Positions 1-64,000 of a stretch of DNA of 64,000 nt are shown here, piece after piece. This stretch comes from an uncultured Psychroserpens sp. (lineage in GTDB: Bacteria > Bacteroidota > Bacteroidia > Flavobacteriales > Flavobacteriaceae). Every line of letters starts with the position of its first letter. The first letter of the stretch is position 1. The DNA lies in the NCBI RefSeq assembly GCF_947503375.1, contig NZ_CANNDQ010000003.1, positions 186,001-250,000 on the forward strand, in the 5' to 3' direction. The notes under the pieces are model-generated. The model saw only the letters and a program-made list of their open reading frames with translations. It had not been told where the DNA came from and made no database searches. Made by a program: the position numbers and the translations under genes.

Positions 1-237
1 TGAAAATGTAGCCTCTACAGAATTGTTATTGCTTAAGATACGATGGCTTTTAAAAAACTGAATGGGTAAAAAAGGAATGTCTTCAATAGTTTTTACATCA
101 CTTGGATGCTTGTATAGTAAATCGCAAAATGAACGGTAAACAGTATTGTTTTCAAACTGAAAATTAAAGATGCGTAATGCCAATGCATTGAATTCATCGT
201 TTGAAGTAATTGAAAAAATATCTTGCGTATTTATCAT
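1..237 (-). CDS. Acyl-protein synthetase/LuxE-PaaK-like acyl transferase, N-terminal part (truncated by window edge)
   Basis: Reverse-strand reading from ATG at 237: MINTQDIFSITSNDEFNALALRIFNFQFENNTVYRSFCDLL...IEDIPFLPIQFFKSHRI; open to window edge; FLPIxFFKSH resembles LuxE/PaaK-like acyltransferases. Confidence 0.65.
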   Translation of the reverse strand, partial: MINTQDIFSITSNDEFNALALRIFNFQFENNTVYRSFCDLLYKHPSDVKTIEDIPFLPIQFFKSHRILSNNNSVEATFS

Positions 238-252
238 TATTGCAAAAGTATA

Positions 253-300
253 TAAAAACAAAAAAGCGATATCAATATTGACATCGCTTTTAAGCTAATT
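253..300. terminator. Hairpin terminator between convergent/adjacent minus-strand genes
   Basis: aaaagcgatatcaatattgacatcgctttt stem-loop with A/T tracts. Confidence 0.5.
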
Positions 301-312
301 TATCGTAAACAA

Positions 313-2394
313 TTATTTAATCACTAACTTTTTAGTCACTGATGTATTGTTTTGAGTAATCTTCATGATGTAAACCCCAGTATTTAAAGTAGAAACATTT
401 AAACGATTGTTATTTACAGCTTGGTTCAATACTTGCTTTCCTAAAACATCAAATACAGCAACATTGATATTTTCGTTATTTGTACTTATTATATTTACAA
501 ATCCAGTAGATGTTGGATTAGGATATATTGAGAAAGAATTTGTGCTAAATCGCTCTGTTGATAAAGGCCTCATGTAAGTACCAATTGGTACTGGAGTTGC
601 TGCAGTAGCATTATCACTTTCACCATCCAAAGCATCTGGCCCACTAAATGTCCAGTTAGCTAGCACAAATGTTGAACCATCAGGACCTGTATTGTCAACT
701 CTGTACGCCCAACCATCAGTATGTTCCCACTCAGGGCATGGAGACATGGCTGCATTTGGATCACAGTCAATTGTTCCAAATGTATCTATAACTTGACCGT
801 TTTCAAATAACTCTATAGCGTCATCACCATTAATGCCCATTGCACCTGTAGTATAATCTGGAGCGAAACCAAAGAAGTTTTCAAAACCTGAAGGTGTGTT
901 ACTATCAGTATTTGCTACATAAATAAAATCACCTGCTGTAGCCGAAACTGCTGGGAACGTAAATTCTTGACCATCAGTTCCACCACCATTACCAGCGCTA
1001 CCTAATCCAAATAAACTTAAATTAGGAATGTCTTCTATAACGTAAACTTCAACACCTTTAGGGTTTCCACCTGGAAGAGGACCATCATAAACTGCAGTAA
1101 GAACCATTGCGTTTGTAGCAGCTCCAAATACATTCCCAGAAACAAGTAATGTTTGATCAGTTACACCTGGTGAGCTAATTGTAACATCTCCTGAATAAGG
1201 GCCTTCAGCTAAAGAAGCCGATAGACGCACAAAAACATCTGTAGTAGCAACTGTTCCACTAGAAGGTGTAATAGAAACTGAACTAGAGTAACCACTTCCC
1301 ATAGTTAGTGATACTTCAAAATCTGTTGGCGCAGTAACTGTTATGTCACCAGTTAAAAATAAACCTTCAACGCCAAAAGAATCACCATCTGAAGGACCAT
1401 TTCCTAAAGAGTAGTTTTGATCATCGATGCTTCCAAGAACTGTAACTTGAGGGTCTGCAGGTAATACTTCACCAAATAATGCAACCGCATCGGAAGCAGT
1501 TCCTGAAGTTAGTGTTAAATCATCTGTATATATATCAACTCCTAATCCAGCAGCCAAACGTACAAAAACCTGAGTTGCTGAAACTGTGCCTCCAGATTGA
1601 GCCAATGTGACTTGAGCACCAAAACCACTTCCTGAGCTTAACGATACCTCAAAATTTGCTGGTGCATCTATAGTAATATCTGTAGTTAAGTTTAATCCAG
1701 AAACGTTAACGCTTCCTTCATTTGAAGGACCATTACCAAAAAAATATTCTAAATCTCCAACCGAACCTGTAATGTTAATTGTTGGATCTGTACTAGCCAC
1801 TGGAGAGTATGTTCCAACAGGAATTGGTGTTGCAGCGGAAGCATTTGTAGTCTCTCCATCTAAAGCATTTGGACCACTAAATGTCCAGTTCGCCAACACA
1901 AATGTTGAGCCGTCAGGACCAGTGCCATCTACACGATAAGCCCATCCATCAGTATGTTCCCATTCAGGGCATGGAGACATAGCAGCATTTGGATCACAAT
2001 CAATAGTTCCAAATGTATCAATGACACTCCCATTTTCAAATAGTTCAACTGCATCATCTCCATTAATTCCCATTGCTGAACCTGCATTATAATCTGGAGC
2101 AAATCCAAACCAATTAGCAAATTGAGTAGCTTCAGAAGCTACTAATAGATAAGTACCAGCAGTTACATTATCAGCAGGAAACGTAAATTCTTCGCCATCT
2201 GTACCTTGACCATTATTAGCACTACCAATGCCATAGATACTTAAATCTGGAATATCATTCACAACGTAAAGCTCAACACCTTTAGGTAATCCACCAGTAA
2301 GTGGTCCGTCAAAGGCTGCTGTAATTATTAAATCTTGTCCAAAAGACAAAGAAGTAACTACAAGCGTTACTATTAAAAAGTAAAGTTTTTTCAT
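313..2394 (-). CDS. Secreted T9SS type A sorting-domain protein with two lamin-tail-like domains and two internal beta-sandwich repeats
   Basis: Signal peptide MKKLYFLIVTLVVTSLSFGQ; duplicated LIITAAFDGPLTGGLPKGVELYV / MVLTAVYDGPLPGGNPKGVEVYV domains; C-terminal FSIYPNPTSTGFVNI...GVYIMKITQNNTSVTKKLVIK. Confidence 0.85.
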   Translation of the reverse strand: MKKLYFLIVTLVVTSLSFGQDLIITAAFDGPLTGGLPKGVELYVVNDIPDLSIYGIGSANNGQGTDGEEFTFPADNVTAGTYLLVASEATQFANWFGFAPDYNAGSAMGINGDDAVELFENGSVIDTFGTIDCDPNAAMSPCPEWEHTDGWAYRVDGTGPDGSTFVLANWTFSGPNALDGETTNASAATPIPVGTYSPVASTDPTINITGSVGDLEYFFGNGPSNEGSVNVSGLNLTTDITIDAPANFEVSLSSGSGFGAQVTLAQSGGTVSATQVFVRLAAGLGVDIYTDDLTLTSGTASDAVALFGEVLPADPQVTVLGSIDDQNYSLGNGPSDGDSFGVEGLFLTGDITVTAPTDFEVSLTMGSGYSSSVSITPSSGTVATTDVFVRLSASLAEGPYSGDVTISSPGVTDQTLLVSGNVFGAATNAMVLTAVYDGPLPGGNPKGVEVYVIEDIPNLSLFGLGSAGNGGGTDGQEFTFPAVSATAGDFIYVANTDSNTPSGFENFFGFAPDYTTGAMGINGDDAIELFENGQVIDTFGTIDCDPNAAMSPCPEWEHTDGWAYRVDNTGPDGSTFVLANWTFSGPDALDGESDNATAATPVPIGTYMRPLSTERFSTNSFSIYPNPTSTGFVNIISTNNENINVAVFDVLGKQVLNQAVNNNRLNVSTLNTGVYIMKITQNNTSVTKKLVIK

Positions 2395-2515
2395 AATCTG
2401 TTATTTAAATTGATAAATTAAAATTGCGGCACAAATATAATAAGAAATACGTGTTTAGACTAATTATTGCTTCGATAAAGCGCTATTTTACAATAAGATA
2501 ATATAAAAGAGATAA

Positions 2516-2854
2516 CTACTTTACAACCAGTTTTCTAGTTGCAGAAACATTTTGTTCTTTTATTTTAAGAATGTACACACTTGGAGTTAATTTAGAGATA
2601 TCAAGTGCTTTGCCAAATAGAGTTTCAGATAATACTTTTTTGCCTAAAACATTATATATTTCAATTGTTTTGGGCAGGTTACTCTTACTAATTATAAAGA
2701 CTTTTCCATTACTTGCAGGATTTGGAAATATTGATAATCCATCAATATGCTGAGGTGACGTAATACCACTATTTTGCATTTGAGCTTGAGCAGTATTAGA
2801 TAAGCACAAAAACACAAAAACCATGAATAGATAGTAGTAATTTTTCATCATCAC
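2516..2854 (-). CDS. Small T9SS sorting-domain protein (signal peptide plus sorting domain almost only)
   Basis: 112 aa; signal peptide then LSIFPNPASNGKVFIIS...VYILKIKEQNVSATRKLVVK. Confidence 0.8.
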   Translation of the reverse strand: MMMKNYYYLFMVFVFLCLSNTAQAQMQNSGITSPQHIDGLSIFPNPASNGKVFIISKSNLPKTIEIYNVLGKKVLSETLFGKALDISKLTPSVYILKIKEQNVSATRKLVVK

Positions 2855-3077
2855 TAAAGATTTATTTTAAAGTTATAGAATTAGTACCAAATTTCATACC
2901 AAAGAAATGTTAAACAAGGTCTTAGGGTCGTATATGTTTTGATTGTTATACTTTAAGGTTAACTTAATGTTATTAATGAAAGAGTTTCTACAACTTTTTT
3001 GTTATTAGTTTTATCTTTACCATTGACTATTTAAATAATTTACATTGTAATTATTCATCATTACAGACTATTTAATC

Positions 3078-3761
3078 ATGAAAAAAAGAGATATTAAAAT
3101 TTTGCTTGTTGATGACGAACCAGATATTTTAGAAATTGTCGGCTACAACCTTTCTGCTGAAGGGTATCAAGTAATTACTGCTGAAAATGGACAAGAAGCC
3201 GTTAAGAAAGCAAAAAAAGAAAAACCACAACTTATTATCTTAGATGTAATGATGCCAGAGATGGATGGTATTGAGGCTTGCGAGCAAATTAGAAAAGTCC
3301 CAGAGCTTAGTGATACGATTATTACATTTCTAACAGCTAGAGGAGAGGATTATTCTCAGATGGCAGGATTTGATGCTGGAGCAGATGATTATATCACCAA
3401 ACCAATTAAACCAAAGGTATTGGTAAGTAAAGTTAAAGCACTTTTGCGACGTTTAAAAGACGAAGATACTTCAGAAAGTATTTTAAAGATTGGCAATTTA
3501 ATAATCAATAGAGAAGAATATAAAATTGCATATAAAGGCAATGAGATTATTTTACCACGAAAAGAATTCGAATTATTATCTTTGTTAGCAACAAAACCTG
3601 GCAAAGTCTTCAAACGTGAGGAAATCCTAGATAAAGTTTGGGGTAATGAAGTTGTAGTAGGAGGTCGTACTATAGACGTACATATTAGAAAACTTCGTGA
3701 GAAAATTGGAGATAAAAGTTTTAAAACGGTAAAAGGAGTTGGGTATAAGTTTGTAGACTGA
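3078..3761 (+). CDS. Winged-helix (OmpR/PhoB-type) response regulator
   Basis: KILLVDDEPDILEIVGYNL receiver, LDVMMPEMDG, C-terminal trans_reg_C VWGNEVVVGGRTIDVHIRKLREKIG. Confidence 0.93.
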   Translation: MKKRDIKILLVDDEPDILEIVGYNLSAEGYQVITAENGQEAVKKAKKEKPQLIILDVMMPEMDGIEACEQIRKVPELSDTIITFLTARGEDYSQMAGFDAGADDYITKPIKPKVLVSKVKALLRRLKDEDTSESILKIGNLIINREEYKIAYKGNEIILPRKEFELLSLLATKPGKVFKREEILDKVWGNEVVVGGRTIDVHIRKLREKIGDKSFKTVKGVGYKFVD

Positions 3762-4804
3762 TGCAAAATAAAATAAAAAAAACGTACAAGTTTGCTTTTA
3801 AAACATCCTTGTATATTACTATTTTTTTGACGCTCTTATCGAGTGTTTTTTTGTACGTATTACATTCGATTGATATTATTTATTTGTTGTCTTTTGCAAT
3901 ATTTACCTACATTTTATCTTTTATTGTTATTCAATACAGAGTTGAGCGTTTTATCTATAGACGTGTTAAAAAAATATACGATGACCTAACACTTTTAGAA
4001 TCTACATCTCTTCGGAAACATCCAATAACCACAGATATGGCAACACTTACTCAAGAAATAGATAAGTATGCTAGAGATAAAAAGTTAGAGATTGAAACCT
4101 TAAAAGTTAGAGAAGAGTATCGTAAAGAGTTTTTAGGAAATGTATCTCATGAACTTAAAACACCTTTATTTACTGTCCAAGGTTATTTATTGACACTTTT
4201 AGATGGCGCTATTGATGATAAAAAAGTTAGTGAGAAATATCTTAATAGAGCAAATAAAGGCTTAGAGCGACTTATCTATATCGTTAAAGACCTAGACATG
4301 ATTACTAAGTTAGAAGTTGGAGATTTGCGACTCACTATTGAAACTTTTGATATTGTAGAATTGGTACAAAGTGTCTTTGATTTATTGGAAATGAAAGCAG
4401 CTAAAAAAAAGATCACGTTAACTTTTGATATGGATTACAGTAACCCAATTTTAGTTACCGCAGATAAAGAACGTATTCAACAAGTACTAACCAATCTAAT
4501 AGTCAACTCTGTAAAGTATGGTCGAGAAAAAGGAACCACAGAGGTTAGTATCGAAAATTTGATCAAAAATAAAGTGATTGTCCGCATTACAGATAATGGT
4601 GAAGGTATTTCTGAAATGAATCTACCAAGATTGTTTGAGCGGTTTTATAGAGTAGACAAAAGTGGTTCAAGAAAAGAGGGTGGATCTGGACTTGGACTTT
4701 CAATCGTAAAGCATATTATTGAGGCACACGATGAAAAAATTTATGTAGAAAGCGAACTTGGAGTTGGTAGCGAATTTTCATTCACTTTGGAAAAGGCTAA
4801 ATAG
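3761..4804 (+). CDS. Sensor histidine kinase (PhoR-like)
   Basis: Two N-terminal TM segments; FLGNVSHELKTPLFTVQGY H-box; NLIVNSVKYG N-box; GSGLGLSIVKHII G-box; 1-nt overlap with response regulator. Confidence 0.93.
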   Translation: MQNKIKKTYKFAFKTSLYITIFLTLLSSVFLYVLHSIDIIYLLSFAIFTYILSFIVIQYRVERFIYRRVKKIYDDLTLLESTSLRKHPITTDMATLTQEIDKYARDKKLEIETLKVREEYRKEFLGNVSHELKTPLFTVQGYLLTLLDGAIDDKKVSEKYLNRANKGLERLIYIVKDLDMITKLEVGDLRLTIETFDIVELVQSVFDLLEMKAAKKKITLTFDMDYSNPILVTADKERIQQVLTNLIVNSVKYGREKGTTEVSIENLIKNKVIVRITDNGEGISEMNLPRLFERFYRVDKSGSRKEGGSGLGLSIVKHIIEAHDEKIYVESELGVGSEFSFTLEKAK

Positions 4805-5848
4805 CTTCTTATAGTTTGTCTTATAATTTGTTGTTTTCAAACCTTCGTATGTCTCAACAGCATTAAGTTGGTCTATGGAGAATTCACTTTGCTTGCAGCT
4901 AGGAGCAAATCCAATATTTGATAAGCGCTCAGCCAAATACTCTTGCTCAAATTGACCAGGTGTTGGAATAAAAAAAGCACGCTTGTGTAACTTGGCAAGA
5001 TCCATTATTGTGGTATATCCAGATCTAGATAAAACCAATTTACTTTCATTTAATGCTTTTTCAAGTGCTTCACTAGCCATGAAATTATAGACATCTATAG
5101 GGCCTTTTTTTATTTTTTTAGATACATCTTCTATAACACCTCTTACAAATAATACCCTACCCTCGTATAACTTCAATTCTTCGAATAATAGTTTTTCTAA
5201 GATGCTTCGCTGAGGCTCAGGCCCAGATAACAATATCATTAAGTCATATTTAGAATCGCATTCTTTTTTCTCAAACCGACTCAGAGGACCGATATATTTT
5301 ATTTGAATACCAAAAACATCTATATGACCTAAATCACCACTCAAATTATCTTCTCCAATGTTGTCTGGAACCCAACACTCATCAAAACGCTTGATAATTT
5401 TTTGATGCATTTTAGTGCTTAACCATGTGGTATTACCACTCAATACTTTTAGCTGATGGGTTATGAAAACTGATGGTATATGCTTACTGTAAACGCCTAA
5501 TCTGTTATCTGAAATAATACCATTGATATGATAGGTCTTAATAATAGCTGAAGTCGCTTTTTTTTCTGCATTTATAGCTTTTATGAATTTCGGCGAATTT
5601 TGAAGCATTTTAAGTTTAAAAAACTGTCCTTTTTTTGCATATTTAACTTGGTATGACGGTAATTCAATAGATTCAAGATGTGGAAATTCCTTTTGTAGTA
5701 ATGCTAATGCAATACCATCACTCGCTATAACAGGCTGAAAATCATTTATCAATAAAGCATTAATGAGCGGAATGCATCTTGTAGCATGTCCCAATCCCCA
5801 ATTTAATGGAGCAACAAGTATTCGTTTTTTCAAAATCATTAAAAACAA
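4778..5848 (-). CDS. Glycosyltransferase, MurG/UGT-like
   Basis: ILVAPLNWGLGHATRCIPLINAL; SRSGYTTIMDLAKLHKRAFFIPTPGQFEQEYLAERL. Confidence 0.8.
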   Translation of the reverse strand: MFLMILKKRILVAPLNWGLGHATRCIPLINALLINDFQPVIASDGIALALLQKEFPHLESIELPSYQVKYAKKGQFFKLKMLQNSPKFIKAINAEKKATSAIIKTYHINGIISDNRLGVYSKHIPSVFITHQLKVLSGNTTWLSTKMHQKIIKRFDECWVPDNIGEDNLSGDLGHIDVFGIQIKYIGPLSRFEKKECDSKYDLMILLSGPEPQRSILEKLLFEELKLYEGRVLFVRGVIEDVSKKIKKGPIDVYNFMASEALEKALNESKLVLSRSGYTTIMDLAKLHKRAFFIPTPGQFEQEYLAERLSNIGFAPSCKQSEFSIDQLNAVETYEGLKTTNYKTNYKKLFSLFQSE

Positions 5849-5897
5849 AGATAATGCTAATATGTTTCCTTAATTTTGCCAAAACATTAAATTAATT

Positions 5898-6572
5898 GTG
5901 GGAAGTAAGAATAAACTCAAACGATTTAAAGAAAATGAAACATTTGCTAACGTTGTTCAACCAACACGTGATGAGTTGGTTAATGAAAAGTTTCAATTGA
6001 AAGGTCAATGGCAATCAAAATTCTTTAAGAATAATAATCCAATAGTTTTAGAATTGGGTTGTGGTAAAGGCGAATATTCTGTTGCGTTAGCACAAAAGTA
6101 TCCAAATAAGAATTTCATAGGTGTAGATATTAAAGGTGCGCGTTTCTGGAGAGGAGCAAAAACAGCTCTTGAAGAAGAGATTACTAACGTTGGGTTCTTA
6201 AGAACTCAAATAGAACTCATTGATCATGCATTTGATAAAGGTGAGATTGATGAGATTTGGATTACTTTTCCAGATCCACAAATCAAGTACAAGCGAACCA
6301 AGCATAGAATGACCAATCCTAAGTTTTTACAACGCTATAAAACTATTCTAAAACCAGATGGAATAGTGAACTTAAAAACAGATAGTGAGTTTATGCATGG
6401 TTATACATTAGGACTTCTTCATGGTGCTAAACATGAAATACTTTATGCTAATCATGATGTGTACAAGCAAGAAGGTAGCCCAGAAGAAGTTACAAGTATT
6501 CAAACCTATTACGAGTCTCAATATTTAGAACAAAACAAACCAATTACGTATATTAGGTTTAAAATTAAATAG
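5898..6572 (+). CDS. trmB: tRNA (guanosine(46)-N7)-methyltransferase
   Basis: GTG start; LELGCGKGEYSVALAQKYPNKNFIGVDIKGARFWRGAKTA; WITFPDPQIKYKRTKHRMTNPKFL. Confidence 0.92.
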   Translation: MGSKNKLKRFKENETFANVVQPTRDELVNEKFQLKGQWQSKFFKNNNPIVLELGCGKGEYSVALAQKYPNKNFIGVDIKGARFWRGAKTALEEEITNVGFLRTQIELIDHAFDKGEIDEIWITFPDPQIKYKRTKHRMTNPKFLQRYKTILKPDGIVNLKTDSEFMHGYTLGLLHGAKHEILYANHDVYKQEGSPEEVTSIQTYYESQYLEQNKPITYIRFKIK

Positions 6573-6575
6573 GTT

Positions 6576-7205
6576 TTGAATATCACTGTCATTTTTTTTC
6601 TGGGATTACTCATTGCGCTCATTGGTGTAATTCCTCCAGGATTATTAAATATGACAGCTGCAAAAGTTAGTTTAAAAGAAGGGCATAATAGAGGTATTGC
6701 ATTTTCTATAGGCGTATGTATTATTGTGTTTTTGCAAACATACATTGCTTCAATGTTTGCACGTTATTTAAATAACCATAGAGATGTTGTTGAAATACTT
6801 CAACGTGTGGCTTTTGTGATTTTCGTTCTTATTACTATTTATTTTTTATTACTAGCCAAATCAAAACCTAAACCTAACGTTGAGCCACATACAAAAAGTA
6901 AGCATAGCCGCTTTTTTCAAGGTATGTTTTTATCAGCAATTAATGTGTTTCCAATTCCATATCAAGCATATATGACCATAACAATAGCCGGTTTTGGATG
7001 GTTTAATTTTGAAAAGATAAGTATAATATCATATGTATTTGGAGCAGCAACAGGTACTTTTGTTATGCTTTACATATACATCTTTTTTTTTGATAAGATT
7101 AAGAACAAAAAATTCACCTCTCAGAAAAACATGAACTATATCATTGGTGCCATCACAGGAATTGTTGCAGGAGTTACATTGATTAATATTATAATGGATA
7201 TTTAA
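6576..7205 (+). CDS. LysE-family translocator
   Basis: Six-TM-like protein, LIGVIPPGLLNMTAAKVSLKEGHNRGIAFSIGV; TTG start assumed. Confidence 0.75.
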   Translation: MNITVIFFLGLLIALIGVIPPGLLNMTAAKVSLKEGHNRGIAFSIGVCIIVFLQTYIASMFARYLNNHRDVVEILQRVAFVIFVLITIYFLLLAKSKPKPNVEPHTKSKHSRFFQGMFLSAINVFPIPYQAYMTITIAGFGWFNFEKISIISYVFGAATGTFVMLYIYIFFFDKIKNKKFTSQKNMNYIIGAITGIVAGVTLINIIMDI

Positions 7206-7206
7206 T

Positions 7207-7536
7207 ATGAAACCAGAAACGTTAAATTTTTTTGATAAAGTCTACGAGGTTGCTAAATTAATTCCTTATGGTAAAGTTACAAGTTATGGTGCTATAGCGA
7301 ATTATTTAGGTGCCAAACGAAGCGCAAGAATGGTCGGTTATGCCATGAATGGGTCTGGAGGAAAAGACGTGCCAGCACATCGTGTAGTTAACCGAAAAGG
7401 CTTATTAACAGGAAAACATCATTTTGATGGGACTAATTTGATGCAACAACTTTTAGAAAGTGAAGGTGTTACTGTAATTGATAATCAAATTCAAGATTTC
7501 GATAAAGTTTTTTGGAATCCATCTGAAGAGTTATAA
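7207..7536 (+). CDS. MGMT-family alkyltransferase-like (ATL) protein lacking the acceptor cysteine
   Basis: IPYGKVTSYGAIANYLG...ARMVGYAMNG...DVPAHRVVNRKGLLTG; PAHR where MGMT has PCHR. Confidence 0.88.
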   Translation: MKPETLNFFDKVYEVAKLIPYGKVTSYGAIANYLGAKRSARMVGYAMNGSGGKDVPAHRVVNRKGLLTGKHHFDGTNLMQQLLESEGVTVIDNQIQDFDKVFWNPSEEL

Positions 7537-7552
7537 TGAAAATATAATGTTT

Positions 7553-7951
7553 TTACAGGTTAGATACCCTTTTAAAATTATGGCTTATAACATTTGATTT
7601 TTTATGTGAAATAGAAATATTATGAATTTTTGAAAGCAAATTTGTCTCATTCTTAAAAAGTGATTTCTTTAACAATTGCATCTCTTTCTCCATTTGTTCT
7701 TTAACTAATTTTTTTAGTGCATCAGTAAACGATAGATTGAATTGTTTTTTATATAAAAAAACATGGTTTGAAAGAGTTACCTTTCCATCTTCAATACATA
7801 TATAGATTTGGTTTTTGTCATCTATAATGAAATACGTATTAGATATCGGCGAGACTAATTTTTTAATATGTTGCTTTTCAGAATAGGTTGTAATAATAGC
7901 CTTGACATACTTAGCGTCTTCCTTGAGGTCTTTTTTCTTTAATTTAAACAT
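7553..7951 (-). CDS. Hypothetical protein
   Basis: 132-aa ORF, plausible start and Lys-rich composition, no recognised motif. Confidence 0.6.
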   Translation of the reverse strand: MFKLKKKDLKEDAKYVKAIITTYSEKQHIKKLVSPISNTYFIIDDKNQIYICIEDGKVTLSNHVFLYKKQFNLSFTDALKKLVKEQMEKEMQLLKKSLFKNETNLLSKIHNISISHKKSNVISHNFKRVSNL

Positions 7952-8221
7952 AATGTTACTTTTTGAGTATTGATATTATAAACACCATAGTTGTTTAGTA
8001 TTTAGAAACAATTTAAATACTAAAGTCACAAAACATTAGTTATCAGACAGTTAAACGGATATTTCTGTATTTCATTACCGAAAAGCTTCCGCTTATCGAG
8101 TTTACATAATGTGATTTCTCGCTTCAAACACTATTTGTATGCATATCAAATCGCGTTTGTATTCCCTATTGTGTTATAAATCATTTCAATTAAACCGTTT
8201 CAAATTGTAAACATTTCGCAG

Positions 8222-8229
8222 TATCTTTG
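8222..8229 (+). promoter_or_regulatory. Bacteroidota-type -7 element (TAnnTTTG) upstream of mrp
   Basis: TATCTTTG, upstream TTG in a plausible -33 position, ~48 bp before ATG. Confidence 0.5.
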
Positions 8230-8276
8230 CATTTTAGAATGATTCTGAATAGAAGAATCTTAGTTTAAACACAACG

Positions 8277-9416
8277 ATGAAGTTAAATAAGCAAGATATA
8301 CTTAAAGCACTTGAGTCTATTTCTGCGCCAGGAGAAGGGCAGAATATGATTGAAAGTGGAGCAGTTACAAATGTGGTGACCTTTGCAGAAGAGGTTATTG
8401 TAGATATTACTATAAAGAATCCAAGTCTTCAGGCTAAGAAGAAAACCGAGGTTGAGATAATGAAAACCATTCACAATCTTGTATATGAAAAAGCTAAAAT
8501 ATCAGTTAATGTAAAAGTAGAAGCACCGACAAAATCGGCACCAAATGTTATCAAAGGGAAAGCTATTCCTGGAATTCAGAATATAATAGCTGTAGCTTCT
8601 GGTAAAGGAGGCGTTGGTAAATCTACTGTTACAGCAAATTTAGCAGTAACTTTAGCTAAGATGGGTTTTAAAATAGGAGTTTTAGATGCAGATATTTATG
8701 GCCCATCGATGCCAATTATGTTCGATGTTGAACTAGAACGACCATTAGCTGTAAATATTGATGGAAAATCAAAAATGAGACCTGTAGAAAACTATGGTGT
8801 TAAAATATTATCTATTGGCTTCTTTACAAAACCAGATCAAGCTGTTGTATGGAGAGGACCTATGGCTGCAAAGGCATTAAATCAAATGATTTTTGATGCT
8901 GCATGGGGAACATTAGATTTTTTACTTATTGATCTCCCTCCAGGCACAGGAGACATTCACTTAAGTATTATGCAGTCGTTGCCTATAACAGGAGCTGTTG
9001 TGGTTAGTACACCTCAAAATGTAGCACTTGCTGATGCGAAAAAAGGAGTTGCTATGTTTCAACAAGACAGTATAAATGTTCCTGTATTAGGTATTATCGA
9101 GAATATGGCATACTTTACACCAGATGAGCTTCCTGAAAATAAATATTATATCTTCGGAAAGCAAGGCGCGAAAAATCTTGCTGAAGATTTAAGCGTTCCA
9201 TTTTTAGGTGAGCTACCTTTAGTACAAAGTATTAGAGAAGCAGGAGATATTGGTAGGCCTGCTGCTATGCAAACGGCTACGCCTCTAGAACAGGCTTTTG
9301 AAAAACTAACTCAAAATGTAGTTGAAGAAGTGGTAAAGCGTAACGATAGCTTACCGCCTACTGAAGCGATTAAAATAACAACTATGGCTGGATGTTCGGC
9401 TGTAAAGAAGAAATAA
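8277..9416 (+). CDS. mrp: Mrp/NBP35 family Fe-S cluster carrier ATPase
   Basis: DUF59-like N-terminus; IIAVASGKGGVGKSTVTANLAV Walker A; LDADIYGPSMP; LIDLPPGTGD. Confidence 0.93.
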   Translation: MKLNKQDILKALESISAPGEGQNMIESGAVTNVVTFAEEVIVDITIKNPSLQAKKKTEVEIMKTIHNLVYEKAKISVNVKVEAPTKSAPNVIKGKAIPGIQNIIAVASGKGGVGKSTVTANLAVTLAKMGFKIGVLDADIYGPSMPIMFDVELERPLAVNIDGKSKMRPVENYGVKILSIGFFTKPDQAVVWRGPMAAKALNQMIFDAAWGTLDFLLIDLPPGTGDIHLSIMQSLPITGAVVVSTPQNVALADAKKGVAMFQQDSINVPVLGIIENMAYFTPDELPENKYYIFGKQGAKNLAEDLSVPFLGELPLVQSIREAGDIGRPAAMQTATPLEQAFEKLTQNVVEEVVKRNDSLPPTEAIKITTMAGCSAVKKK

Positions 9417-9417
9417 A

Positions 9418-9660
9418 ATGAGTACAGAAGAATTACGATTAAATGTCGAAAAGGCATTAGATGAAATACGACCTTTTTTGCAAAGTGATGGAGGAGATAT
9501 CTCATTATTATCAATAGAAGGTGATAAGCTGGTGAAAGTACAACTTCAAGGCGCTTGTGTAGGATGTAGTGTTAACCAAATGACATTAAAATCTGGAGTT
9601 GAAATGACCATAAAGAAATATGCGCCTCAAATAGAAAAAGTCATTAATATTGAGGCTTAA
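9418..9660 (+). CDS. NifU C-terminal-domain Fe-S scaffold protein
   Basis: IRPFLQSDGGDISLLSIEGDKLVKVQLQGACVGCSVNQMTLKSGVE (CxxC). Confidence 0.92.
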   Translation: MSTEELRLNVEKALDEIRPFLQSDGGDISLLSIEGDKLVKVQLQGACVGCSVNQMTLKSGVEMTIKKYAPQIEKVINIEA

Positions 9661-9726
9661 AAAGTGATTTTTATCATAAAATTAATTGTCTTTCTATATT
9701 AATTTTACGTTCCGAAATTTAAATTC

Positions 9727-10788
9727 ATGATTAAAACAGATATACTGATTATTGGAGCTGGTCCTACAGGATTGTTCACTGTTTTTGAAGCTGGTCTGCT
9801 CAAATTGAAATGTCATTTGATAGACGCATTGCCACAACCTGGAGGTCAATGTTCTGAAATATACCCTAAAAAACCTATTTATGACATTCCTGCTTATCCA
9901 GAAATTTTAGCTGGAGATTTAACTGAAAAATTATTAGAGCAGTGTAAACAATTTGAACCTGGATTTACATTAGGTGAACGTGCAGAAACAATTGAGAAAC
10001 AAGAGGATGGTACATTTATTGTTACTACCAATAAAGGCACAAAACATCATGCGCCTGTTGTAGCTATTGCAGGCGGACTAGGAAGTTTTGAACCACGTAA
10101 ACCTTTAATACATAATATCGCAGACTTTGAAGATAAAGGTGTAGAGTATATCATAAAGAATCCTGAAATTTATAGAAATAAGAAAGTGGTTATCGCTGGA
10201 GGTGGAGACTCCGCATTAGATTGGAGTATTTTTTTAAGTGATGTTGCGAGTGAAATCACTTTAATTCACAGGAGGAATGAGTTTAGAGGTCATTTAGATT
10301 CTGTTGAAAAAGTTCAAGAACTCAAAAATAAAGGTAAGATAAATTTGATTACACCTGCCGAAGTCATTGGAATTGTTGGTGACGAAAAAGTGAAAGCAAT
10401 AGTTGTAAAACAAGCATTACATATTGAAAAGGAGTTTGAGATAGAATGTGATCATTTTGTTCCACTTTTTGGACTGTCACCAAAATTAGGACCAATCGGA
10501 AATTGGGGATTAGAGATAGAAAAAAATGCAATTAAAGTTAATAATGCCTTAGATTATCAGACCAATATTCCAGGTGTTTTCGCTATTGGAGATGTGAATA
10601 CATATCCAGGCAAATTAAAGTTAATTCTCTGTGGTTTTCATGAAGCCACCTTAATGTGTCAAGCGGCATATCAAATCATTAACCCTGGGAAGCGATATGT
10701 TTTAAAATACACAACTGTTAGTGGTGTTGACGGATTTGATGGTACGCGTAAGGAAGCGCCTAAAGCGGTTGTAAAAGCAATAGAATAG
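9727..10788 (+). CDS. Ferredoxin--NADP reductase (thioredoxin-reductase-like)
   Basis: DILIIGAGPTGLFTVFEAGLLKLKCHLIDALPQPGGQCSEIYPKKPIYDIPAYP; second GGGDSALDW nucleotide-binding motif. Confidence 0.9.
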   Translation: MIKTDILIIGAGPTGLFTVFEAGLLKLKCHLIDALPQPGGQCSEIYPKKPIYDIPAYPEILAGDLTEKLLEQCKQFEPGFTLGERAETIEKQEDGTFIVTTNKGTKHHAPVVAIAGGLGSFEPRKPLIHNIADFEDKGVEYIIKNPEIYRNKKVVIAGGGDSALDWSIFLSDVASEITLIHRRNEFRGHLDSVEKVQELKNKGKINLITPAEVIGIVGDEKVKAIVVKQALHIEKEFEIECDHFVPLFGLSPKLGPIGNWGLEIEKNAIKVNNALDYQTNIPGVFAIGDVNTYPGKLKLILCGFHEATLMCQAAYQIINPGKRYVLKYTTVSGVDGFDGTRKEAPKAVVKAIE

Positions 10789-11120
10789 TGGAGCAGGACG
10801 TAACGATTAAAATTACAGATAGAGATGGGGTTATTCATGAGGTTTTAGCGCCAACAGATATGGCAATGAATTTAATGGAAGTAGTTCGTTCTTACGAATT
10901 AGCTCCAGAAGGTACTATTGGTATTTGTGGTGGAATGGCAATGTGTGCTTCTTGTCAGTGTTATGTGAAATCTGAACATGAACTTCCTGAAATGCAAGAT
11001 GACGAAGAAGCCATGTTAAGTGAAGCATTCTACGTTAAAGATAATTCGCGTTTAGGATGTCAATTACCCATTACTCCTGAAATGGAAGGTCTTGAGGTTG
11101 AATTGGCGCCTGAGGGTTAA
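10788..11120 (+). CDS. 2Fe-2S ferredoxin
   Basis: GICGGMAMCASCQCYV ... RLGCQLP cysteine pattern; GTG start overlapping upstream stop. Confidence 0.9.
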   Translation: MEQDVTIKITDRDGVIHEVLAPTDMAMNLMEVVRSYELAPEGTIGICGGMAMCASCQCYVKSEHELPEMQDDEEAMLSEAFYVKDNSRLGCQLPITPEMEGLEVELAPEG

Positions 11121-12013
11121 TCAGTTTTATAATCCATCAATTTTTTTGGTCCTTCTAGAAGGATTCTAACTATTTTTAAAGTACCATCGTCTGTTGTTGC
11201 TATTTGCCATTTGATAAGAGAAATTTCACCATTTTCTATTTCAATACCTGTAATACTTCTAGGGTGAACACAGCTTCCATCATTAAAAAAGGCAATATCA
11301 CCTGGTTCTGGAAAACGAGGTCGATGCGTATGACCAACAACTGTAATTAGATTATTATTTTCAATAATCCACTTTTTTGTTCTGCGCTCAACTTTAATAA
11401 GTTCTTTATAATTTTTAGCAGGGCTTGTTGGGTCAGCTATTCCCATGACGTTTAATGGCTTCCAAAGAATTCTAACCATAAATCGACTCCATTTCCAAAA
11501 TAAATAATTCCACCAATCTGCTTGATGTCCATGTGCAAGAAATAACTCTTGTCCAGTTTCAGAATGTTTTAAAACTACAGCTTCATGATATTGGATATTA
11601 CAAAACAATTCAACATCCTCTCCAATTTTAGGGTCGAAAAAACTCGAGAGCTGTTTTTCAACATATTTAGGATCTCGATAAACCATATCATGGTTGCCCC
11701 AAATCATATGTAAACGATTTTGTTCATGAAATAATTTCATGAGCATATACACATTTTTATGTGCGTTTAGAATAGATTCAAAAGAAAGGTTTTCCCATAA
11801 TTCATCACCATCACCGAGCTCGCAATAACTAAAACCTTCAGCATAATAATGCTTCAATGCGTGAAAATAAATATTTCTGTTATTTGCAAAATCATCAGCA
11901 AAACTGTTATCACCTCTATGACAATCACTAAACAAAATAAATTTACTAGAGTTGTCAAACGGAACAACTTTAGCATTTTTATATGCACGATCCAATCTGG
12001 TTTTTGATGACAT
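11117..12013 (-). CDS. Metallophosphoesterase
   Basis: FSDCHRGDN...GDGDELWEN...WGNHDMVY...AHGHQADWW...VVGHTHRPRF. Confidence 0.88.
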   Translation of the reverse strand: MSSKTRLDRAYKNAKVVPFDNSSKFILFSDCHRGDNSFADDFANNRNIYFHALKHYYAEGFSYCELGDGDELWENLSFESILNAHKNVYMLMKLFHEQNRLHMIWGNHDMVYRDPKYVEKQLSSFFDPKIGEDVELFCNIQYHEAVVLKHSETGQELFLAHGHQADWWNYLFWKWSRFMVRILWKPLNVMGIADPTSPAKNYKELIKVERRTKKWIIENNNLITVVGHTHRPRFPEPGDIAFFNDGSCVHPRSITGIEIENGEISLIKWQIATTDDGTLKIVRILLEGPKKLMDYKTD

Positions 12014-12135
12014 GGCTAAACTTTTAACTAAAATAAGCAGAAATTAATCATTGCGAATGATCCCTTACTTGATTTTTCAATTGCCGAGAGTACAAATTTG
12101 ATATAATTCATAAATTCAAAGATATGATTAAAGCA

Positions 12136-12174
12136 TAAAAAATGCCTCTCAAAGCTAAGAAGCATTTTTTACAA
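12136..12174. terminator. Hairpin terminator
   Basis: aaaaaatgcctctcaaagctaagaagcatttttt. Confidence 0.5.
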
Positions 12175-12217
12175 TTAAATATCTAAGCAAAATTGTTATA
12201 CTCATTAGTCTTAGTGC

Positions 12218-13396
12218 TTATTTAAAGGCATTAAGACCTGTGATATCCAATCCTGTAATTAACAAATGAATGTCATGAGTACCTTCATAAGTAATAACGC
12301 TTTCAAGATTCATCATATGTCTCATGATACTATATTCTCCAGTAATACCCATTCCACCAAGCATTTGTCTTGCTTCACGAGCTATTTTGATGGCCATATC
12401 AACATTATTACGTTTTGCCATTGAAATTTGAGCAGATGTTGCTCTATTTTCATTTTTTAATTGACCTAAACGAAATGCTAACAGTTGAGCTTTGGTGATT
12501 TCAGTGATCATTTCAGCTAATTTTTTTTGTTGTAATTGGAAAGCTCCAATTGGTTTGCCAAACTGAATACGCTCTTTCGCATAACGAAGCGCAGTATCGT
12601 AACAATCCATAGCCGCTCCAATTGCTCCCCAAGCAATACCATAACGAGCAGAATCCAAACAACCTAAAGGTGCACCTAATCCTGATTTATTTGGTAAAAG
12701 ATTTTCTTTTGGGACTTTTACATCTTGGAAGATAAGTTCACCTGTTGCACTAGCACGAAGTGACCATTTATTGTGAGTCTCTGGAGTAGAAAACCCTTCC
12801 ATACCACGTTCTACGATAAGCCCATGAATTCTACCTTCTTCATTTTTAGCCCATACAACAGCAACATTACAGAAAGGTGAATTAGAGATCCATAATTTTG
12901 CTCCATTAAGAAGATAGTGATCTCCCATATCTTTAAAATTGGTAGTCATTCCACCAGGATTACTTCCATGGTCTGGTTCGGTTAAACCAAACGAACCCAT
13001 CCATTCACCAGTAGCTAATTTTGGCAAAAACTTTTGACGTTGTTCTTCAGTACCATATTTCCAAATAGGATACATTACTAGAGATGATTGTACAGAAGCA
13101 GTACTTCTTACACCAGAATCACCACGTTCAATTTCTTGCATGATTAAACCATAAGAAATTTGATCTAATCCAGCACCTCCATATTCAGCTGGAATATAAG
13201 GCCCAAAAGCACCAATTTCGGCTAAACCATTTATAATCTGTTTGGGAAATTCGGCTTTTTGGGCATACTCCTCAATGATTGGCGATACATCTCGCTTTAC
13301 CCAATCTCTAGCTGCGTCACGTACTAATTTATGTTCTTCAGAAAGTAAATCGTCTAGATTATAATAATCTGGCGCTTCAAATAAATCTGGTTTCAT
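12218..13396 (-). CDS. Acyl-CoA dehydrogenase (glutaryl-CoA dehydrogenase-like)
   Basis: FGLTEPDHGSNPGGMTT; KLWISNSPF; GMGITGEYSIMRHMMNLESVITYEGTHDIHLLITG. Confidence 0.88.
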   Translation of the reverse strand: MKPDLFEAPDYYNLDDLLSEEHKLVRDAARDWVKRDVSPIIEEYAQKAEFPKQIINGLAEIGAFGPYIPAEYGGAGLDQISYGLIMQEIERGDSGVRSTASVQSSLVMYPIWKYGTEEQRQKFLPKLATGEWMGSFGLTEPDHGSNPGGMTTNFKDMGDHYLLNGAKLWISNSPFCNVAVVWAKNEEGRIHGLIVERGMEGFSTPETHNKWSLRASATGELIFQDVKVPKENLLPNKSGLGAPLGCLDSARYGIAWGAIGAAMDCYDTALRYAKERIQFGKPIGAFQLQQKKLAEMITEITKAQLLAFRLGQLKNENRATSAQISMAKRNNVDMAIKIAREARQMLGGMGITGEYSIMRHMMNLESVITYEGTHDIHLLITGLDITGLNAFK

Positions 13397-13516
13397 TTGT
13401 TTTGTTTTATTAGTTTTTAAATGTCAAAAACTACTGTTGCAGTTCTAGTCATTTAGACTTAAAATTTGTTTGGGTAACAAAAGTAACGAAAACGTTTTCA
13501 GTGCACAATTTTAAAA

Positions 13517-14230
13517 CTACATTTTCAAATAAAAATCCTTTGTTAAATTGATGTAGTCTTCTGTGTATTGATGGCGAGCTGTTTCGATTATAAGTTCAGA
13601 TATTTTGGTGTTGGTTTTAATAAATGAAAACTCAATAAGGCTGCGCTTTATTTCGGATGAGATCTTACCTCTAACGTGAGTAATCCGTTTTGGGTAAAGA
13701 GATAATTTTGATGCAATACCTTTGATTTTTTCTTCTTCAGAAATAGGTATGACTACTGAAAATAAGCCATATTCAGATAATAAACTAGCCACACTTTCAA
13801 GCAACTGTTGAAAAGGCATGGCGTCTTGAAATCGTGCTAAATCTCGCTGGTTATTTTTAGTTTTATAGCTCTCAGGATAAAAAGGTGGATTACAAATAAT
13901 TAAATCATAGGTGTCGTCTGCTTCATCTACAAATTCTTCAAGCGATGCATGATAGCAAAATAAGCGGTCGTACCATGGTGATTGCTCAAAGTTATCTACA
14001 CATTGCTCAAATGTTAGGTCGTCAATTTCAATAGCCTCAATAAGTTCAGCAGAGCTTCGTTGAGCTAGCATTAGGGATAGAATACCAGTTCCAGCACCAA
14101 TGTCTAAAATTGAAAATGGTTGATTTTGTATTGAAGTCCAAGCGCCTAAAAGCACACCATCTGTGCCTATCTTCATAGCGCATTGGTCTTGTCTTACAGC
14201 GAATTGTTTGAATACAAATGGCTTATTCAT
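13517..14230 (-). CDS. trmN6: tRNA1(Val) (adenine(37)-N6)-methyltransferase-like
   Basis: [22 protein letters not shown]-like start; [29 protein letters not shown] (NPPF). Confidence 0.87.
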   Translation of the reverse strand: [237 protein letters not shown]

Positions 14231-14783
14231 CTAAATACAGATCGATTAACCCTTCTGGAGTATCTACGTAGATGGTTTTATTTTTTTTATCAATTTTAGA
14301 AATAAATTTGTCATTCATTGGGATTAAGATCTCAATGCCATTTCTATCTATTTCAAAAAGCGACTGTGCAGTAGAATCGTTAACAGAAGTAATTACACCT
14401 ACGTGTCCAAAAGCTTTGTCTTGAACTTTAAAACCAATGATCTCGTGAAAATAAAATTTATCATCATCCAGTTTAGGCAAAAATTCAAGAGGTAAGTATA
14501 GTTCACTTTTTATAAGTGCATCTGCATCTTCTTCTGAGTCTACATCTTCAAACTTCACTCGAAGTAATTCAGACTTGTGCAATTGAGAGGATTCAATAAA
14601 AAAAGGAACAAGATGATTACGAAGCTCTACAAAAACAGATTCCATATTTTCGTAAAGTTTGGGCTCATCAGTATCTAATTTTACCAATAATTCGCCCTTA
14701 AAACTGTATTTTTTTACAATCTTACCTAAAAAGAAACACTCTTTTTTATCCATTGTTTTTAGAAATAAAAAACTCCGACACAT
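14223..14783 (-). CDS. rimM: 16S rRNA processing protein RimM
   Basis: CFFLGKIVKKYSFKGELLVKLDTDEP; PRC barrel FHEIIGFKV...IEILIPMNDKFISKID; adjacent to rpsP. Start may be the internal Met (MDKKECFF). Confidence 0.9.
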   Translation of the reverse strand: MCRSFLFLKTMDKKECFFLGKIVKKYSFKGELLVKLDTDEPKLYENMESVFVELRNHLVPFFIESSQLHKSELLRVKFEDVDSEEDADALIKSELYLPLEFLPKLDDDKFYFHEIIGFKVQDKAFGHVGVITSVNDSTAQSLFEIDRNGIEILIPMNDKFISKIDKKNKTIYVDTPEGLIDLYLDE

Positions 14784-14818
14784 TTGTGACGGAGTTTAAA
14801 AGTATAAAAAATAATTTT

Positions 14819-15340
14819 CTATTCTTCTTCGCTTGAAGCAACAACTTCACCTTCAGCTTGTGCTTCTTCAGTGACCTCAGCTTCCTCTTCAACAGGAGCT
14901 GCTGCTGCAATTCTAGCTTCATTTACAGCTTTCTCAGCGGCTAATGCTTCAGCTTTAGCTTTTTGTTGAGCTTCAGATAGACCTTCAGCTTTAGACTGAA
15001 TTTTGGCCGCTTTTTCTTCTAACCAAGCATTGAATTTTTCTTCAGCTTGTTCTTCAGTTAAAGCGCCTTTTCTAACTCCACCAGCTAAGTGATTTTTTAG
15101 CATTGCGCCTTTGTAAGATAAAATTGCTCTGGCTGTATCTGTTGGTTGTGCACCATTTTGCAACCATTGTACTGCACCATCAACATTTAATTCAACTGTT
15201 GCTGGGTTAGTATTTGGATTGTAAGCACCTAATTTTTCTAAGTATTTACCATCTCTTTTTGCTCGCGCATCAGCTGCTACGATCCAGTAGTAAGGCTTCC
15301 CTTTTTTACCGTGTCTTTGTAATCTAATTTTTACAGGCAT
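14819..15340 (-). CDS. rpsP: 30S ribosomal protein S16 with extended acidic/Ala-rich C-terminus
   Basis: [44 protein letters not shown]; start trimmed from the 15391 ORF start. Confidence 0.95.
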
Positions 15341-15533
15341 AAATTTAATTAATTTGTGAGGTTCTCGACCTCTATTATTAATGAGGCGCAAAGATAATAC
15401 AATTATTTAATTTAGAACATTTTATTTGAAATTAAGTAATATTGAAATTTTATTATACTTTTGGGAGTCCAAAAACGTTATATTTGAACCTAACTGAGCC
15501 TCATTTATGTTTAGAGGAAGAAAAATTAAGTCA

Positions 15534-16925
15534 ATGAAAAGATTAGCTATACTTTTTATAACAGCATTGCTATTTGTTAGTTGTGGTGATGAAGTTGAAT
15601 TTAATTCACCATCCATACAAGGAAATAAAGATTATGTGCTCTGGAGAGCAGAGTTTTTCAATGCTGCTATTGATGTTAATGGTTTTTTAACCATTACTGG
15701 TGGTAATAATGTAGAAACATTAATGCTTAAAATACCTTCGGTTGCTGTAGGAACCTATGTTTTAGGAGATGTAAATTCAATGGAAGCACGTTTTATTGCG
15801 GCAGATGGGACAGTGTTTTCTACAAATAATAGACCAGATCCGAGTCTTACAATTTATCCTGAATATGGTCGAATCAAATTAGATGAGATATTTAATAATA
15901 CGTTTACTGGATCATTTAGATTTAATGCTTTTGATGAAACCGGCTTACGTGTCGTTAATTTTAGCGGAACACAAGAAGATCCAGTTACAGGAGGTGTTTT
16001 TTATAGAGTACCATTGACCTCAGGAAGTATTCCTGCTATGGTATTTACATGTACAGATGGAGAAGATCAATCAGCTATTGCTCAAGCGGCTTATGAAGCC
16101 ACATTTGCTGATAATGTTGAGTTTGTGGATAGTGATAATTACATTGCGACCTGTACAGCTTATTCTGAAGCTTTACAAACACAAAAAGTGTATTGCGGAG
16201 ACCTGAGTGGTATCATACAAGGCACAATTAATAGTTTAAATGATTGTGTGTTTCCTTGTAGTTTAGCCGAACAAAATAGAAATACTGCGCAGTTAGCAAT
16301 TGAAAACGCTACCATTGGAAATTATCTAGATGCTTGTGCTAATTTCCAAACATACTTGGAACAGCAAATTGAATTTTGTGGAGATCCAGACGGTAGTATA
16401 CAAGCTAGAATAGACAATTTAGATTGTGGAGATGACGATAGTGACGGCATCCCAAATTTCTTTGAAGATTTTGATGGTGATGGCAATTTAGATAATGATG
16501 ATACTGATGCTGATGGGATTGCTAATTATTTAGATGATGACGATGATGGTGATGGAATATTAACTATAGACGAAGCAAAGGATGTTGATGGCAACCCAAT
16601 TGATACCGATGGTGACACAGATGTAGATTATCTAGACAACGATGATGATGGCGATGGTATCTTGACAATAAATGAAACGGGTGATACAGATGGCGATGGC
16701 ATTATGAATTATTTAGATAATGATGACGATGGTGATGGTGTATTTACGGTTTTTGAAACAGGAGATACAGATGGTGATGGAACAGAAGATTATTTAGATA
16801 ACGATGATGATGGCGATGGGTTGTTAACGATTGATGAGGATGCAGACCCTAACGCTGATGGTGATCCAGCTGATGCTATAGATACAGATGGAGATACGAT
16901 TCCAGATTATTTAGATGACATGTAA
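15534..16925 (+). CDS. Lipoprotein with Asp/Gly-rich calcium-binding (thrombospondin type 3-like) repeats
   Basis: MKRLAILFITALLFVSCGD lipobox; repeated DxDxDGxxNYLDNDDDGDGxxT. Confidence 0.82.
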   Translation: MKRLAILFITALLFVSCGDEVEFNSPSIQGNKDYVLWRAEFFNAAIDVNGFLTITGGNNVETLMLKIPSVAVGTYVLGDVNSMEARFIAADGTVFSTNNRPDPSLTIYPEYGRIKLDEIFNNTFTGSFRFNAFDETGLRVVNFSGTQEDPVTGGVFYRVPLTSGSIPAMVFTCTDGEDQSAIAQAAYEATFADNVEFVDSDNYIATCTAYSEALQTQKVYCGDLSGIIQGTINSLNDCVFPCSLAEQNRNTAQLAIENATIGNYLDACANFQTYLEQQIEFCGDPDGSIQARIDNLDCGDDDSDGIPNFFEDFDGDGNLDNDDTDADGIANYLDDDDDGDGILTIDEAKDVDGNPIDTDGDTDVDYLDNDDDGDGILTINETGDTDGDGIMNYLDNDDDGDGVFTVFETGDTDGDGTEDYLDNDDDGDGLLTIDEDADPNADGDPADAIDTDGDTIPDYLDDM

Positions 16926-17065
16926 TTGTTAATAACTATTAAACCTTTGTTAAAGATGTTAAATTGTTTGATTTTTCCTACAAAAAATATTAGATTATAG
17001 TACTTGATGTGAAACAATACGCATCATAAAAAAAAGTATTGAAATTTTAAAATGTAATAGATATA

Positions 17066-17515
17066 ATGAAGTATTCAGAAGAAATTTCAAAAAAATTAAA
17101 TGAATTATTAATTAAGAATTACGATGCTGAAAAAGGCTATTTAAATGCCATCGACAATGTAGAAAGTGATAGGTTAAAAATGTTTTTTAAGCGGAGAGCA
17201 TCAGAGCGAAGTGAATTTGCTAAAGAGCTGAGAACAGAAATCTTACAATACGGACAAGTTCCTGAGGATTCAGGCAGTTTCAAGGGGACAATGCATCGCA
17301 ATTGGATGACATTAAAATCAACTTTTAATTCGAATAGTGAAGAAGCGATACTAGAGGAAGCGATACGAGGAGAAGAGACTAGCTTAGAAGTATATAATGA
17401 GCTTATTACAGAGCCTAACTTACCACCAAGTATTGATGCCTTATTATTAAAGCATAGAAATGCGATTCAGTCTGCAATTAACACTGAAAAGGTGCATGAA
17501 GAACTGGTGTCATAA
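17066..17515 (+). CDS. PA2169/DUF2383-like four-helix-bundle protein
   Basis: LNELLIKNYDAEKGYLNAIDNVESDRLKMFFKRRASERSEFAKEL...LEEAIRGEETSLEVYNELI. Confidence 0.8.
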   Translation: MKYSEEISKKLNELLIKNYDAEKGYLNAIDNVESDRLKMFFKRRASERSEFAKELRTEILQYGQVPEDSGSFKGTMHRNWMTLKSTFNSNSEEAILEEAIRGEETSLEVYNELITEPNLPPSIDALLLKHRNAIQSAINTEKVHEELVS

Positions 17516-17532
17516 CATCTTATAAATAAAGT

Positions 17533-17562
17533 AAAAGGTCAGCTATTTAGCTGACCTTTTTT
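17533..17562. terminator. Strong rho-independent terminator
   Basis: aaaaggtcagcta tttagctgacctttt followed by T run. Confidence 0.85.
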
Positions 17563-17672
17563 GTTTACAACTGTTCATAACTTTTGCTTTAAAAAAGAGG
17601 AGTTTATTTGTAAATTTATAGACTTACTTCTGATCATTTTTCTGAAGGGAACTCATAAAATATTTAAAGTGC

Positions 17673-20600
17673 ATGTATTTAATTTTTGATACCGAAACCA
17701 CAGGACTGCCAAAGCGTTGGGACGCTCCAATTACGGATACTGATAATTGGCCTAGATGCATACAGATCGCATGGCAATTACATGACGACATGGGGAACTG
17801 TATGGATCATCAAGATTATTTAGTACAACCCGATGGATTTAATATCCCTTATGATGCAGAAAAGATCCATGGTATTTCTACCGAACTCGCCCAAGAACAA
17901 GGCGTTTCGCTGAAAGAAGTTCTTGAAAAATTCAACAACGCATTATCTAAAACTAAATTTGTTGTGGGACAAAATGTGAAATTTGACCTGAACATCATGG
18001 GAGCAGAGTTTGTAAGATTAGAAATCGCTAATCAACTTCAAGAGCTTCCCGTTTTAGATACTTGTACAGAACATACTGCTGAACTGTGCAAGATCCCTGG
18101 AGGACGTGGAGGGAAATTTAAATTACCTACACTAACTGAATTACATCAATTCTTGTTTAATGTACCTTTTGCAGAAGCGCATAATGCTACAGCCGATGTT
18201 GAAGCCACTACGCGTTGCTTTTTGGAACTTATTCGTTTAGAAGAATATACTAAAGAAGAACTAGACGTACAGCCAGACTATTTTAAACGGTTTAATAAAG
18301 AGAACCCACAGCCAATTCAGCTTATAGGATTAAAGCATATAAACCTTAAAAGAGAGAGTGCTAAAATTAATGAGCGGTTACAGAAATTACAGAGCGATGG
18401 TATTTCTGATGCTGAGTTGAAAGAGAATGTTTCTGATCTAGTAGATGTTGATTTTGTGCATTTACACAATCATTCACAATTTTCAGTATTACAATCTACA
18501 ATAAGTATTTCAGATTTAGTTGCCGCTGCAGCTGAGCATAATATGCCTGCAGTAGCACTAACAGATCATGCAAACATGATGGGTGCATTCCATTTTGTAA
18601 AGGCAATTAATAATCATAATAAATCTGTTAAAGCGAAGAATAATGACACAGAAAACAATGATGAAATTGCTAAATTAAAAGAAATAAAACCCATAATTGG
18701 TTGTGAATTCTTTGTGTGTGAAAATCATACAGATAAAACTAGGAAAGACAATGGTTATCAGATCGTTTTAATTGCAAAAAATAAAAACGGTTATCATAAC
18801 CTTGCTAAATTGTCATCACACGCATTTGTTGACGGATTTTATTACCTGCCTAGAATAGATAAAAAACTCATTCAACAATACAAAGAAGATTTAATATGTC
18901 TTACAGGAAATTTATATGGAGAAGTGCCTAGTAAGATTTTAAATGTTGGAGAAAATCAAGCAGAGGAAGCTTTGCTGTGGTGGAAAGAAGAGTTTGATAA
19001 CGATCTCTATATAGAGATCATGCGACATCATCAAGAAGATGAAGATCGGGTTAATCAAGTACTGATCAAGCTAGCACAGAAACATGAGGTGAAATTGGTT
19101 GCAACGAATAACACCTATTATTGTAAACAAGAAGACGCAAATGCACATGATATTTTACTGTGTGTAAAAGATGGTGAAAAGCAAGAAACTCCAATTGGTA
19201 GAGGAAGAGGATATCGTTACGGTTTGCCAAACCAAGAATATTATTTCAAGTCATCAGATGAAATGAAGGCATTATTTAAAGATATTCCTCAGGCTATAGT
19301 AAATATACAAGACATTGTAAATAAGGTTGAGGCATTTCAATTAGCCAGAGATGTCTTATTGCCAGCATTTGATATTCCTGATGAGTTTAAAGATGAAACA
19401 GACTTGGTTGACGGCGGAAAACGTGGAGAGAATGCCTATCTCAAACATTTGACCTATGAAGGTGCTAAAAAACGTTATGAAGAGCTAACACCAGAAATTA
19501 CTGAACGTTTAGACTTTGAGTTGAGTGTTATTGAAAACACTGGGTATCCAGGCTATTTCTTAATTGTAGAAGACTTTATCAGAGAAGCTCGAAACATGAA
19601 CGTAGCTGTTGGTCCAGGGAGAGGCTCTGCTGCGGGCTCTGTAGTTGCATATTGTCTTTGGATAACCAATATCGACCCTTTGAAATACGATTTACTTTTT
19701 GAGCGTTTTTTAAATCCAGATCGAATTAGCATGCCAGACATCGATATCGATTTTGATGATGAAGGTAGAAGTCGTGTAATGGATTATGTTATCGAAAAAT
19801 ATGGTGCTAATCAAGTAGCTCAGATTATTACCTACGGTACAATGGCTGCCAAATCTTCTATTAGAGATACCGCTAGAGTACTAGATTTACCTTTGTTTGA
19901 TGCAGATAGGATTGCTAAACTAATTCCGACCATGTCTAAGTTGAATAAGATTTTCGCCTTAGATGAAAAAGAGTTGAGTAAAAAGTTTAGAGCAGAAGAT
20001 CTAGAAAAGGTTAATCAGCTTCTCAACATTGCTGATGGAAGTGACTTGGAATCAGAAACGGTAAATCTAGCTAGAACACTAGAAGGCTCAGTGAGAAATA
20101 CAGGAATTCATGCCTGTGGTGTTATTATAACACCAGACGATATTACCAAGTTTGTTCCTGTAGCAACAGCAAAAGACTCAGACCTATACGTGACTCAATT
20201 TGATAACTCTGTAGTTGAAGATGCAGGACTATTAAAAATGGATTTTTTAGGGTTAAAGACCTTAACTTTAATTAAAGACACAGTAAAAATCGTAAAGGCA
20301 AAGCATAATATTTTGTTAGATCCTGAGAACTTTCCGTTAGATGATCTAAAGACCTATGAGCTTTTTCAACGAGGTGAAACGGTAGGAGTATTCCAGTATG
20401 AATCACCAGGAATGCAAAAGCATTTAAGAGATTTAAAGCCTACTGTTTTTGAAGATTTGATTGCGATGAACGCTCTCTACAGGCCTGGTCCAATGGAATA
20501 TATTCCAAGTTTTGTAAGGCGTAAGCATGGAGACGAAGAAATTGACTATGATCTTCCTGCTATGGAAGAGTACTTGAAAGAAACTTATGGAATCACAGTC

Positions 20601-22058
20601 TATCAAGAGCAAGTGATGTTACTATCTCAAAAACTAGCAGATTTCACTAAAGGTGAAGCAGACGTGTTGAGAAAAGCAATGGGTAAGAAGCAAATTGCTG
20701 TTTTAGATAAAATGAAACCAAAATTTATAGAACAAGCAAGTGCTAATGGGCATGATGCAAAAATTTTAGAAAAAGTTTGGAAAGACTGGGAGGCTTTTGC
20801 GAGTTATGCCTTTAATAAGTCACACTCAACCTGCTATGCCTGGATTGCTTATCAAACCGCTTATTTAAAAGCACATTATCCTGCAGAATATATGGCATCT
20901 GTGCTGTCTAATAATATGAATGACATCAAGCAAGTCACTTTCTTTATGGAAGAATGTAAGCGCATGCGTTTAGATGTATTAGGGCCAGATGTTAATGAAT
21001 CGTATTATAAATTTTCTGTAAATCAAGATAATGCTGTTCGTTTTGGTATGGGAGCTATTAAAGGTGTGGGGCATGGAGCTGTTATGACCATTGTAGAAAA
21101 TAGAAAGCAAGATGGTCATTATAAATCTATTTTTGATTTGGCCAAACGAATAGATTTACGCGCTGCAAATAAGAAAGCCTTTGAGAATTTAGCTTTAGCA
21201 GGAGGTTTTGATGGTTTTGGTGACACCCATCGTGCTCAATATTTTCATGATGATGGAGACGGAATTACATTTTTAGAAAAAGCCATTAAATATGGAGCTA
21301 AACACCAAGAAAACGAAAACTCAGCTCAAGTGAGTCTGTTTGGAGATGCTAGTGAAGTTCAAATCGCAGAACCTCAAGTGCCTCCATGCGAAGAATGGGG
21401 AACTTTAGAGAAATTGAAAAGAGAAAAAGAAGTTGTTGGGATATACATTTCCGGGCATCCTTTAGATGATTTTAAAATTGAGATGAAAACGTTTTGCAAT
21501 GCTAATTTAGGTATGCTCCATGATTTAACGCCGTATGTTAATAGAGAATTGACCTTTGGAGGTGTAGTCTCTGATGTACAACATAGGGTTAGTAAACAAG
21601 GAAAAGATTGGGCAATGTTTACTTTAGAAGATTATACAGATAGCTATGAGTTTAGAATTTTTGGAGAAGAATGTTTAAAGTTTAGGCATTTTTTAATCGT
21701 GAATCGTTTTCTATACATTAAGGTTTTTGTTAGAGAAGGTTGGGTAAATAGAGACACAGGAAAAAAGAGTGATCCTAGGATTCAGTTTAACAGTTTTCAG
21801 TTGCTACACGATGTTATGGATACCTATGCTAAAAAGCTATCTATTCAATTAAACATCAAAGATCTACAAGAAAAACGAATTGCTGTTTTAGAAGAGCTGT
21901 TTCGAATACACCAAGGTGATAATGTTCTTAACTTTATCGTTTATGATAATGATGAAAAAATAAAACTCAGTATGTCGAGCCGTAAACAAAAGGTTAAGAT
22001 TTCTCAAGACTTATTGGATGATTTAGAAACACATGAAGTGTATTATAAATTGAACTAG
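17673..22058 (+). CDS. dnaE: DNA polymerase III alpha subunit with fused N-terminal DnaQ-like 3'-5' exonuclease domain
   Basis: N-term MYLIFDTETTGLPKRW...HNATADVEATTRCFLEL; PHP domain FVHLHNHSQFSVLQSTI; PDIDIDFDDEGR...; C-terminal OB fold. Confidence 0.95.
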   Translation: MYLIFDTETTGLPKRWDAPITDTDNWPRCIQIAWQLHDDMGNCMDHQDYLVQPDGFNIPYDAEKIHGISTELAQEQGVSLKEVLEKFNNALSKTKFVVGQNVKFDLNIMGAEFVRLEIANQLQELPVLDTCTEHTAELCKIPGGRGGKFKLPTLTELHQFLFNVPFAEAHNATADVEATTRCFLELIRLEEYTKEELDVQPDYFKRFNKENPQPIQLIGLKHINLKRESAKINERLQKLQSDGISDAELKENVSDLVDVDFVHLHNHSQFSVLQSTISISDLVAAAAEHNMPAVALTDHANMMGAFHFVKAINNHNKSVKAKNNDTENNDEIAKLKEIKPIIGCEFFVCENHTDKTRKDNGYQIVLIAKNKNGYHNLAKLSSHAFVDGFYYLPRIDKKLIQQYKEDLICLTGNLYGEVPSKILNVGENQAEEALLWWKEEFDNDLYIEIMRHHQEDEDRVNQVLIKLAQKHEVKLVATNNTYYCKQEDANAHDILLCVKDGEKQETPIGRGRGYRYGLPNQEYYFKSSDEMKALFKDIPQAIVNIQDIVNKVEAFQLARDVLLPAFDIPDEFKDETDLVDGGKRGENAYLKHLTYEGAKKRYEELTPEITERLDFELSVIENTGYPGYFLIVEDFIREARNMNVAVGPGRGSAAGSVVAYCLWITNIDPLKYDLLFERFLNPDRISMPDIDIDFDDEGRSRVMDYVIEKYGANQVAQIITYGTMAAKSSIRDTARVLDLPLFDADRIAKLIPTMSKLNKIFALDEKELSKKFRAEDLEKVNQLLNIADGSDLESETVNLARTLEGSVRNTGIHACGVIITPDDITKFVPVATAKDSDLYVTQFDNSVVEDAGLLKMDFLGLKTLTLIKDTVKIVKAKHNILLDPENFPLDDLKTYELFQRGETVGVFQYESPGMQKHLRDLKPTVFEDLIAMNALYRPGPMEYIPSFVRRKHGDEEIDYDLPAMEEYLKETYGITVYQEQVMLLSQKLADFTKGEADVLRKAMGKKQIAVLDKMKPKFIEQASANGHDAKILEKVWKDWEAFASYAFNKSHSTCYAWIAYQTAYLKAHYPAEYMASVLSNNMNDIKQVTFFMEECKRMRLDVLGPDVNESYYKFSVNQDNAVRFGMGAIKGVGHGAVMTIVENRKQDGHYKSIFDLAKRIDLRAANKKAFENLALAGGFDGFGDTHRAQYFHDDGDGITFLEKAIKYGAKHQENENSAQVSLFGDASEVQIAEPQVPPCEEWGTLEKLKREKEVVGIYISGHPLDDFKIEMKTFCNANLGMLHDLTPYVNRELTFGGVVSDVQHRVSKQGKDWAMFTLEDYTDSYEFRIFGEECLKFRHFLIVNRFLYIKVFVREGWVNRDTGKKSDPRIQFNSFQLLHDVMDTYAKKLSIQLNIKDLQEKRIAVLEELFRIHQGDNVLNFIVYDNDEKIKLSMSSRKQKVKISQDLLDDLETHEVYYKLN

Positions 22059-22111
22059 TGTAACATTTTACTTAAGTCTACTACATATCTATATATACAA
22101 AAGCTATAGGT

Positions 22112-22288
22112 ATGAAAACGACAAGAAATCTTTTATTATTTATTGGTTCTGCAGGTCTTTCTGCAGCCTTTTTTGGAATAGTTAATGGTGATGCGATTAC
22201 TGACCATCTTATGACCATAGTTTGTGGATCAAGTTTGATATACGGTTATTTTCAATTAAAAAAAGCAAGCACGTCTTGTAAACTTTAA
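22112..22288 (+). CDS. Small hypothetical membrane protein
   Basis: 58-aa ORF MKTTRNLLLFIGSAGLSAAFFGIVNGDAITDHLMTIVCGSSLIYGYFQLKKASTSCKL with two hydrophobic segments. Confidence 0.5.
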   Translation: MKTTRNLLLFIGSAGLSAAFFGIVNGDAITDHLMTIVCGSSLIYGYFQLKKASTSCKL

Positions 22289-22299
22289 CACGTTGACGA

Positions 22300-22731
22300 T
22301 TAGTTTTTAACAACCTGTTTGTTAACATGATTTTTCAAACGATCTATAATGAACATATCCCAAGTCGTTGAGCAAACATCGTAACAATTTATGTCTGGGT
22401 TTAAACCTACATGATGAAATTGTAATGTTGTTTTTGAGTTCTTTTCTGTTATCTGCCAATGTAATACATGGCCAATCCACTCTTTATTGAATTCAGGCTC
22501 TCCGGCTATACATTTCCATATAATTTCTCGATTTGGTAAAAACTCAACAATTTTAAATGTCCACCAGTAGTTATTTTCAAAAGTAACTGTGAACCGACCA
22601 TTAGTATCAAAATTTGAGTCGCTTATTTTTCCCCACCACAAGTGCATTTCATCAGTTAAAGCATTGAATAGCTGGTTTGCATTTGCAGAAACCTCTATAG
22701 TTTTTTTGTAGTCTAAATTATGATCGCTCAT
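22300..22731 (-). CDS. SRPBCC/AHSA1-like protein
   Basis: KKTIEVSANANQLFNALTDEMHLWWGKISD...GHVLHWQITEKNSKTTLQFHHVGLNP. Confidence 0.8.
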   Translation of the reverse strand: MSDHNLDYKKTIEVSANANQLFNALTDEMHLWWGKISDSNFDTNGRFTVTFENNYWWTFKIVEFLPNREIIWKCIAGEPEFNKEWIGHVLHWQITEKNSKTTLQFHHVGLNPDINCYDVCSTTWDMFIIDRLKNHVNKQVVKN

Positions 22732-23064
22732 TTAACTATCTTTCGATGTATTTAAGTAGTCTTCCAAATTGTTTAATGAGTTGTTCCAGAATTGTTCATA
22801 GAATTTCAACCATTTATTTATCTCTTTTAGTGGTTTAGCACTCGCATTACAAAATCGCTCTCTGCCTTTACTCTCTATATAGACTAACCCAGCATCTTCT
22901 AAAGTTTTAATATGTTTTGTGATACCTTGCCGACTAATTTCAAATTGGTTTGTAATTTCTGTTATAGATAATGCCGAAGAGGTAATCAACAAAGCATGAA
23001 ATATTTCACGTCTTGTTGGATCTGCAATAGCTTTAAATAGTTTTGTGATTTTATCCTGCATCAA
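22732..23064 (-). CDS. ArsR-family winged-helix transcriptional regulator
   Basis: LFKAIADPTRREIFHALL...ITEITNQFEISRQGITKHIKTLEDAGLVYIESKGRERF. Confidence 0.92.
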   Translation of the reverse strand: MMQDKITKLFKAIADPTRREIFHALLITSSALSITEITNQFEISRQGITKHIKTLEDAGLVYIESKGRERFCNASAKPLKEINKWLKFYEQFWNNSLNNLEDYLNTSKDS

Positions 23065-23482
23065 TCTCTTCTTTTAAGTAATCTGTTAGCAAGCTTATAC
23101 AACCTTCCCAACCATCATTGAAACTTTCAAACATAGCTATAGCGGTTTCACCTTCATATTTTGAAATACCAGAATGTTCAAGATGTAATTTTGTGCCTTC
23201 TTCAATAGACTCAAGTTCCCATTTAACTATAGTTTCAACTTTTGTGTCTGCTACAATCCATGTATAAATAAGGGTATAAGGATCAGATTTCTTTACTTCT
23301 CCACTTATGGTTGTACATCCTTTTTCATTTGGTTTAGAGATAAATGTATATTGATAACCTACAATTGGTTTGAAATCGGCTTTGATAAACCAAGCAGAAA
23401 TTTCTTCGCCTTTAGAAATGGCATTCCACACAGTTTCAATTGGGTGATTAAACAGTTTTTCTTTGGTAATAGAATCTTTCAT
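23051..23482 (-). CDS. SRPBCC/AHSA1 family protein
   Basis: ITKEKLFNHPIETVWNAISKGEEISAWFIKADFKPIVGYQYTF...LHLEHSGI. Confidence 0.85.
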   Translation of the reverse strand: MKDSITKEKLFNHPIETVWNAISKGEEISAWFIKADFKPIVGYQYTFISKPNEKGCTTISGEVKKSDPYTLIYTWIVADTKVETIVKWELESIEEGTKLHLEHSGISKYEGETAIAMFESFNDGWEGCISLLTDYLKEEIDAG

Positions 23483-23506
23483 AACGAATGTGTATTAGAT
23501 TAGTAT

Positions 23507-23564
23507 GCAACTTATTGGTTGCTAAATTATAGATTATTATTTTAATACGCAACTTAATGGTTGC
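23507..23564. promoter_or_regulatory. Two operator-like inverted repeats upstream of the ArsR/SRPBCC operon
   Basis: GCAACTTATTGGTTGC (23507-23522) and GCAACTTAATGGTTGC (23549-23564). Confidence 0.65.
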
Positions 23565-23722
23565 TTATCTGTAATTTTTTTTTTTTAGTTCAAATAGTTA
23601 GTATGTGTCTTATCTATCACTTCATAATCAAAACAAATACCACCATTGTAAGGTTTGGTGAAATTTTTGACTAATTTTGTGTATTAAACAAAAATGAAGT
23701 TAAACACATAGATAATATAATT

Positions 23723-24040
23723 ATGGCATTAGAAATAACAGATGCAACGTTTGAAGAAACAGTATTAAAGAGTGATAAACCAGTAATGGTAGATTTTTGG
23801 GCTGCATGGTGTGGACCATGTAGAATGGTTGGACCAATTATTGATGAGATTAGTACAGAGTATGATGGTAAAGCTGTTGTTGGCAAAGTAGATGTAGATG
23901 CTAACCAAGAGTTTGCTGCTAAATATGGTGTGCGTAATATTCCAACAGTTTTGGTATTCCAAAACGGTGAAGTTGTAGGTCGTCAAGTAGGTGTTGCGCC
24001 TAAAAACGCTTACACTGAAGCAATCGACTCTTTATTATAG
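23723..24040 (+). CDS. trxA: Thioredoxin
   Basis: MVDFWAAWCGPCRMVGPIIDE (WCGPC); RNIPTVLVFQNGEVVGRQVG. Confidence 0.95.
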   Translation: MALEITDATFEETVLKSDKPVMVDFWAAWCGPCRMVGPIIDEISTEYDGKAVVGKVDVDANQEFAAKYGVRNIPTVLVFQNGEVVGRQVGVAPKNAYTEAIDSLL

Positions 24041-24062
24041 GATATAATCTAAAAGAAATGAT

Positions 24063-24092
24063 AAAAGGTTTGCCATTATGGTAAACCTTTTT
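24063..24092. terminator. Rho-independent terminator after trxA
   Basis: aaaaggtttgccattatggtaaaccttttttt. Confidence 0.75.
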
Positions 24093-24117
24093 TTATTTTT
24101 AACTAAAATTAAAATAT

Positions 24118-24663
24118 ATGAGTAAGCAAGCAAAAGCACAAGACTTAATTGATGGTAAACTTTTAGAAGAACGTAAAGTATTCCTTTGGGGAATGGTGGA
24201 TGATAAATCGGCTAAACACGTTATTGACCGTTTGTTATATTTAGATGCTATAGAAACCAAAGACATTCATCTATATATCAATAGCCCTGGAGGTTATGTA
24301 ACTTCTGGTTTTGCAATATATGATTGTATCAAATCGCTTAATAGTGATGTGTCTACTATATGTACAGGATTAGCAGCTTCAATGGGTTCTATATTGTTAT
24401 CTGTTGGAACCAAAGGGAAACGCTTTATTCAGCCTCATGCTAGAGTTATGATTCATCAACCAAGTGGAGGAGCTCGAGGTCAAGCTAGTGATATAGAAAT
24501 TACAGCACAAGAAATATTGAAGACTAAAGAGTTAAGTGCAAAAATTTTAGCAGATAATTGTGGACAAGACGTTGATAAGGTAATGAAAGACTTTAATCGA
24601 GATCATTGGATGGGAGCAGAAGAGTCAAAAGCCTATGGTATTGTTGATGACATTTTAAATTAA
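24118..24663 (+). CDS. ATP-dependent Clp protease proteolytic subunit-like serine protease
   Basis: LYINSPGGYVTSGFAIYDCI; TGLAASMGSILLSVGTKGKR; MIHQPSGGARGQASDIEI. Confidence 0.92.
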   Translation: MSKQAKAQDLIDGKLLEERKVFLWGMVDDKSAKHVIDRLLYLDAIETKDIHLYINSPGGYVTSGFAIYDCIKSLNSDVSTICTGLAASMGSILLSVGTKGKRFIQPHARVMIHQPSGGARGQASDIEITAQEILKTKELSAKILADNCGQDVDKVMKDFNRDHWMGAEESKAYGIVDDILN

Positions 24664-24667
24664 GTAA

Positions 24668-25597
24668 ATGAATTTACAGGCAGAACTCAATAAAGCAGGA
24701 GGCTTTAAAAACTTAGAACTTCTTGCTAGACAAGTTGTAGAAGGTTTTATTGCTGGTATGCATAAGAGTCCGTTTCATGGGTTTTCTGCTGAGTTTGCTG
24801 AACATAAAATATACAATCAAGGCGAAAGTACAAGGCATATTGATTGGAAGCTATATGCTAAAACCGATAAATTATATACGAAGCGTTATGATGACGAAAC
24901 CAATTTACGGTGCCATTTAATAATTGATAATAGTAGCTCTATGCATTATCCTGAGATTACTAATTTTAATATTGGTAATTTGAATAAGATTGCATTTTCA
25001 GCTCTTGCCTCAGCTTCGTTGATGCATATTTTGAAAAAGCAAAGAGATGCTGTTGGACTAAGTATTTATAGTGATACTTATGATTATTATGCACCTGAAA
25101 AGGGTAGTGAACGACATCATCAAATGCTTTTAAGTGAGCTTGCAAATATGGTAATCTCAAAACAGCTTAATAAACAAACAGAAACATATACTTACTTACA
25201 TCAAATAGCAGAGAATATACATAGAAGGTCGTTAATTTTCTTTTTTACAGACATGTTTCAAACGGCTACAGATGATGTAAAACTGTTTGAAGCTTTGAGA
25301 CACTTAAAGCACAATAAACATGAAGTAGTTTTATTCCACGTTATTGATAAAGATAAAGAACTTAAGTTTGATTTTGATAATGCACCAAAACGTTTTATTG
25401 ATTTAGAAACAAATGAGTTTATAAATTTATACCCTGATACTATTAAGGAAGGATATGAAACTTCAGTTAAAGACTATTTTAAGACGATTAAATTAAAATG
25501 CGGACAATACCAAATCAAATATGTTGAGGCTGATATCAATAAACCATTCAATAAGATCTTAACGACTTACATGGTTGAGCGACAAAAATTTATTTAA
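24668..25597 (+). CDS. DUF58 domain-containing protein
   Basis: GMHKSPFHGFSAEFAEHKIYNQGESTRHIDWKLYAKTDKLYTKRYDDETNLRCHLIIDNSSSM. Confidence 0.9.
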   Translation: MNLQAELNKAGGFKNLELLARQVVEGFIAGMHKSPFHGFSAEFAEHKIYNQGESTRHIDWKLYAKTDKLYTKRYDDETNLRCHLIIDNSSSMHYPEITNFNIGNLNKIAFSALASASLMHILKKQRDAVGLSIYSDTYDYYAPEKGSERHHQMLLSELANMVISKQLNKQTETYTYLHQIAENIHRRSLIFFFTDMFQTATDDVKLFEALRHLKHNKHEVVLFHVIDKDKELKFDFDNAPKRFIDLETNEFINLYPDTIKEGYETSVKDYFKTIKLKCGQYQIKYVEADINKPFNKILTTYMVERQKFI

Positions 25598-25647
25598 TTT
25601 TTTGACAAAAATCTTTGTAAAATATTTGTGTTATTAAAAATCGAATG

Positions 25648-25655
25648 TATATTTG
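25648..25655 (+). promoter_or_regulatory. Bacteroidota-type -7 element for tRNA-Asp
   Basis: TATATTTG, with TTTG about 19 bp upstream (25625-25628). Confidence 0.5.
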
Positions 25656-25673
25656 CCCTCGCAATAAAGCAAC

Positions 25674-25747
25674 GGTCTGGTAGTTCAGTTGGTTAGAATG
25701 TCGCCCTGTCACGGCGAAGGTCGCGGGTTCGAGTCCCGTCCAGACCG
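25674..25747 (+). tRNA. tRNA-Asp (GTC)
   Basis: GGTCTGG...CCTGTCACGG...GGGTTCGAGTCCC...CCAGACCG cloverleaf; anticodon GTC. Confidence 0.95.
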
Positions 25748-25758
25748 CAAAATTGCAG

Positions 25759-25788
25759 AAGCTCTAAGAGATTAGGGCTTTTTTTAGC
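25759..25788. terminator. Hairpin terminator after tRNA-Asp
   Basis: agctctaagagattagggcttttttt. Confidence 0.6.
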
Positions 25789-26238
25789 AACAAAGATTAG
25801 TTGTGTTGTTCTAGGAGGAATCCTAGAGTTGTGAGAAACTCATTAATTTTGAGTTCTTACCGATGAGAAGCTTTCCTTTTTTCTTAACTGAAAATCGGGA
25901 TGCTTTTTTGTTTTCACATATGCTTATTAACATATAATGAACAATTATTAATGTTAAAAATGTATTTTATCGATGATTTTATACTTTTTATCGTATATTT
26001 TTTTGTTGAAGCATAAAATAGTAGTATGTTTACAGTCCTTCATAAGCCCCTAAATCACTTATCAAGGAAATTTTATTAATCCATTTTGTTTTTAGACATT
26101 TTTTGTGTCTATACATTTCCCTCAAAAATTTAAATATTTAAGGTAATACATACCTATAAGTTAATAATCCATTCTTCCCTCGATTGGCATTTTTAATGCT
26201 ATTTAGTTATTAACATATAACCCTTAAAATAAAACAAA

Positions 26239-26418
26239 ATGAAGACCCTAAAAATTACTTTCTTATTATTGGCAGTAGTACTATTGACTATCTCTGGACA
26301 GAGTAGTGACTCTGTTGAAATTGTTGAAGTAGAAAAATCTGACTCTACAAATGTGAATCTTATGGCGCATTGTAAGGGGAAACTGAAAATGCCAGGAACT
26401 GGTACAAGTGGACTATAA
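26239..26418 (+). CDS. Small putative secreted peptide, 59 aa
   Basis: MKTLKITFLLLAVVLLTISGQSSDSVEIVEVEKSDSTNVNLMAHCKGKLKMPGTGTSGL; signal peptide-like N-terminus; purine-rich leader. Confidence 0.65.
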   Translation: MKTLKITFLLLAVVLLTISGQSSDSVEIVEVEKSDSTNVNLMAHCKGKLKMPGTGTSGL

Positions 26419-26445
26419 TAAGTAAACAGTAAATACTCGACTATA

Positions 26446-26487
26446 AAACACCAAAGCCCTAATTTATAAATTAGGGCTTTGGTGTTT
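26446..26487. repeat. Perfect 42-bp palindrome (21-bp arms, no loop), likely terminator/attenuator
   Basis: AAACACCAAAGCCCTAATTTA/TAAATTAGGGCTTTGGTGTTT. Confidence 0.9.
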
Positions 26488-26564
26488 AAATAATTTCTTG
26501 GGATTAATAAACTATAAAATAAAAAATTCTAAATTTGGTAGTATTATAGCTAATCAAATTTATT

Positions 26565-28595
26565 TTGCGAAACATAATTCTTATTTTCTTTATCTTTTTT
26601 TGTATTTTATATATCTATCCGCAAAAAAAGGAATCAAAAACAGATATTGATAGTATAATAGAATTAAGAAAACTTTCAGCAAACACATCATTTCCTATAG
26701 AAGAACGTTTCTTATATGCAAAAAGGGCAAGTGAATTGTCTTACGATACAAAGATAGATTCAACTATTTTAATTAGTAATAAAAATTTATCTTTTTATCA
26801 CTTAATGATGAACAATCTTAGTTCATATAGAAAACTAAGTATTAATAATTTAAAATTAGCTAAAAAAATAAACGATTCTACTTCAATAGCTAATGCTAAT
26901 CATAATTTGGGATATTATCATCATGCTAATCAACAACACGATAGCGCATACTATTACTATTCTGAAGCTATTGAAATATATGATCAATTAAAACAAGAGC
27001 GTAATTTATCTTCAGTTCTAATAAATGTAGCTAATATTCAACAAGTAGAAAACGACTTTATTGGTTCTGAAGAGAATGCTATAAAGGCCATTGAAGTCTT
27101 ACAAAAACTCCCCAAAACTGAAGATGTTCTTGACGATTTATGGATTCTATATAATTTACTTGGAATTAATGCCTTAAATCTTAAACTATACCAAAAATCA
27201 CTTGAGTATCATGATGAAGCTCTAAAAATAAGCAGCAAAATGGAGTTTGGTGAATATAACAGGTTATATTCAATCAATAATGAGGCTTTTGTATATAGGA
27301 AATTAGGCGATTTAGACAAAGCGATAGATTTTTACTCAAGAATCTTAGAAAAAGACAATTTATATGATGAAGACCCTTCCTTTTATGCACTAATTTTAGA
27401 AAACATAGCTTACACAAGATTTATTAATGGAGATAAAGAACTTAATAGTATTGAAACACTGTTTCAAAGAGCTTATAAGATTAGTGATAGTATCGAAGAC
27501 CCTATTACTAAAGTAGGAGTAACTATAAGTATGGCTAAGTTTTATAAAGCACTTCAAAAAAAAGACAATGCTTTAAAATATGCTAATGAAACATATAAAG
27601 TATCTAAAGAAATTGAGTCTAACGATATTCTGTTAGAATCGTTAATTATTTTATCTGAATTAAATAAAGGAGAAGTAGGTAAAGCCTATTTAAACGAACA
27701 TATAAGATTAAGCGATAGCCTTTTAGATGTTGAACGCAATGTTAGAGAAAGGTTTGCTAGGATTGAATTTGATACAGACAAATTAGAACTTGAAAATGAG
27801 CGAATTTCTCAGCAAAAAATGTGGCTTTTAATAGTCTCCGCAGTATTATTAGTCACCTTGTTCTTACTATACATCATTATTACGCAAAGAGCAAAAAATA
27901 AAGAACTTCAATTTGAAAAAGATCAACAAAAAGCCAATGAAGAAATCTATAACCTCATGTTATCTCAACAAGATAAAGTTGATGAAGCTAGAGCAAATGA
28001 AAAAAAACGTATTTCTCAAGAAATGCATGATGGTATTTTAGGTCGTCTTTTTGGGACAAGACTTAGTCTAGATAGTTTGAATTTTTCTGAAGGAAAAGAA
28101 GCCATTCAAAATCGATCAAATTATATCAATGAGCTTAAAACCATTGAAGACGACATCAGGAAAATATCTCATGATTTAAATACCGATTTTGTATCAGGAT
28201 CTGGATTTATGGATATTGTTTCTGAACTTATTGAAAAACAAACAGGTGCGTATCAATTAAAATATAAGTTTGATTATACAGACGACATCAACTGGGAATA
28301 TGTATCTAACAAGAACAAGATTAATATCTACAGAATTATTCAAGAATCCTTACAAAATATATATAAACATGCTAAAGCCGAAACTATAAAAATTAGTTTT
28401 GAATTAAAAAATAATGTAATTTGCTTATCCGTTAACGATGATGGCGAAGGGTTTGATGTTAATAAGAGTAAAAAAGGAATTGGTATTAAAAATATTAATG
28501 CAAGAGTTAACGACTTAGAGGGTTCAGTAGATTTTATTTCACAACTAAATAAGGGTACGACCATTAGTATATATATGCCTTATAAAATTAGCTAA
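26565..28595 (+). CDS. TPR-containing sensor histidine kinase (HisKA_3, NarX/LuxR-system type)
   Basis: N-terminal signal/TM and TPR repeats; TM around LLIVSAVLLVTLFLLYIIIT; EKKRISQEMHDGILGRLFG; GKGIxIKNINARV-like G box; TTG start assumed. Confidence 0.9.
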   Translation: MRNIILIFFIFFCILYIYPQKKESKTDIDSIIELRKLSANTSFPIEERFLYAKRASELSYDTKIDSTILISNKNLSFYHLMMNNLSSYRKLSINNLKLAKKINDSTSIANANHNLGYYHHANQQHDSAYYYYSEAIEIYDQLKQERNLSSVLINVANIQQVENDFIGSEENAIKAIEVLQKLPKTEDVLDDLWILYNLLGINALNLKLYQKSLEYHDEALKISSKMEFGEYNRLYSINNEAFVYRKLGDLDKAIDFYSRILEKDNLYDEDPSFYALILENIAYTRFINGDKELNSIETLFQRAYKISDSIEDPITKVGVTISMAKFYKALQKKDNALKYANETYKVSKEIESNDILLESLIILSELNKGEVGKAYLNEHIRLSDSLLDVERNVRERFARIEFDTDKLELENERISQQKMWLLIVSAVLLVTLFLLYIIITQRAKNKELQFEKDQQKANEEIYNLMLSQQDKVDEARANEKKRISQEMHDGILGRLFGTRLSLDSLNFSEGKEAIQNRSNYINELKTIEDDIRKISHDLNTDFVSGSGFMDIVSELIEKQTGAYQLKYKFDYTDDINWEYVSNKNKINIYRIIQESLQNIYKHAKAETIKISFELKNNVICLSVNDDGEGFDVNKSKKGIGIKNINARVNDLEGSVDFISQLNKGTTISIYMPYKIS

Positions 28596-28597
28596 TC

Positions 28598-29266
28598 ATG
28601 CAGCACATTCACATTTTAATGGTTGATGATCACCCAATTATTATTGAAGGGTATCAAAATACGTTGATGGCTACTAAAAAAGAAGATCAGACTTTGGTAA
28701 TAGATACTGCAAATACATGTGATGCAGCAAATTTATTGATGGAGCGGTCTGCTAATGAAAGACCTTATGACGTTTGCTTTTTTGATATTAGCTTACCACC
28801 ATCTTCTGATGGTAAAATAACATCTGGTGAAGATTTAGCTAAAATAGCTAGAAATCTGTTGCCAAACGCTAAGATCATTATACTAACTATGTTCAATGAG
28901 TCTTATCGAATACATAGTATAGTTAAAGAAATAAATCCAGACGGGTTTTTAATTAAAAGTGATCTAACTTCTAGTGAGCTTGCAGAAGCATTTCATCATA
29001 TTCTTGTAGATCCTCCTTACTACAGTAGTACGGTAACTAACTTTTTAAATAAATCTGTGATTAATGAAATTTATGTAGACGAAATCAACAGGAAAATTCT
29101 GCATTTATTAGCTCAAGGTATGAAAACTAGAAGCTTACCTGAACATATTAATTTGTCGATGAGTGCTATTGAAAAGCGAAAAAAACAACTAAAATTATTG
29201 TTTTCAATAACAGACGGAAAAGATGAATCTCTAATTGCTGAAGCGAGAAAAAAAGGATTCCTATAA
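28598..29266 (+). CDS. LuxR/NarL-like response regulator
   Basis: ILMVDDHPIIIEGYQNTL; CFFDISLPP; C-terminal HTH RKILHLLAQGMKTRSLPEHINLSMSAIEKRKKQLK. Confidence 0.88.
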   Translation: MQHIHILMVDDHPIIIEGYQNTLMATKKEDQTLVIDTANTCDAANLLMERSANERPYDVCFFDISLPPSSDGKITSGEDLAKIARNLLPNAKIIILTMFNESYRIHSIVKEINPDGFLIKSDLTSSELAEAFHHILVDPPYYSSTVTNFLNKSVINEIYVDEINRKILHLLAQGMKTRSLPEHINLSMSAIEKRKKQLKLLFSITDGKDESLIAEARKKGFL

Positions 29267-29337
29267 ACAAATACTGTTAAAGTTACGGTTTTTTAGTACC
29301 TCACCAAGCGTCTGAAACTATTGCTATATCTGAAAAC

Positions 29338-29374
29338 TACGGTTTTTCCACATCAAGTTTACGGTTTTTCCACA
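29338..29374. repeat. Direct repeat TACGGTTTTTCCACA x2 (22-bp period)
   Basis: 29338-29352 and 29360-29374 identical 15-mers; partial third copy ttacggtttttta at ~29283. Confidence 0.85.
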
Positions 29375-29465
29375 GCAAAAAGTGCAGCACATTAAATATA
29401 TTTGAATTGTCAACAGAATTAATTAATCCCTCTAAGTAATTTGTTGAATTAATAGCAAAGAAAAA

Positions 29466-29503
29466 GCCTAACAATTTTTATTAGTTGTTAGGTTTTCTCT
29501 TTT
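29466..29503. terminator. Hairpin terminator between convergent genes
   Basis: aagcctaacaatttttattagttgttaggttttctcttttt. Confidence 0.6.
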
Positions 29504-29517
29504 TATACATTAGGTGC

Positions 29518-30015
29518 TTAAAATAGAGCCTCTCCATACTTGAAAACCTTTACAATAAAGAAGACTAAAAATATAACTGCAACAGTAAATTTTATAAATG
29601 TTGAAGCGATAAACCCTAAAAAAGAACCAAAAGCAGCTTTCAGCGCCTTGTCAAACTCACTTTTATTCATAAGCTCACCAATTAATGCACCTAGAAAAGG
29701 ACCAATGATTATTCCGCCAGGAATTGGTAACAATAAACCAATAATCAAACCAATAGAAGTGCCAATCATACCTGCTTTACTTCCGCCAAAGCGTTTAGTT
29801 CCTATTGCAGGAATAATATAATCCATTATCCATATTACTATGGCAACAATAAAGGTTATGATTATAAAAGACCAATTCATTGGAACTACATCAGTCAAAT
29901 GAAAAATAAGTAGCCCTAGCCAACTTGTTAAAGGGCCTGGTAAAATAGGTAAGAAACTACCAACAATACCTAATATCATGAAAAAAGCTGCTAGTACAGT
30001 TAAAAATATATCCAT
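29518..30015 (-). CDS. DUF456 domain-containing membrane protein
   Basis: GIVGSFLPILPGPLTSWLGLLIFH; IIPAIGTKRFGGSKAGMIGTSIGLIIGLLLPIPGGIIIGPFLGALIGEL. Confidence 0.88.
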   Translation of the reverse strand: MDIFLTVLAAFFMILGIVGSFLPILPGPLTSWLGLLIFHLTDVVPMNWSFIIITFIVAIVIWIMDYIIPAIGTKRFGGSKAGMIGTSIGLIIGLLLPIPGGIIIGPFLGALIGELMNKSEFDKALKAAFGSFLGFIASTFIKFTVAVIFLVFFIVKVFKYGEALF

Positions 30016-30072
30016 TAAAACAATTTAAAATTCTATCTAATTAGACGTTTAATTACACTATTTGTTACATTT

Positions 30073-30110
30073 ATAACTAAAAATTTAGTTTAAACTAAAT
30101 TTTTAGTTAT
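30073..30110. promoter_or_regulatory. Perfect 38-bp palindrome, presumptive BlaI/MecI-type operator
   Basis: ATAACTAAAAATTTAGTTT/AAACTAAATTTTTAGTTAT directly upstream of BlaI-family gene. Confidence 0.75.
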
Positions 30111-30133
30111 ATTTGAAATATAATATACAAATT

Positions 30134-30493
30134 ATGAAACAGCTAACTAAAGCAGAAGAGGAGATCATGCAAATTCTTTGGCAATTACAAAAAGGTAATG
30201 TCAAAGACATCATTAATTTACTGCCTCAACCAAAACCGGCGTATAATACAGTGTCTACAATTGTTAGAATTTTAGAGAGTAAAGGTTTTGTAGATTATGA
30301 AAAGCAAGGGAAAGGACATCTGTATTTTCCTATTATTAAAAAACAAGATTATAGTAATCAATCAATAACAACTTTAGTTGATAACTATTTTCAAGGATCT
30401 TTTAAGAGTATGGTGTCATTCTTTGTCAAGAAGAATGATATAGATTTAAAAGATGTGGAGTCTATTTTGAAAGAAATAAATAAAAAGAACTAA
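30134..30493 (+). CDS. BlaI/MecI/CopY family transcriptional repressor
   Basis: MKQLTKAEEEIMQILWQLQKGNVKDIINLLPQPKPAYNTVSTIVRILESKGFVDYEKQGKGHLY; start trimmed from 30113. Confidence 0.93.
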   Translation: MKQLTKAEEEIMQILWQLQKGNVKDIINLLPQPKPAYNTVSTIVRILESKGFVDYEKQGKGHLYFPIIKKQDYSNQSITTLVDNYFQGSFKSMVSFFVKKNDIDLKDVESILKEINKKN

Positions 30494-30496
30494 TAA

Positions 30497-32092
30497 ATGT
30501 TACACTACATACTACAAGTTATATTTTTTCAATTAGGCTTTTTGATAGTTTATGATTTATTACTGCGTAAAGAAACCTTTTTTAACTGGAATAGGGCGTA
30601 TTTAATTGTTACAGTTTTATTGTCTGTTAGTATTCCATTCATAAAAATAAAGCAAATAAAAGCTATCATGTCTGATGAACTTATTGTTCGATTACCAGAA
30701 GTTATTATAGGTAATACAGGTAAAAAAAGCTCAATTGATCCTGAAGTAGCCAATTTGGCTGGGATTACTGCTCAATCCGAACCGACACCTATTTTAAATA
30801 TAGTCCTGATTATTGGTATGTGTATCGCTTTACTTGTACTAGCATTTAAAATCTATAAGCTTACAGTATTGGTCTATAAATATCCAAAACGTTGGAAAGG
30901 GAAGTTATTAATCATTAATCTGATTAATAGTACAGCTGCATTTTCATTTTTTCATTATGTTTTTTTAGGTGAAAAATTAACCTCACAAGACAAGGCAACA
31001 ATTTTAGAACATGAAATGATACATGTAAAAGAGAAGCACACATTAGATCTACTGCTTTTTGAGATCTTCCGTATCGTGTTCTGGTTTAATCCATTAGTAT
31101 ATATATATCAAAACAGAATCGCCATGTTACATGAATACATAGCAGACGCAAAAGCAGTAAAGACTCAAAATAAAAGCACCTATTATAATAACTTAATGGC
31201 TCAAGTTTTTGAGACCAAGAATTTTTCATTTGTCAATCCATTTTTTAAAAAATCAATAATCAAAAAACGAATCGTTATGTTAAACAAAACAAAATCAAAG
31301 CAAATCAATATATTAAAGTACATTTTAGTAATACCATTTATTTTTAGTATGCTCATATATGTGTCTTGTGAGAAGCAGGTATCAGAGCAAATTGAAGAAA
31401 CAATTGTGAATTTAGATCAGTTTAGTTATTCATTAAACCAAGATGAAGAAATGTCAGAACAGATAAGAGAAATTCATAACAAATATGAAGCATTTCTTAA
31501 GGCAAATCCTGATTATGTGAGTTGGAGCGAGATCAACCATTCAACGCAAACCATATCCTACAGTGTGCATTCAATTAGCGAGCAAGTGCCTAGTGGATTT
31601 TCTGAAATTGAAGTCAGTTTTCCAGATGGAACAGGATACAAATCATTTATAAACTTTAAATCAAGCGAAGTCAATGATACTGATACCGAAGTAGTAGAAA
31701 CCGAAGCCTATTCCGGTGGAGAAGAAGTGCCATTTTCAATTGTTGAAGAAACACCAACATTTACAAAATGTATGGATTTAAGCACCAACAAAGAGCGTAA
31801 AAGATGCATGACTAATAGCTTGGCATCATTTGTCAATAAGAATTTTGATACAAATTTAGCAACAGCACTTAACCTAGAAGGTAAGCAACGCATTAGTGTT
31901 ATTTTTAAGATAGATACGAATGGTAAAGTAACTCACATAAAAGCACGTGCTCCACATCCAAAATTAGAAGAAGAAGCTAAGCGTGTTATCTCAATGTTGC
32001 CAAAACTTGTGCCAGGTAAACAAAGAGGAGAAAAGGTAGTTGTAAACTATTCTTTACCCATACTTTTTCAAGTAAATTCAGATAGTAATTAA
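30497..32092 (+). CDS. M56 (BlaR1-like) membrane metallopeptidase with TonB-like C-terminal domain
   Basis: ILEHEMIHVKEKHTLDLLLFEIFRIVFWFNPLVYIYQNRIAMLHEYIADAKA; C-term ISVIFKIDTNGKVTHIKARAPHPKLEEEAKRVISMLPKLVPGKQRGEKV. Confidence 0.92.
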   Translation: MLHYILQVIFFQLGFLIVYDLLLRKETFFNWNRAYLIVTVLLSVSIPFIKIKQIKAIMSDELIVRLPEVIIGNTGKKSSIDPEVANLAGITAQSEPTPILNIVLIIGMCIALLVLAFKIYKLTVLVYKYPKRWKGKLLIINLINSTAAFSFFHYVFLGEKLTSQDKATILEHEMIHVKEKHTLDLLLFEIFRIVFWFNPLVYIYQNRIAMLHEYIADAKAVKTQNKSTYYNNLMAQVFETKNFSFVNPFFKKSIIKKRIVMLNKTKSKQINILKYILVIPFIFSMLIYVSCEKQVSEQIEETIVNLDQFSYSLNQDEEMSEQIREIHNKYEAFLKANPDYVSWSEINHSTQTISYSVHSISEQVPSGFSEIEVSFPDGTGYKSFINFKSSEVNDTDTEVVETEAYSGGEEVPFSIVEETPTFTKCMDLSTNKERKRCMTNSLASFVNKNFDTNLATALNLEGKQRISVIFKIDTNGKVTHIKARAPHPKLEEEAKRVISMLPKLVPGKQRGEKVVVNYSLPILFQVNSDSN

Positions 32093-33228
32093 TGCAAAGA
32101 TTTTTAATAGTTCTATTACTTTTATCATTTTGCAATACAGATGCTCAAAACTCAGTTTTAATTACTGCAGATAGTCTGTTTGCTCATGGGAATTATAGTA
32201 AAGCGATTACACTTTATAAATCATATAATAAGCCTACAAATGTGTACCATAAGATTGCTAAGTCTTATGTAGCTCTTGGCAACCACTCTAAAGCTTTAAA
32301 GTATTACGAATTAAGTGTCGATGCTTATCCAAAAGATGCATTAACAAAATATGAATACGCCAAATTACTTTCGAGTACTAAAAAGTATCAGCTTGCATTA
32401 GACATGTTCAATGATTTGATTATTATCGATGATGAGAACCCTAATTACCATTATGAAATGGGTTTGGTATTAGAGCGTATAAATGATTCAACAGCTATTA
32501 ATAGATTTAAATTGGCTTATGATTTAGATCAAACACACCAAAAGACTATATATAAAATTGCAAAGTATTTTCTTAAAAAACGAAAGCATCAGTTATCACA
32601 TAATTATATTGATAAAGGTTTGGAAACTTATGAAAATAATGTAAAACTTATCAATTTAAAGGCACAAAATTATTATTACCAAGATTATTATAAAGAAGCC
32701 AAAATTTGGTTCAACAAATTGATAGATCTAGGTGAGTCATCAGAATTTATACATGAAAAGCTGAGTATTATTTATGCTGAAGATTATGAATTTGAAAAAG
32801 CAATCAATCAGCGTAAACTAGCGCTAAAATTCAACCCAAAAAATGCCAAAGCCATGTTTGTTATTGCTACTTATTATGAACAGCTAAAAGATTACGAAAA
32901 TGCAGAAAAGTATATGATTAAATTTTTAAAGCTAACAGATGTAGCTTTAGACCACGAATATCAAAAACTAGGGATTATTTATAATAGACAAAAAAAACAC
33001 AAGCAAGCCATTGAAGCATTTAATAGAGCACTAAAAGAGAATCCAGAAAATGCGAGTGCTGCTTTTTTTATTGTTGCAACTAAAGACTCGTATTATTCAG
33101 ATATAGATGCAAAGATTAAGGTATATGAAACGTTTATAAAAACCTATTCTAATTCACCATTTGAGAGTTTTGCAAAAAGTCGATTGACTGAACTAAAAGA
33201 AGAAAAATTCAGCAAGTCAAAAGAGTAA
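32092..33228 (+). CDS. Secreted TPR-repeat protein
   Basis: Signal peptide; multiple TPRs (YHKIAKSYVALGNHSKALKYYELSVDAYPKDA...). Confidence 0.85.
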   Translation: MQRFLIVLLLLSFCNTDAQNSVLITADSLFAHGNYSKAITLYKSYNKPTNVYHKIAKSYVALGNHSKALKYYELSVDAYPKDALTKYEYAKLLSSTKKYQLALDMFNDLIIIDDENPNYHYEMGLVLERINDSTAINRFKLAYDLDQTHQKTIYKIAKYFLKKRKHQLSHNYIDKGLETYENNVKLINLKAQNYYYQDYYKEAKIWFNKLIDLGESSEFIHEKLSIIYAEDYEFEKAINQRKLALKFNPKNAKAMFVIATYYEQLKDYENAEKYMIKFLKLTDVALDHEYQKLGIIYNRQKKHKQAIEAFNRALKENPENASAAFFIVATKDSYYSDIDAKIKVYETFIKTYSNSPFESFAKSRLTELKEEKFSKSKE

Positions 33229-33278
33229 TCTTCTACAATAACTAAAAAAATTGTACTTTTCAGTTTCAGTTAAGTTGA

Positions 33279-33758
33279 ATGAAACGTCTATCACTTATTT
33301 TTTTACTTTTAAGTTTTTGGTCTTGCGATTACTTCGATAAGAAAAAAGTATATACTGAAGATATTTTGAAAGAAGAGCTGCAAGCATTTAACTGGAACGA
33401 TGTAGATGAATACCCAACATTTGCTTCCTGCGATTCTACTCTTGGCAAAGAAAATAAACGTCATTGTTTTGAAAATACCTTAAGAACGATTTTGAATACG
33501 AATCTATCAAAACATCAAATCGTTGTCTCACAAACCATAGAAGATACCGTAATACTTAAGGTTATTATCGATAATCAAGGTCATTTTTCAATACACGCTA
33601 TAGAAAGTGATTCACTTACAAAAGAAGAAATTCCAGAACTAGACAGTTTATTGAAACAGAGTTTAGATTCACTACCAAAAATTTATCCAGCCATAAAGCG
33701 AAGTCAACAGGTAACAACTCAGTTTAACTTACCTGTAATTATTAGAGTTGAAGAATAA
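33279..33758 (+). CDS. Lipoprotein with degenerate TonB C-terminal-like domain
   Basis: MKRLSLIFLLLSFWSCDY lipobox; YPTFASCDSTLGKENKRHCFENTLRTILNTNL parallels the M56 gene TPTFTKCMDLSTNKERKRCMTNSLASFVNKNF. Confidence 0.7.
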   Translation: MKRLSLIFLLLSFWSCDYFDKKKVYTEDILKEELQAFNWNDVDEYPTFASCDSTLGKENKRHCFENTLRTILNTNLSKHQIVVSQTIEDTVILKVIIDNQGHFSIHAIESDSLTKEEIPELDSLLKQSLDSLPKIYPAIKRSQQVTTQFNLPVIIRVEE

Positions 33759-33760
33759 TT

Positions 33761-34498
33761 CTAAAACCTAATTGCTAGTTTTTGCATCAAGCGTAAAACT
33801 TCTACATATAACCATATCAGCGTTGCTAAAAGTCCCCAAGTAGCAAGCCATTCCTTATGTTTTGGTACTTTATTTTTATAGCGTTCTATATAGTCAAAAT
33901 CTAATAATAGTGTAAACGAAACCACTATTGCTGCAATGCAGTTAAACACAATAGCAAACCAAGATGTATTCCAAATATAGCTTTGAATACCGAAGAAGCT
34001 TAAAATTAAAGCAATTACATATACGACCATGATACTAGCGGCAGCAGTGATGATAACACTTCGTAATTTTTTTGTTATGATAATGATTCTGGTTTGGTAA
34101 AAGATGAGCATAACAAAAAAGGTAACAATAGTAACACCAATTGCTTGATAAGGTAAGTCTGGGAAATTCTTATGCGCATATGCTGAAAAACCTCCAAGAA
34201 AACAGCCTTTTGCTATCGTGTAAAGCGGGACAAGTGTAGATGCCCATTTATGTTTTACAGATATAATTACACTTATTATGATTGCTGCTAACATGCCACC
34301 TAGAGTAAACCATTTTACAGGCAAGCCATTTTCATTCAATTTCCATATGTAAGCAGTAATAGCAGCGATGATTAGAATGCAAAACAACGATTTTACAAAA
34401 ATACCTGTAACCGTCATTTTTTTAGAAGACCGATTGTTGCCTTCCCAGAAGTAACCCGAAAAAACAGGGTTATTGGTTTTGTAATTTGATAACCGCAT
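33761..34498 (-). CDS. Bax inhibitor-1/YccA family membrane protein
   Basis: MRLSNYKTNNPVFSGYFW start and seven hydrophobic segments. Confidence 0.8.
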   Translation of the reverse strand: MRLSNYKTNNPVFSGYFWEGNNRSSKKMTVTGIFVKSLFCILIIAAITAYIWKLNENGLPVKWFTLGGMLAAIIISVIISVKHKWASTLVPLYTIAKGCFLGGFSAYAHKNFPDLPYQAIGVTIVTFFVMLIFYQTRIIIITKKLRSVIITAAASIMVVYVIALILSFFGIQSYIWNTSWFAIVFNCIAAIVVSFTLLLDFDYIERYKNKVPKHKEWLATWGLLATLIWLYVEVLRLMQKLAIRF

Positions 34499-35370
34499 TA
34501 TAAATTAAATTTATAACCTATAGAGAAATCTGTTGAAAAATTACCTTGATTGTCAATTAAAATTGCAAACAGTTCATTGTAAGCTAATGTGATAAAACTA
34601 TTCTTAGTAACATTTATATCGGCTCCAATACCAAAAATAAGAGGAACATCAAAAGCTGTTTCATTTATATCTTCGCTAGTTATGTTGCCATTGGTTTCAG
34701 TAACTAGAGTTGCATTAGAAAAATTAACTGTAGCAACTTTTACATTGCCATACAAACTAAACTTTTCTTTATTAATTACTCTAAATCTATAACCCAAAGA
34801 TAGCTCTGTAGTAGAATACATAAGATCATCTTGTTCTAAAACATGACGCAATTGTATAAAGAGCGCATGTCTTGAAATGCGTTCTGCCTCTAATACTTCT
34901 AATTCAGCACCAAATAGTGGTGTCTTTTCATTGTCAGGATTTGAGATAAATGGGCTATTTGTAAGACCGCCAAAAACACCAATTCTGAATTGTATTCTAC
35001 TTCGTTTTGCTGTAGATTCATAATTATCATCAACACTAGAGTTATACTTGTCAATAAACTCTTTAAGACTGAATAGTGTTAAATTCAATCGTTTCGTAGA
35101 CATGGTGCCATTTGTCAATTCATTTAGAAGTGTTTTGTACTCCTCTTGATACCGTTTGTTTTCTTTCGTGTTTTTGAGCTCGGTAATAGTGTCGTCTTCA
35201 GTTCTTACAAAATAGCGATAGTTACCATCAATAATATTCCATAGTAGATCTAACTGGCCTTCAACTTCAGTTTTAAGTGCTAAAGTTTCGCCATTAACTG
35301 TATAATTCTCTTGTGCTCGTAAGAAAGAGAAACAGATAAATAAACATAAAGTACAGATTATTTTTTTCAT
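34498..35370 (-). CDS. Outer-membrane beta-barrel-like secreted protein
   Basis: MKKIICTLCLFICFSFLRAQ signal; C-terminal aromatic barrel end ITLAYNELFAILIDNQGNFSTDFSIGYKFNL; start trimmed from 35451. Confidence 0.7.
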   Translation of the reverse strand: MKKIICTLCLFICFSFLRAQENYTVNGETLALKTEVEGQLDLLWNIIDGNYRYFVRTEDDTITELKNTKENKRYQEEYKTLLNELTNGTMSTKRLNLTLFSLKEFIDKYNSSVDDNYESTAKRSRIQFRIGVFGGLTNSPFISNPDNEKTPLFGAELEVLEAERISRHALFIQLRHVLEQDDLMYSTTELSLGYRFRVINKEKFSLYGNVKVATVNFSNATLVTETNGNITSEDINETAFDVPLIFGIGADINVTKNSFITLAYNELFAILIDNQGNFSTDFSIGYKFNL

Positions 35371-35423
35371 TAGGATATTGGGTTGTTGTTCTTGTAAATC
35401 TAACAAAAATAAATGAGATACTA

Positions 35424-36551
35424 CTATTTTGAATAGGCTCTTCCTTTCCATTTGTACTCACTAAAAACAGAGATAAAAGCAATATAAACAGTAAAAAAAG
35501 GATAGAGGAAGCAACTTAGAAAATATGTCATCAGATGCATGTCTTGTTTAAAAAAACGAGCCGTTTTAAATAGCAATAAAAAATCAATACTAAACTTAAT
35601 AACTAATAAGTAAGCAAAAATATTTATTGCAATAAGATCTCCAACAACTAAAAGAGGCACAGTTATTACCAGAGCATTCATCAATAAAACATTAAGACCA
35701 ATAAATTTCGCAAACCAATTTTTATAACTAGTTGTTTTGGAAGCCCAACGAACGCGCTGTGAAATTAATTCCTTAAAATTTTCTTGAGCTGAAGTAAGAA
35801 CTATTGCTTTATCATTTTTTAAATAATGAGCTCTTTTTGGATACTTGGCTATTACTTTTTGTAATAAGAAAATATCATCTCCGCTAGAGATGTGTGTATT
35901 GCCATCAAACCCATTTAACTCCACAAACACCGATTTATCATATGCAAAATTAGCACCATTACATAAAAACGGTTTATCAATACCAAAACCACCAATACCT
36001 ACGCCTTGTAGACTCAAGAAATCAAGCAATTGAAACTTTTTAAAGAAGGTGTTGGTTTGATAATATGTTACTGGAGCAGCAACACATTTAACATCATGGT
36101 TTTGAATGTAAGAATCAAAGGCAAACAACCAATACTTTGGAAGTAAACAATCGGCATCGGTAGTTATAATCCAGTTATACTTTGAGTGTTTTATTGCTTT
36201 AGTAATCGCGTCTTTTTTAGGTGCATTAGTTAGTCTTGTGTTATTAATTATAGTAAAGTCTATATTGGTTTTGCCAAGCTTGGTTTGGATTAATTTTACA
36301 GAATGATCCATAGATGAATCGTTAACAAAAATAAGTTCATACTTATCAAAAGCGTAGTCTATTTTTAAGATGGAGTCTAATAACTTTGGGAGATGCTTTG
36401 CTTCATTTCTAAACGGAATAATAACACTAAAGCAGGTTGTTGATTCATAATCAATAATAATTGTTGTTTTCACTTTGTCAAAACCATAAATAAAAGCACC
36501 AATTAAACCAAGGTATAAGATGATAAGAATAATTATTATTACAGAAAGCAT
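35424..36551 (-). CDS. Glycosyltransferase family 2
   Basis: FSVIIPFRNEAKHLPKLLDSIL...FVNDSSMDHSV...WIITTDADCLLP...QRVRWASKTTSYKNW. Confidence 0.9.
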   Translation of the reverse strand: MLSVIIIILIILYLGLIGAFIYGFDKVKTTIIIDYESTTCFSVIIPFRNEAKHLPKLLDSILKIDYAFDKYELIFVNDSSMDHSVKLIQTKLGKTNIDFTIINNTRLTNAPKKDAITKAIKHSKYNWIITTDADCLLPKYWLFAFDSYIQNHDVKCVAAPVTYYQTNTFFKKFQLLDFLSLQGVGIGGFGIDKPFLCNGANFAYDKSVFVELNGFDGNTHISSGDDIFLLQKVIAKYPKRAHYLKNDKAIVLTSAQENFKELISQRVRWASKTTSYKNWFAKFIGLNVLLMNALVITVPLLVVGDLIAINIFAYLLVIKFSIDFLLLFKTARFFKQDMHLMTYFLSCFLYPFFTVYIAFISVFSEYKWKGRAYSK

Positions 36552-37561
36552 TATTGATTGTGATTGTTAGGGAGGTTAAAATTGAGCACATAATAGCTTC
36601 CAAATAAACTTGGTAGCACAAAGTTAAATAGCCACATTAAAGTTACAATACTCAATGTAGTGAATTCATTCACACCTACAATTGAAAATAAATAAACAGC
36701 AACACTACTTTTAATAACCACATCAAAAATAAAAATCGATGGAACAATTGAAGCTAAAAAGTACATAGAAGAAATAACTACCATCGCATTGAAATAGCTT
36801 ACAGAGATTCCAAAAAATCGTAAAAAACAGTAAAATTGAAAAGAAAATACCAGATAACGCATCATTGATAATAAAATACCTAAAGCCTTAGTTTTTGTTG
36901 AAATACTTCTATAGAAATTTTTGAGTTTTTCTATTGAAAACCCTCTAATTTTTAGTTTGCTTTGTTTCAATCCAAGAAAGGTAAATAAAATGATAATTAC
37001 GACTATAATTAAAAAGCGAAAGGCTTTAAAATAATCAATATTCAAATCGTATTTAGAGTTAAGTATGCTTAACCCAATAATGCCGAAACTAATTGTGACA
37101 AGCATTTGCATGGTATTACCTATTAAATTTAATAACAGTATGGGTTTTCGTTTTTCAAAAGAATAGTATATAGCTTTGGCGCCATATTCACCAATTCGGT
37201 TTGGTGTAAATAAAGATGCAGTCAAGGCTCCCAAACTTTGCTCCATTGCATTTTTAATGGAAATGTTTTTAATAGAATTTACCAACACCTTCCACTTTAA
37301 TATTTCTAAAAACCAGTTTAAAAAGGTTAAAAGCAACAAAAAAATAAGGTTTTTGATTGAAAAAACATTGTTTTCAGTTAAAAACTGAAGAAATGTAGAA
37401 AAATCTAAATTATCATTTTCAACAAGTTTTTTATAAATAAAATAAAATGCACCAACTACAATACTTAATTTAATAAGTACAAGAAAGAATTGTTTAGTTT
37501 TGTAAGGAAGGCCACCAAAATGCATAGTACAAAATAAACCATTAAAATGATATGATTTCAA
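36551..37561 (-). CDS. Lysylphosphatidylglycerol synthetase-like TM (flippase-like) protein
   Basis: SLGALTASLFTPNRIGEYGAKAIYYSFEKRKPILLLNLIGN; many TM segments; start uncertain. Confidence 0.78.
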   Translation of the reverse strand: MKSYHFNGLFCTMHFGGLPYKTKQFFLVLIKLSIVVGAFYFIYKKLVENDNLDFSTFLQFLTENNVFSIKNLIFLLLLTFLNWFLEILKWKVLVNSIKNISIKNAMEQSLGALTASLFTPNRIGEYGAKAIYYSFEKRKPILLLNLIGNTMQMLVTISFGIIGLSILNSKYDLNIDYFKAFRFLIIVVIIILFTFLGLKQSKLKIRGFSIEKLKNFYRSISTKTKALGILLSMMRYLVFSFQFYCFLRFFGISVSYFNAMVVISSMYFLASIVPSIFIFDVVIKSSVAVYLFSIVGVNEFTTLSIVTLMWLFNFVLPSLFGSYYVLNFNLPNNHNQ

Positions 37562-38184
37562 TTTTTAAAATACAAAAGCCTAATGTATTGATAATATTAC
37601 TGTTGGTAGGTGTGTTTTCATTTGCACAAAAAGAAACCAATAAATGGAAAGCACAAGTAGCTGTTGGTGTAAACAGCCCGTCACAATCTGGTTTTGTTGA
37701 AGAATTTGAAGCACAGTCAATCAATTTTCCTACTGTTAACCTTGGTATTCAACGCATGTTTAAACAACAGTTTGGCGCTAAATTAGATTTTGGGTTTAAT
37801 CGCTTTTCTAATGCAAATGATTCACCAGAATTTAAAGTTAATTATTCGAGAATAAATGCTCAATTCGTGTACGACCCAACAGAGTCAATAGCATTCTTAC
37901 CACAACGTGTAGGTTTGGTTACTCACGCTGGACCAGGTTTTACGTTTGTTAAACCTTTAGGTGACTTTGCAAATAATAACATATCTTTTCTAAATGTTAT
38001 GGCTGGCTTTGAAGTGCATTACGGATTGTCAGAACGCATGTCACTTTATACAGATGTGTCTTATGTACTTGGCTTAGGTAAAGATTTTGATCCCATTACC
38101 GAAGGTCTTGGATCGTTTAATGGTAACCTTTTAACACTAACTTTTGGAATTACGTTTTCAATAAGTGGGTGTCAATATTGTTAA
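37552..38184 (+). CDS. Porin-like outer membrane beta-barrel protein
   Basis: Signal peptide LLLVGVFSFAQ; barrel-type strands; LTFGITFSI end. Confidence 0.75.
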   Translation: MISIFKIQKPNVLIILLLVGVFSFAQKETNKWKAQVAVGVNSPSQSGFVEEFEAQSINFPTVNLGIQRMFKQQFGAKLDFGFNRFSNANDSPEFKVNYSRINAQFVYDPTESIAFLPQRVGLVTHAGPGFTFVKPLGDFANNNISFLNVMAGFEVHYGLSERMSLYTDVSYVLGLGKDFDPITEGLGSFNGNLLTLTFGITFSISGCQYC

Positions 38185-38187
38185 TGC

Positions 38188-38742
38188 ATGAATAAAGAAA
38201 AAATCATATTGGGTATTGATCCTGGAACTACTATTATGGGATTCGGACTTATTCGAGTTGAAGGTAAAACGATGATTTTTCTCCAACTCAATGAACTTGA
38301 TCTTAAGAAGTACTCAGATCATTACTTGAAACTGAAACTTATCTTCGAGCGCACCATTGAATTAATAGACACTTACCATCCAGATGAAATAGCTATTGAA
38401 GCACCTTTTTTCGGAAAAAACGTCCAGAGTATGCTTAAATTAGGTCGTGCTCAAGGTGTCGCTATGGCAGCAGGACTATCACGTGAAATTCCAATTACTG
38501 AATATTCGCCTAAGAAGATTAAAATGGCCATCACAGGTAATGGAAACGCCAGTAAAGAGCAAGTGGCTAAAATGCTTCAAAATTTATTGAATTTAAAGAA
38601 GTTACCCAAAAACTTGGATGCTACTGATGGTTTAGCAGCAGCTGTTTGTCACTTCTATAACGAAGGTCGAATAGAAGTTGGTAAAAGTTATTCTGGTTGG
38701 GCAAGTTTTGTAAAAAAAAATGAGAATCGTGTTAAGAAATAA
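38188..38742 (+). CDS. ruvC: Crossover junction endodeoxyribonuclease RuvC
   Basis: ILGIDPGTTIMGFGLI; EIAIEAPFFGKNVQSMLKLGRAQGVAMAAGL; DATDGLAAAVCHF. Confidence 0.95.
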   Translation: MNKEKIILGIDPGTTIMGFGLIRVEGKTMIFLQLNELDLKKYSDHYLKLKLIFERTIELIDTYHPDEIAIEAPFFGKNVQSMLKLGRAQGVAMAAGLSREIPITEYSPKKIKMAITGNGNASKEQVAKMLQNLLNLKKLPKNLDATDGLAAAVCHFYNEGRIEVGKSYSGWASFVKKNENRVKK

Positions 38743-38763
38743 TTTTACGACTATTTTTCTTTA

Positions 38764-39894
38764 ATGTCAGGCATTTACATACATATACCATTTTGCAAAC
38801 AAGCCTGTCATTATTGTGATTTTCATTTTTCCACGTCTTTGAAAAAACGGGATGCTATGGTAAAAGCTTTAGCCGATGAAATTACATTACGTAAAGAGGA
38901 GTTTAAAGCAACTACTGTAGAGACTATTTATTTTGGAGGAGGTACACCAAGCCTTTTGAACACCAAGGAACTTCAGTTTTTAATTGATACCATTTATTAT
39001 AATTACCAAGTGTCTACTAATCCTGAGATTACGCTTGAAGCAAATCCAGATGATCTTTCTGAAAAGCAAATCCATAGTTTATCAACTTCACCTATAAATA
39101 GATTGAGTATTGGCATCCAATCTTTTTTTGAAGCAGATCTAAAGTTGATGAATAGGGCTCATAATGCCCAAGAAGCTAGAACCGTTTTAGCTCAAGCAAA
39201 TCAATACTTTGATAATATTTCTATTGATTTAATTTATGGCATTCCTGGATTAAGTAACGAACGTTGGCAAAAGAATATTGAGATTGCATTATCGTATCAG
39301 GTTCCACATATTTCAAGCTATGCGTTAACTGTAGAGCCTAAAACAGCATTAGAGCGTTTCATAAAAAAGGGAATCATCAATAATGTCGATGACGATAAGG
39401 CACATGAGCAATTTCATATGCTTATAGAGACTTTAGAAGTAAATCATTTTATTCATTATGAATTGTCAAATTTTGGTAAAGAAGGGCTCTTCAGTAGAAA
39501 CAATTCTGCATATTGGCAAGGTAAATTGTACATAGGCATTGGCCCATCTGCGCATTCATTTAATGGTTCTCAACGTAGCTGGAATGTACGCAATAATTCA
39601 AAATACATAAAGGCCATAGAAAATAGAACACTTCCACTTGAAATAGAAACATTAACAACTACAGATCGATATAATGAGTATATCATGACTGGTTTACGAA
39701 CCATTTGGGGCGTATCTTTAGATAAAGTTGGAATAGATTTTGGAATGTCATATAAAAAATATCTTTTGCAACAATCACAGCCCTTTATAAATGAACATTT
39801 ATTGTATATTGATGGTGAAAAGTTAATGGTTACTAAAAAAGGAAAATTTTTGAGCGATGGTATTGCTTCAGATTTATTTAAGCTTAATTTATAA
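38764..39894 (+). CDS. hemW: Radical SAM heme chaperone HemW (CPO-III-like)
   Basis: GIYIHIPFCKQACHYCDFHFS (CxxxCxxC); YFGGGTPSLL; RLSIGIQSFFEADLKLMNRAHN. Confidence 0.94.
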   Translation: MSGIYIHIPFCKQACHYCDFHFSTSLKKRDAMVKALADEITLRKEEFKATTVETIYFGGGTPSLLNTKELQFLIDTIYYNYQVSTNPEITLEANPDDLSEKQIHSLSTSPINRLSIGIQSFFEADLKLMNRAHNAQEARTVLAQANQYFDNISIDLIYGIPGLSNERWQKNIEIALSYQVPHISSYALTVEPKTALERFIKKGIINNVDDDKAHEQFHMLIETLEVNHFIHYELSNFGKEGLFSRNNSAYWQGKLYIGIGPSAHSFNGSQRSWNVRNNSKYIKAIENRTLPLEIETLTTTDRYNEYIMTGLRTIWGVSLDKVGIDFGMSYKKYLLQQSQPFINEHLLYIDGEKLMVTKKGKFLSDGIASDLFKLNL

Positions 39895-40643
39895 TGCTAA
39901 CAACGATACAATACAATTCTAAAAAGATACAGATAGATTTATCAAAACCGCTTGATATTTCTATACCAATGCGAGCATCAAAATCTAATGTAAATGCTTG
40001 GTATATTGACGAGCCAAAGATTGAACCTGTACAATTAGATGATTGGATTGGGAGCGTGGCTCAAGGTGCCGATGTTAATTTTAATACCATAAAGTTCAAT
40101 CCGCATGCACATGGCACACATACAGAATGTATTGGTCATATAACTAAAGAATTTTATTCAGTAAATAAACAACTTAAGACCTTCTTCTTTTCTGCTGAAG
40201 TGATTTCTCTCGCACCAGAAAAATTTCTTAAGGATTATGTGTTCTCTAAAGCGCAATTACAATTTGCTATTGATAAAAAACGCCCTCAAGCATTGGTTGT
40301 AAGAACACTCCCTAATATGAAAGAAAAACTGTCAAGACAGTATTCAAATACGAACTGGCCATATTTTAAAGAAGAAGCCATTGAGTTTTTGGTCAATAAA
40401 GGAATAAAACATTTATTGGTTGACTTGCCAAGTATAGATAGAGAACATGATGGTGGTGAATTGCGAGCCCATAAAGCATTTTGGGGTTTTAAAGATAAGC
40501 TTCGTAAAGACTGTACGATTACTGAATTTATTTATGTTCAAAATAAAATTAAGGATGGATCATACATGTTAAACCTGCAAATAGCGCCTTTTGAAAACGA
40601 TGCATCTCCAAGTAAACCTATTTTATATAAGATTATAGCTTAA
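39894..40643 (+). CDS. Cyclase family protein (kynurenine formamidase-like)
   Basis: DISIPM; NPHAHGTHTECIGHI (HxGTHxE); LLVDLPSIDREHDGG. Confidence 0.83.
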   Translation: MLTTIQYNSKKIQIDLSKPLDISIPMRASKSNVNAWYIDEPKIEPVQLDDWIGSVAQGADVNFNTIKFNPHAHGTHTECIGHITKEFYSVNKQLKTFFFSAEVISLAPEKFLKDYVFSKAQLQFAIDKKRPQALVVRTLPNMKEKLSRQYSNTNWPYFKEEAIEFLVNKGIKHLLVDLPSIDREHDGGELRAHKAFWGFKDKLRKDCTITEFIYVQNKIKDGSYMLNLQIAPFENDASPSKPILYKIIA

Positions 40644-40669
40644 ATTTTTAGCCATACTATTACACAATT

Positions 40670-41278
40670 ATGGAAACATTTTTTATCATTATTATTAGCA
40701 TATTGGTCACTTTAGCAATTGTTACCTTAGTTAAACAATTAAAAGTAAAAAAGCGAACCAATTCTCAATCAGTCATTCTACTAGATAAAATCAAAAAAGT
40801 ATGCAAATTTATAACAGTTGAAGGTGATTTTGCCGAAATATATCACTATGAGGATGTTAAAGAACGGTTTTTAAAATTGGTTACTAGTAGAAAAAAGGCA
40901 TTAGTAGTCATAAATGCAAAAGCACATGTTGGATTTGATTTGTCAAAGATTCAACTTGAATCTAATGTGAAAACGAAAACGGTTAAATTATTTCATTTTC
41001 CGCAACCCGAAGTGTTATCTATAGAAACCGATTTGAATTACTATGATAAAAAGGACGGTATGTTCAATAAGTTTGAAGCTTCAGACTTAACTGAATTGCA
41101 TAATGAAGCTAAGCTTCATATCATGAATAAAGTACCAGAAAGTGGGTTATATGAAATAGCTAAAAAAGAGGCTTTAGAATCGGTATTGCTTATTGAAGCT
41201 ATTGTAGAAACCATTGGGTGGACGCTAGATTATTCTGCATTAAAAATAGAAGAGAGCGCACCAAAAAAATTAAACTAG
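40670..41278 (+). CDS. DUF4230 domain-containing protein
   Basis: N-terminal TM; KKVCKFITVEGDFAEIYHYEDVKERFL...ALVVINAKAHVGFDLSKIQLE. Confidence 0.82.
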   Translation: METFFIIIISILVTLAIVTLVKQLKVKKRTNSQSVILLDKIKKVCKFITVEGDFAEIYHYEDVKERFLKLVTSRKKALVVINAKAHVGFDLSKIQLESNVKTKTVKLFHFPQPEVLSIETDLNYYDKKDGMFNKFEASDLTELHNEAKLHIMNKVPESGLYEIAKKEALESVLLIEAIVETIGWTLDYSALKIEESAPKKLN

Positions 41279-41280
41279 TA

Positions 41281-41982
41281 ATGAAACTAAAGCGATTATC
41301 AATTTCAAAGTTTTTAAAAAGTAACTGGGTAATAACCCTTACGTCAACGATGATTGGTGTTATCATTGGATTGTATTTAACAAATTACAATGAATCACAA
41401 AAATTAGAAGATGATCAAGAAATAGCTTTTGATATGGTTAAACAAGAGCTTAAAAAGAATGATAATGCTTTAAAAGCCTATGATTCAATAAGTCGAATCA
41501 TGTTTAAAAAGGCGAGTTATGTGTTTTCAAGAATGAATGAAGATTATGAGATTTACATTTCAAAAGACTCCGTTTCCAAGTTCAAAGAAAAATCTAAAGA
41601 CATCGTCACAGATATAACTGTTGAAGCGGTTCCAAATGACAAAAACAAGGTAAAAGTAAAAGGCGAAATGACTTTAAATGTAGATTCTAAATTAGTGATT
41701 CTAGATCTCAATAATATCATTTGGGAGTCTTATAAACAAACCAATTTTTTGAATCTTACAGACTTTGAATGTATTACAGCGCTTGAAGAATTATATCAAT
41801 TACAAGATAGTTATAACGATGATAATAGAAAATGGGTAAATGCATTTATTAATGGAAGCCTCTTTGAAGGCTATGATGAAATGGTTGAGTTTATGCGGTT
41901 ATGGGAAAAATTATTAACCATGAATGATATTTTGTTAAACATGTACACTATAAATTCTGAAGAGGTGTCTAATTGCTACTAA
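41281..41982 (+). CDS. Hypothetical membrane-anchored protein
   Basis: MKLKRLSISKFLKSNWVITLTSTMIGVIIGLYLTNYNESQKLEDDQEIAFDMVKQEL; start trimmed from 41218. Confidence 0.7.
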   Translation: MKLKRLSISKFLKSNWVITLTSTMIGVIIGLYLTNYNESQKLEDDQEIAFDMVKQELKKNDNALKAYDSISRIMFKKASYVFSRMNEDYEIYISKDSVSKFKEKSKDIVTDITVEAVPNDKNKVKVKGEMTLNVDSKLVILDLNNIIWESYKQTNFLNLTDFECITALEELYQLQDSYNDDNRKWVNAFINGSLFEGYDEMVEFMRLWEKLLTMNDILLNMYTINSEEVSNCY

Positions 41983-41983
41983 G

Positions 41984-42346
41984 ATGAATATTGAAGATTA
42001 CAGAAATTACTGTATGAAGAAACAGGAAGTGACAGAGCATTTCCCTTTTGATCAAGATACGTTGGTATTTAAAGTGCTTGGAAAAATGTTTGCTTTGGCT
42101 TCTTTGAATAAGTGGGAACAAGGTGAAGGTTTTATAAACTTAAAATGTGATCCCAACTATGCTGTAGAGTTGAGAGAAGCCTATAGTAGTATTCAACCAG
42201 GTTATCATATGCATAAGAAGCAATGGAATAGTGTTTATATTCATACAGGAGAGCTTGCCACAAAACTAATTTTTGAATTGATCGACCATTCTTATGAAAT
42301 GGTAGTAAAAGGAATGACCAAAAAAATGAGAGATTCATTATTGTAA
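41984..42346 (+). CDS. MmcQ/YjbR family protein
   Basis: IEDYRNYCMKKQEVTEHFPFDQDTLVFKVLGKMFALASL...PGYHMHKKQWNSVYI. Confidence 0.9.
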   Translation: MNIEDYRNYCMKKQEVTEHFPFDQDTLVFKVLGKMFALASLNKWEQGEGFINLKCDPNYAVELREAYSSIQPGYHMHKKQWNSVYIHTGELATKLIFELIDHSYEMVVKGMTKKMRDSLL

Positions 42347-42390
42347 AGTAGCTAAAGAAATTTACCTATCATTGCAAAAAACCAAACGAT

Positions 42391-42969
42391 ATGAGTGTAC
42401 TACAAACACTTCAAGAACGAAGCAACAACAGTTGTGAACTATGTTCAGCTACTGATAGGTTGTCTCAATATACCATTCCACCATCATTAAATGAAAATGT
42501 AGCTAATGATCTATTGGTTTGTAATACGTGTAAAGATCAAATAGAAGAGCGCGAAGAGATGAATCCAAACCATTGGAGATGTTTAAATGATAGCATGTGG
42601 AGCGAACATGTTGCAGTGCAAATAATGGCTTGGCGAATTTTACAACGACTTCGTAGCGAAGGTTGGCCTCAAGATCTTTTGGATATGATGTACCTCAATG
42701 ATGAAGCATTGGGTCTAGCCAGAGCAACTGGAGAACATGAAGATGAAGTTAATAAGATCATTCATCGTGACTCTAATGGTGTTGTTCTAGAATCTGGTGA
42801 CGCAGTGGTTTTGGTAAAAGATTTAAAAGTAAAAGGCTCAAGTATGGTTGCTAAGCAAGGTACTGCAGTTAGAAACATTAGATTAGATCGAGAAAATGCT
42901 GAATATATTGAAGGTAAAGTCGATGGGCAACAAATTGTCATCATCACACAATATGTAAAGAAACTGTAG
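42391..42969 (+). CDS. PhnA-like zinc-ribbon protein
   Basis: CELCSATDRLSQYTIPP...LVCNTCKDQI; C-term ESGDAVVLVKDLKVKGSSMVAKQGTAVRNIRL. Confidence 0.9.
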   Translation: MSVLQTLQERSNNSCELCSATDRLSQYTIPPSLNENVANDLLVCNTCKDQIEEREEMNPNHWRCLNDSMWSEHVAVQIMAWRILQRLRSEGWPQDLLDMMYLNDEALGLARATGEHEDEVNKIIHRDSNGVVLESGDAVVLVKDLKVKGSSMVAKQGTAVRNIRLDRENAEYIEGKVDGQQIVIITQYVKKL

Positions 42970-42974
42970 GAATT

Positions 42975-43241
42975 ATGTTAGAAATAAGACCAAGTTGCGA
43001 AAATTGTAATAAGCCTCTGCCTTTTGATTCTAAAGAGGCTATGATATGCACCTTTGAGTGTACTTATTGTAAAGATTGTGTGGTGTCTGTCTTAGAGTAT
43101 GTGTGTCCTAATTGTGGAGGCGGTTTTGAAAATCGACCAATTAGACCAGAGCTTCTACTAAAGAAATATCCACCATCAACACTAATAATCCATAAACCAG
43201 TAGATGTGATTAAACATCAAGAACGGTTAAAAAACAAATAG
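42975..43241 (+). CDS. DUF1272 domain-containing zinc-ribbon protein
   Basis: MLEIRPSCENCNKPLPFDSKEAMICTFECTYCKDCVVSVLEYVCPNCGGGF. Confidence 0.9.
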   Translation: MLEIRPSCENCNKPLPFDSKEAMICTFECTYCKDCVVSVLEYVCPNCGGGFENRPIRPELLLKKYPPSTLIIHKPVDVIKHQERLKNK

Positions 43242-43244
43242 ATC

Positions 43245-44981
43245 ATGTCATACATTAGAGCATTGATTATAGGTTTAGGTGTTACCTTACTGTTTGCGTG
43301 TCAAGAAAAAGCAGAAGTAAATTCACCATCTAAACAATTACAACTTATTATTGACAGTTACGAAGTTCATGAAGGTTACGATAAACAACAATATCCATTG
43401 GGTATTTTTACTGAGGCGTATTATAAATCTGAAGCTGAGTTTGCTAAGTTTACATTAGAAGAACTTTCAAAAATTAAAAAAGAAACACTTAGTGAAACAG
43501 AACAAATTTCATTACCGCTTTTAAAATTTGTATTACAAGATCGCATAGATTATTATGAGTTTGAAGGTTATCTTAATCCGTTGCTGTCAGATTCAGGTTT
43601 TCATAGTAATTTGACGTATGAAGTTAGACCACTAACAAACTACGATCAAGTAAAAATCTATTTGAACAAATTAAATGCAATTCCAGAATTTGTATCTCAA
43701 AACCTGGTTAACTTAAGAGAAGGTTTGAAAAAAGGAGTATCACAACCACTAGTTATCTTTAACGGTTATGAGTCTACTTACGATATGCACATTGTAGATA
43801 ATGTTGAAGATAGTTTTTATTATTCGCCATTTAAAAACTTACCAAATGATTTAAATGAAACTCAAAAAGACTCTGTGTTAAATGCTGCTAGGTTAGCAGT
43901 AGAAAGCAATGTTATCCCTCAGTTTAAGCGTATAAAAATATTTTTTGAGACTGAGTATTTACCAAAAACAAGAACGAGTATAGGAGTTTCTGAAACGCCT
44001 AATGGAGCAGCATATTATCAAAATAGAATTAACTTTTACACAACAAGCACACACTATACAGCAGATGATATACATCAAATCGGACTTAATGAAGTGGCGC
44101 GTATCAGATCAGAGATGAAAACCATCATCAAAGATTTGAATTTTAAAGGAAGCTTTGCAGATTTTTTTCATTTTTTAAGAACTGACAAACAATTTTATGC
44201 TGAAACACCAGAAGAACTTTTAATGATTGCTCGTGATATGGCAAAACGAGCAGATGCACAATTACCAAGATTTTTTAAAACGTTACCACGCAAGCCTTAC
44301 GGTGTGGCACCTGTACCTGAAGCTATAGCTCCAAAATATACTACTGGACGTTACATTGGTACTGAAAAAGAAAGTACAGATCCAGGATATTACTGGGTTA
44401 ATACATACGATTTGTCTAGTAGAACATTGTATACGATGCCATCATTAACAGTTCATGAGGCTGTTCCAGGTCATCATTTACAAGGGAGTTTAAACAATGA
44501 GTTAGGCGATAGTATTCCAAAATTTAGAAGGGATCTATATTTGTCAGCTTACGGTGAAGGATGGGGACTATACTGCGAATTTTTAGCCGAAGAAATGGGA
44601 ATGTATACGACACCTTATGAACAGTTTGGGAAACTTACTTACGAAATGTGGCGAGCTTGTAGGCTAGTTGTAGATACCGGGATTCATGCAAAAGGATGGA
44701 CACGAGATCAAGTTATAAACTACATGGCTTCAAATACGGCGTTATCTTTGCACGAAATTAATACAGAAACTGATAGATATATTTCATGGCCAGGACAGGC
44801 ACTTTCTTATAAAATAGGTGAATTGAAAATTAGGGCGCTAAGACAACAAGCTGAAAAAGAGCTGGGTGCTAGATTTGATATTAGAGAGTTCCATGACGTG
44901 ATTTTAAGCCAAGGAACAGTAACGCTTGCGCTTTTAGAAGATAGAATCGATCGATATATTAACAATATAAAAGCTAAATAA
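43245..44981 (+). CDS. DUF885 family lipoprotein (putative metallopeptidase)
   Basis: Lipobox LLFACQE; PSLTVHEAVPGHHLQGSL (HExxPGHH); YGEGWGLYCEFLAEEMG. Confidence 0.9.
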   Translation: MSYIRALIIGLGVTLLFACQEKAEVNSPSKQLQLIIDSYEVHEGYDKQQYPLGIFTEAYYKSEAEFAKFTLEELSKIKKETLSETEQISLPLLKFVLQDRIDYYEFEGYLNPLLSDSGFHSNLTYEVRPLTNYDQVKIYLNKLNAIPEFVSQNLVNLREGLKKGVSQPLVIFNGYESTYDMHIVDNVEDSFYYSPFKNLPNDLNETQKDSVLNAARLAVESNVIPQFKRIKIFFETEYLPKTRTSIGVSETPNGAAYYQNRINFYTTSTHYTADDIHQIGLNEVARIRSEMKTIIKDLNFKGSFADFFHFLRTDKQFYAETPEELLMIARDMAKRADAQLPRFFKTLPRKPYGVAPVPEAIAPKYTTGRYIGTEKESTDPGYYWVNTYDLSSRTLYTMPSLTVHEAVPGHHLQGSLNNELGDSIPKFRRDLYLSAYGEGWGLYCEFLAEEMGMYTTPYEQFGKLTYEMWRACRLVVDTGIHAKGWTRDQVINYMASNTALSLHEINTETDRYISWPGQALSYKIGELKIRALRQQAEKELGARFDIREFHDVILSQGTVTLALLEDRIDRYINNIKAK

Positions 44982-45169
44982 AGTAATGTAAATTACTGTT
45001 TATGTGTTTTTTATCGAATAAAACAAGCCATTTATAATCGAAATCTAACCAATTATACATTTAGTCGAAAATATAGCATGAGCTGTAAATAATTTTAGAT
45101 ATTTATATCATAATAAAATGATTAATAGCACTAAAATTTACAGTTAGATCAACCTTAAATCATGTTATT

Positions 45170-45457
45170 ATGAACCTAGAAATTACACACACAAATAACT
45201 TTTTCAAAGTTAAAGGCGCTTTAGATAGACGAAATATTCACCTATTTAAGAGTAAATTCAGAAATATTTTTGATACATCAAGCACAATTACTATTAGTAT
45301 CGAAGACCTAAGTAGTATAGATAGATATGGTGTTAATGCTATTGCTCAACTTCACAATGAATCTATTGTAAGACAAAAGCGTTTATCAATCATTGGTTTG
45401 GGGTGTAAAGAACTTTACGATCATTTTAAAGCTCAAGAACAAGAGACTGCAGCTTAA
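45170..45457 (+). CDS. STAS-domain protein
   Basis: LEITHTNNFFKVKGALDRRNIHLFKSKFRNIF...ITISIEDLSSIDRYGVNAIAQLHNES. Confidence 0.75.
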   Translation: MNLEITHTNNFFKVKGALDRRNIHLFKSKFRNIFDTSSTITISIEDLSSIDRYGVNAIAQLHNESIVRQKRLSIIGLGCKELYDHFKAQEQETAA

Positions 45458-46558
45458 TCAAAGTGCATTTTTTTGATGATTAAAAAAAGCGTCTGCCTGT
45501 AATTGCATTAATTCTCTAGCTTTTTTACGCTTGTAATTGTAGAGCTCATCTTCTTCAGCAATATCATTGTAAATCTTATTGTTTAGTGTTTGATCTGTTT
45601 TCAAAAGAACCTTTCTCTCATTTACTTTTTGCTCTACCCATGTCTTAACAGCGGTTTCAGCGTCTTCAAGTTTTAAATCGTATTCGCCCTTTGGAGATAA
45701 AAGTTTAGCAAATATAGGAGATGTTTCTACTGCAAGAAATAGTAACAAGATAAATAACGATGGTAACCAAGGTAATTCTCCTAATGCATTCACTCGAGCC
45801 ATTAAACCATCAAACCCGTCAATGATTGGTTGTGAGGTCTTTACTTGCGTAGCATAATCTGTTTTTAGTTGTGCAATTTGATTTTCTTTAGTTGCAATTT
45901 TTGTTCTATTATTTGCTTTGAGTTGTTGCAGTTCAGATAAAGTAGCATCGTGCTTCTCTCTTTTTTCCTTATAAACAGGACCTTTTCCTAATAGTTTTGT
46001 TCCAGCCGTTCCTTCTGCTTCAGAAATATAAGTATCATAAAGTGCATTGACTTCTGCTTCCTTAGTGATTATTTGTGATTGAAGTGCTTTAATTTCATTT
46101 TCAAGCGCTTCTACATTTGGCGTGAATTGTTGGGCGATTTGTGTTTTATTTGCTAGTGTTAATTCATTTTTTTGTTCTAAGAGAACCTGATTGATTTCTT
46201 TTTCGAAAATTTTGAGTTCTAATGGTTTAGAAATAACAATTGCTATAATAACTGCTAATATCAATCTTGGTGATGCTTGAATGATCTCATCAATAATATT
46301 GTTCCTTTTTTTAATCGTAGAAACAATAAATCGATCAAGGTTGAAAATTAATAATCCCCAAACAAACCCAAATCCTAAAGCAGTATATATGTTATCAAAA
46401 ACAGTGTAAAGTGCATAACTACATGCTATAAAAGCCATGACTGCAGTAAAAAAAACAGTAGCACCTATACCTGCAAACTTATTTTGTTCGCCTATAGAAC
46501 AATGCTCTAAAATATCTGTATCAGAGCCTGAGCAAATAATAAAAAACCTTTTTAACAT
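45458..46558 (-). CDS. DUF4407 domain-containing membrane protein
   Basis: AGIGATVFFTAVMAFIACSYAL...WGLLIFNLDRFIVSTIKK...RLILAVIIAIVISKPLELKIFEKEI. Confidence 0.9.
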   Translation of the reverse strand: MLKRFFIICSGSDTDILEHCSIGEQNKFAGIGATVFFTAVMAFIACSYALYTVFDNIYTALGFGFVWGLLIFNLDRFIVSTIKKRNNIIDEIIQASPRLILAVIIAIVISKPLELKIFEKEINQVLLEQKNELTLANKTQIAQQFTPNVEALENEIKALQSQIITKEAEVNALYDTYISEAEGTAGTKLLGKGPVYKEKREKHDATLSELQQLKANNRTKIATKENQIAQLKTDYATQVKTSQPIIDGFDGLMARVNALGELPWLPSLFILLLFLAVETSPIFAKLLSPKGEYDLKLEDAETAVKTWVEQKVNERKVLLKTDQTLNNKIYNDIAEEDELYNYKRKKARELMQLQADAFFNHQKNAL

Positions 46559-46693
46559 GATGATTAGATTTTGATTGATAAACTATTAGAACGCAAAAAA
46601 TCTTGTTTTGTTACATTTTTTAATAGAAAGACCCTTCAGTTACAGATTTTACTGAAAGGTCAAGTATAGCCAATAATAATTAGTAATCTTAAT

Positions 46694-48643
46694 CTAGTTT
46701 TTCTTTTTAACTTCCTTTATTTCAATAACTTCAATAGGATCACCTTTCGTACCTACATGAATAGGCCTGTTAGACATATAGATAATAGGTTGTTTTGTAT
46801 CTGTTTTTTGAGCATTGATATGAAGTTTATCATTTTTTTTGATTAGCTGAATAGCTTTGTCAGATGAAATTTCTTTTAGTTTATAATAAAACTTCGCATT
46901 CTTCTTGGTCATATCTGTTATAAAATTCAAAGGAGACTTAGGTTCAGGAGGTGTCAATTTTACTTCTTTTAGTTGAGGTGTTTTTGGTGGGTTTGGTACT
47001 TCCACAACCTCTATTCTAGTTGGTTGTGGTGCTTTAGGAGGCGCAGGAATTTCTTTAATTTTAACCGCTTTTGGTTCTTGTTTAGGAGGCGCAGGCGCTT
47101 CTTTAATTTTAACTACTTTAGGATCTTGTTTTGCAGGCAAAGGTGGTGCTGGCAAGATATTACCTTGTTTTAGCTCTTTTTCAGAAAATGAATTATAGAT
47201 ACGATCCATTCGTTCTTTGAGTAATTTCAACTCTGAATTGTCTTTTTGATCTCCTCGCAAATAGTTTTGAATAGATTCTGAATATACTCGAGACAATGTT
47301 CTGTATTCATTTACTTTCGATTTTTGAAAAGTATTTTCAAACCCTTCTTTGGTATACAGACTTAATTGATATGTTTGAGGAAATTCTTCACTACGCGCAT
47401 TTTTATGAACAAAACTTCCAACATAATGTGAAATGCCATTTGCTGATAATGACTTCAATTTTTCATTTTGGATGGGTTCGCCATCTAACCAGATTGCAAA
47501 TTCTTTTTCATTTTTCCAAGACTCGAATTGCGATTCAGAAGGTGCTTTAGCTTTAGTGTTTGATAAATCTAAAATTGGGACCTTTGGATACGGTTCAACT
47601 ATAGCCTTTTGTTTGTCTGACATTGAATTATATATTGATATCATTCTTTCATACTCTGGATAATTTAATTTGTTTGTTCTATTGAATTCTGAAATGAACT
47701 CTTGGTAAACATGTATTAAATCGTTAGATACACCTTCAGAATTAGTTGTTTTGTGTTTAGCAGCACCCATTTCTTTTACGACTTGTTTGCGCTCAGTAAA
47801 GCTATATAATAGTATAGCTATTAATGGTAAGATTAGAAGACTCCTAATCCATTTTGATGTTTTTGATGTTGATGTTTTCATAATTGTAAATCGTTTTTTA
47901 ATTGATGAATAATTAATAGCATTTGCCAATTGTTGATCTAAATTCTTTGATGAGAAACTCAGTATAATGTTTTGGTATGTTGACATTTCAATATCATTGT
48001 TTAAAACAGAATTATCGGCTAAAAATTCGTGATTGAGTTTGATCTCTTTTTTAAGTAAATAAATAAGAGGGTTAAACCAAAAAACTATTTGTATAAGCTC
48101 AATAATAATGATATCAACACTATGTTTCTCTTTGGCATGAGTTTGTTCGTGTAGTAAAACCTCTTTTGGAATTTCGTTGTTTTCAAACCCAGATCTATTC
48201 AAAAATATATAGCTAAAAAATGTGTGTGGAACCGTTAAGTTTGCCACTAGCACATTTATAAAATTTCTTGATCTTTGTTTTGGGTTGTTCTTTATTCTAT
48301 ATACAATCTGAAATAAATTTCGGCAAAACTTAAAAAGAAAAATAGCTGATACAAAGATGTAGATTGACCATAAGATTAATCTAGTATAATTTTTTTTTGA
48401 TAATTCTTGAAGTGTAGTATGATCTGTAAAACTATTTGTTACGGGGATTGTATTATCAAAATTAATTTTTACAGGATCTACGTATTTTATAAATGTTATT
48501 GTTGGAATGATAAAAGCCAAGAATATAACACTTAGTAAATATAATCTTTTGAAATTATGAATGCTGGTTTTTTCTAAAAACAGCTTATAGAATATCATAA
48601 AGATTGCCAAGCAAGCACTAGATTTTAATAGATAAATAAGCAT
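46694..48643 (-). CDS. M56 (BlaR1-like) membrane metallopeptidase with proline-rich periplasmic linker
   Basis: VLLHEQTHAKEKHSVDIIIIELIQIVFWFNPLIYLLKKEIKLNHEFLADNSV; PAPPLPAKQDPKVVKIKEAPAPPKQEPKAVKIKEIPAPPKAPQPT. Confidence 0.92.
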   Translation of the reverse strand: MLIYLLKSSACLAIFMIFYKLFLEKTSIHNFKRLYLLSVIFLAFIIPTITFIKYVDPVKINFDNTIPVTNSFTDHTTLQELSKKNYTRLILWSIYIFVSAIFLFKFCRNLFQIVYRIKNNPKQRSRNFINVLVANLTVPHTFFSYIFLNRSGFENNEIPKEVLLHEQTHAKEKHSVDIIIIELIQIVFWFNPLIYLLKKEIKLNHEFLADNSVLNNDIEMSTYQNIILSFSSKNLDQQLANAINYSSIKKRFTIMKTSTSKTSKWIRSLLILPLIAILLYSFTERKQVVKEMGAAKHKTTNSEGVSNDLIHVYQEFISEFNRTNKLNYPEYERMISIYNSMSDKQKAIVEPYPKVPILDLSNTKAKAPSESQFESWKNEKEFAIWLDGEPIQNEKLKSLSANGISHYVGSFVHKNARSEEFPQTYQLSLYTKEGFENTFQKSKVNEYRTLSRVYSESIQNYLRGDQKDNSELKLLKERMDRIYNSFSEKELKQGNILPAPPLPAKQDPKVVKIKEAPAPPKQEPKAVKIKEIPAPPKAPQPTRIEVVEVPNPPKTPQLKEVKLTPPEPKSPLNFITDMTKKNAKFYYKLKEISSDKAIQLIKKNDKLHINAQKTDTKQPIIYMSNRPIHVGTKGDPIEVIEIKEVKKKN

Positions 48644-48645
48644 AG

Positions 48646-49011
48646 TTATTTCTTTTTGATTTCATGGTCTATTAGCGCTTTCAAATCTTCTAATTCTTCC
48701 TTAGACATATCGGTCTCTTTTGTAAAAAAAGAAGCGAATTGACTTGCACTATCATTGAAGAATGTTTTAATAAGTGAGTTTACATGCTTTGAGAAATAGT
48801 CTTTTTTCTTTACTAATGGGTAGTACTCCCGTGATTTACCATAAAGTTTGTAAGAGATAAAGCCTTTGTCTGTCATTCGTTTTAATAACGTAGCTACAGT
48901 AGTGTTTGCTGGTTTAGGGTCTGGATAAGCATCAAGCAGGTCTTTCATAAAGGCTTTATCTAATCGCCATAAATATTGCATGAGTTGTTCTTCAGTTTTT
49001 GATAATTGCAT
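48646..49011 (-). CDS. BlaI/MecI/CopY family transcriptional repressor
   Basis: QLSKTEEQLMQYLWRLDKAFMKDLLDAYPDPKPANTTVATLLKRMTDKGFISYKLYGKSREYYPLV. Confidence 0.93.
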   Translation of the reverse strand: MQLSKTEEQLMQYLWRLDKAFMKDLLDAYPDPKPANTTVATLLKRMTDKGFISYKLYGKSREYYPLVKKKDYFSKHVNSLIKTFFNDSASQFASFFTKETDMSKEELEDLKALIDHEIKKK

Positions 49012-49034
49012 TATTCTACATTTTTAGAATTAAC

Positions 49035-49048
49035 TCTACAAATGTAGA
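49035..49048. promoter_or_regulatory. BlaI-type operator-like half-palindrome
   Basis: TCTACAAATGTAGA immediately upstream of minus-strand BlaI gene; a second TCTACATTTTTAGAA at ~49015-49029. Confidence 0.6.
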
Positions 49049-49136
49049 ACAAAATTTTTAATTTGCAAATCTCATCGTAATCTATTTTGTTAAAATCCAC
49101 TATATTTGATAAAAATTACTAGAAAAAGTGCCCACG

Positions 49137-50516
49137 ATGAAGATGTTTAAAACTACTATTATCTGCTTTTTATTATGTTCATTATATTCATACGGACAAT
49201 CGATTCAAGATATTATTGACGAAGTCGACCTAAGTGAGCTAACGTTGACCGTTAGAGAGTTTTCTGGGGAACAATCTACTGTTGTAGATGGCAATACAGT
49301 TACTATCTTAAATAGACAGCAAGCTAATAATGATATTGCAGCTGATTATCTTGTTCAAAAGTTTGAAGCATTAGATAACATTATAATAACGGATCAGCAA
49401 TTTGATTCTAACGGAAGGAATATCATTGCAACACAGCTAGGTAAAACCAATCCAAACAACATTTATCTTATTTGTGCACATTATGACACTGTAGCAGATT
49501 ACTGCGCTGATGATAATGCTACAGGTACAGCAGCTGTTTTAGAAGCTGCAAGAATTTTATCAACCCAATGTTTGGATAATACGATTGTTTATGCGTTATG
49601 GGATGAAGAAGAAATTGGACTTAATGGGTCATTTTTTTATGCAAATGAAGCTTTTAACAATGGCGATAATATACTAGGCGTGTTAAACTTAGACATGATA
49701 GGTTATGATGGTGATGCCCCTGGAACGTCAGGTGACAATGAATTTGATATTGATGTTCAAAATTTTGCGAATTCTGTTGACATGATGAATGATATTATAA
49801 CTGTACTTAATACGTACTCATTTGATTTAAGTGTGGTTACCGTAAATCCTGGTACTGCCTCAAGTGACCATTCTAGTTTTTGGAGTTTTAATTATAGTGC
49901 AGTTCTACTTGGTGAGTCTTGGGAAACCAATGACCAAACACCATTTTATCATACGTCAGCTGATCGGTTTAGTTCGATAGATTTACCTTATTTTCATGAG
50001 TTAACAAAACTGGTCACAGCATATATGGCTACAGCTGGCGGATTAGTAAATGTTGATAATAATGTTACACAAACGACAACCATGTTAACGGCAGATCAAA
50101 CTTCGGCATCCTATCAATGGATCGACTGTAACACAGGGATGCCTATTTCTGGTGAAACAAATCAGTCGTTCGTGCCTAACGTAAATGGTAACTATGCTGT
50201 ACAAGTCACATCGGGTTTGTGTACGGAGATAAGTGATTGTATTATTTTTGATACGTTAGCTTTAGAAGCATTTTCAGCTACTGAAATAAAAATATTTCCA
50301 AACCCGGCAACCTCTCATATTAATGTTGAGTTAAATAATGTTAACGACACCTCTGTCACTTTTGAAGTATTTGACGTTACTGGAAAAATAGTATTACGAA
50401 AAAAACCTTCAATTACATCAGCTTCTATAAATGTTAAAGCATTGACGAAAGGGGTTTATTTCTTAAGAGTTACTAATTCTGAAAAAACAGGAACTTATAA
50501 AATTGTTAAAGAATAG
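49137..50516 (+). CDS. Secreted M28-family metallopeptidase with T9SS sorting domain
   Basis: CAHYDTVADYCADDNATGTAAVLEAARIL; WDEEEIGLNGSFFYA; NLDMIGYD; C-term IKIFPNPATSHINVEL...VYFLRVTNSEKTGTYKIVKE; 49128 is alternate start. Confidence 0.9.
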   Translation: MKMFKTTIICFLLCSLYSYGQSIQDIIDEVDLSELTLTVREFSGEQSTVVDGNTVTILNRQQANNDIAADYLVQKFEALDNIIITDQQFDSNGRNIIATQLGKTNPNNIYLICAHYDTVADYCADDNATGTAAVLEAARILSTQCLDNTIVYALWDEEEIGLNGSFFYANEAFNNGDNILGVLNLDMIGYDGDAPGTSGDNEFDIDVQNFANSVDMMNDIITVLNTYSFDLSVVTVNPGTASSDHSSFWSFNYSAVLLGESWETNDQTPFYHTSADRFSSIDLPYFHELTKLVTAYMATAGGLVNVDNNVTQTTTMLTADQTSASYQWIDCNTGMPISGETNQSFVPNVNGNYAVQVTSGLCTEISDCIIFDTLALEAFSATEIKIFPNPATSHINVELNNVNDTSVTFEVFDVTGKIVLRKKPSITSASINVKALTKGVYFLRVTNSEKTGTYKIVKE

Positions 50517-50523
50517 AATCTTT

Positions 50524-51912
50524 CTAATGCTTTAACTCAGTGAAATACTTGTAAAATAGTGGAATAGTTTCTATACCTTTAATATAATTCCACACGCCAA
50601 AATGTTCATTAGGTGAATGTATGGCATCACTATTCAACCCAAATCCCATCAAGATAGTTTTACTTTTTAATTCCTGCTCAAAAAGCGATACAATAGGAAT
50701 ACTCCCTCCACTTCGTTGAGGTATTGGGGTTTTGCCAAAAGTATCGTGATAAGCTTTAGAAGCAGCCTTATACCCTATACTGTCAATAGGTGTAACATAA
50801 CCTTGTCCGCCATGATGTGGTGTTACTTTCACTCTAACACCTTTTGGAGCAATGCTTTCAAAGTGAGTTTTAAATAATTGTGTAATCTCTTCCCAATCTT
50901 GATGTGGTACTAATCGCATCGAAATTTTAGCAAAGGCTTGACTTGCAATTACAGTTTTTGCACCTTCACCAGTGTAACCTCCCCAAATACCATTAACATC
51001 TAGTGTTGGTCGAATAGAATTACGTTCGTTAGTTGTATAGCCTTCTTCACCATAAACAGCATCGATATCTAAAGCTTTTTTATAATTTTCCAGAGAAAAA
51101 GGCGCTTTTGCCATTTCAGCCCTTTCTTTTTTAGAAAGTTCTTCTACCTTATCATAAAAGCCAGAAATTGTGATCCGATTATTTTCATCATGTAATGAAG
51201 CTATCATTTTAGTAATAATATTTATAGGATTAGCGACAGCACCACCATACAATCCAGAATGTAAATCTCTATTAGGTCCTGTTACTTCAACTTCAACATA
51301 GCTTAATCCTCGTAATCCAGTAGTTATCGAAGGGACATCTTTGGCAATCATTCCTGTATCAGAAATTAGAATAACATCATTTTTTAATTTTTCCTGATTG
51401 GTTTTTACAAATTTTGATAGATTGACACTACCAACTTCTTCTTCGCCTTCAATCATAAATTTAACATTACATGGCAATTGGTTAGTAGATGTCATAAACT
51501 CCATAGCTTTAACATGCATATACATTTGTCCTTTGTCATCACAAGCTCCTCGAGCAAAAATAGCACCTTCAGGATGAATATCTGTTTTTTTAATTACAGG
51601 TTCATATGGAGGCGAATGCCATAATTCTAATGGATCTGCTGGTTGCACATCGTAATGCCCATAAACTAAAACAGTAGGCAATTCTGTGTCTATTATTTTT
51701 TCGCCATATACTATAGGAAAGCCTTCTGTTTCACAAACTTCAACATGATCACAACCTGCTTTTAATAAGCTTTGTTTGATTATATCTGCTGTTTTGAATA
51801 CATGTTCTTTAAACGCAGGATCAGCACTTACAGAAGGTATTTTTAAAAGTTCAATTAATTCGTTTAAAAAACGATCTTTATGTTCTTCTATATAAGATTG
51901 GATATGTTGCAT
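50524..51912 (-). CDS. M20-family dipeptidase
   Basis: VLVYGHYDVQPADPLELWHSPPYEP; GACDDKGQMYMHVKA; MIEGEEEVGS; start trimmed from 51936. Confidence 0.92.
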   Translation of the reverse strand: MQHIQSYIEEHKDRFLNELIELLKIPSVSADPAFKEHVFKTADIIKQSLLKAGCDHVEVCETEGFPIVYGEKIIDTELPTVLVYGHYDVQPADPLELWHSPPYEPVIKKTDIHPEGAIFARGACDDKGQMYMHVKAMEFMTSTNQLPCNVKFMIEGEEEVGSVNLSKFVKTNQEKLKNDVILISDTGMIAKDVPSITTGLRGLSYVEVEVTGPNRDLHSGLYGGAVANPINIITKMIASLHDENNRITISGFYDKVEELSKKERAEMAKAPFSLENYKKALDIDAVYGEEGYTTNERNSIRPTLDVNGIWGGYTGEGAKTVIASQAFAKISMRLVPHQDWEEITQLFKTHFESIAPKGVRVKVTPHHGGQGYVTPIDSIGYKAASKAYHDTFGKTPIPQRSGGSIPIVSLFEQELKSKTILMGFGLNSDAIHSPNEHFGVWNYIKGIETIPLFYKYFTELKH

Positions 51913-52002
51913 GAAATGAAGTTTTTTGAAATTCATTCAAAAATACGAAAATGAGCGCTATTTTTTCCTAATTAAAGTTATTTGAATATTGAAACTATTG
52001 TT

Positions 52003-52010
52003 TATATTTG
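52003..52010 (+). promoter_or_regulatory. Bacteroidota-type -7 element upstream of tRNA-Leu pair
   Basis: TATATTTG followed by G/C-rich start, 25 bp before the first tRNA-Leu-like sequence. Confidence 0.5.
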
Positions 52011-52034
52011 CATCCCAATATTTATTGGAAAGTT

Positions 52035-52078
52035 GCAGGTGTGGTGGAATTGGTAGACACGCTAGACTTAGGATTTAA
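52035..52078 (+). pseudogene. Truncated tRNA-Leu (5' half only)
   Basis: GCAGGTGTGGTGGAATTGGTAGACACGCTAGACTTAGGATTTAA matches the 5' half of the downstream tRNA-Leu, then diverges after the anticodon arm. Confidence 0.85.
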
Positions 52079-52108
52079 CCTAATTATTAGTGTTAAAAAA
52101 AATAAAAT

Positions 52109-52190
52109 GCAGGCGTGGTGGAATTGGTAGACACGTTAGACTTAGGATCTAATGCCGCGAGGTGTGCGAGTTCGAGTCTCGCCGCCTGTA
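52109..52190 (+). tRNA. tRNA-Leu (TAG)
   Basis: GCAGGCGTGGTGGAATTGGTAGACACG...GACTTAGGATCTAATGCCGCGAGGTGTGCGAGTTCGAGTCTCGCCGCCTGTA; anticodon TAG, variable arm, T arm. Confidence 0.95.
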
Positions 52191-52192
52191 CA

Positions 52193-52223
52193 AAAGTCGA
52201 AGAGAAATCTTCGGCTTTTTTTA
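52193..52223. terminator. Terminator after tRNA-Leu
   Basis: aaagtcgaagagaaatcttcggctttttttat. Confidence 0.75.
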
Positions 52224-52250
52224 TTTAAAATAAGCTCGGAAAAATGTTTG

Positions 52251-52271
52251 GGTACAACATAGGTACAACAT
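52251..52271. repeat. Tandem 10-bp direct repeat GGTACAACAT (11-bp period)
   Basis: ggtacaacat a ggtacaacat. Confidence 0.9.
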
Positions 52272-52328
52272 TTTGTTTCTTTTTGTCCATTTAATAGTAT
52301 TTGATATAGTTTGATTTCTTTTGGTAGA

Positions 52329-53990
52329 ATGGAAAAAAACTTTGTTACTCTTTTTCAGAACGGTATCAATTCTTTTTTAACTTTAGTCAAAAATTATAAC
52401 CCTTTTCATTTGCAATTTCTACAAGACTTATTAGACAATAAAGAGCCTTCCAATCGATGGCAAGATTATAGAACCTTTTGTGACAATATTAAAAATGTTG
52501 ATATAGACCTTTATGTTAAGGCACTACCAGAATTGCTTAAAAACTTAAAAAGTAACTATCCTGTAAGAAATCTTCAAATAGCCATTACTCGCGAAGCAAA
52601 AGAGGATGCTTCTTTTGGTAAAGAAATTTATTTAAAAACACTTGAAACGAAAAATCCTGATTCGTATTTTACATTAATGGATATTCTATCCGGATTATAT
52701 CATTCAGACCAAAAGTTTTCAATAGATGAAATTAAACGCCTAATCGAAGATGATAACATAAGCTTAAATGAAATAGGAATAAAATCTATCGTCAAAATTG
52801 ATTTGATAGCGAAAACAACACCAAAAACATTTGTGAGCTGGATTAAGAAACAATTCAATAGTATTATTAATAATAAGACTCTTAAGGAGTTATGGCCATC
52901 AGTTTTCTTTACCATTAGAAATAAAAGAAATGAATTAAAAAATACAGATAAAATTATAGATAAGCTATCAAGTATTAAGACTATTGAAATTCAATTAGAG
53001 CTCATTTACTTTTTGGATTACAATATAGATTTAGGTAACGAAATACACCTCTTTAAAAAATATCTTCCATTGTTGCTTCACATTGATATAGAACATGCAG
53101 GAGCGTATAATCAATTGGCTTATCGATTGGAAAATGTGGCTAAAACCAATTTAGATTTGGTAGTTGGTTTTATTACAGATTGGGTAGGGATAAGTCCAAA
53201 AAATGCTAGAAAAATAGAATATTTCAGCCATTTGCTGAATACACTTTGCGATGATTTTTATTCAGATTTCCAAAAGCTATATACAAATTGGTTAAATAAA
53301 GACAATCCAAATTTTCATATTGCCATTTTTGAAATGAATAGTGCTAGATATATGAGAGATTTATCAGGATTGACGGTTTCAGAAGTTCTAATAAAGGACT
53401 TTTCAGATTACGATATTGAATATATCACGTACAAAATACTTGCCTATGTTTATGATAAAGACACCTCTTTATCTTTGATATATTCCATACTCGAACAAAA
53501 AGTAGACAATAAAGAGGTTGTAATTTTCTTAGCTGATTTATTTATTAACCACTTAATTTTTAATTATTATTCAACTATTGAGTTTTTAAATTTAAAAAAG
53601 AAGACTGCCAATAGAAAACTTAAAAAAATAATAAAAGATATTGTTGATGAAGGGGAAGATAAATACAAGGCGTATTCAGATCTAGAAAACCTAAAAGAGT
53701 TTGCGCCTTCAGAGAGAAGAATGATATATTATAATAAAATACAGAATAGAAAATTTAATAAATCCTATAAAGAGAGTGAGTCAGAAAGTTCATCATTTTT
53801 AAGTATGATTACGAATATCAATTACAGAACGGGAAAGTCTACATTTTCAAAATACCAAGGCAAATACACCGAAAAGATGACACCAGCACTTATTTCGCAT
53901 AGTGGCGAAATGCCAAGAGGCGAATTTATAGACCCCATAGGTCAAGCAACAGAACGGTTACTATGGCAAAATTTTAAAAGAAGGCAATGA
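52329..53990 (+). CDS. Hypothetical large helical protein (first gene of accessory operon)
   Basis: ~553 aa from ATG 52329 (TTG 52311 alternative); Leu/Ile/Lys-rich helical pattern, no signal peptide; conserved-looking C-term SGEMPRGEFIDPIGQATERLLWQNF. Confidence 0.8.
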   Translation: MEKNFVTLFQNGINSFLTLVKNYNPFHLQFLQDLLDNKEPSNRWQDYRTFCDNIKNVDIDLYVKALPELLKNLKSNYPVRNLQIAITREAKEDASFGKEIYLKTLETKNPDSYFTLMDILSGLYHSDQKFSIDEIKRLIEDDNISLNEIGIKSIVKIDLIAKTTPKTFVSWIKKQFNSIINNKTLKELWPSVFFTIRNKRNELKNTDKIIDKLSSIKTIEIQLELIYFLDYNIDLGNEIHLFKKYLPLLLHIDIEHAGAYNQLAYRLENVAKTNLDLVVGFITDWVGISPKNARKIEYFSHLLNTLCDDFYSDFQKLYTNWLNKDNPNFHIAIFEMNSARYMRDLSGLTVSEVLIKDFSDYDIEYITYKILAYVYDKDTSLSLIYSILEQKVDNKEVVIFLADLFINHLIFNYYSTIEFLNLKKKTANRKLKKIIKDIVDEGEDKYKAYSDLENLKEFAPSERRMIYYNKIQNRKFNKSYKESESESSSFLSMITNINYRTGKSTFSKYQGKYTEKMTPALISHSGEMPRGEFIDPIGQATERLLWQNFKRRQ

Positions 53991-55672
53991 GATTTTTACT
54001 GAGTGAATATATTAATCTTTTAAAAGAAGATAAAGAACTTGATGTGTTGCTGACTGATCTGCTAGTTGGAATGAAATTTACAACTATCTCAAAGCCAATG
54101 AAAGGTCGTCAATTTGGTGTAGATATTTCAGCTGTAGGTATTGATCCAGAAGATGGTATTAAGAAGGTGTTTTTGTTCGCTGTAAAACAAGGTAATCTAA
54201 CAAGAACCACTTGGGATGGAGATGTCAACGCCATACGCTCAACTCTAAACCAAATTAAAGACACGTTTATTCCAACATCACTTACAAATCGTTTAAAAAA
54301 ACTTCCTAAAAAAATAATAGTTTGTACTAATGGTGTTATAAATCAAAATGTTTTAGTTGATTGGACACAATATATCGACCAGAATACTACAGATGCTGTT
54401 GAATATGATTTTTGGGGTACAGGCGAAATAACTGCAATGCTTGACGACTATCTTGTTAGTGAAAAACTATTTCCACAAGAATATCAATCATTATTAAGAA
54501 AGTCTTTGGCATTTTTAGATTTACCAGATTATGATTTATCACATTTCTATACGCTGATTCAAAAAATTTTAGACAAGCAACCCAAACAAAAAAGACAAAT
54601 ATTAAAAAAGTTAAGACTGGTACGATTATGCCTTAACATTATATATAAATGGTCTCAAGACAATAATAATTTGAAACCTTCAATTTATGCAAGTGAACGA
54701 TGTTTGTTACTAAGCTGGCACTTTATGCAAGAAGGTAATCATTTGGAGAAAAATTTTGTAAGACAGGAATTTTACAAAATCCATTCTTTAAAAAGAAATA
54801 TAGGTGTCTATTATTTTAACAAAGTTGCTAAACATTACAAAACAGAGCACAGTATATATAAATACAGCAGAAATAGTCTAGAGTACAGTCTTAATGTTTG
54901 GGAAGAAATAGGAATTATAGCAACAATAGGGTTAACGGAAATACAAGAGTTTAGAATCCATTATAGAGAAGGTAATGAAGAGCATGCTCAAACATATTAC
55001 CAAAGCGCTCTTTCAATTAGTAACGGATTATGTTTGTTTATAAAAAACAATCCACCTTCAAAATATCCAGAATACGATGTGCATAGTATTGAAATAGCTT
55101 TAGCACTTAACTTAATGAATTTTACAAGAAACTTTAACCCAGCCAAAAAATGGATTTCTGAAATGACTTTAGGTTTTAATAACAGATATAAAATAAATAA
55201 GTTTTTCCCATTGTTTAGAAAAAGTTATGATAAGCTGGTGGATATTCATAATGGAGATGAAGAATGTGAAATTCAGTCTTCAATGATAGTTCTTATATTG
55301 GCAGAATACACTTTAGTTTTAAAGGATGAAGACCTATATCAGTTTGTCCGCAAGATCCCTACTGAACTTTTTCCAGATTTGAACTTGCAAATATGGTTTC
55401 CACTTGAAGAAATGGAAAATAAAATATGTGTTCAGGATTATAGTCGTGGCGAAGGAACACTAAAACATTCTGTAACAATATACGAGAATGTAGAAGAGTA
55501 CAAAAAAGAAATGGTATCAGAAATGGAACTCTTCGGACCAGAAAAGGACTTTAAAATTTTTAAGCATAGTTTCGATATTGTTGCTCACGTTGCAAGTAGG
55601 CACTACAAAAGCCAGCCTTTTCCTTTAACGTGGCGAGTTTTAATGAAACAAGAAGTCTCAACAAAAGAATAG
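53987..55672 (+). CDS. Hypothetical protein with possible PD-(D/E)XK nuclease-like N-terminal domain
   Basis: ATGA overlap with previous gene; GRQFGVDISAVG...KVFLFAVKQGNLTRTTWDGD...LPKKIIVCTNG. Confidence 0.75.
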   Translation: MRFLLSEYINLLKEDKELDVLLTDLLVGMKFTTISKPMKGRQFGVDISAVGIDPEDGIKKVFLFAVKQGNLTRTTWDGDVNAIRSTLNQIKDTFIPTSLTNRLKKLPKKIIVCTNGVINQNVLVDWTQYIDQNTTDAVEYDFWGTGEITAMLDDYLVSEKLFPQEYQSLLRKSLAFLDLPDYDLSHFYTLIQKILDKQPKQKRQILKKLRLVRLCLNIIYKWSQDNNNLKPSIYASERCLLLSWHFMQEGNHLEKNFVRQEFYKIHSLKRNIGVYYFNKVAKHYKTEHSIYKYSRNSLEYSLNVWEEIGIIATIGLTEIQEFRIHYREGNEEHAQTYYQSALSISNGLCLFIKNNPPSKYPEYDVHSIEIALALNLMNFTRNFNPAKKWISEMTLGFNNRYKINKFFPLFRKSYDKLVDIHNGDEECEIQSSMIVLILAEYTLVLKDEDLYQFVRKIPTELFPDLNLQIWFPLEEMENKICVQDYSRGEGTLKHSVTIYENVEEYKKEMVSEMELFGPEKDFKIFKHSFDIVAHVASRHYKSQPFPLTWRVLMKQEVSTKE

Positions 55673-55676
55673 AATA

Positions 55677-56780
55677 ATGTCAAATCCAATAAAGCAACAT
55701 TATATACCACGTTCATATTTAAAGAACTTTGCAGTTGAAGGAAGAAAAAGAAATCATTTTGTCGATGTTTATAAAATGGACAATGATATGCTTTTAGAGC
55801 AAATAAGCACAAAAGATATTTGTTTTGAAAAAAACATTTATACAATTCCTGCCGAATCAGATGAAGTAAAATACGCCTTAGAAAAACATTATGCTGAAAA
55901 TGTTGATAGCGAGTTTCCAAAAATATATAAATTACTTGTTGATGAAAAGGTATTGACAGTTAGTCAAGAGCAAAAAATTCAAATACTATATGTATGTCTA
56001 TCATTATATTTTCGTACACCAAGAATTTTAAATCTTCAAAAAGGTATGAATAAACAAATCTTTGATAGGGCAGCTCATACAGCAAATGAACATGGTTTGA
56101 TAAAAATGAATTTATTTGGAGAGAAAATGGAATTTCATATTGATGAAATAGAGGAGGTTAAAAAACAGTACGATGAACGTTCAAGAACTGCCTTCTTAGT
56201 TAACCATCTTGAACAATGGGGAAACTTTGTTAAATACAAATACGATTGTACAATAAATGTAATTAAAATAGAAGATTCAAATGCGCCAATAATTACTTGC
56301 GATAATCCAGTTTCAATTAGGCATTTTGAAACTAATAAATTTCAAGGTTTATATGATCCCAAAGCAGTTATTACTTTACCCTTGGATCGTTCACATTATT
56401 TAGAGATTCATCCTAATGATTACGCAGATGGACAAACGAGAATTAATAGACTTACTCAAGACAGAGACTATGTATTTACAACAAATGGAGTTACACAACA
56501 GAATGCTGAAAACTTATTAGTAGCATACAAAGGAGATATTGATAAACATTTTGATATTCAAAACCATTATGAAAACCCAGAAAATGGAGAAGAGTTTTTG
56601 AAAAAAGCTAAATATAGGGCAGAGCAAGCCCTCGTTTTATTTGATGTTTTAAAGAAAAAAGGGTTTGTTTCAAAAGAGTTTATAGGTAAACTTAAAGAAC
56701 TTTTAGAACATCCATATTGTAAAGACGATATCCAAATGTTGAAGTACAAAAAGGTGCTATCAAAAATGGGTAAGTGGTAA
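55677..56780 (+). CDS. DUF4238 domain-containing protein
   Basis: SNPIKQHYIPRSYLKNFAVEGRKRNHFVDVYKMD (QHYIPRxYLKNF motif); IITCDNPVSIRH; TLPLDRSHYLEIHP. Confidence 0.88.
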   Translation: MSNPIKQHYIPRSYLKNFAVEGRKRNHFVDVYKMDNDMLLEQISTKDICFEKNIYTIPAESDEVKYALEKHYAENVDSEFPKIYKLLVDEKVLTVSQEQKIQILYVCLSLYFRTPRILNLQKGMNKQIFDRAAHTANEHGLIKMNLFGEKMEFHIDEIEEVKKQYDERSRTAFLVNHLEQWGNFVKYKYDCTINVIKIEDSNAPIITCDNPVSIRHFETNKFQGLYDPKAVITLPLDRSHYLEIHPNDYADGQTRINRLTQDRDYVFTTNGVTQQNAENLLVAYKGDIDKHFDIQNHYENPENGEEFLKKAKYRAEQALVLFDVLKKKGFVSKEFIGKLKELLEHPYCKDDIQMLKYKKVLSKMGKW

Positions 56781-56853
56781 ATTGATTATTTGTTTTTTGC
56801 AGTTTTATATCTAAACTTCTGTTAAACAAAATTTAGGAGTTGTTAAAATTTTA

Positions 56854-56861
56854 TACCTTTG
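56854..56861 (+). promoter_or_regulatory. Bacteroidota-type -7 element very close to start of HYC_CC_PP gene
   Basis: TACCTTTG 9 bp before ATG 56870. Confidence 0.5.
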
Positions 56862-56869
56862 TACTCAAT

Positions 56870-57283
56870 ATGAAACAAGTATTCCATAAAGCAATGTCTT
56901 TGGCAATGGCTTTTGTAGTGTTACTCTCTACAATGTCATTTACGCTCAGTATGCATTATTGTGGAGATACTTTGGTAGAAACTGCTATGTTCCATAAAGC
57001 TGAAGGATGCGGAATGGAAATGGATAATCCTTCAACTGAAGGTTGTTCTATTACAAAAAAGAATTGTTGTAATGATGAACAATTGGTAGTTGATGGTCAA
57101 GACGAACTACAATTACAAGTTGACAAAATTTCTTTTGAACAACAAGTATTCATCGCTTCATTTGTTTATACTTATATTAACCTTTTTGAAGGTTTAGATA
57201 ACAATGTATCTTCTTTTGAAGAATACAAACCGCCACTCGTCATAAGGCAACTCTACAAAATTGACGAGACGTATTTAATTTGA
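56870..57283 (+). CDS. HYC_CC_PP family small secreted/membrane protein
   Basis: LSMHYCGDTLVETAMF...CSITKKNCCNDE...YKPPLVIRQLYKIDETYLI; start trimmed from 56840. Confidence 0.8.
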   Translation: MKQVFHKAMSLAMAFVVLLSTMSFTLSMHYCGDTLVETAMFHKAEGCGMEMDNPSTEGCSITKKNCCNDEQLVVDGQDELQLQVDKISFEQQVFIASFVYTYINLFEGLDNNVSSFEEYKPPLVIRQLYKIDETYLI

Positions 57284-57391
57284 TTTTTAAACAATAGACT
57301 GATTTATCCTATGACTTTATGTCATAAGGATAATTTGCTGTATTCGGTGTTTTTCTAACGCCAATGTCTAACTGTTTAATAATCAAAGCCA

Positions 57392-60300
57392 ATGCTAAAT
57401 AAAAGCATCAAATTTTTAATAGAAAATAAACTCGTAGCAGTTCTGTTACTCGTCCTTTTTGTAGGATGGGGAACTGTAAACGCACCTTTTAATTGGGATA
57501 CAGGATTTTTGCCAAGCAACCCTGTAGCGGTTGACGCCATTCCAGATATTGGAGAAAACCAACAAATTGTATTCACAAAGTGGGATGGTCGTTCGCCACA
57601 AGATATAGAAGACCAAATCACTTATCCATTAACGACTTCTTTACTCGGTATTCCAGGAGTAAAAACCATTCGTAGTTCTTCTATGTTTGGGTTTTCAAGT
57701 ATCTATATCATTTTTGAAGAAGATATAGAATTCTATTGGAGTCGCAGTCGTATTCTAGAAAAACTCAATTCATTACCAAGTGGATTATTACCAGAAGGTG
57801 TTAATCCTGCATTGGGACCAGATGCCACAGGTTTGGGACAAATATTTTGGTACACTCTTGAAGGTAGAGATGAAAATGGAAATGTTACTGGTGGTTGGGA
57901 TTTACACGAACTGCGTAGCATTCAAGATTACTATGTGAAATATGCTTTATCTACTGCAAGCGGTGTTTCTGAAGTCGCTTCCATTGGTGGTTATGTACAG
58001 GAGTATCAGGTGGATGTCAATCCAGAGCTGATGCGTCAATATAACATTAGTTTAAACCAGATTGTAAAAGCGGTTAAAAGTAGTAATCAAGATATTGGTG
58101 CGCAGACTATAGAAATTAATCAAGCTGAATATTTAGTACGTGGTTTGGGTTATGTGAAATCTGTTGAAGATATTGAAAATGCTGTAGTTACTTCAGAGGA
58201 TTTTACTTCAATTAAGATTAAAGACATTGGTAAAGTATCATTAGGTCCAGCAACACGAAGAGGTTTATTGGATAAAGAAGGTGCGGAAGTCGTTGGTGGT
58301 GTTGTAGTGGCACGATATGGTGCAAATCCAATGGAAGTCATTAATAATGTAAAGGCGCAAATTGAGGAGCTGAAAGGTGGATTACCTTCAAAGGTATTGG
58401 CAGATGGACGAACATCTCAATTAACAGTTGTTCCTTTCTATGATCGTACCGAGCTTATTGAAGAAACATTAGACACGCTTAATGAAGCGTTGACACTAGA
58501 AATATTAATTACCATTTTGGTTATTATTGTTATGGTTTTCAATTTAAGAGCTTCTATTTTAATTTCTGGATTGTTGCCTGTCGCCGTATTAATGGTATTT
58601 GTTACCATGAAACTGTTTAACGTAGATGCCAATATTGTAGCACTTTCTGGTATTGCTATTGCAATTGGAACTATGGTAGATGTAGGCGTCATTCTCGCAG
58701 AAAATATGATTCGCCATCTCGATGATGACAAATTACGATTACGAGAAGATGGTACAGAGTTAACTACGAATGAAGTAGTTTATAATGCGACTGCCGAAGT
58801 TTCTGGAGCGATTTTAACTGCGGTATTAACTACAATTATCAGCTTCGTTCCTGTATTTACAATGATTGGTGCAGAAGGAAAATTGTTTAGACCATTAGCA
58901 TTTACCAAAACGATGGCGTTATCAGCATCTTTGGTTATTGCCTTATTTCTAATCCCACCATTAGCAGCTTATTTATTCAGAAAAACATCATTTAAAAAGT
59001 CATTTAAATACATCATAAATGGTGCTTTAATAATTGCTGGAATAGCAATTATGGTTACTGGATATTGGTTAGGGATTATTTTAATTGCTTTTGGTATTAC
59101 TAGTTTACTTGGAGTCTTGGGTAAACTAAATAAGAAAAACAGCAATCTTGTAAATATTATTATTTCGTGTACTGCCATTATTTTTTTACTTGCCGAATAT
59201 TGGAGACCACTAGGCTTTGACAGAAGTATTTTAGTCAATCTTATTTTTGTAGCTATTATTTGCTTCGGAATTTTAGGAATATTTTCAATTTTTAGAAGTT
59301 ATTATGGACAGATTTTAAACTGGGCTTTAGCAAACAAACTTTTGTTTTTAATTATTCCAGCAACTGTGCTTGTTTCTGGAGGATGGATTATGAACAATAC
59401 AGGAAAAGAATTTATGCCATCTTTAAACGAAGGCTCTTTTCTATTAATGCCAACCTCATTACCACACTCAGGTGTTGCCGAAAATAAACGTGTGCTTCAG
59501 CAATTAGATATGGCTGTAGCCACCATTCCAGAAATTGAAACCGTAGTAGGAAAGTCTGGTAGAACAGAATCTGCATTAGATCCTGCGCCTTTATCTATGT
59601 ACGAAAACATGATTCAGTATAAGTCTGAATACATGCGTAACTCAAAAGGAAAAAGACAACGTTACAAAGTAAATGACGATGGTGCTTTTGAGTTGAAAGA
59701 TGGAACATTTATCGCCAATCCTAATAATTCCGAAAATGTTGTTTTTACAAAAGTTATACATGCTCAACTTATCGAAGATAATGATGGCGAATTCTATCGT
59801 AATTGGCGACCAGAAATTAATAGTCCTGATGATATTTGGAATGAAATAGTTAGAGTTACTAAATTACCAGGAGTTACTTCTGCACCAAAATTACAACCGA
59901 TAGAAACCAGATTGGTAATGCTTCAAACAGGAATGCGTGCACCAATGGGAATAAAAGTAAAAGGACAAGATTTAAAACAAATTGAAGCGTTTGGATTGCA
60001 GCTAGAAACCATTCTTAAACAAGCAGAAGGTGTAAAAGAGCAAGCTGTTTTTGCAGATAGAATTGTAGGGAAACCTTATCTACTTATTGATATTGATAGA
60101 GAAAAAATAGCACGTTATGGTGTATCTATAGAAGATGTACAAAGTGTGCTGAAAGTAGCAATTGGCGGTATGGCTATTACTCAAACTGTAGAAGGAAGAG
60201 AACGCTATGCTGTTAGAGTGCGATACCCTAGAGAGCTACGAGGTAATCCAGAAGATATAAAAGGCATCTATATTCCTGTTGAAAAAGGAAGTCCTATTCC

Positions 60301-61120
60301 ATTAAGTGAATTAGCGACGATTCGGTATGAGCAAGGTCCACAGGTAATTAAAAGTGAAGACACCTTTTTAGTTGGCTACGTGTTGTTTGATAAATTAGAT
60401 GGGTTTGCAGAAGTTGATGTTGTTGAAAATGCGCAAGCTTTATTTCAACAGAAAATAGATTCAGGAGAATTAACTGTTCCAAAGGGCATCAGCTATAAAT
60501 TTACAGGCACTTATGAAAATCAGTTACGAGCAGAAAAAACGCTTTCTGTTGTCGTTCCATTAGCACTTGCTATTATTTTCTTGATTCTATATTTCCAATT
60601 CAAATCTGTTACTACGTCACTCATGGTTTTTACAGGAATAACAGTTGCTTTTGCAGGGGGTTTTATAATGATATGGTTGTACGGTCAAGATTGGTTTTTC
60701 AATTTTAGTTTGTTTGGAGAGAATATGCGAGACCTTTTCAATATGAAAACTATTAATTTAAGTGTTGCGGTTTGGGTAGGTTTTATAGCATTATTTGGTA
60801 TTGCTACAGATGATGGTGTCGTTATGGCAACATACCTCACGCAAACTTTTGAGCGTGAAAAACCTTCTGATAAAAAGAGTATTAGAGCTTCCGCTTTACA
60901 AGCAGCCGAAAAACGTATTCGTCCGTGTTTAATGACTACTGTAACTACCATTTTGGCGCTGTTACCAGTATTGACATCCACAGGAAAAGGAAGTGATATT
61001 ATGATACCTATGGCAATTCCAATATTTGGCGGAATGGTTATAGATATTACCTCTTATTTTATTGTACCGGTATTATACAGCTGGAGAGAAGAGTTTAAAT
61101 TGAAAAGAGCAAACAAATGA
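57392..61120 (+). CDS. CusA/CzcA family heavy-metal efflux RND transporter
   Basis: IPDIGENQQIVFTKWDGRSPQDIEDQITYPLTTSLLGIPGVKTIRSSSMFGFS; GIAIAIGTMVDVGVILAEN; GFIALFGIATDDGVVMATYL. Confidence 0.94.
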   Translation: MLNKSIKFLIENKLVAVLLLVLFVGWGTVNAPFNWDTGFLPSNPVAVDAIPDIGENQQIVFTKWDGRSPQDIEDQITYPLTTSLLGIPGVKTIRSSSMFGFSSIYIIFEEDIEFYWSRSRILEKLNSLPSGLLPEGVNPALGPDATGLGQIFWYTLEGRDENGNVTGGWDLHELRSIQDYYVKYALSTASGVSEVASIGGYVQEYQVDVNPELMRQYNISLNQIVKAVKSSNQDIGAQTIEINQAEYLVRGLGYVKSVEDIENAVVTSEDFTSIKIKDIGKVSLGPATRRGLLDKEGAEVVGGVVVARYGANPMEVINNVKAQIEELKGGLPSKVLADGRTSQLTVVPFYDRTELIEETLDTLNEALTLEILITILVIIVMVFNLRASILISGLLPVAVLMVFVTMKLFNVDANIVALSGIAIAIGTMVDVGVILAENMIRHLDDDKLRLREDGTELTTNEVVYNATAEVSGAILTAVLTTIISFVPVFTMIGAEGKLFRPLAFTKTMALSASLVIALFLIPPLAAYLFRKTSFKKSFKYIINGALIIAGIAIMVTGYWLGIILIAFGITSLLGVLGKLNKKNSNLVNIIISCTAIIFLLAEYWRPLGFDRSILVNLIFVAIICFGILGIFSIFRSYYGQILNWALANKLLFLIIPATVLVSGGWIMNNTGKEFMPSLNEGSFLLMPTSLPHSGVAENKRVLQQLDMAVATIPEIETVVGKSGRTESALDPAPLSMYENMIQYKSEYMRNSKGKRQRYKVNDDGAFELKDGTFIANPNNSENVVFTKVIHAQLIEDNDGEFYRNWRPEINSPDDIWNEIVRVTKLPGVTSAPKLQPIETRLVMLQTGMRAPMGIKVKGQDLKQIEAFGLQLETILKQAEGVKEQAVFADRIVGKPYLLIDIDREKIARYGVSIEDVQSVLKVAIGGMAITQTVEGRERYAVRVRYPRELRGNPEDIKGIYIPVEKGSPIPLSELATIRYEQGPQVIKSEDTFLVGYVLFDKLDGFAEVDVVENAQALFQQKIDSGELTVPKGISYKFTGTYENQLRAEKTLSVVVPLALAIIFLILYFQFKSVTTSLMVFTGITVAFAGGFIMIWLYGQDWFFNFSLFGENMRDLFNMKTINLSVAVWVGFIALFGIATDDGVVMATYLTQTFEREKPSDKKSIRASALQAAEKRIRPCLMTTVTTILALLPVLTSTGKGSDIMIPMAIPIFGGMVIDITSYFIVPVLYSWREEFKLKRANK

Positions 61121-62337
61121 AAAGAATAATTTATACACTCATAGGTTTATTAACTTTTAGTGTTTCTAATGCACAAGAATTAGAAACGCTTATTAATGAA
61201 GCATTAAATAAAAATCCTGAAATTCAAAAGTTTGAATTACAGTATAGTATTGCTTCCGAAAAAGTGAATGAAGTAAATACATTGCCTAATACCGAATTTG
61301 GTGTGGGTTACTTTGTAAGCGAGCCAGAAACCCGAACAGGAGCGCAACGCTTCAAAGTATCAGCAAAACAAATGTTGCCTTGGTTTGGTAATATTACCAC
61401 AAGAGAAAACTATGTGAGTGCTTTGGCAGATGCTAAATACGAGGACATTGTTATTGCCAAAAGAAAACTGATGGCTTCTGTATCGCAATCCTATTATAAT
61501 CTCTACGCTAATAAAGCAAAACAAGACGTTTTAAACGAGAATATTAAACTACTTAAAACCTACGAAACGTTAGCATTAACATCGGTTGAAGTTGGCAAAG
61601 CTTCAGCTGTAGATGTTTTACGATTGCAAATGCGTCAAAATGAAATGCAACAGTTATTAGATGTTTTAAGTCAACAATTTTTAGCAGAACAAACTACTTT
61701 TAATAAGCTTTTAAATCGTGATAAGGATGTACAAGTTTCTGTTATTAATGAGTTAATAATTCCTTCAGAAGATTTTGAAATCAATTCTGGAAATTTATCT
61801 CTACATCCTGAATTACTAAAATTCGATAAACTCTATCAGTCGGTAGAGCAATCTGAATTATTGAATCAAAAAGAAAGTAGTCCAATGATTGGTTTCGGTT
61901 TAGATTATATCAATGTTGATAAACGTCCTAACATGGATTTTAGGGACAATGGAAAAGATATCATTATGCCAATGGTATCAGTATCAATTCCCATATTTAA
62001 TAATAAGTACAAATCCCAAACCAAACAAAATGAGTTGCAACAGCAAGGGATTTTAGTACAAAAACAAGAGCGCACAAATGCATTAGAAATACTATTAGAT
62101 AAAGCAGTAAACGATAAGATTTCAGCAAGAATAAGTTATGCAACCCAAACGAAGAACTTAAAGCAAGCTAAAGACGCTGAAGAGATTCTTATTAAAAATT
62201 ACGAAACAGGAACGATTGATTTTAATGACGTTTTGGACATACAAGAATTGCAACTGAAGTTTCAAATAAATCAAATTGAGTCTGTTAAAATCTACTATGT
62301 GCAAACTACAATTATTAATTATTTAACACAGCAATAA
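61117..62337 (+). CDS. TolC-family outer membrane efflux protein
   Basis: Signal peptide; LETLINEALNKNPEIQKFELQYSIASEKVNEVNTLPNTEFGVGYF; ATGA overlap with cusA-like gene. Confidence 0.9.
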   Translation: MKRIIYTLIGLLTFSVSNAQELETLINEALNKNPEIQKFELQYSIASEKVNEVNTLPNTEFGVGYFVSEPETRTGAQRFKVSAKQMLPWFGNITTRENYVSALADAKYEDIVIAKRKLMASVSQSYYNLYANKAKQDVLNENIKLLKTYETLALTSVEVGKASAVDVLRLQMRQNEMQQLLDVLSQQFLAEQTTFNKLLNRDKDVQVSVINELIIPSEDFEINSGNLSLHPELLKFDKLYQSVEQSELLNQKESSPMIGFGLDYINVDKRPNMDFRDNGKDIIMPMVSVSIPIFNNKYKSQTKQNELQQQGILVQKQERTNALEILLDKAVNDKISARISYATQTKNLKQAKDAEEILIKNYETGTIDFNDVLDIQELQLKFQINQIESVKIYYVQTTIINYLTQQ

Positions 62338-64000
62338 TGAAACATACATATCACATACATGGAATGACTTGCAACGGTTGTAGCAGTCACGTAGAAGAAA
62401 AACTTTCAAAAGTGGAAGGTGTTTCAAAGGCTTCAGTTGATTTAGAAAAAGCAGAAGCAACAATCGAAATGGAATCTCATATTCCCATAGAAAGGCTTCA
62501 AGAAGCTTTAGAGAAGGATAGCGGAAATTATAGTATTCATAAATTAGGAGAACACCACCATAACAAAGTAGAAAAGGAAAAACAGCCACCAAAAGCAGGA
62601 ACAGGTACTTTTTATTGTCCTATGCATTGCGAAGGCGATAAAAACTATGATAAACCAGGCGATTGTCCTGTCTGCGGAATGGATTTAGTTGAAGAACAAA
62701 ATTTGTCCACATCTTCATCAGAACAATGGACGTGCCCCATGCATCCAGAAATAATTAAAGATGAAGCAGGTTCTTGTCCTAAATGCGGAATGGATTTAGT
62801 ACCAATGGAAGCAGATAGTTCAGCAGAAGAGAAAACCTATAAAAAATTATTAAAGAAGTTTAAGATTGCTGTAGTGTTCACATTGCCAATATTCTTAATC
62901 GTAATGAGTGAAATGTTTTCCAACAATCCATTATACGATATAATGGAACAAAAATATTGGAATTGGATTCAGTTTGTCCTATCAATTCCAGTTGTGTTTT
63001 ATGCGACGTGGATGTTTTTTGAGCGTGCCTATAAAAGCATAAAAACATGGAATCTTAATATGTTTACACTCATAGGAATAGGTGCAGGCGTCGCTTGGTT
63101 ATTTAGTGTTTTTGGTATGTTTTTTCCAGATATTTTTCCAAGTCAGTTTAAAACAGAATCTGGAGCAGTACATGTCTATTTTGAAGCAGCAACCGTCATT
63201 CTAACATTGGTGCTTTTAGGTCAACTTTTAGAAGCTCGTGCGCATAGTAAAACCAATTCAGCAGTAAAAGAATTATTAAAGTTAGCACCCAATAAAGCTA
63301 TAAAAATAGTAGATGGCGAAGATGTTGAAGTAACCATCGATGCTATTGAATTAAATGATATTCTAAAAGTAAAACCAGGCGATAAGATTCCTGTGGATGG
63401 CTCGATAACAGAAGGAGATACAACCATTGACGAATCTATGATTACAGGAGAGCCAATTCCTGTTAATAAAACAGTAAATGATAAAGTAAGTAGCGGAACA
63501 ATAAACGGCAACCAATCTTTTTTAATGCAAGCTGAAAAAGTGGGGAGCGATACACTACTCTCTCAAATCATCCACATGGTTAATAATGCCAGTAGAAGTC
63601 GTGCGCCAATTCAAAATTTAGCCGATAAAGTATCAGGTTATTTTGTGCCTGTTGTGGTCATTATCTCATTACTAACTTTTGCGGTTTGGGCAATTTGGGG
63701 ACCAGAACCAGTTTATGTTTATGCCTTTGTGAATGCTATTGCTGTTTTGATAATAGCTTGTCCTTGTGCATTGGGATTGGCAACACCTATGTCTGTAATG
63801 GTTGGTGTTGGTAAAGGTGCTCAAAATGGTGTATTGATTAAAAATGCCGAAGCACTTGAAAAAATGGATAAGGTTACGTCGCTAATTATAGATAAGACAG
63901 GAACAATTACAGAAGGAAAACCAACCGTTGAAACAGTAGGTTCTTTTGATGCTGATTTTAGCGAAAATGACATTCTGAAATATATTGTTTCGTTGAACAA
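62337..64000 (+). CDS. Heavy-metal (Cu+-type) P1B ATPase, truncated at window end
   Basis: Read directly: HMA domain HIHGMTCNGCSSHVEEKL; two CPMH...CPxCGMDL domains; ACPCALGLATP; IDKTGTITEGKP; open to window edge. Confidence 0.93.
   Translation, partial: MKHTYHIHGMTCNGCSSHVEEKLSKVEGVSKASVDLEKAEATIEMESHIPIERLQEALEKDSGNYSIHKLGEHHHNKVEKEKQPPKAGTGTFYCPMHCEGDKNYDKPGDCPVCGMDLVEEQNLSTSSSEQWTCPMHPEIIKDEAGSCPKCGMDLVPMEADSSAEEKTYKKLLKKFKIAVVFTLPIFLIVMSEMFSNNPLYDIMEQKYWNWIQFVLSIPVVFYATWMFFERAYKSIKTWNLNMFTLIGIGAGVAWLFSVFGMFFPDIFPSQFKTESGAVHVYFEAATVILTLVLLGQLLEARAHSKTNSAVKELLKLAPNKAIKIVDGEDVEVTIDAIELNDILKVKPGDKIPVDGSITEGDTTIDESMITGEPIPVNKTVNDKVSSGTINGNQSFLMQAEKVGSDTLLSQIIHMVNNASRSRAPIQNLADKVSGYFVPVVVIISLLTFAVWAIWGPEPVYVYAFVNAIAVLIIACPCALGLATPMSVMVGVGKGAQNGVLIKNAEALEKMDKVTSLIIDKTGTITEGKPTVETVGSFDADFSENDILKYIVSLN

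Follow-up and report, generated by a model that had tools for sequence, protein, structure and literature searches.

An Olokun gene pair and a separable DUF4238 gene in the cargo slot of a flavobacterial conjugative element

Three consecutive genes of an uncultured Psychroserpens species were analyzed within a stretch of 64,000 nucleotides, referred to here as the window. With good confidence, we explain them as the two-gene Olokun system (oloAB) with a separable DUF4238 defence gene behind it, all seated in a slot for cargo on an integrative conjugative element (ICE) of ~65.5 kb, with the mechanism proposed below. The explanation draws on the family identity of the genes, the pairing of oloA with oloB, the borders of the element, the exchange of its cargo, a confident model of the OloB N-terminal fold and the shuffling of OloA allotypes.

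Identity of the three genes

All three genes lie on the plus strand and code for proteins of 553, 561 and 367 residues. As the earlier note had read them, oloA (52329..53990) overlaps oloB (53987..55672) by an ATGA at exactly 53987-53990, and 4 bp (55673-55676) separate oloB from the DUF4238 gene (55677..56780). Chance does not account for open frames this long (553, 561 and 367 codons) at ~30% GC that recur in other genera with the same spacing and at 88-100% DNA identity. Inspection of the three sequences revealed no signal peptide. Since the alignment of oloA with its relatives begins at 'LQFLQDLL', a TTG at 52410 is about as likely to be the start codon as the ATG at 52329.

PADLOC matched the first gene to OloA (PDLC03925, E = 9.9e-71, residues 22-552) and the second to OloB (PDLC03926, E = 1e-154, residues 1-554 of 561, essentially the full length). 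Both components thus match their models nearly completely, and they are adjacent, on the same strand and in the known order. Judged by these matches, the two genes are Olokun, a known two-gene phage-defence system. The third gene, already named as DUF4238 in the earlier note, matches Pfam PF14022 (E = 5.8e-36) over residues 6-285 with 124.8 bits against a cut-off of 27 and, by its domain, is a member of a known single-gene defence family. The defence-type function proposed for the locus is therefore supported by sequence identity, whereas its description as an uncharacterised, candidate new system is not: the locus is a good fresh example of Olokun rather than a new kind of system.

Olokun is cited as an earlier-described system in PMC10121019 (as reference 7 there) and is attributed to Millman et al. 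2022 by a citing paper. It is said to 'not be thoroughly characterized' (PMC12592470), and one published table places it under nuclease activity; our literature search found no mechanism for it. Compared with the PADLOC model, OloA of the window is ~67 residues shorter at the N-terminus, its match starting at model position 68 (68-80 in its relatives). A further difference is the DUF4238 gene that follows oloAB here. A DUF4238 protein from a P2 hotspot by itself confers strong T7 resistance (PMC9122126). The window protein has the same Pfam domain and, like it, is encoded in a variable slot for defence genes on a mobile element, but it has an extra C-terminal helical stretch. Phage records yielded no relative of either DUF4238 or OloB, so it is by Pfam family that the window DUF4238 is equated with the P2-borne protein that was tested.

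Other searches added little. Pfam and NCBIfam returned nothing usable for oloA or oloB, and matches of the first gene to DUF5113 and of the third to CARD fell below the cut-offs and were discarded. The PHROGs search gave chance-level matches only, and OloB relatives on plasmids had <32% identity. A profile search against the PDB found relatives of neither OloB nor DUF4238; the DUF4238 model was too poor (pLDDT 60.6) for a fold search to be meaningful.

Predicted fold of OloB and variation in OloA

The confident AlphaFold model of OloB (pLDDT 89.5) consists of an alpha/beta N-terminal domain (residues 1-145, encoded at 53987..54421) and a long helical C-terminal domain. The order of secondary structure elements in the former (helix 14-28, strands 32-35, 47-52 and 59-67, helix 83-98, strand 108-114) fits the alpha-beta-beta-beta-alpha-beta arrangement of the PD-(D/E)XK fold. 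The best functionally meaningful Foldseek matches were chains of the restriction endonuclease MspJI, with probabilities of 0.99-1.00 but E-values of only 0.036-0.11, which are not significant. At the level of models, this match supports a PD-(D/E)XK fold, short of proof.

Residues E17, D19, Q42, G44, D46 and K67 are invariant in 17 OloB sequences, pointing to E17/D19-D46-K67 as a candidate site. The position two residues before K67, which should hold the E/Q of the E/Q-x-K motif, is occupied by A, V or T in true Olokun and by E, giving ExK, in the three most divergent sequences. The model supports both the PD-(D/E)XK-like N-terminus and the helical C-terminus that the earlier note had suspected. 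OloB resembles the MspJI-type endonuclease domain in its fold and conserved D...K pair, but differs from it in lacking the E/Q and in having a helical C-terminus in place of the base-recognition domain.

Because the usual E/Q is missing, catalysis by OloB is not certain. The domain might instead be non-catalytic and bind nucleic acid, with Olokun working in another way, such as host-directed shutdown. We consider this rather unlikely: it would agree with the substituted motif position in most members and with the lack of a mechanism in the literature found, but D46 and K67 are retained throughout and ExK returns in the divergent members.

OloA looks like a helical-repeat protein, in keeping with the large helical protein seen in the earlier note. 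This view is based on the alignment and on weak profile matches, those in the PDB being limited to designed constructs and weak armadillo-type matches. Its N-terminal half (residues 28-265) occurs as two allotypes that are 84-100% identical within and 62-68% between them, while the C-terminal half follows a different grouping. Between the window and one relative (L040), dS of oloA is 1.0 in the N-terminal half and 0.03 in the C-terminal half; relative to two others (L041 and L058) the values are 0.17-0.22 and 0.8-1.06, respectively. Such sequence patterns show that the halves have been shuffled by intragenic recombination. The N-terminal half may be the sensor, but its breakpoints could also stem from neutral recombination at the left end of the element rather than from exchange of specificity. 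Where copies of oloA diverge, dS exceeds dN severalfold in either half, which indicates purifying selection on the gene.

In the mechanism that we favor, the helical repeats of OloA, mainly those of the variable N-terminal half, would recognize something made by the phage, and OloA would then release or position OloB. The helical C-terminal domain of OloB would hold the complex, and its N-terminal nuclease domain would cut DNA, thereby stopping the infection.

The conjugative element and its cargo slot

The locus lies between a tRNA-Leu and a metal-efflux cluster, as had been noticed before, and these neighbors proved to belong to a mobile element. A 14-bp core (GCTAGACTTAGGAT) at 52061-52074 (attL), repeated at position 303529 of the same contig (C3), delimits an insert of 65,468 bp. 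The element has split the host tRNA-Leu, leaving the 5' part at 52035..52074 (plus strand) and the 3' part outside the window (G000:C3:303529-303585); joining the flanks restores a complete tRNA-Leu (tag). The intact, empty site is present in two congeners (G781 and G779; 95% and 91% identity, respectively, over all 150 bases). Four other congeners (G776, G778, G780 and G782; loci L098-L101) have the same tRNA-Leu split by related elements with the same backbone, and each insert carries, at its left end, an intact tRNA-Leu (tag) next to different cargo. Likewise, the intact tRNA-Leu (TAG) that ARAGORN detects in the window just inside the left end (52109..52191, plus strand) is carried by the element. 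A 25-bp end sequence (beginning GGGTACAACATAGGTACAACA) at 52246..52270 is repeated at the other end (C3:303405-303429) and is possibly an integrase arm site.

The element has a tyrosine integrase with Arm-DNA-bind_5 and SAM_5 domains at its far end and a type IV coupling protein inside. Together with the att sites and the empty sites of relatives, these features identify it as an ICE. It is like the tRNA-targeting ICEs of Bacteroidota in its integrase, coupling protein and insertion into a tRNA gene, but here that gene is split by the insertion and an intact tRNA-Leu arrives with the element.

Comparison of sequences shows that the Olokun/DUF4238 cassette occupies an exchangeable cargo slot just inside the left end. 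The DUF4238 gene forms the right border of the variable part. It is followed by a gene for a small secreted-looking protein (56870..57283, plus strand), which is the first of the metal-efflux module and in many relatives borders the slot on its constant side, and by an RND-family (ACR_tran) metal-efflux pump (57392..61120, plus strand), cargo of the same element. The window's cassette and metal module recur in Hyunsoonleella ulvae with 99.3% identity over 9.6 kb, compared with 78% for the host flank, showing recent transfer between species. Psychroserpens mesophilus and Hanstruepera ponticola have only the three-gene stretch in common with the window, and Olleya only oloAB.

Further defence cargo was observed on the same element. 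A four-gene set on the minus strand (L008:24-6175; G000:C3:267523-273674) has an architecture like Wadjet JetABCD; PADLOC recognizes JetC alone and weakly (E = 2.5e-4), and the set is possibly a divergent Wadjet-like system. A KAP-family NTPase (L007:13512-15374) matches the candidate defence family PDC-S49 (E = 3.5e-71), while an HNH/ABC-3C CTD10 protein and a DUF2326 ATPase (L006:3301-6040) match the candidate pair PDC-M68A/B. Finally, an 849-residue protein resembling Tiamat TmtA (E = 1.2e-143 over the first 590 residues) precedes a Schlafen AlbA_2 protein (L008:13911-17533).

Association of DUF4238 with Olokun

The earlier note had treated the three genes as one unit. To see how often they co-occur, we compiled genomes with a strong OloB match (at least 400 bits): 14 of 400 genomes sampled from the family plus three (G559, G594 and G726) from the phylum sample, 17 in total. 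In nearly all relatives oloA and oloB are adjacent with overlapping ends. An intact DUF4238 gene directly follows Olokun in 5 of the 17 (G000, G017, G073, G155 and G232), and in one (G077) it adjoins convergently and carries a stop. The remaining 11 have no adjacent DUF4238; four encode it elsewhere and seven have none at all. Conversely, only 6 of the 37 family genomes having DUF4238 have it next to Olokun. Thus, oloA and oloB travel as a pair, whereas DUF4238 is separable, and a new three-gene system was rejected on co-occurrence.

The slot itself tells the same. In G341 (L047) oloAB directly abuts the same metal module, with no DUF4238 between them, while sister elements keep a 55-99% identical DUF4238 gene in the same place behind other cargo. 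In four genomes (G122, G108, G133 and G177) a copy 88-90% identical follows genes for proteins of 703 and 244 residues, the former a pAgo in the copy annotated (G122); in two (G162 and G324) one 56-57% identical follows a three-gene set that includes an HNH-like protein. A congener (G046) has a 99% identical copy after a DUF4365-containing 904-residue gene, with the last 32 oloB codons left as a scar between the two. Because DUF4238 occurs apart from Olokun and behind other upstream cargo, we regard it as the constant edge of the exchange slot and not as an Olokun subunit.

Two observations concern DUF4238 in other settings. In L083:3012-8247, with a similar layout in L084, L085 and L089, the genes for pAgo (703 residues), for the 244-residue protein, which matches no family, and for DUF4238 are preceded by an ApeA-HEPN-like gene (annotated in L083); the set is possibly an operon and perhaps a way of arranging pAgo that has yet to be described. 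In L093:4164-10919, a divergent DUF4238 gene is the last of an operon that also encodes a type II methyltransferase and an HATPase protein.

It could still be argued that the locus is a true three-gene subtype of Olokun, in which DUF4238 is an effector or regulator needed for protection. The 4-bp gap, the same order and the high conservation in five genomes and in most close loci on genome contigs would speak for it, as would the neighboring copy in G077. However, the stop in that very copy, the 11 genomes without an adjacent gene, the G341 arrangement and the unrelated systems ahead of DUF4238 in sister elements make it improbable. Slightly less credible still is a role of DUF4238 as a plug-in third gene that acts as effector or helper for interchangeable upstream sensors placed by cargo exchange: Olokun here and, under the same joint reading, pAgo-HEPN, the HNH three-gene set or the DUF4365 protein elsewhere. 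That the locus is a broken or passenger one without defence function is very improbable, since, despite the oloB scar in G046 and a near-identical Winogradskyella luteola copy (L037:4344-8793) with frame breaks in oloA and DUF4238 (either decay or sequencing error), all three window genes are intact and oloA is under purifying selection.

We therefore retain Olokun with a separable DUF4238, which we infer to act independently and which would provide a second line of defence. Because it sits at the constant edge of the slot, it is probably co-transcribed with whichever system lies upstream. The most useful parts of this case are the natural OloA swaps and the replacement of the tRNA by the element. 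With near-identical Olokun systems whose main difference lies in the N-terminal half of OloA, the clade offers a natural swap experiment for finding the phage trigger, and a single conjugative element spreads swappable defence and metal cargo among marine Flavobacteriaceae while the host keeps its tRNA-Leu.
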